This document shows positions 1 through 21,368 of a stretch of 21,368 nt of DNA, piece by piece (position 1 is the first letter of the stretch; each line of letters starts with the position of its first letter). The stretch spans positions 1-21,368 of the IMG/VR virus record IMGVR_UViG_3300045999_004663. One strand, given 5' to 3'. The notes under the pieces are model-generated. The model searched no databases, was not told the origin of the DNA, and saw nothing but the letters and a program-made list of their open reading frames with translations. Made by a program: the position numbers and the translations under genes. Source of the stretch: a virus.

Positions 1-29
1 GGAACCTTCTTGAATCGCTTCTCGCTCAT
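1..29 (-). CDS. Partial CDS, start of the gene after the portal
   Basis: Only the first nine codons are inside the window, reading MSEKRFKKV, so no function can be given. The ATG overlaps the portal stop codon as ATGA, the same coupling used elsewhere in this operon. Unlike most starts in the window it has a Shine-Dalgarno-like AAGGA about eight bases upstream, inside the portal 3' end. In phages of this layout, the gene after the portal is often a scaffold, protease or small hypothetical protein, but that is inference from gene order only. Confidence 0.6.
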
Positions 30-2092
30 TGTTGCATTCCTTGGGTTGTCACGCCGCCCATTTGAGCCGGATTTGTTCCAATTTTGCCAATTTCGGCGTT
101 CTGAGCTTGCTGCATCATAAATTGATACTGCTCCATATATTTCTGAAGTCGTCCTGCGAATGCTTCATCAGACTGAGCGCGTTGAGCGATGTCAGGTTGC
201 TGAACATAGGCTTGAACCATCTGCATAGCAATTTGTGCTCCGTTTGCTTGGGCTGGAACCTCGATACCAGCAAAGATCTTAGCAAGGTCATCAGTGACGT
301 TCTTAGCGACCTTCTGTTGTGCTTCTTCAACTGGCTGCAGCACGTAGTCCGCAAAGATCGGGTTGATCGAGGATGCCGTAAACTCAAGGAGCTTATTGAC
401 ATCGAGGATTCCATTCCGATCAAGTTGGACAAGAGAAACCATGTTCTTGAGTTGCGTCTCGGATGTTTCTGGATCGGTGGACAATGAATCAAACGACACC
501 GTAATGCTGAAGTTCTCATCAGGGCTACCCTTGGTCATCGTCTGCGGATTGGGATTCCCGGTGACTTGAAAGAATACCTCATCAGGCCCCATGCGTTGAT
601 ACAGCTTCCAAGCCATATTGAGCACGTCACGAACATGATCCAAAAATTTGCCAATGTAGAACTGTTGGCGGGCTGCAGTAAGCGGGTTGGTTAAATCAAG
701 ACCAACGGCACGATCCGCTTGCGCTCGCATCGACATTTCAGCTTCAACCGATCCTTGATCCATTTGAGGAACCGGACCCCAAGCAATCTCACCAAGACGA
801 CGGTAAGGGACACGACGCCCGGGACCCCAGTCAGACGGCGGACGTCCAGCAGGGTGCATTAGTGGGGGCAACGTAGCCAGTGAAGCTCGGTCAATCCGGC
901 TATCACGCTCAGTCTTGATCTGCATTTGTGCGCCACGGAGGACATCCGAGAATGTCTGGACCTCATACATGCGCTTCTGGTCATTTGCCAAGCGGGTCAC
1001 TACAAACGGGTAATCGTCGTATCCATTGAGGAGTTCATGCTTTGCGTAGCCTTCCGTTTGTGGGTGAAACACGGTGCAATAGATACCTTCGCTTCCATCT
1101 TCTTCGTCAATCAAACGCTGGTAGCCATAGACAACCATGACCAAGTCGTTGTCATCAGTAATTGGGAGGCGTGTGATTGTCTTTACCTTCTCGCCATCAA
1201 GATACATGGAATCTTTCCCACGGAGGTTTGAGATTGCGTGATCAACCCACTTGCGGTCCCATCCTTCATTTGTCGCCTTTTTCTCAAGCTCCTGAGCAGT
1301 CAAGAACGTACGCCAGAAGATATACGGGGCGCGTTGAGGATCGGAAACATAAGGTGGAAAAACCACCTCGCCATCTGGAGCGCAAGAATAGACAATCGGG
1401 CAATCGACGGTTTGACGAGGAAGCGGGATCTCCGCCATTCCTGTTTTCCGCATATCTCTGATTGCTTTCTTCGCACGCTTGTTCGACAGGTCTGGAAAAG
1501 CTTGCTGGATCAAGCCAAGCAGCATTTCGTCATCATTCCCGTCAATAATAAGATTGGCTAGATCAGGGGATTGTTGGGCAATTTGTTCAATGGTTACTTG
1601 TTGTAAATATGTCCTTTTTTCTCGCTTCCATCCGACATATGATACCATAATCCCCTTCTCTAGCAAATAGTTCGCTCCCAACTCCATTTGGTTTTTGAAG
1701 TCAGGAATATAAGTCGAACGCATCCATTTAAGGAACGACGACACCATAGAGGCTCGCGGCATTGACGCCATAGACGTTGGGAACGCCTTAATATGGCTGC
1801 GTTGAAGTGCTTGGTCAAACAAAGACACATACATGTCAATCCGTTCGCCAACTACGTTTACTTCTTGATCTGAAGCTCCCTGCCATGGGAAAGCATTCGC
1901 GCCGTTCTTTCGAAGATCATCAGATTTTCCATCCCAGATATTGCGCCGATCATTGTAAGACCTAAGACAAGACTCAAAATAGTAGTCAAGATCAATCAAG
2001 CAGGTATCGTAAGCATCGGCTAACGCGCCAACATCCGGCTCTTTATCCGCATAGATAAGAGCGTCATCTTCTACTTCTTGTGATTCAATCAT
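26..2092 (-). CDS. Portal protein
   Basis: A 688-residue protein that I recognise as a podovirus-like portal, the dodecameric ring at the capsid vertex through which the terminase packages DNA and to which the tail attaches. The visible family signature is FPWQGASD near residues 68-75, close to the FPWxGASD/WPWPGASD motif near the N-terminus of such portals. A long mixed alpha/beta body follows, and the C-terminal ~80 residues are rich in Gln and Met, typical of a disordered portal tail. The length suits large portals of podovirus-like phages. The ATG overlaps the stop of the upstream 95-aa gene (ATGA), and the large terminase lies one gene further upstream, the usual packaging-module arrangement. 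No Shine-Dalgarno sequence precedes the start, so coupled translation is likely. Confidence 0.85.
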   Translation of the reverse strand: MIESQEVEDDALIYADKEPDVGALADAYDTCLIDLDYYFESCLRSYNDRRNIWDGKSDDLRKNGANAFPWQGASDQEVNVVGERIDMYVSLFDQALQRSHIKAFPTSMASMPRASMVSSFLKWMRSTYIPDFKNQMELGANYLLEKGIMVSYVGWKREKRTYLQQVTIEQIAQQSPDLANLIIDGNDDEMLLGLIQQAFPDLSNKRAKKAIRDMRKTGMAEIPLPRQTVDCPIVYSCAPDGEVVFPPYVSDPQRAPYIFWRTFLTAQELEKKATNEGWDRKWVDHAISNLRGKDSMYLDGEKVKTITRLPITDDNDLVMVVYGYQRLIDEEDGSEGIYCTVFHPQTEGYAKHELLNGYDDYPFVVTRLANDQKRMYEVQTFSDVLRGAQMQIKTERDSRIDRASLATLPPLMHPAGRPPSDWGPGRRVPYRRLGEIAWGPVPQMDQGSVEAEMSMRAQADRAVGLDLTNPLTAARQQFYIGKFLDHVRDVLNMAWKLYQRMGPDEVFFQVTGNPNPQTMTKGSPDENFSITVSFDSLSTDPETSETQLKNMVSLVQLDRNGILDVNKLLEFTASSINPIFADYVLQPVEEAQQKVAKNVTDDLAKIFAGIEVPAQANGAQIAMQMVQAYVQQPDIAQRAQSDEAFAGRLQKYMEQYQFMMQQAQNAEIGKIGTNPAQMGGVTTQGMQQ

Positions 2093-2376
2093 GATACGTA
2101 TTCGTAATAGTCTTCAGGGTCGGCAGATACTAAGCACACTTTGATGCGTTTGCCAAGGAGTTTCTGAGATATGCGTGATGGGCATTTGACAGGGACAGCT
2201 AGTCCATCCATGCGAACAATCACCCAGCTTGTGTTGCTACACATACGGATTACCGTGAATTGGTCTTCAATTTGCTGGTCAATAAGACTATTGAGACTGC
2301 ATGGAGAATCTTCAACAATTAGGAACTTCTTGGCCGGACGACCCCGTTTTGCTGCTTTTTTTGCTTGTGTTTTCAT
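2089..2376 (-). CDS. Small basic protein with AT-hook-like N-terminus
   Basis: A 95-aa protein of unknown function. The start is placed at the ATG at 2376, one base after the terminase stop, rather than at the upstream in-frame ATG at 2430 inside the terminase gene. The first ~20 residues are strongly basic (KTQAKKAAKRGRPAKKF) and contain an RGRP core like a minor-groove AT-hook. The remainder looks like a small beta-rich fold (motifs CSNTSWVIVRMDG and GKRIKVCLVS), ending in an acidic/aromatic tail, DPEDYYEYV. It sits between the large terminase and portal and shares its stop with the portal start. A DNA-contacting packaging accessory role is possible, but this is inference from charge and position. 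Confidence 0.7.
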   Translation of the reverse strand: MKTQAKKAAKRGRPAKKFLIVEDSPCSLNSLIDQQIEDQFTVIRMCSNTSWVIVRMDGLAVPVKCPSRISQKLLGKRIKVCLVSADPEDYYEYVS

Positions 2377-2377
2377 A

Positions 2378-4918
2378 CTAATATCCACCAGACCCATGAG
2401 TTGTAACAAATGACTGGCTATTGTCAACATGATCGAGATTGGCTATCGCGGCATACCTGCAAACGTCAATTGGGTCTTTCCACGCTTCTTTAAGCCCGCC
2501 TTCGCCAGTGTATTCGGACAACGCCTGAATGATGTTCTCGCAGTCGGAACTGACGTAGAATTTGGGACGATTGACGGAATCCAGAGGCTTGCTGGTATCC
2601 CACGACATCTTGCCGATAAGTGCCTGAAGTCCATCGTCAATATCAAGCCCCGGTGCTGGAATACAGACCATGCCTGACTCGTTTAAGTCCTCAATGATCG
2701 AGGAAGATCCATCTTGGACCTGATATTTGGCGGCCCCAAGGCGAGGGTCAATAAGACGTTCAAATATTTCCTCTTCGCCCTCCATCTCCTGAATAGCCTC
2801 AATGTAGTCCCTAATGCCAAATCCTTGACCTTTAGACCCCGGTCCCGGCATCCATTTCCCACTTTTCCATTCAGCCCAGTCACCAACATCAACTCCCGGC
2901 CATTCACGGTAAACCCAGAATGTTCCAGTCTCGTCAATGGCTATCCAGCACATAAACCAGTTTTTCGCACCCGCTGGATCAATTACATGGTATCGAGTGA
3001 TGTTCTTGGTTGGTATGGAGGAAGGAGGAACCACATTGACCACCTTATTGAACTTCGGGAACTTAGTTGCGTGAGACTTCATCGGCACACCGTATGCGCG
3101 GATGAGGATCTCTTCCCTAGTCCTTCCTGACAGCGTTTCCTTAATGCGTTCGTATCCACCGAAAGCATTGTCCTGAGAGTGGAAGTAATGCACTGAGGCA
3201 TTTAGCTTCTTGGACTTCTGGACATACGGCACCAATTCTCCATTTAGCAATTCGGCTGGTCTTGATTCGATGGTTGTTGCACCATCAAGATACTCCTTGA
3301 TAACCTCCGTCCAACCATCAATGGGCGTGAACGTCACAAGCATCTTCGCGTTTCTTGTCGCAAGACGGAACCTAAGCGTGTTAATTAGCTCCGGTCCTAA
3401 AAGGTATTCATCCAGCCATACTCCAATGTTGTGCCAGACATGGTTCTTTGATCCAAGTTCTGCACCTTCAAGAATGGTTGGATTATTTTGATACTGAGAA
3501 TACGTCTTGAAAATGATTTGAGAGCCATTAGGAAGGATCAAAGATGAATCAGTGAATCCTGTCTTCTTCTTGTAAGAGATATAGGTATTCGCGCTTGTCT
3601 GCTTGGTCTTGAGGTTCTCTGGTAGCCAGTCCCACACCGCGCTTTGTTGCTGGCGAATACTCACCTCTGATGTCTGAGCAAAGCAGAAGATTTCAGACTT
3701 AGGGTTCTCAATAGCAGCGCGGACAACGGAGAACGCTCCCCACTGAGTCTTTCCAGAATTGTGTGAAATCACTCCAGCGGCGACATAGTTGTTGTGAATC
3801 GGCACATGGAAATCCCAAACGATGTCGTCTCGGAGGTAATCGATACTTTTTATCTTTACTTCTGGGGGAAATAGTGTATTCTCCATGCATGGCAAGAAAT
3901 ATAGAATACCCCGTTGAACAAATCCGACAATGGATTGAAGAAGGAAAAACCCAGCAATGGATTGCTGACGAGTTGGCGAAATCAGTTGACCCGAGGATTC
4001 AGGCGAAACTAATCTACAAGGTTTGCAAACGTCACAACATACAATGTCAAAGGAATGGCCCCCGATCTGGCTCAGGCCATCCTGAATGGAATAATGGGAA
4101 GATTTTCTGCAAAAACGGCTATGTGAAGATTTACGTTCCAGACCATCCGTCTTGTCTGCGCGTGAACAAGAAAAGAGAGGAAAAAGCCAATGGCAGATAT
4201 TTTCGAAAACTACATTATGTTTGGGAGCATCGTTATGTAATGGAGTCAATTCTTGGTCGTCCTTTAATAAAAGGCGAGGTCGTTCATCACATTGATGGCA
4301 ACACATCAAACAATCACGAATCCAATCTTGAGCTTTTCCAAAGCAACGCCGAACACCTTCGCCAAACCCTTGTAGGGAAAGTCCCCAAATGGACGGAGAA
4401 GGGACTTGCGAATATCGCGTTTGGGCGTTCACTAGAGGGGAGCCGGACAAGAGCGAACTTAAAGGCTTCCATCCGAAGGGCGTCAGGAGCAAGTGAGCCA
4501 TTGAGCAATGTAGAGATTCGCCGTTACTTAGCGTTACTTGGTAGATCCCTGAAACAGGTTTCTGAAATGGAGTCTCTGCTCGGGCTTCCACTATTCGATG
4601 ACCGTCCCAAGCATGAACGTGAAATGATCCTTTAATTTCACTAACTTTAGTCGATGTCTTGGATACCGGGTCATAAATTTCCTGCTCGCCTCCAAGGCAT
4701 CGATTTCCACCTAGTGCAAGTATCTCGTTAACCTCAAACAGTTGCTCTTCAGCCTTGCTCCAGTGCGGAAGGCGGAACCCATAGTGGTATGGATCTTTCT
4801 CAGCATTCTCAATCGCCTCATGGTAAACGGAGTGAAGCCCGATTAGTTCATCTGGTTCCATTTGCACCATCTCCTCATCGGTAGGTGGCGTGAGAATTGC
4901 GTGTTTCCGCCAAATCAT
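2378..4918 (-). CDS. terL: Terminase large subunit, interrupted by an intein
   Basis: The ATPase-nuclease motor that packages DNA into the prohead. The frame is 846 codons, but residues 74-387 form an intein, so the predicted spliced product is 532 aa, a normal size. N-extein residues 70-73 (GGNR) join C-extein residues 388 onward (SGKTQ) to give the Walker A loop GGNRSGKT. Walker B is at 498-504 (IGVWLDE, catalytic E504) and the coupling motif TFTP at 529-532. The RNase H-like nuclease shows D647 (HVIDPAG), D724 (LIDPRLG) and D815/D818 (DPIDVCRYA). The start overlaps the stop of the putative small-terminase gene (ATGA), and the TAG stop lies one base before the next start. Uninterrupted activity depends on splicing, because an unspliced protein has no P-loop. 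Confidence 0.93.
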   Translation of the reverse strand: MIWRKHAILTPPTDEEMVQMEPDELIGLHSVYHEAIENAEKDPYHYGFRLPHWSKAEEQLFEVNEILALGGNRCLGGEQEIYDPVSKTSTKVSEIKGSFHVHAWDGHRIVEARAETPFQKPVSGIYQVTLSNGESLHCSMAHLLLTPFGWKPLSSLLSGSPLVNAQTRYSQVPSPSIWGLSLQGFGEGVRRCFGKAQDWIRDCLMCCHQCDERPRLLLKDDQELTPLHNDAPKHNVVFENICHWLFPLFSCSRADKTDGLERKSSHSRFCRKSSHYSIQDGLSQIGGHSFDIVCCDVCKPCRLVSPESSGQLISPTRQQSIAGFFLLQSIVGFVQRGILYFLPCMENTLFPPEVKIKSIDYLRDDIVWDFHVPIHNNYVAAGVISHNSGKTQWGAFSVVRAAIENPKSEIFCFAQTSEVSIRQQQSAVWDWLPENLKTKQTSANTYISYKKKTGFTDSSLILPNGSQIIFKTYSQYQNNPTILEGAELGSKNHVWHNIGVWLDEYLLGPELINTLRFRLATRNAKMLVTFTPIDGWTEVIKEYLDGATTIESRPAELLNGELVPYVQKSKKLNASVHYFHSQDNAFGGYERIKETLSGRTREEILIRAYGVPMKSHATKFPKFNKVVNVVPPSSIPTKNITRYHVIDPAGAKNWFMCWIAIDETGTFWVYREWPGVDVGDWAEWKSGKWMPGPGSKGQGFGIRDYIEAIQEMEGEEEIFERLIDPRLGAAKYQVQDGSSSIIEDLNESGMVCIPAPGLDIDDGLQALIGKMSWDTSKPLDSVNRPKFYVSSDCENIIQALSEYTGEGGLKEAWKDPIDVCRYAAIANLDHVDNSQSFVTTHGSGGY
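3758..4699 (-). mobile_element. Intein in the TerL Walker A motif (314 aa)
   Basis: The insert runs from C74 (CLGGEQEIYDP, block A) to N387 (GVISHN, block G), followed by Ser388 as the +1 nucleophile. Block B is around residues 131-155, with S139-M-A-H142 in place of the usual TxxH. Block F is around 354-373 (VKIKSIDYL then VWDFHV). All residues needed for class 1 splicing are therefore present: Cys1, block B His, penultimate His, terminal Asn and +1 Ser. Residues ~185-345 show no LAGLIDADG or HNH motif in this frame and are unusually rich in Cys and His (about 13 Cys). This is because they are the antisense reading of an HNH gene on the other strand. Insertion in an ATPase P-loop is a classic intein site. 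Confidence 0.9.
3889..4635 (+). CDS. HNH homing endonuclease encoded antisense within the intein
   Basis: A 248-aa HNH endonuclease on the strand opposite terL, wholly inside the intein DNA. Residues ~8-50 (VEQIRQWIEEGKTQQWIADE onward) look like a helix-turn-helix DNA-reading segment. Residues ~108-158 match the HNH_3-type fold: LHYVWEHRYV, then H133-H134-ID-GN, N141-N142, N146 in SNLE and H155, the expected metal and catalytic residues. The family nicks or cuts DNA and drives homing of introns and inteins. The ATG at 3889 is chosen because the recognisable protein begins there. An in-frame GTG at 3874 sits 5 bases after a GGGGG run and is an alternative start. The last ~60 codons lie opposite the intein's N-terminal splicing domain, so both strands are coding there. 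Product identity is clear; the homing role is inferred from location. Confidence 0.88.
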   Translation: MARNIEYPVEQIRQWIEEGKTQQWIADELAKSVDPRIQAKLIYKVCKRHNIQCQRNGPRSGSGHPEWNNGKIFCKNGYVKIYVPDHPSCLRVNKKREEKANGRYFRKLHYVWEHRYVMESILGRPLIKGEVVHHIDGNTSNNHESNLELFQSNAEHLRQTLVGKVPKWTEKGLANIAFGRSLEGSRTRANLKASIRRASGASEPLSNVEIRRYLALLGRSLKQVSEMESLLGLPLFDDRPKHEREMIL

Positions 4919-5493
4919 AGGATCTCAGCTTCGATTGCGCCTTCCTTGATCTTGCTGGCAATACGCGCCTTAGCGTCAAAGATCATCTTGGCAGCGTCAT
5001 CTAGACTTGCTCCCTTGCGATGCTCCACGATTGAGGATGCCATACCCGTGAGTTGCGCCGCCTTGTCGGTAAGGATGCCCACCGTCACCGCCAGCTTGTC
5101 AGGGCTGATCTTGGCAAGCTCGTCAGGATTATCAAACAGTTGTTGGGAACGCTCAAAAAGCAAATCCGTGTAATCCTGAGCCGCGATTGCATAGCGCATC
5201 GAGAACTCCTTGCGCTTCGTCTCCAGCGTGTCGTTGTGACGCCATTGCAGGCCCCTGATGGTCTCTCTGCCAAGCCCCGTCTTCTTCTGGATGTCTGTTA
5301 TCCTTGCACCTTGCGCCGCCAGCCACAGTGCCATTGCCGCCTTGTTTGGGGCATAATGTTCCACACACGTTCCCGGATTGAGCCGAGCACGTTCTTGAAC
5401 CTCAAGAAACCAAGCAGTCTTGTCGGCGCGTTCGTCAACATACTCAGCTTTCAGCTTCTCGTTTGGGTCAATTGGTGCTGGTTCAGGTGTCAC
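4915..5493 (-). CDS. terS: Putative terminase small subunit
   Basis: A 192-aa protein directly upstream of terL and overlapping its start (ATGA). Residues ~48-87 contain a helix-turn-helix-like segment (KAAMALWLAAQGARITDIQK, then TGLGRETIRGLQWRH), suited to recognition of the packaging site. The rest is predicted mostly helical, as in the oligomerising core of small terminases. Small terminases are poorly conserved, so the call rests on the DNA-binding segment, the length and adjacency to terL. The start is GTG at 5493, overlapping the stop of the 42-aa gene upstream (GTGA) with no Shine-Dalgarno sequence, which suggests translational coupling. The first ATG inside the frame would remove the N-terminal region and the HTH, so the GTG is preferred. 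Confidence 0.75.
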   Translation of the reverse strand: MTPEPAPIDPNEKLKAEYVDERADKTAWFLEVQERARLNPGTCVEHYAPNKAAMALWLAAQGARITDIQKKTGLGRETIRGLQWRHNDTLETKRKEFSMRYAIAAQDYTDLLFERSQQLFDNPDELAKISPDKLAVTVGILTDKAAQLTGMASSIVEHRKGASLDDAAKMIFDAKARIASKIKEGAIEAEIL

Positions 5494-5618
5494 TTGGTTT
5501 TTTTAACCTTTACTTTGCCAGTGTGCAACTCTTTTTTCAGCTTAGTTTGTTGCTTGTTGGTCAATGGCGATCCCCTGCTGAGCAAATATCCAACCTGCTT
5601 CTTACTTTTGGTTTTCAT
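5490..5618 (-). CDS. 42-aa basic peptide between virion protein and small terminase
   Basis: A short but convincing gene. Its ATG overlaps the stop of the 1013-aa gene (ATGA) and its TGA overlaps the GTG start of the putative small terminase (GTGA), so it exactly fills the junction. The product begins MKTKSKKQVGYLLSRGSPLT and continues with alternating Lys and hydrophobic residues to KVKVKKTK. Roughly a third of its residues are Lys or Arg and there is no membrane segment. A nucleic-acid or capsid contact is plausible, but no function can be assigned. It could also serve only to couple translation of the packaging genes to the virion genes upstream. Confidence 0.7.
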   Translation of the reverse strand: MKTKSKKQVGYLLSRGSPLTNKQQTKLKKELHTGKVKVKKTK

Positions 5619-8600
5619 TTTGAGTCAATTTCAGATTGGGCTTCAGCCTCGCTCTCTTTGATCCCATTGATCATTTTTGACATAGCTTCTGCAAAAGGTG
5701 GATCATTACCCATTTGGTCGGTTATTTCTGCTAGCCCCGCCTTAGTCGTGAGCATTTTAGCAATCATACTTGAATACGCCTTTTCTGTGGCTGCCGACCC
5801 AACATCACGGGCGATAACATCCAAGAATGGTTCAAGTGCTCCACGACCAAACGCAGCAGACATTATTCTGTTTTGAACAAATGACCCAAGCCCTTCGGCA
5901 AGATACGCTGAAACTCCTCCGGCTCCAACAACTGCTCTTACCTCGTTTGAGTTTGTTTTTTTGCCAGAAGCCTGTGATGCCTGAATCATTTTTTGCGCTG
6001 CGACAAATTTATTAGTAGTTCTGTCGCCAAGAACAAGTTTCATTTTTTTAATTAACTCCCGACCTTCTTGACTTGATGCTTGCCCGGGAAGTTGTCCAGT
6101 GTCTTTCAGGAATCTTCCGGCATCGGGCATGGCAATAAACGGTGCTTTCGCAAGTGGTTTCCCAGTTGCAGAGTAAGACCCTAAAAGCTCATACATGAAA
6201 TCTTTTGAAAATGCTTTGCGCTCCTCAACTGGCATTGAATACCAAATTTTTGAAACGTTGCCAGACGAAACGTTTTTAGATATTGCTGATGATGCAAGTT
6301 CTCCATTTGTGAGCTTGTCCCATCTTTTATTGATGGCCAACTCAATAATTTTATTGTCTGCGAATTTTTCTAATTCTTCCTCAGCCGCTTTTTTCTGGGC
6401 AATGGTTGAAATAACCTTTTTTGTTTGATCTTCTCCAATGGCGGAAGACAACATTGATATGTCACCACTCGTCAAGTTGTCCACGTTCAACCTTTGAACT
6501 TGGAACGCTCTATTCAGATCGTCAAGTTTCTTCGACATTGTTTTTCCAGCAGAATCACCCCAAAGAGCATTAATCATCTCTGGATTATAGTCAATAGTTT
6601 TTGGCGCAACTCCGGCTTTAGATGTAAGGCCAATACTTGAAAAATAAGCCTGTTTTAATTGTTCTCTTATTGCTGGCTCAACTGAATTCCCTTCAGCATC
6701 TTTAGCTAGGCTGACTGCCCGCAAAACATCAGTAGTGTTTCTTGGGTCTGAAAGCGCATTATCAACAATTTGAGATGGAGATAATTTAGTGTCACCAAGT
6801 GCTTGTTTCAAGGCAGCTCCAGGAGATGTTCTCTCATAAAGCAAGCGGTCTGAGGAATGTGACGCATTCACTGCTTTCCACTTATCCAACATTCCTTTTC
6901 CTTCTGCTAAACCATCAACATATTTGTTGAATTTCGTCGAAATCAGAGATGCCAAGTTTTTGGAAGGATCTCCTTTTCCTGTTGTTCCACCAGCTGGAAC
7001 GGCAGCAGCCAGTTCTTTTTGTAGTGAAGCAACATCTTGGAAAGTAAGTGAATTCCCAAATTTAGAAAGCTCATCAAGATTGGCCTGAACCTCTGGAGTA
7101 AGTTTGGTTTCCCCACTTTGAATCTTGCTTCTTAATTCTTTTGCCAATACTGAATTTTGCTTCAAGTCGTCAATTCGACCCATAAGTGAATAAATGCCAC
7201 TGGCATCAGTTGTTTTAAACCCTTCGCGCCTTGTCTCGTTCAACAACGAACTAATTTTTTTCTTGGCGTCATCAAATGAAACATCTGCTCCAGCCCTGTC
7301 CATTTCGTCATAGAAATTATCATAGTTTTTTTGGTTTATTTTGATTTCCGTGTCCTCGGCTTCACGAAGTAACTTGTTTAGTGCCTTACCTGCTGGCTCC
7401 TTGTTGAATTGCGGGACTTGAAGTTTTTCAAGTTTGCGATCAAAATGCTGAGTTAGCATATTTTTCGCTCGTTGGTCTTTTCCCGCTATTTCGTCAACAA
7501 GACTCGCTTGCTGTTGTTTAAGCCTTGCTATTCCACTTTGAGCAATGCGTTCTGGATTACCTGCACCATTCCAAGATTGAACAATGTTTCCAAGTTGCTC
7601 CATGTTCTTGTTTAGCCGTTGAGCGTTGCGACTACCGGGATACATTGAACTTAGGATTTTTTGAGATTCCAAGGCGGCCTCTCCAAATTTGGTACCAACT
7701 GGGACCTCGACATTATATCCAGATGATTCTAATATATTGCTTGCATTCTTTAAACTTCGCTCAAGCTCATTTACTACGGGACGACCCATTCTTCTAGATA
7801 TGAATTTAGATGTTCCCGCAGTAGCTACATCAATAGGAAACGATATCGCTCCAACAATACCTTGTCTTGTTATAACTTCCATTGGTTGCAAATCAACACC
7901 AAGAGCTTTTCTGATTGCTATGTCTTGCAGTCCAGATGTTGCCGCATAAAGTCCGGAACTTAACGCAGCAGAACCAAAAACACTTGGTGCGCCAGCAATC
8001 CCTCCACCAACTGCCGCTACTGTTGGCAACGCTTGAGTTGATGCCCCAGCCCCAAAAGCAGCAACATCTCCCCATGTTGTCCCGTAATCATTTGCCTTTA
8101 TAAATTTGTCACCCTTGCGGACGAACGCTTCATTTTTACCATCGACAACAACAGGAACAACCTCTTTGTATTTACCTTTGAGCCATGACACGCGATCTTC
8201 ATCTGTTGGCAATGCAGCAAGAGCAAATCGTTCTTTTCCGCTCAAACCGGAGTCAATATCAATATTTTCAGGATCAACATTAAACGCTCGGCTAGCAACA
8301 TCAATCAGATTTGACCTTGTTTGCTCTTGGTTGACTACCGGTGACTGAAAGTAAGGAGCATAAGAAGATGGATACTTTGGCATCGGCATAGTTGTTTGCC
8401 TAGATACGTAACTTCCTTCTTCCAGTTCTTTAAATGATTCTTTCTGTGACTCTTGAAGTTTGCTTTTTTCTGTTTCTTGTTGTTGGGCAAAAGATGACTC
8501 AAGATCCATTTTTGCATTGTTTAGCAAAATGAGATCATTTAGATAGTCTGCCTTTTGATCCGAGTTTTCTGCATTTTCCAATGCAAATCCAACTCCCCGA

Positions 8601-8656
8601 ATAGCTTCTGAGAGTTTCTTTGCTTGTCCCTTAAAGTCTGTGATTTCTTGTTCCAT
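5615..8656 (-). CDS. Large helical virion protein, likely internal/ejection protein (1013 aa)
   Basis: A 1013-aa, largely alpha-helical protein. It begins with a coiled-coil-like stretch (residues ~1-80). Residues ~135-192 then form a region I associate with large phage ejection proteins (GLSGKERFALAALPTDEDR, then VDGKNEAFVRKGDKF). A Gly/Ala-rich hydrophobic segment at ~195-243 (DVAAFGAGAS to LYAATSG) could insert in a membrane. The long remainder is charged and helical, with another Gly/Ala-rich patch near the C-terminus. No lytic transglycosylase motif is evident. Size, composition and position upstream of the terminase genes resemble the gp16-like internal core protein of T7-type phages, but this is inference from gene order, not motif-level homology. 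The start overlaps the stop of the 568-aa gene (TAATG), and the leader is AT-rich without Shine-Dalgarno. Confidence 0.65.
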   Translation of the reverse strand: MEQEITDFKGQAKKLSEAIRGVGFALENAENSDQKADYLNDLILLNNAKMDLESSFAQQQETEKSKLQESQKESFKELEEGSYVSRQTTMPMPKYPSSYAPYFQSPVVNQEQTRSNLIDVASRAFNVDPENIDIDSGLSGKERFALAALPTDEDRVSWLKGKYKEVVPVVVDGKNEAFVRKGDKFIKANDYGTTWGDVAAFGAGASTQALPTVAAVGGGIAGAPSVFGSAALSSGLYAATSGLQDIAIRKALGVDLQPMEVITRQGIVGAISFPIDVATAGTSKFISRRMGRPVVNELERSLKNASNILESSGYNVEVPVGTKFGEAALESQKILSSMYPGSRNAQRLNKNMEQLGNIVQSWNGAGNPERIAQSGIARLKQQQASLVDEIAGKDQRAKNMLTQHFDRKLEKLQVPQFNKEPAGKALNKLLREAEDTEIKINQKNYDNFYDEMDRAGADVSFDDAKKKISSLLNETRREGFKTTDASGIYSLMGRIDDLKQNSVLAKELRSKIQSGETKLTPEVQANLDELSKFGNSLTFQDVASLQKELAAAVPAGGTTGKGDPSKNLASLISTKFNKYVDGLAEGKGMLDKWKAVNASHSSDRLLYERTSPGAALKQALGDTKLSPSQIVDNALSDPRNTTDVLRAVSLAKDAEGNSVEPAIREQLKQAYFSSIGLTSKAGVAPKTIDYNPEMINALWGDSAGKTMSKKLDDLNRAFQVQRLNVDNLTSGDISMLSSAIGEDQTKKVISTIAQKKAAEEELEKFADNKIIELAINKRWDKLTNGELASSAISKNVSSGNVSKIWYSMPVEERKAFSKDFMYELLGSYSATGKPLAKAPFIAMPDAGRFLKDTGQLPGQASSQEGRELIKKMKLVLGDRTTNKFVAAQKMIQASQASGKKTNSNEVRAVVGAGGVSAYLAEGLGSFVQNRIMSAAFGRGALEPFLDVIARDVGSAATEKAYSSMIAKMLTTKAGLAEITDQMGNDPPFAEAMSKMINGIKESEAEAQSEIDSK

Positions 8657-10362
8657 TATTTGGATGGCTGTGTGTATTTGTCGATGACGGATTGAACATC
8701 AGGCGCAAACAACGTGGAATCTTTGCTTTTTGTGGAAAGCCCCGTATTAGAAAAACCTTCAATACCTGATTCTGGAATCTTCATTCTATTGCGAAGTTGC
8801 AAGTATGCCTCTTGGGTTTTAGCGTTTTGCTCCTTAGTTATTTTGCCTTCTTTTATAGCTTTTTCCCGCTCTTCAGGACTTCCGTTTGAAGCATTAAACA
8901 TTTTAATAGTCATGTTTTGAAGCCTATTCCTTAAGTCATCTTTATTTGTTGCTGCTGAAAGGTTTCCATATTGCTGCCAAAATAGAGGCCATTCTTTTTC
9001 CGTCATGTTTCCTGCTGCCGCTCCAGTTGGGGATTTGTCCCTCATGTCTTGCATGACATTAAATGCAATATTTGCATTTATTGAACCAAGCTTTTCTACA
9101 ACCTGTCCCGATGGTGTGCCGGGAACAATCTTGCCAAACCATTCGCCTACTTTTGCTCCGATTGGACTATCTGGCAAATTAGGAATCTCATTAAGTGTTT
9201 GCGCCGCCATGTCAAACATTTGATTTGTTGACGCTGCTTTTTGCCTTACTGCTTCGACTTTAGCTTCTTTTGCTGCTTCAGCTTTTGCTCCGCCTCCGCG
9301 AGTAATTTTTAATCCACCTTCAGGACTTAATTCAAATGTTTCTCCAGCCTGCCCGCCAATGTCTGTTCCACTAACCATAAAGCTGCCATCAGCAAGAGGT
9401 CTAGCATTAACTCGGAATCCTTGGGCAGCCAAACCTTGAACTTGTGCCGCAGTCATCTGGGTTTCCGCCTTTTTTTCTTTTTCAATTGGAGTTCCCCTTG
9501 GCGTCAATTTTGAATCATCTTGAGTTGCTGAAGGTGTAATATCAAGTCCAGCTTGAACAGCTTGAGATTGATCTTGTTCAATTGGTAATCCGACTGTTGG
9601 CGTTCCATCAATATAGCCTGCGCTAGCTATGTCGATAGCAGCTTGAGCTTCTTTAGACAATGTTGGAACATTTCCTTGCCTATCAGGTAGAACCATTCCA
9701 GTATCAACAGCTTGTGTTGATCCCATTGGCATAGCAGGCGCAACAAAAGCCCCGCCTTGCTCAAGAACCCTTTCAGCTGGAAGGCCTTTGGCATAACCCT
9801 GAAGATCAATGATTTTTAGTTTTGTGGAAGGATCATAATAATTGCCAAAGTCGTCCATAAGCGTTGACACTTCAAGGCCACCAACAATCGCTTTTTCAGA
9901 TTTTAGTTTTGTTGGCTTATTTGCCTCGGCTTGCAACTCAGCTATTTTTGAGGCAGTTGCTTGTTTGTATCGCTCTTTTTCAACACCCAGCTCATTAGCC
10001 TTCATTCCAAAACTTAGAACATTGGTGATTGCATTTGACGCCTGTTGAGCATAAGCGGCGGCTTCTATTGGAGACACATTTGGATCGTTGATCTTGTCCA
10101 AATAAGGGGTCAAGCTTGATTTAACATCAATACCAAGGCTTTCGCCCATCTTGATTGCACTCTCGATGCCAGTTACCGCAGCTTTAGTCCCCGCTTCTAG
10201 TTTTTTACGCTCCGCCTTTGCCTCTCCGTATTTCTTAATACCACCAGCAATCTGGCTTCCAAGGTTAGCCATCCCTTCCGCTTGAATATCAGCAGCACGG
10301 GTAAATCCTGAGTAGTCCTGAACAAACAGGCGCGGGTCAATGGTTGATCCTAGTAATGCCAT
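8656..10362 (-). CDS. Virion structural protein, likely internal core protein (568 aa)
   Basis: A 568-aa protein rich in Ala, Gln and Lys. The N-terminal half (residues ~20-170) is predicted helical, with many short amphipathic helices. The C-terminal part contains INANIAFNVMQDMRDKSPTG followed by NMTEKEWPLFWQQYGNL. I recognise this type of segment (SPTGxAxGxxTxxEWPLxxxxxGxL) from podovirus structural proteins. It is flanked by the 355-aa and 1013-aa virion proteins with one-base spacing and a one-base overlap respectively, so the three are probably co-translated and may act together, as gp14/gp15/gp16 do in T7-like phages. That analogy rests on order and size only. No enzyme motif is seen. 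Confidence 0.6.
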   Translation of the reverse strand: MALLGSTIDPRLFVQDYSGFTRAADIQAEGMANLGSQIAGGIKKYGEAKAERKKLEAGTKAAVTGIESAIKMGESLGIDVKSSLTPYLDKINDPNVSPIEAAAYAQQASNAITNVLSFGMKANELGVEKERYKQATASKIAELQAEANKPTKLKSEKAIVGGLEVSTLMDDFGNYYDPSTKLKIIDLQGYAKGLPAERVLEQGGAFVAPAMPMGSTQAVDTGMVLPDRQGNVPTLSKEAQAAIDIASAGYIDGTPTVGLPIEQDQSQAVQAGLDITPSATQDDSKLTPRGTPIEKEKKAETQMTAAQVQGLAAQGFRVNARPLADGSFMVSGTDIGGQAGETFELSPEGGLKITRGGGAKAEAAKEAKVEAVRQKAASTNQMFDMAAQTLNEIPNLPDSPIGAKVGEWFGKIVPGTPSGQVVEKLGSINANIAFNVMQDMRDKSPTGAAAGNMTEKEWPLFWQQYGNLSAATNKDDLRNRLQNMTIKMFNASNGSPEEREKAIKEGKITKEQNAKTQEAYLQLRNRMKIPESGIEGFSNTGLSTKSKDSTLFAPDVQSVIDKYTQPSK

Positions 10363-10363
10363 A

Positions 10364-11431
10364 TTATTTAATAAGTTTGTAATTCACTGCTTTGAAGCCG
10401 TCGATCACAGAAACTGCTTCCGGCGTGATCATCTCAACCTCGTCTGCCATCACACCATAATACAGTGTGCTAGGTTCTGACTTATAGCGGAAGGTGTAGG
10501 TATTGTGGCCACCTGGAGTGCGACCCGTTGGGGTGACATCAAACTTTAAGCGTGGGTCAGAGTATTGTTTACCAATGGCACTGCCGACGGCGGCTCCAAC
10601 AGGACCACCCAACACGGCCCCACCAATCGTGCCAATCATGCTCCCCATCCCCGCTCCATATGATGCCTGTGCTTGTGCGTTGGCCGCTTGAGCAGCAACT
10701 TGATTTTGTCTTTCGGCTGCACCAAGATTAAGACCAGTATCTGGATTAATCAAGCCCGGAGTGCCACGGCCAATTTGTCCCATTCCCATTCCGAGCATTT
10801 GTTGTCCAGATTGATACGACAGCGGTTGTTGACTCAGCAGAGCCAGTCCCGGTTGTGTGTAGAAGCCCTGAGCCGCTGAATACGATTGCTGTGCAGCTTG
10901 CGCTGCTTCAGCCCGTTTGCGCGCCATGACGTCTTCGCGTCCCATCGCCTCACCAACAATGCCAAGATTGCCCCCGAGTCTTCCTGACGCTTGAAAGCTT
11001 TCTCGTGCAAGTTGCTCGTATCCTCGACGTTCTTGTGGACTAACTCCTTGTGCAGACGCTCTGGCTCGTTCGGCTTCAGTAGCAAATCCCTGAACTGCCG
11101 CTGCCTGTTCTGGTGAAAGACCTTGCATAACACCACGGGCCAATCCCGCTTGTCCAGCCATTTGACCCAGTTCGCCCTCACGCGCCGCTCCCAGTTGTTG
11201 TCCAGCTTCTTGTGACGCCATTCGACTCAGGCCGAACAATCCTTCTTGTCCGCCGACACCACCCAAGAAGCTGGAAATGTCTCCAAGATTAAGCTTTTGG
11301 AACTCTGGACGGAATTCCTTTTCAAAACCAAGAACTGAAGGAAGTGCTTGTCCATAAGCTGCAACATATTTGCTTATGTCCTTAGCGTAATTTGCTTTTG
11401 GTGCTTTCACCTCATCTGGCTTTGATCCCAT
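10364..11431 (-). CDS. Gly/Ala-rich virion protein with C-terminal S74/chaperone-like domain (355 aa)
   Basis: Residues 1-250 are Ala, Gln and Gly rich and look helical or flexible. Residues ~258-290 (GMGSMIGTIGGAVLGGPVGA and following) form a glycine-rich hydrophobic segment capable of entering a membrane. Residues 291-355 start SDPRLKFDVTPTG and include YYGVMADEVEMITPEAV and a terminal VNYKLI. This matches the pattern of the peptidase S74/intramolecular chaperone domains found at the ends of fibres and of many podovirus tail or core proteins. In that family the Ser of the SD-RLK motif is the self-cleavage nucleophile; whether this copy cleaves is unknown. The start is preceded by the AT-rich leader AATAATAAAAAT. 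It is probably a tail or internal core component acting with the next two genes. Confidence 0.65.
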   Translation of the reverse strand: MGSKPDEVKAPKANYAKDISKYVAAYGQALPSVLGFEKEFRPEFQKLNLGDISSFLGGVGGQEGLFGLSRMASQEAGQQLGAAREGELGQMAGQAGLARGVMQGLSPEQAAAVQGFATEAERARASAQGVSPQERRGYEQLARESFQASGRLGGNLGIVGEAMGREDVMARKRAEAAQAAQQSYSAAQGFYTQPGLALLSQQPLSYQSGQQMLGMGMGQIGRGTPGLINPDTGLNLGAAERQNQVAAQAANAQAQASYGAGMGSMIGTIGGAVLGGPVGAAVGSAIGKQYSDPRLKFDVTPTGRTPGGHNTYTFRYKSEPSTLYYGVMADEVEMITPEAVSVIDGFKAVNYKLIK

Positions 11432-11438
11432 ATTTTTA

Positions 11439-11762
11439 TTATTTGAGTTTTGAGTAAAATTTTTGCATGTCGTGCATTCTTATCCGAGTAGAATTCTTAA
11501 ATTCACGCTGGTATGCGATGTATTTAAAGTCATCTCGGAATTTTCTAAGAGATTTCTGCATGTCTCCGACGCACATGGTAACGAAGAGCGTGTTGGAATG
11601 GTAAAGCTCACAGGCTTGCTTTGGATTTTCATTTTGAGCGTAGAAGCATAAGGCGAAACATTCAGAATCAGAAATAACAACGCCAAAGCATAGATGCCAA
11701 TAAAGCAATTTATGAAAGTCTTCTCCATATATCTTTAGTGCTTCTGTAACATGCTGATTCAT
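11439..11762 (-). CDS. Hypothetical protein, 107 aa
   Basis: No family recognised. The start is placed at the ATG at 11762, one base after the stop of the fibre gene, because upstream codons lie within that gene. The protein is Cys- and aromatic-rich (WHLCFGVVISDSECFALCFY) and has a basic C-terminal third (QKSLRKFRDDFKYIAYQREF, then MHDMQKFYSKLK). The hydrophobic middle is too interrupted for a clear membrane helix. It lies between the fibre and the 355-aa virion protein in the late operon, so a structural, chaperone or fibre-assembly role is possible, but nothing in the sequence shows which. Confidence 0.65.
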   Translation of the reverse strand: MNQHVTEALKIYGEDFHKLLYWHLCFGVVISDSECFALCFYAQNENPKQACELYHSNTLFVTMCVGDMQKSLRKFRDDFKYIAYQREFKNSTRIRMHDMQKFYSKLK

Positions 11763-11763
11763 T

Positions 11764-12501
11764 TCAACCAAACACCAACAATGAATTATTGGAAAGATTT
11801 GCTGGAGAACCACCCGTGGCTTCAATTAACAGATTGAATTGCGTTGTTGTGTGAGAGCTTGGATTTGACGCGAAACCATTAATAGTAGTTCCTGAATCAT
11901 AAACACCCCCAACGACAACATAAGCAGTAGATGGCAAAGCTGTTGTCATCGTGACAGTGAATAATCCAGTTCCGGTTTTAAGAACAGATGCGATATTTCC
12001 ACTCGCATAAAGATATCTATTGGTATTTGCAAAATCAAGTCCACCTGTGGAATTTCGACCAGCGTCAAATGCACACCATGCTCTTGCTCCATAAATAGGA
12101 GCGGTTCCTGTTTGCGCTCCGTTAAGTTTTGGAGCCGTGATTGACGCATCAACAATATTGGATGTCGTTACGGTTGCTCCAGCAGGAAAAGCCCCACTCC
12201 CTAATTTTGATGGATCGATAGCAGCAGCCGCATTGATGTCGGCATTAAGAATAGTGCCATCAAGAATATTACTTGAAGTAACTGCCCCAGCAGAAATTGA
12301 ATTTGCCGTAACAGCCCCGGTAGCAAGCTCATTTGCAGTAATCCCCTGAGAACGGACTTTTAGCTGACCAGAAGCGACCTCAAGGGTAGTTCCCAAAATG
12401 GCGTCTGAAGTCATCGTCGTTTGATCGATGATATTGTTCATTTTCGAGCTAGTGATCGTGTCAGTGGCTGTAAATGTATAAGTTGTATTGACTGCGCCCA
12501 T
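11764..12501 (-). CDS. Tail fibre-like protein (245 aa)
   Basis: The N-terminal half is built from short repeating Ala/Thr/Ser/Asn-rich beta segments such as NELATGAVTANSISAGAVTS and SNILDGTILNADINAAAAI, typical of trimeric phage fibre shafts. Residues ~135-245 form a distinct globular domain beginning IYGARAWCAFDAG and including YASGNIASVLKTGTGLFTV, MTTALPSTAYVVVGG and LLIEATGG. I recognise this as a C-terminal fibre head found in many environmental phages. It would be a trimeric virion protein contacting the host surface, fixed to the tail by its first ~30 residues. At 245 aa it is short for a complete receptor-binding fibre. The start at 12501 follows the hub gene stop by three bases. Confidence 0.75.
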   Translation of the reverse strand: MGAVNTTYTFTATDTITSSKMNNIIDQTTMTSDAILGTTLEVASGQLKVRSQGITANELATGAVTANSISAGAVTSSNILDGTILNADINAAAAIDPSKLGSGAFPAGATVTTSNIVDASITAPKLNGAQTGTAPIYGARAWCAFDAGRNSTGGLDFANTNRYLYASGNIASVLKTGTGLFTVTMTTALPSTAYVVVGGVYDSGTTINGFASNPSSHTTTQFNLLIEATGGSPANLSNNSLLVFG

Positions 12502-12504
12502 GTT

Positions 12505-15198
12505 TTATTTCTGTGAAACGATTTGCCTATTTGTTACTGAACCCGCGACTTTGATTGAATTGATCTTGGGTGATCCGATGGTTCTTGTCAAGATCATAGT
12601 TCCAGTGTATCCCCTGATTCCTGCCAGCCTGCATCGAATGCTTGCTGTCTCTGCTTCATTTGCAGTGCTTGGAGCTAATACAACACCACCTAAGAACTGA
12701 GTAGTTGTCCCAATCTCGGAAGCATTGTCTGGATCTTCTGCTGCAAAGGCTATTGAATACTCTCCCGTATCACCAGCAAGGTTCTGCATGATGATTTGAG
12801 CATCCGTGAACCTTTTCCGCTCCATCGTCTTCAAATCATAGCCCCGAGTGGTCAATGATGCGTTGATTGGGGCGGTAACAAGCCCTACGCCAACATTTAC
12901 TACGTTAAGACGGTCAACTGAATTCTCAACAGCATCAATTTGATGCAATCCACCATTCCCCGTGACTGCATACAGTTCATTTCTGACTCCAGCTCCTCCC
13001 GTAATAAGGTTTTTAATCAAAAACCGCGAATCACCATATGTGTCTAAAGACTCCCAACCTTTGTTTTTGAAGTTATACACCAAAACCGAGTTGTTTCCAT
13101 AAGCGTCATCAGCTCCAACTACGGAGTCAAGTGCAACAGCAAGGTAGTATCGGTTGTCAAACAAGATCCCGACAGCTTCTGATGCGTAATCTTTGTTGAT
13201 TCGGTCAATATATGGCTGGATATTTTTTGACACTGGCTCATCAGACCCACGAAGGTTGTAATCATTTAGGAACTCTAGTGAATAAACACCATCATCAGAC
13301 AGAAACATCATAGTGTTTCCTCTCATAACCACCGATTTTCGAGCTAGACATCCAATTTCAGACGTAAGTTCTTTTACAGTGCAGTCTAAAAGGCTTCCAA
13401 GTGTCCCTTTTACGATATGTAGGCTGTTCCTGTTGAGAACCACCAGCGCGTCATCATAATATCCGTGCATTCCAACAACGTAGTCGGCTGTCCCACCACT
13501 AATTCGGAATTGATTCTGAATTTGGTCAAAAGTGGTAGTATCTAGAATGTCGGAAACCGAGATTTCATCAGTAATCTTCCGATTCGTAAAGGAAACCGCA
13601 TTAAATGCTCCAGATTGCTCGTAGTAATAAGGCACCCAAAGTCTTCGCTGGAAGTGAACTCCCCAAGGTGCTCCCGGTTGGTGCATAAAGCCACCACCAA
13701 CGCTAAATCGTCCACCAAATTCAAAAACATCTGTGCTTGACGTATTATAATTCCCAACAGGGGCATACCACTTAATGGTTGTGGTCGTGGCCTCAGTAAC
13801 TTGATATTCCTTCCCAAGCATTTCAGCAAAGTCGGGAGTAATGGTTTGCCTTACAACAATAATGTCTCCTATTTTTATAGACACGTTACCAGCAACCGTT
13901 GCTGTCACAAGACCATCAACAATATCAACATCTTTTGCTGTAATGTTAAATGTCTGTGGTTGAGTGTAAGTTCCACCTGGAGACAATGTAAATCCATCTG
14001 TCGCCGTAGCCGCATTAGTATTAAACGTGACTGTCTGGCTGGTAGTGAAAACGTAAGTAAAAGAATCTTGGGTTGGGACCGTAGCAACGACAAACGACCC
14101 ATTCGCGGGCGTTCCACCCGTTAATCCAGCAATAGTAATGGCCGTTCCCACAACCAACCCATGTTCCAGCAAATTCACTAAAACTGATGTGGTTCCAGCT
14201 TGAGAAGCAGAAATAATTGGTCTTCCGTTGGGGAACCATTCAAGAGCCTGTTGACTATCACGGAATAACATTACCTTATCAAATAACTGAATCATATCGG
14301 TGTCTCCACCTAGTGATTGTCCAGAAGGATATGGAATATTCGTTACTGCAAAAGTAGCCAAGTCGATCTTCTTTGCCACAGTATCCATCGCAACAATGGC
14401 GTATTCCTTGTTGTTGGTATTTGGATCACTAAATATACAAGATGCCCTAACGTTGGCGTTGGCTACGTCATTGATCACCATCTGAGACAGCGTTCCAACC
14501 TTGTCCGTTGGTGGGGTGGTCACTCCTATAATCGTGTAGTCAAGTGAGTTTGCATCAAAGTAAGTAAGCTTGTAGTTTCCATTGAACGACGTATCCAAGC
14601 CCGCAATTGTTGCCCAACCTGAAGTGCCAGCATCAAACCCATGGGCCGTAACGGTAATGCGCACGGTATCTGTTGCAGGAATCGTGACATTGGAAATAGT
14701 CTTGGAAGTGGATGTAATTACTTCTGAAACTGGTGAGACAGCAGAAACCGTATATGGGCCAACACCGCCAACCAGCGAATAGGTAATGCTTGATCCGCTT
14801 GCAGTAGTTGCTGTGAAAACACCATTTGGATCAGTGCCAGCAGTGTATCCAATTCCAGCGATATTCAACGTGGAACCATTGGTCAGACCGTGAGCTGATG
14901 CGGTAGTAAGCGTCACAACACCAGCAGTGACAGAGGCAGCAGTAATCAATACGCTTGATCCAATTAAATAGAATGGCAACTGCAAAGGTGTCTCTCCAGT
15001 GGTTAACGCCGTGGTTTTCTCTACAACACCCTTGCGAGGCTTCCAATATCCCTCCATGCGCCCATTCAACGACTCCCGAACCTCGCCCTCTTGGAGCTGG
15101 TTCAACTGAAGTCTTTGGTTCACGCTAAAGAAGCCACGATCAACGTCTTCGCCAATCGCATCATCCCCCGCGCTACCACTCTGGGCGAATTGGGACAT
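12505..15198 (-). CDS. Tail hub/nozzle (stabilisation-type) protein with inserted beta domains (897 aa)
   Basis: The N-terminus (VNQRLQLNQLQEGEVRESLN, then GYWKPRKGVVE) and the C-terminal half (DALVVLNRNSLHIVKGTLG, MMFLSDDGVYSLE, NSVLVYNFKNKGWESLDTYG) match beta-propeller tail proteins of the P22 gp10 / T7 gp12 nozzle type. In these the propeller extends the tail tube below the portal and adaptor. Three copies of an xHGLxxGxxxxIxG beta motif occur at about residues 102-115, 185-200 and 345-358, marking small immunoglobulin-like or FCCH-like domains inserted in the N-terminal half. They make the protein longer than classical nozzles and could decorate the tail. The stop of the 86-aa gene upstream overlaps this start by one base. 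Confidence 0.75.
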   Translation of the reverse strand: MSQFAQSGSAGDDAIGEDVDRGFFSVNQRLQLNQLQEGEVRESLNGRMEGYWKPRKGVVEKTTALTTGETPLQLPFYLIGSSVLITAASVTAGVVTLTTASAHGLTNGSTLNIAGIGYTAGTDPNGVFTATTASGSSITYSLVGGVGPYTVSAVSPVSEVITSTSKTISNVTIPATDTVRITVTAHGFDAGTSGWATIAGLDTSFNGNYKLTYFDANSLDYTIIGVTTPPTDKVGTLSQMVINDVANANVRASCIFSDPNTNNKEYAIVAMDTVAKKIDLATFAVTNIPYPSGQSLGGDTDMIQLFDKVMLFRDSQQALEWFPNGRPIISASQAGTTSVLVNLLEHGLVVGTAITIAGLTGGTPANGSFVVATVPTQDSFTYVFTTSQTVTFNTNAATATDGFTLSPGGTYTQPQTFNITAKDVDIVDGLVTATVAGNVSIKIGDIIVVRQTITPDFAEMLGKEYQVTEATTTTIKWYAPVGNYNTSSTDVFEFGGRFSVGGGFMHQPGAPWGVHFQRRLWVPYYYEQSGAFNAVSFTNRKITDEISVSDILDTTTFDQIQNQFRISGGTADYVVGMHGYYDDALVVLNRNSLHIVKGTLGSLLDCTVKELTSEIGCLARKSVVMRGNTMMFLSDDGVYSLEFLNDYNLRGSDEPVSKNIQPYIDRINKDYASEAVGILFDNRYYLAVALDSVVGADDAYGNNSVLVYNFKNKGWESLDTYGDSRFLIKNLITGGAGVRNELYAVTGNGGLHQIDAVENSVDRLNVVNVGVGLVTAPINASLTTRGYDLKTMERKRFTDAQIIMQNLAGDTGEYSIAFAAEDPDNASEIGTTTQFLGGVVLAPSTANEAETASIRCRLAGIRGYTGTMILTRTIGSPKINSIKVAGSVTNRQIVSQK

Positions 15199-15458
15199 TA
15201 CGCGTAGTAAACGATAACCACACCGGATGTCAGGACCACAGAGCTGAAATCACCACCAATACCCAAGCCAGCCGGAAGGGTAATGGTCTGCAGCCGCGAT
15301 GCACCAGTAATGCTGCCGGATGCACTCGCAACAGTCGCCAATACAGCGTCATTCACAACCTGAATCCATCGGATCTTGCCTGTGTAAGTAGTTGCAGCAG
15401 CAGAAAGCACAATGCCTCCACCTTGACCTTGTAAATCCCAACTAATTGCGCTTGCCAT
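15198..15458 (-). CDS. Small structural-like protein (86 aa)
   Basis: The first complete well-supported gene of the leftward late operon. The start is placed at the ATG at 15458 (product begins MASAISWDLQGQGGGIVLSA) rather than the upstream in-frame ATG at 15491, because the preceding codons (MYIALVTLYLF) look non-coding and the A/T-rich leader CTTTACTTATTT matches other late starts. The protein is Gly/Ser/Thr/Val rich and predicted all-beta (KIRWIQVVNDAVLATVASAS, then LQTITLPAGLGIGGDFSSVV, ending VIVYYA). Similar short all-beta proteins occur near structural genes of environmental phages. A decoration or tail role is inferred. The stop overlaps the ATG of the tail hub gene by one base. Confidence 0.7.
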   Translation of the reverse strand: MASAISWDLQGQGGGIVLSAAATTYTGKIRWIQVVNDAVLATVASASGSITGASRLQTITLPAGLGIGGDFSSVVLTSGVVIVYYA

Positions 15459-15472
15459 AAATAAGTAAAGTG

Positions 15473-15562
15473 TCACCAATGCAATATACAATGGTTCAGC
15501 CGGAAACTACCAGATATCTTACCGTTGTCAACTACATTCTGCAATAGGCCCCCTTTAGCCAT
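15473..15562 (-). CDS. Possible 29-aa leader peptide upstream of the late operon
   Basis: A 30-codon frame beginning MAKGGLLQNVVDNGKISGSF. It starts after an AT-rich leader (TTTTTTAAAA) like those of the neighbouring late genes and ends 14 bases before the 86-aa gene start. It has no recognisable family and is too short for coding statistics, so it may be chance. If real, it would be the first cistron of the late transcript and a possible leader peptide. Confidence 0.25.
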   Translation of the reverse strand: MAKGGLLQNVVDNGKISGSFRLNHCILHW

Positions 15563-15679
15563 TTTTAAAAAATTGATGCCGTCACTATATTCAAAGGCCC
15601 CGTTGAGAAATAATTCCTTTGGCGACTAGACCGCTTGAGGTGTTCGCCCGACCACCGGATGCGATCCCCCCCGCCCCCT

Positions 15680-15712
15680 ATTGCACATGACTTGCAATTG
15701 CACGTGACTTGC
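15680..15712. repeat. Tandem 16-bp direct repeat (ATTGCACRTGACTTGC)
   Basis: Two copies, at 15680-15695 (ATTGCACATGACTTGC) and 15697-15712 (ATTGCACGTGACTTGC), differ at one base and have a 17-bp period. The second contains the palindrome CACGTG. Tandem, nearly identical sites in a divergent control region suggest repeated protein-binding sites; no protein can be named. Confidence 0.6.
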
Positions 15713-15720
15713 GAATGAAC

Positions 15721-15897
15721 CGCTTGTTGCGAATGAGTCTCAATATCGAATGAAACGCTTGTTTGAAACGCCCGCTTGTTGAGTAAGATGATCAACTTGG
15801 TAAGGTAACGCGTGCGCCTATTTAAACGATCGTTTGAAACGCGTGATTGGATACGTGGTGCGGTCCGGTGCGACATGCCAACACTTGTTTGAATCGC
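15721..15897. repeat. Degenerate repeats of CGCTTGTTTGAAACGC
   Basis: The best copy is at 15756-15771. Copies with two mismatches lie at 15827-15842 (CGATCGTTTGAAACGC) and 15882-15897 (CACTTGTTTGAATCGC). Partial copies starting CGCTTGTTG are at 15721 and 15773. The core GTTTGAAAC is a perfect palindrome around a central G, as expected for a dimeric DNA-binding protein. The spacing is about 50-70 bp rather than regular, so operator-like or iteron-like sites are the likeliest reading. Confidence 0.55.
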
Positions 15898-15942
15898 CTG
15901 CTTGAATCGGATGTTTGCCGTGGTGTCGTCGCTTGCTTACAG

Positions 15943-15967
15943 ATGCACATTTGTTGCGTTTGTGCAT
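15943..15967. repeat. 7-bp inverted repeat ATGCACA / TGTGCAT
   Basis: ATGCACA at 15943-15949 and TGTGCAT at 15961-15967 are perfect inverted copies separated by 11 bases. They could form a hairpin or a dimer-binding site. The half-site shares TGCAC with the tandem repeat at 15680, hinting at one binding protein for both. Confidence 0.4.
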
Positions 15968-16109
15968 TGCCGTGCCAAGTGACAAGTTAGAGATGCGTTA
16001 GATGAAAATCGCTTTGAATTGTCGCCCGGTAGGTGAGTGCCATATCAGTGTCCGACGCGCAGAATAGGCATCCTAGAGCTATACTCGGATTATCGACAAA
16101 CTACGGTGC

Positions 16110-16140
16110 TTGACATGGTTAGCCAATACGTGGTTAAAAT
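16110..16140 (+). promoter_or_regulatory. Candidate rightward promoter
   Basis: TTGACA at 16110-16115 matches the -35 consensus exactly. TTAAAA or TAAAAT at 16134-16140 could serve as a -10 with 18-19 bp spacing. It faces the early genes but lies about 640 bp upstream of the first one, so a long leader or further promoters would be needed. The host sigma consensus is unknown, so confidence is low. Confidence 0.25.
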
Positions 16141-16199
16141 CCTGCGGAGCAAAGAAGGAGACAAGGTTCGTAATCGTTCGGCGTAACGGAGTGAAGCCG

Positions 16200-16467
16200 G
16201 TACAGGGTTTCCCCCCGACATTATATATCGTAAGTCGGAGCGGAGCGGAGACGGTACAGGTACACAAGCCGAAGATGATCACTGTCATAAGTATTAGTAC
16301 GTACGCGTTAGTAATATTGTACGGGGCGGGGCAATGGATTCTGAGGTGATTCTGACGCAATCCAATACAATCCAACCAATCAAAACAAACAAACTGCGGA
16401 GGTTGACGGCATGGTCCTCTGGTTATTTGTACGCTTTGTACGGGGTTTTGGCGTGCGAAGGGCGTAC
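16200..16467. repeat. GTAC-rich cluster with short direct repeats
   Basis: Nine GTAC tetranucleotides occur in 268 bp (16200, 16254, 16260, 16297, 16301, 16319, 16429, 16438, 16464), where about one would be expected by chance. Two of them sit in the repeated 9-mer CGGTACAGG (16198-16206, 16252-16260) and two in the repeated 10-mer TTGTACGGGG (16317-16326, 16436-16445). The function is unknown; clustered binding or modification sites are possible. Confidence 0.55.
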
Positions 16468-16554
16468 GGTGGGATTCTGTCCATGCTCTGGGATTGGCTT
16501 GTTTACTAGGTTTCTTGTCTCTTGTTAGGGTATTTTCAGTTTTGCATCAGAAAG

Positions 16555-16622
16555 TTGTCGACAATCTCCGGGCATGTTTTATTGTCTCCCCAGTTGAGCG
16601 TCCTACCCGCCAATTGATCAAT
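16555..16622. promoter_or_regulatory. Two perfect 10-bp palindromes upstream of early genes
   Basis: TTGTCGACAA at 16555-16564 and ATTGATCAAT at 16613-16622 are both perfect palindromes. A further ATTGTC half-site at 16581-16586 pairs with GACAAT at 16560-16565. Position 150-215 bp before the first early gene makes them operator candidates for a dimeric repressor or activator. Confidence 0.4.
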
Positions 16623-16640
16623 CAGGTCCAACCCCTGATT
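16620..16640 (+). other. Hairpin with 7-nt loop, T-arm-like (copy 1)
   Basis: AATCAGG at 16620-16626 pairs perfectly with CCTGATT at 16634-16640 around the 7-nt loop TCCAACC. The loop and closing pairs fit GG-TYCNAYC-CC, shared with the hairpins at 17162 and 18389. This copy lies upstream of the first early gene rather than between two genes. It is not followed by a T-tract, so it is not a simple intrinsic terminator. Confidence 0.45.
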
Positions 16641-16769
16641 TCCGTAATGCGCGAATTGACTCGGAACGCGCCGTCCCACCGATCTGGGGATTAATGCAGC
16701 AGGATTACACCCTTCCGTCACAAGCCGGGGAAAATGCAGAGTGATCAAAAAACAAAACAAATTGAAACT

Positions 16770-16967
16770 ATGAACGAAAACTATAAAGCCATGCAATCCG
16801 CCGTTTCAACACACCGCCGCGCCTACTCCATCCTTGAAAACGGAACCGCCGTCTCCGGACTCTTCGCTATTGGCACCGTATTCAATACCCAATGGGGGCC
16901 GCGAAAAGTCGTATCCACTCACGTCGAGATTCTGGACATCACGCCAGACTGTCCTCATGGATGCTAG
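16770..16967 (+). CDS. Small early protein, 65 aa
   Basis: The first gene of the rightward early cluster; no family recognised. The ATG at 16770 is preferred over the in-frame ATG at 16734 because the bases before it (ACAAAACAAATTGAAACT) match the A-rich leader of the other early genes. The upstream ATG does follow a GGGGA run, so it remains possible. The product begins MNENYKAMQSAVSTHRRAYS and contains GLFAIGTVFNTQWGPRKVVS and a C-terminal TPDCPHGC. The middle looks like a small beta-barrel (short strands GLFAIGTVF and HVEILDI), and the ending has a Cys-x2-His-x-Cys cluster. Function unknown. Confidence 0.65.
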   Translation: MNENYKAMQSAVSTHRRAYSILENGTAVSGLFAIGTVFNTQWGPRKVVSTHVEILDITPDCPHGC

Positions 16968-17003
16968 GCCCACGGCCAACCAACCAATCAACCAACCACA
17001 ACG

Positions 17004-17153
17004 ATGAAAACAAAAACGCTCGCCAAACTCCATGCCCTATTTTCGGAACTCGATTGTGATCTCGAGATCGGCCTTGCATATGCAATTGCCGAAACATTTC
17101 GCACCTCTCCCGCTGTAATCTTTGCTGCGTATGAAGATTGGCAAATCGCCTAA
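17004..17153 (+). CDS. Small early protein, 49 aa
   Basis: Function unknown. The product begins MKTKTLAKLHALFSELDCDL, continues through GLAYAIAETFRTSPAVIFAA and ends YEDWQIA. It looks like two or three amphipathic helices with an acidic C-terminus. Support for it being real comes from the ACCAACCACAACG leader directly before an ATGAAAAC start, the same start context as the genes at 17210, 17455 and 18015, and from its place in the early gene string between genes on the same strand. The hairpin at 17162 follows its stop by eight bases. Confidence 0.65.
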   Translation: MKTKTLAKLHALFSELDCDLEIGLAYAIAETFRTSPAVIFAAYEDWQIA

Positions 17154-17161
17154 AACAATCC

Positions 17162-17180
17162 AAGCGGTTCCATCCCGCTT
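17162..17180 (+). other. Intergenic hairpin with 7-nt loop, T-arm-like (copy 2)
   Basis: AAGCGG at 17162-17167 pairs with CCGCTT at 17175-17180 around the loop TTCCATC, giving a perfect 6-bp stem. It lies eight bases after a stop codon and 30 bases before the next start. The GG-TTCxATC-CC arrangement matches the hairpin at 18389 and resembles a tRNA T-arm. There is no T-tract. Confidence 0.55.
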
Positions 17181-17209
17181 AACCCACAAAACAACGAAAC
17201 AAAACAACG

Positions 17210-17434
17210 ATGAAAACAGAAAACGAAAAAATTGAGTCAATCTTGAATCACAGAAACTGGACGGGGCTCTCGCTCGCAGAACTGGTTGACTCCGGGAGAA
17301 TCTCCCCAAGTGAACCTAAGGTGATCTGGTCATTTACAACAGCTGTTCTCGGTGACCCTGCAAACATGGACGAATGGCGGGAAATGAGGAAGATTGACAA
17401 GATTGTCTCTGAAAAACTCGCTAAACTCGCCTAG
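17210..17434 (+). CDS. Small early protein, 74 aa
   Basis: Function unknown. A 74-aa, probably helical protein beginning MKTENEKIESILNHRNWTGL, with SLAELVDSGRISPSEPKVIW in the middle and a Lys-rich helix IDKIVSEKLAKLA at the end. No enzymatic or metal-binding motif is seen and there is no membrane segment. The start follows the A/C-rich leader GAAACAAAACAACG with no Shine-Dalgarno sequence. The next gene begins 20 bases after its stop, across a (CA)8 tract. Confidence 0.7.
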   Translation: MKTENEKIESILNHRNWTGLSLAELVDSGRISPSEPKVIWSFTTAVLGDPANMDEWREMRKIDKIVSEKLAKLA

Positions 17435-17436
17435 TC

Positions 17437-17453
17437 CACACACACACACACAC
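17437..17453 (+). repeat. (CA)8 dinucleotide tract used as a gene leader
   Basis: A run of eight CA units plus one C sits directly before the ATG at 17455, in the place of a ribosome binding site. It fits the A/C-rich leader pattern of the early genes and could be length-variable. Confidence 0.6.
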
Positions 17454-17454
17454 T

Positions 17455-17751
17455 ATGAAAACACACGTTACCATTGCATTCTGCGGCAATTTCCGCCCGC
17501 TTCACATCGAATCTGAAACGATAGCAGAGGCCGTCAAGGAAGCCGTAAGGCGCGTTTCCTGCCCGGCCATTAGCAAGACGCTTCAAACGCTGCACAGTGA
17601 CTTCACAAGGCAAAGGAAGGCCGGGATTGGACTTGTTTCTGCATGCTCGGAACATGGGACGGTATCCGTGAGAATCGCAGAATATCCACGCGATACATGG
17701 CTTGATCAAATCACCGAATCCATGCCGGAAAATCCACTAATTACATACTAA
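17455..17751 (+). CDS. Small early protein, 98 aa
   Basis: Function unknown. The protein begins MKTHVTIAFCGNFRPLHIES, then has a helix TIAEAVKEAVRRVSCPAISK followed by a mixed beta region (GIGLVSACSEHGTVSVRIAE) and an acidic tail. The pattern of an N-terminal beta strand, helix and two strands suggests a compact alpha/beta fold. The opening MKTHVTIAFCGN resembles the MSYEITIAFSKN start of the gene at 19919, so the two may be distant relatives: both have a beta strand, a loop and then an Ala/Glu-rich helix. No catalytic residues can be named. Confidence 0.7.
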   Translation: MKTHVTIAFCGNFRPLHIESETIAEAVKEAVRRVSCPAISKTLQTLHSDFTRQRKAGIGLVSACSEHGTVSVRIAEYPRDTWLDQITESMPENPLITY

Positions 17752-17757
17752 ACCATC

Positions 17758-17904
17758 ATGCAATCCTCCATTTTCATCATCGCCGCCGTGGCATTCCTTG
17801 GCCTGTCTGCTATATTCGGCATCCGCAAAGCCCCGGGAATCCTATTAGGCATTGCCGCCACGCTTTCCGCCGCTTGGATTGTCGCCACAATTCTCACCGC
17901 CTGA
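17758..17904 (+). CDS. 48-aa two-helix membrane protein
   Basis: The frame encodes 48 residues that are nearly all hydrophobic. The first helix is about residues 3-21 (SSIFIIAAVAFLGLSAIFG), a short basic turn IRKAPG follows, and the second helix is about 28-48 (GILLGIAATLSAAWIVATIL). The Arg-Lys in the turn suggests an inner-membrane hairpin with the loop in the cytoplasm. Tiny phage membrane proteins include holins, superinfection-exclusion factors and inhibitors of host membrane complexes. At 48 aa, away from any lysis gene, a holin role is unproven. The start follows ACTAAACCATC, six bases after the previous stop. Confidence 0.6.
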   Translation: MQSSIFIIAAVAFLGLSAIFGIRKAPGILLGIAATLSAAWIVATILTA

Positions 17905-18014
17905 AACAATTAGATTTTTAATCTTGATTGTCGGCATCTTGTCGTCAATCTCTCCACATAACGAAGCGCGGCCCGCGATGCAGGGCGAACTTCACACCTA
18001 AAACGAATCAAACT

Positions 18015-18377
18015 ATGAAAACCACACTTAATACTTCAGATATCGCCCGCGCCCTAAAATCCGACGAAAATGCCAATTGGTCGTGGAACGGGGCAAAAGC
18101 CTTGGCCGAATACTTGGAGCAACTTGAGGAGGACACAGGCGAAGAAATGGAATTGGACGTAGTGGCTATTCGCTGCGACTTCTCCGAGTTCGCCAGCTTG
18201 CAAGAGTGGGTTTCCGAATATCACGGAGAGCCACAAGCGGACGCTATGTCGTCGTCGGGAATCGACTTGGACGGGGACGAAACAGAGGAGGAGATTGACG
18301 ATTTGATCCGCTCATACATTCAAGACCACGGCACCCTAATCGAATTCAGCGGCGGAATTATCGTTTCTTGCTTCTAA
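18015..18377 (+). CDS. Conserved acidic early protein, 120 aa
   Basis: The start is placed at the ATG at 18015 after the A/C-rich leader AACGAATCAAACT; the upstream codons back to 17928 do not look coding. The product begins MKTTLNTSDIARALKSDENA. It then contains AKALAEYLEQLEEDTGEEME followed by LDVVAIRCDFSEFASLQEWV, a combination I recognise from many phage and plasmid hypothetical proteins. The C-terminal half is very acidic (DLDGDETEEEIDDLI) and ends GTLIEFSGGIIVSCF. The strong negative charge is reminiscent of DNA-mimic or antirestriction proteins, but this is only a charge argument; no function has been shown to my knowledge. Confidence 0.75.
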   Translation: MKTTLNTSDIARALKSDENANWSWNGAKALAEYLEQLEEDTGEEMELDVVAIRCDFSEFASLQEWVSEYHGEPQADAMSSSGIDLDGDETEEEIDDLIRSYIQDHGTLIEFSGGIIVSCF

Positions 18378-18388
18378 ATACCAACCCT

Positions 18389-18407
18389 GCAAGGTTCGAT
18401 CCCTTGC
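18389..18407 (+). other. Intergenic hairpin identical in form to a tRNA T-arm (copy 3)
   Basis: GCAAGG at 18389-18394 pairs with CCTTGC at 18402-18407 around the loop TTCGATC. The segment GGTTCGATCCC matches the tRNA T-loop consensus (G53-TTCRANY-C61) exactly. No D-arm, anticodon arm or matching acceptor strand is found upstream, where the previous gene ends at 18377, so this is not a whole tRNA. It lies 11 bases after a stop and 16 before the next start. Confidence 0.6.
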
Positions 18408-18423
18408 CAATACTTCAAAAATT

Positions 18424-18627
18424 ATGAACCATTCCGTAGAGATCACAAAAGAAGCAGCCTTCGCGCTCATTGGAAACGACGAAGAGACTTGGAGCGATTA
18501 TCAGGATCACCAGCAAACAGAGCTTAACGAGACGTCATTTTACCTAGCTCATGGCGTGAGAATTGCAGCAATTCACAATTACATTTCCAACGTGACGCAG
18601 TATTACATTCAAGACGTAAACGCATAA
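18424..18627 (+). CDS. Small early protein, 67 aa
   Basis: Function unknown. The product begins MNHSVEITKEAAFALIGNDE, has an acidic/Gln-rich middle (DYQDHQQTELNETSF) and ends with an aromatic-rich stretch (IHNYISNVTQYYIQDVNA). It is probably a small alpha/beta protein; no known motif is visible. The leader ACTTCAAAAATT directly follows the T-arm-like hairpin, so translation of this gene could be influenced by that structure. Confidence 0.65.
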   Translation: MNHSVEITKEAAFALIGNDEETWSDYQDHQQTELNETSFYLAHGVRIAAIHNYISNVTQYYIQDVNA

Positions 18628-18641
18628 ACTAAACCAAAAAC

Positions 18642-18932
18642 ATGACAGACACATGCACACCCGGACCTTTCCCGCTTCATACAGAAACCAATGGCGAACA
18701 AATCGCAATTGTAACCAATCAAGGCAATCTTTACGCGAAAACCTTTGATCCGAGCGCGGCGCGCCTGATCGCTGCAGCTCCTGATTTGCTCTTAGCACTT
18801 GGTGCAATCGTGAAGCAAGCGGGATTTTCCGCGCTAGCTTTCCCAAATGCACCCGGACGCGGTGACTTGCTGGCAATCGTTCAAATGGCAAGTGCCGCAA
18901 TCGCAAATGCAACGGGAAGGGGGGAAGGATGA
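18642..18932 (+). CDS. Phage protein with ARLIAAAPDLL motif, 96 aa
   Basis: Contains ARLIAAAPDLLLALGAIVKQ around residues 40-59, a motif recognisable from a widespread group of small phage hypothetical proteins. It is preceded by an N-terminal beta region (GPFPLHTETNGEQIAIVTNQ, then GNLYAKTF). The fold is probably a short sheet followed by one or two helices. The function of this group is unknown. The start follows CTAAACCAAAAAC with no Shine-Dalgarno sequence, and the stop overlaps the start of the zinc-ribbon gene as ATGA. Confidence 0.75.
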   Translation: MTDTCTPGPFPLHTETNGEQIAIVTNQGNLYAKTFDPSAARLIAAAPDLLLALGAIVKQAGFSALAFPNAPGRGDLLAIVQMASAAIANATGRGEG

Positions 18933-19306
18933 ACTTTGCCTGCACACGATGCGGGAGCCGTCAATGGCCCGATCCTGACAGTTCTTGCCCTTTATGCAAT
19001 GATGGGAGCGATGAACCCAGCGAACGCGAGGAAGGCACTATTGCGGCCCAAGAAAGAGCAATCAGGAGGTTTACAAGCGAAGGATGCGCCAAATCATCCG
19101 CCGCCTTATGGTGGAAACGGATTGACAAGCTCACCGACGAGGATTTGACGCCTGACATCATGGCGGAAAGCTTGGCAATCCTTCACGACGATGCCTGTGT
19201 TACCGCTTGGCAAGACTTGGAGGTCGCGCCTTCAAGCTCAGCATGGGCGGATGTTTGCGCTATTGCCGGATTTGATATCTGCAAAAACTACAATCAAAAA
19301 CAATAA
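18929..19306 (+). CDS. Zinc-ribbon protein, 125 aa
   Basis: The N-terminus has two Cys pairs, C5-x2-C8 and C20-x2-C23 (FACTRCGSRQWPDPDSSCPLC), the spacing of a small zinc ribbon, which usually binds nucleic acid or a protein partner. A charged linker and a mostly helical C-terminal part with several Trp residues follow (ALWWKRIDKLTDEDLTPDIM, then WADVCAIAGFDICKNYN). The start overlaps the previous stop (ATGA), implying coupled translation. The zinc ribbon is clear; the specific role is not. Confidence 0.7.
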   Translation: MNFACTRCGSRQWPDPDSSCPLCNDGSDEPSEREEGTIAAQERAIRRFTSEGCAKSSAALWWKRIDKLTDEDLTPDIMAESLAILHDDACVTAWQDLEVAPSSSAWADVCAIAGFDICKNYNQKQ

Positions 19307-19311
19307 ACGAA

Positions 19312-19527
19312 ATGGAAACACACAAAACTGAAAACTGTAAGCAATACCGACTAGGGGGCATTGCGCTTTGCGTCACAACTGCAAAATGGCGAAAGAAACG
19401 GGTAATTGACATGAAAGAACCCGTCTTATTCATCGGGGGAGCATATGACGTGGTCTCCCCGAAATTTGCAGCTGCCATTTTGAAACAATTCCGCCGGGAA
19501 TCACCAAGGCAAGGGGGGGCAAAATGA
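19312..19527 (+). CDS. Small early protein, 71 aa
   Basis: Function unknown. The product begins METHKTENCKQYRLGGIALC. It has a basic patch AKWRKKR followed by KEPVLFIGGAYDVVSPKFAA and a C-terminal helix AILKQFRRESPRQGGAK. Overall it is strongly basic, so nucleic-acid contact is possible. The leader AATAAACGAA fits the early pattern. The stop overlaps the start of the DnaA domain IV-like gene (ATGA), so the two are probably made together. Confidence 0.65.
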   Translation: METHKTENCKQYRLGGIALCVTTAKWRKKRVIDMKEPVLFIGGAYDVVSPKFAAAILKQFRRESPRQGGAK

Positions 19528-19877
19528 TTGCCGATTTCAACCTCCTAGTCGAAGAAACATCTCTTGCTTTCATGGTAGATCCGGAAGACATTCTGGGGCC
19601 ACGTAGAACAAAGCTTGCGGCACTCGCACGCCATGTCGTGATGGCTCTATGGGCTGATTTCCACCCGTATCAGGATGCGTCAAGCAGATGCAACAGAGGA
19701 TGTCATTCGACAGCAATGTGGGCGCGTCAAAGGGTGCTTAACATGGCGGAGATTGACGAGTCTTTCGCCGCAATCGTGAGGAGCATTTCCAAGCGGTGCC
19801 AGCATAACCCGGAGACCGGAAAAGAACCGGAAATCGAAGAGGAAAAAGAAGTGAAATATTTTTCAGTTTGTGCTTGA
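19524..19877 (+). CDS. Stand-alone DnaA domain IV-like DNA-binding protein, 117 aa
   Basis: Residues ~8-75 resemble the C-terminal DNA-binding domain of the replication initiator DnaA. VDPEDILGPRRTKLAALARH matches the conserved helix of DnaA domain IV (usually ...LLGxxRxxxxxxARHVAM). CNRGCHSTAMWARQRV corresponds to the signature GGRDHSTVLHAxxxI, keeping the key HST. The ATPase domain is absent and the C-terminus is acidic (ETGKEPEIEEEKEVKYF). In the family, this domain reads DnaA boxes. Alone it could direct phage replication, regulate transcription or interfere with host DnaA. A near-match to a DnaA box, TTATCGACA, lies at 16090-16098. The start overlaps the previous gene (ATGA). Confidence 0.7.
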   Translation: MIADFNLLVEETSLAFMVDPEDILGPRRTKLAALARHVVMALWADFHPYQDASSRCNRGCHSTAMWARQRVLNMAEIDESFAAIVRSISKRCQHNPETGKEPEIEEEKEVKYFSVCA

Positions 19878-19918
19878 ACCCGGATGAAGCCCGTATAAAA
19901 CAAACACGAAACGAAAAC

Positions 19919-20080
19919 ATGAGCTACGAAATCACGATTGCATTTAGTAAAAACCATGAAATGACTTGGCCGTGCGACGGCAAGACAAAAGAGGAAGCAC
20001 AGGCACTAGCTGAAGCCATACGGATCAAATACCCCGAGGCGCAAGTGACAGTAGAAGACAAGGAAAACATATTTGACTAA
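19919..20080 (+). CDS. Small early protein, 53 aa
   Basis: The start is placed at the ATG at 19919 after the leader ACACGAAACGAAAAC, because the upstream frame overlaps the end of the previous gene. The product begins MSYEITIAFSKNHEMTWPCD, continues with the helix KTKEEAQALAEAIRIKYPEA and ends with the strand QVTVEDKENIFD, a compact beta-helix-beta arrangement. Function unknown. It directly precedes recT in what is probably one transcript. Confidence 0.7.
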   Translation: MSYEITIAFSKNHEMTWPCDGKTKEEAQALAEAIRIKYPEAQVTVEDKENIFD

Positions 20081-20098
20081 TCACCAGAAAACGAAAAC

Positions 20099-20890
20099 AT
20101 GACAGACACACCAAAAACAAACGAAGCGATTGTGGCGCATGAACCGCAAAACATGGCATTGGCACAAGTAAGCGCGGAAACTCAGGCGTTTGAACTAATC
20201 CAACGCCAAGCCAAGATGCTCGCATCATCCACGCTAGTTCCAAAGGACTTTGCCGGGAACGTGGCGAACTGTGCGATTGCGCTAAACGTGGCAAAGCGGA
20301 CGCGCCTTGACCCATTGATGGTCACGCAAAATCTTGCAATCATTCACGGACGTCCAAGTTGGAGCGCAACGGCATTGATCGGCATGATTAACGCAAGCGG
20401 AAAGTTCTCGCCACTCCGATTTGTCATGGATGACGACGACGCGCCGACTTCCTGCTATGCTATGGCACGGGACCGGGAAAGCGGCGAGGAGCTTAAAGGC
20501 GAAAAGATCACGCTTGAAATGGCCAAGAAAGAAGGATGGTCAACCAAGAACGGGAGCAAGTGGCTAACGATGCCGGGGCAGATGCTGCGATACCGTGCCG
20601 CGAGCTTCTGGAGCCGTGCATACGCTTCCGACATGAGCTTGGGGATGTATACGCAGGACGAGGTGCGGGACTTCGCAGAACCGCCTCGCAACGTCACTCC
20701 TGCCAAGTCAAATCCGTTTATGGAGGAGCCTGTTGAAGCACCCGCTGAAGTCCAAGAACAAGAACAAGAACCCGTGCAACAAATCGAGGTTGAAATAGTA
20801 GCGTCTGAAGAACCCGAAAAGAAACAAAAACCCGGCATCGGCAAAATGGACGCGATGTTTGAGGAGATGGCCAAAAACGCATCAGCATAA
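20099..20890 (+). CDS. recT: RecT-family single-strand annealing protein
   Basis: A 263-aa protein that anneals complementary single strands during phage recombination and replication. Family features seen are FAGNVANCAIALNVAKRTRL (residues ~46-65), LDPLMVTQNLAIIHGRPSWS and ALIGMINASGKF. They are followed by WLTMPGQMLRYRAASFWSRA with YASDMSLGMYTQDEVRD, the typical RecT/Bet core ending in an arginine-rich helix. Residues ~200-245 are an acidic, Glu/Gln/Pro-rich linker, and a short helix (GKMDAMFEEMAKNAS) closes the protein; such tails often contact single-strand binding protein. The start follows CAGAAAACGAAAAC. The partner exonuclease is not identified within the window and may lie further right. 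Confidence 0.9.
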   Translation: MTDTPKTNEAIVAHEPQNMALAQVSAETQAFELIQRQAKMLASSTLVPKDFAGNVANCAIALNVAKRTRLDPLMVTQNLAIIHGRPSWSATALIGMINASGKFSPLRFVMDDDDAPTSCYAMARDRESGEELKGEKITLEMAKKEGWSTKNGSKWLTMPGQMLRYRAASFWSRAYASDMSLGMYTQDEVRDFAEPPRNVTPAKSNPFMEEPVEAPAEVQEQEQEPVQQIEVEIVASEEPEKKQKPGIGKMDAMFEEMAKNASA

Positions 20891-20911
20891 ACAACAAACA
20901 AGATAAACGAA

Positions 20912-21163
20912 ATGAGTATTTTTGATGACATCCCTTTAGAAGTTGGGACCACTTACTTTGATAAACGAGTTGAAGAGTTCAACCCGAAGGACCAAAAGTA
21001 TTTAATCTCTTGTTCTGGGACTGCCCGGAAGCATTATCCAAGATGGCTTTCAAGAGAGCTTGTTGAAAGTCATCACGGACAGTCGCTTATGAGCGGAGTC
21101 GAAACACGAGCAGCGTCACCCGGAAACGCTTACAACACCAGATTTTTCAGGTCAAAAGCCTGA
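20912..21163 (+). CDS. Small early protein, 83 aa
   Basis: No family recognised. The product begins MSIFDDIPLEVGTTYFDKRV and contains QKYLISCSGTARKHYPRWLS, then VESHHGQSLMSGVETRAASP. The C-terminal half is basic and rich in Arg, His and Ser, suggesting nucleic-acid contact. It lies 21 bases after recT with the leader AAGATAAACGAA, so it is probably in the same transcript. A recombination or replication accessory role is inferred from position only. Confidence 0.65.
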   Translation: MSIFDDIPLEVGTTYFDKRVEEFNPKDQKYLISCSGTARKHYPRWLSRELVESHHGQSLMSGVETRAASPGNAYNTRFFRSKA

Positions 21164-21187
21164 ACTCAAACAAACGAAACAAACGAA

Positions 21188-21346
21188 ATGAGAGTCACAC
21201 ACACACCATTTAAAACAAGAACCCGTGCAATCGGAAGCGATTTCGAATTGACAATCGCCCTAATCGGCGCGTTAAGAAACCCAAACAAAAGCGCATTCAG
21301 CAAACTAGGCAAGATCGCCGCAACCATTACGAAGCTATTCAAATGA
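21188..21346 (+). CDS. Small basic early protein, 52 aa
   Basis: A short frame beginning MRVTHTPFKTRTRAIGSDFE, with a hydrophobic helix LTIALIGALR and a second amphipathic, Lys-rich helix ending KIAATITKLFK. About a quarter of its residues are Lys or Arg. Support comes from the repeated AAACGAAACAAACGAA leader before the ATG and from the ATGA overlap with the next gene. Function unknown; a DNA-binding or membrane-associated peptide is possible. Confidence 0.6.
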   Translation: MRVTHTPFKTRTRAIGSDFELTIALIGALRNPNKSAFSKLGKIAATITKLFK

Positions 21347-21368
21347 AAATCAAACAAGGACTAGCCCT
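21343..21368 (+). CDS. Partial CDS at the right edge
   Basis: Eight complete codons, MKIKQGLA, then the window ends. The ATG overlaps the stop of the 52-aa gene as ATGA, which supports it as a real start. No product can be given. Position downstream of recT makes an exonuclease or other replication gene possible, but this is only a guess from typical gene order. Confidence 0.45.

Follow-up and report, generated by a model that had tools for sequence, protein, structure and literature searches.

Why do spacers between small early genes of a phage carry hairpins whose 7-nt loop resembles the T-loop of tRNA, and what might such hairpins do in its mRNA? We addressed this question in a virus record of 21,368 nt (IMG/VR IMGVR_UViG_3300045999_004663), called the window here and analyzed over its whole length. 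A preliminary description had placed three hairpins of the window in one set with a shared loop, and the coordinates, stems, and loops that it gave for all three are those found in the sequence. The hairpins, their spacers, and their neighbors are as follows.

16620–16640, + strand: third hairpin, AATCAGG-TCCAACC-CCTGATT, with a 7-bp stem; fits the consensus and lies upstream of the first early gene, not after a stop codon
16688–16747, + strand: candidate twister-P1 self-cleaving ribozyme; it matches Rfam RF03160 at 48.4 bits (E 3.5e-8), short of the gathering score of 67.2
17004–17153, + strand: small early ORF of 49 aa, 5′ of hairpin A, no known family
17154–17209, + strand: spacer of hairpin A, consisting of an A/C-rich 8-nt lead, the hairpin, and an A/C-rich leader to the ATG at 17210
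17162–17180, + strand: class A hairpin, AAGCGG-TTCCATC-CCGCTT, 8 nt past the stop codon of ORF 17004–17153
17210–17434, + strand: small early ORF of 74 aa, 3′ of hairpin A, no known family
18015–18377, + strand: early ORF of 120 aa, phrog_9974 (unknown function), 5′ of hairpin B
18378–18423, + strand: spacer of hairpin B, consisting of an 11-nt lead, the hairpin, and an A-rich leader to the ATG at 18424
18389–18407, + strand: class B hairpin, GCAAGG-TTCGATC-CCTTGC, 11 nt past the stop codon of ORF 18015–18377
18424–18627, + strand: early ORF of 67 aa, 3′ of hairpin B

Hairpins in the window

The pattern GGTYCNAYCCC has three matches in the window, all on the + strand, compared to a mean of 0.12 in dinucleotide shuffles, which never contained three. 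Perfect stems of at least 6 bp enclosing a 7-nt loop were found at five sites, three of which are the hairpins at 16620, 17162, and 18389, and the hairpin is the minimum-energy fold of its own spacer at both 17162 (z −2.0) and 18389 (z −2.6). As had been described, the hairpins at 17162 and 18389 begin 8 and 11 nt past a stop codon, respectively, the hairpin at 16620 precedes the first early gene, and a terminator scan of the + strand showed no T-tract after any of the three. ARAGORN and Rfam detected no tRNA gene in the window, and at the hairpins no Rfam family matched with E up to 1.

The proposed set of three held only in part: the hairpins at 17162 and 18389 are kept in relatives, whereas that at 16620 has no counterpart there except in a near-identical contig (G001; 37,249 bases, identical to the window across 3,000 compared bases). 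Judged by sequence comparison, the conserved family in the window is the pair at 17162 and 18389, two members rather than three, and we leave undecided whether the hairpin at 16620 is a member of the element or a chance match. Further copies, to which the preliminary description had looked for support, are absent after other stop codons of the near-identical 37-kb contig and were found in other phages.

Conservation and spread of the element

Related viral contigs were collected through their head-closure, phrog_9974, and RecT proteins; ORFs were called mechanically, many of the contigs are fragments, and each related contig is scored as separate in the counts given here. RecT is encoded by the phage of the window, and a phrog_9974 gene is present in Microcystis phages. 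The loops that recur in the relatives' spacers are TTCAATC, TTCGATC, TTCCACC, TCCAATC, TCCGATC, TTCGACC, and similar sequences, and two stem types dominate. Type A is AAGCGG(G)/(C)CCGCTT, followed by CACACA and then an ATG; type B is GGCGAGG/CCTCGCC, GGCAAGG/CCTTGCC, or GCAAGG/CCTTGC, followed by AATAC and then an ATG.

Several selections, each blind to a different property of the element, gave concordant results. Across 207 loci, 45 perfect hairpins had a loop of class TYCNAYC compared to 0 with the reversed class, and the reversed loop motif had zero occurrences in spacers lying between a stop codon and an ATG. When hairpins in such spacers were selected without a loop filter, 54 of 89 had a 7-nt loop (other lengths accounted for 3–8 hairpins each), and 48 of these 54 loops were TYCNAHC. 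Selection without a stem filter found a stem of at least 6 bp at 47 of 53 spacer GTYCNAHCC motifs, compared to 3 of 74 elsewhere. In a set chosen by position only, namely the 12 spacers after the phrog_9974 gene, the consensus fold was the hairpin with 95.2% of cells paired, both sides had changed at four of seven pairs, one pair occurred as GC, AU, GU, and CG, and none of 500 shuffles was equally good. Covariation in an alignment of 36 hairpins agreed with this result but is inflated, as these hairpins were picked for pairing; the position-only set is the independent test. The shuffles, the reversed-motif control, and the loop-only, no-loop-filter, and position-only selections rule out a chance origin, and the G·U pairs together with the occurrence on one strand indicate RNA rather than a DNA palindrome. 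The compensatory changes in related phages thus bear out the earlier proposal that a constant loop on varying stems in non-coding spacers reflects selected RNA structure, and on this comparative evidence the element is almost certainly a selected RNA hairpin. Homologous spacers in some relatives contain a plain intrinsic terminator or nothing, and in C75C1, the nearest named phage, the loop motif matches at two sites, each antisense to the early genes.

The geometry of the element is regular. It consists of a 5–9-bp stem, a G–C closing pair, and the loop UYCNAYC within a nearly G-free flank. In related phages, nearly every hairpin begins 7–13 nt past a stop codon, 13–34 nt separate its end from the next ATG, and the distance from stop codon to ATG is 40–64 nt (median 50). 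Because its position is tighter relative to the stop than to the start, the hairpin appears to be tied to the upstream cistron. C (46%) and A (35%) dominate the lead, where G makes up only 1%, and in the leader A accounts for 48%, C for 37%, and G for 4%; such A/C-rich, G-poor flanks would leave the hairpin alone within unpaired RNA.

The genes around the element change freely. Class A hairpins follow genes of ~20 families without detectable similarity and precede genes of a dozen different families, and class B hairpins follow three upstream families. A scan of IMG/VR with the class B pattern returned 41 stretches, mostly post-stop hairpins, several of which come from other phage groups; scanning viruses with a pattern one C shorter gave matches mostly without post-stop hairpins. 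The other groups include 62–63-kb contigs with GGGGCGAGG/CCTCGCCCC, a group that has ACTATCATAACACTATCAC ahead of an ATG and up to five copies, and a further group in which a T-rich tail accompanies GCGGGGCGG/CCTCCCCGC. Some carriers, among them G016, G024, and G027, have almost no genes in common with G001, and blastp of ORFs of at least 60 aa found no gene common to all nine carrier contigs, several of which are incomplete. One carrier is a prophage in the phylum Verrucomicrobiota, with the hairpin in the spacer that follows the major capsid gene, and this single example hints at Verrucomicrobiota hosts. In a set of 388 genomes from the phylum of a Verrucomicrobiota MAG, the class B pattern was found in two genomes, one being this prophage, and the class A pattern in none. 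We attribute the second class B match to chance, since by our reading its site resembles a group II intron remnant. The portal protein had only matches of at most 29% identity in these 388 genomes, and a head-closure profile search of genome contigs found no relative.

Ribozyme candidates share the early operons with the hairpins. The twister-P1 candidate of the window lies directly upstream of the first early gene, with the hairpin at 16620 ~50 nt before it. A motif search (GAAA, stem III, GUC, stem I, CUGANGA, and an open stem II) found ~36 type-II-hammerhead-like elements in ~35 of the related contigs, 24 of which begin 0–5 nt past a stop codon; several score 31–34 bits in Rfam, under the gathering score of 37. 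Hammerhead-like elements and hairpins occur in the same early operons, once in the same spacer, and in three relatives (L090, L095, and L096) a hammerhead-like element occupies the spacer that elsewhere holds hairpin B. At the hairpins themselves, neither Rfam nor the hammerhead motif search found a ribozyme core. Clustered phage hammerheads, which flank changing genes, have been proposed to cut long transcripts (Perreault et al.; PMC3088659). Like the hairpin, they are structured RNAs around single genes or short gene blocks whose genes vary; unlike these ribozymes, which are proposed to yield gene-length mRNAs (PMC3088659), the hairpin lacks a ribozyme core, and no cleavage by it is known.

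T-arm resemblance and alternative roles

A stem of 5 bp that carries a 7-nt T-loop suffices as a substrate for TruB/Pus4 and for TrmA/TrmFO (PMC7912444). We compared the hairpins with the tRNA T-arm position by position, using tRNA numbering. Both have a short stem, a 7-nt loop, G53–C61, U54, C56, A58, and a pyrimidine at position 60 (PMC7912444), and at these fold-determining positions the resemblance is real. The hairpins differ from the T-arm in lying in mRNA spacers, in having stems of 6–9 bp, C55 in a quarter of cases, any base at position 57, and always C at position 60, and in lacking a tRNA body. Thus, the stem of at least 5 bp, the 7-nt loop, G53–C61, U54, C56, and A58 of a TruB/Pus4 substrate are all present, whereas the target uridine 55 is not found throughout: position 55 is U in 43 of 56 hairpins and C in 13 (in the window, C at 16620 and U at 17162 and 18389). 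The TrmA/TrmFO target, U54, is present in all 48 spacer hairpins with the loop. In the unbiased set, position 59 is a pyrimidine with few exceptions. tRNA T-arms that we encountered incidentally mostly had T at the end of the loop. On these sequence features, C55, the free position 57, and the constant C60 argue against a simple T-arm copy. The mRNA motif of human TRUB1, GUUCNANNC (PMC5713356), fits three quarters of the phage hairpins; TRUB1 sites are in eukaryotic mRNA (PMC5713356), whereas the hairpins are in phage mRNA at a fixed distance past stop codons.

Of the roles suggested in the preliminary description, recruitment of tRNA-handling enzymes, processing, and stabilization of mRNA ends are each plausible. 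One reading of the T-arm resemblance is mimicry, in which host TruB (forming pseudouridine 55) and/or TrmA or TrmFO (forming m5U54) would accept the hairpin as a substrate, and modification or binding would stabilize the hairpin or recruit the enzyme to phage mRNA. The match to the minimal substrates of these enzymes, the prevalence of U55, the precedent of the TRUB1 mRNA motif, and the finding that the carriers checked have no common phage-encoded gene all speak for it. The 13 hairpins with C55 speak against it, as they mean that pseudouridine 55 cannot be required, and so do the constant C60 and the near-constant pyrimidine at position 59, which contrast with the mostly T-ending loops of the incidental T-arms. 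We regard this reading as possible but unlikely. A role for the spacers as DNA, in which short conserved boundaries would allow recombination or RecT annealing to exchange small early genes, with the hairpin as a passenger, is a more doubtful explanation. It would account for class A stems that are near-constant beside unrelated neighbor genes in a phage that encodes RecT, but it does not sit well with a loop kept across unrelated stems and unrelated phages, with stem co-variation through G·U intermediates, which points to RNA, or with the absence of an early promoter consensus beside the post-stop hairpins on the + strand, where a scan covering sites of the sigma-70-like type found none. T4-type phages are said, by Arbiol in 2010, to carry promoter early stem-loops, which are stem-loops between swapped small genes. 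Class A hairpins likewise stand between swapped genes; the hairpins differ from the T4-type stem-loops in that no promoter was found, in their specific 7-nt loop, and in their RNA-level covariation. A DNA cassette role may exist in addition to an RNA role.

It is highly unlikely that the hairpin is a transcription terminator or attenuator that happens to bear a T-loop-like loop, even though intrinsic terminators are also stable hairpins soon after a stop codon, one occupies the homologous position in each of L110, L111, and L114, and the distant GCGGGGCGG group has a T-rich tail. Intrinsic terminators lack the conserved loop, the main groups of hairpins are followed by only CACACA, AATAC, or ACTATC rather than a U-tract, the scan of the + strand in this region of the window found no terminator, and the genes run on in the same direction. 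Readthrough and frameshift stimulators have a spacing that resembles the 7–13 nt between stop codon and hairpin, and this similarity could suggest a signal to the terminating ribosome for stop-codon readthrough or termination-reinitiation. We rejected readthrough as the main role because beyond the stop codon the frame is not more open than the others, the following ATG may lie in any of the three, and TAA accounts for 44 of 56 stop codons; a ribosome signal of either kind seems to us very improbable. Almost no weight falls on processing of the hairpins by RNase P, RNase Z, or the CCA enzyme. These enzymes measure ~12 bp from the T-loop, the length of acceptor plus T-stem, and RNase P requires this distance between T-loop and cleavage site as well as a 3′ RCCA (PMC11143913), whereas the hairpin stems span just 6–9 bp and no RCCA follows them.

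A candidate boundary element of phage mRNA

The reading that we favor, to which the sequence evidence gives about an even chance, is that the hairpin is an mRNA boundary element that remains folded beside terminating ribosomes, where it curbs decay or sets a processed end, and that a host factor reads it. The two post-stop hairpins of the window would be copies of a cis-acting RNA module at cistron boundaries of a polycistronic phage mRNA. A ribosome with a stop codon in its A site would have a footprint that reaches to about the foot of the hairpin and leaves the hairpin unopened. We infer that a ribosome at the stop codon would cover the lead without melting the hairpin, which would thus remain intact where each translated cistron ends on its 3′ side. 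There it could limit 3′-to-5′ decay or fix a processed end for the message upstream, with the A/C-rich leader left open for the next start. The presence of the element in only 1–5 spacers per phage counts against this boundary-element reading, as do the relatives whose homologous spacer has a plain intrinsic terminator or nothing and the hammerhead scores under the Rfam gathering score. A conserved loop is also not needed for a generic role in stability, so that a reader of the loop has to be assumed. Since the loop is common to unrelated phages that have no gene in common, a host factor is more likely to be this reader than a phage-encoded one; it would probably be an RNA-binding factor, perhaps with a second role on the T-arms of tRNA. 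The hammerhead-like and twister-like ribozymes at equivalent operon positions fit a common role in making gene-length mRNAs. A more elaborate version, which we consider rather unlikely, holds that the hairpin is a T-arm mimic that converged or was exchanged among unrelated phages and recruits a host tRNA-handling enzyme, such that modified, enzyme-bound 3′ boundaries and ribozymes together would yield protected gene-length mRNAs.

The element is compact and strongly conserved; Rfam lists none at these sites, and a limited search of the literature found no match. Its sharing among phages with almost no common genes may reveal a host factor that acts at message ends in an undercultured group of bacteria. 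If the T-arm resemblance is functional, the hairpins would be an example from bacteria of mRNA that naturally makes use of the tRNA-modification machinery, and their sharing of operons, and in one case of a spacer, with ribozyme candidates leads to a specific, testable model of phage mRNA maturation.

RNA elements in related phages

Contigs of phages related to the window phage carry type-II-hammerhead-like elements, which in most cases begin 0–5 nt after an early-gene stop codon; eight are located below, beside which there are ~28 more. Contig L091 has two type-I-like hammerhead motifs, the first lying immediately 3′ of the phrog_9974 stop codon. L091 and L174 also match abiF RNA (RF03085), and one of these two matches exceeds the gathering score.

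Elements in related phage contigs
L022 6070, −, type-II-hammerhead-like
L085 10604, +, type-II-hammerhead-like
L086 10815, +, type-II-hammerhead-like
L093 9974, +, type-II-hammerhead-like
L094 7403, +, type-II-hammerhead-like
L102 9449, +, type-II-hammerhead-like
L154 8233, +, type-II-hammerhead-like
L174 7303, +, type-II-hammerhead-like
L091 1064, +, type-I-like hammerhead
L091 2326, +, type-I-like hammerhead
L091 7158–7194, −, abiF RNA
L174 16166–16202, +, abiF RNA

Three related contigs (L110, L111, and L114) have a classical intrinsic terminator 3′ of the phrog_9974 homologue, at the site occupied by the T-loop hairpin in close relatives.

Hairpin matches in Verrucomicrobiota-phylum genomes

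Two matches come from this phylum:

L295 8076–8100, −, T-loop hairpin in a prophage
L269 2092–2116, −, identical 25-mer in a Verrucomicrobia MAG

The L295 hairpin separates the prophage major capsid gene from the gene that follows. The L269 site appears to lie in the remains of a group II intron in the MAG, and the occurrence of the 25-mer there is probably a coincidence.

Twister-P1 candidate and terminase intein in the window

16688–16747, +, candidate twister-P1 ribozyme (RF03160)
2378–4918, −, terminase large subunit gene with intein
3763–4635, +, HNH endonuclease ORF (PF13392)

An A-rich leader separates the candidate ribozyme (48.4 bits, E 3.5e-8, under the gathering score) from the first early gene downstream. 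The intein, whose match to PF14890 is slightly below cut-off, is inserted at the terminase Walker A motif, and the HNH endonuclease ORF lies inside the intein region, antisense to the terminase gene.
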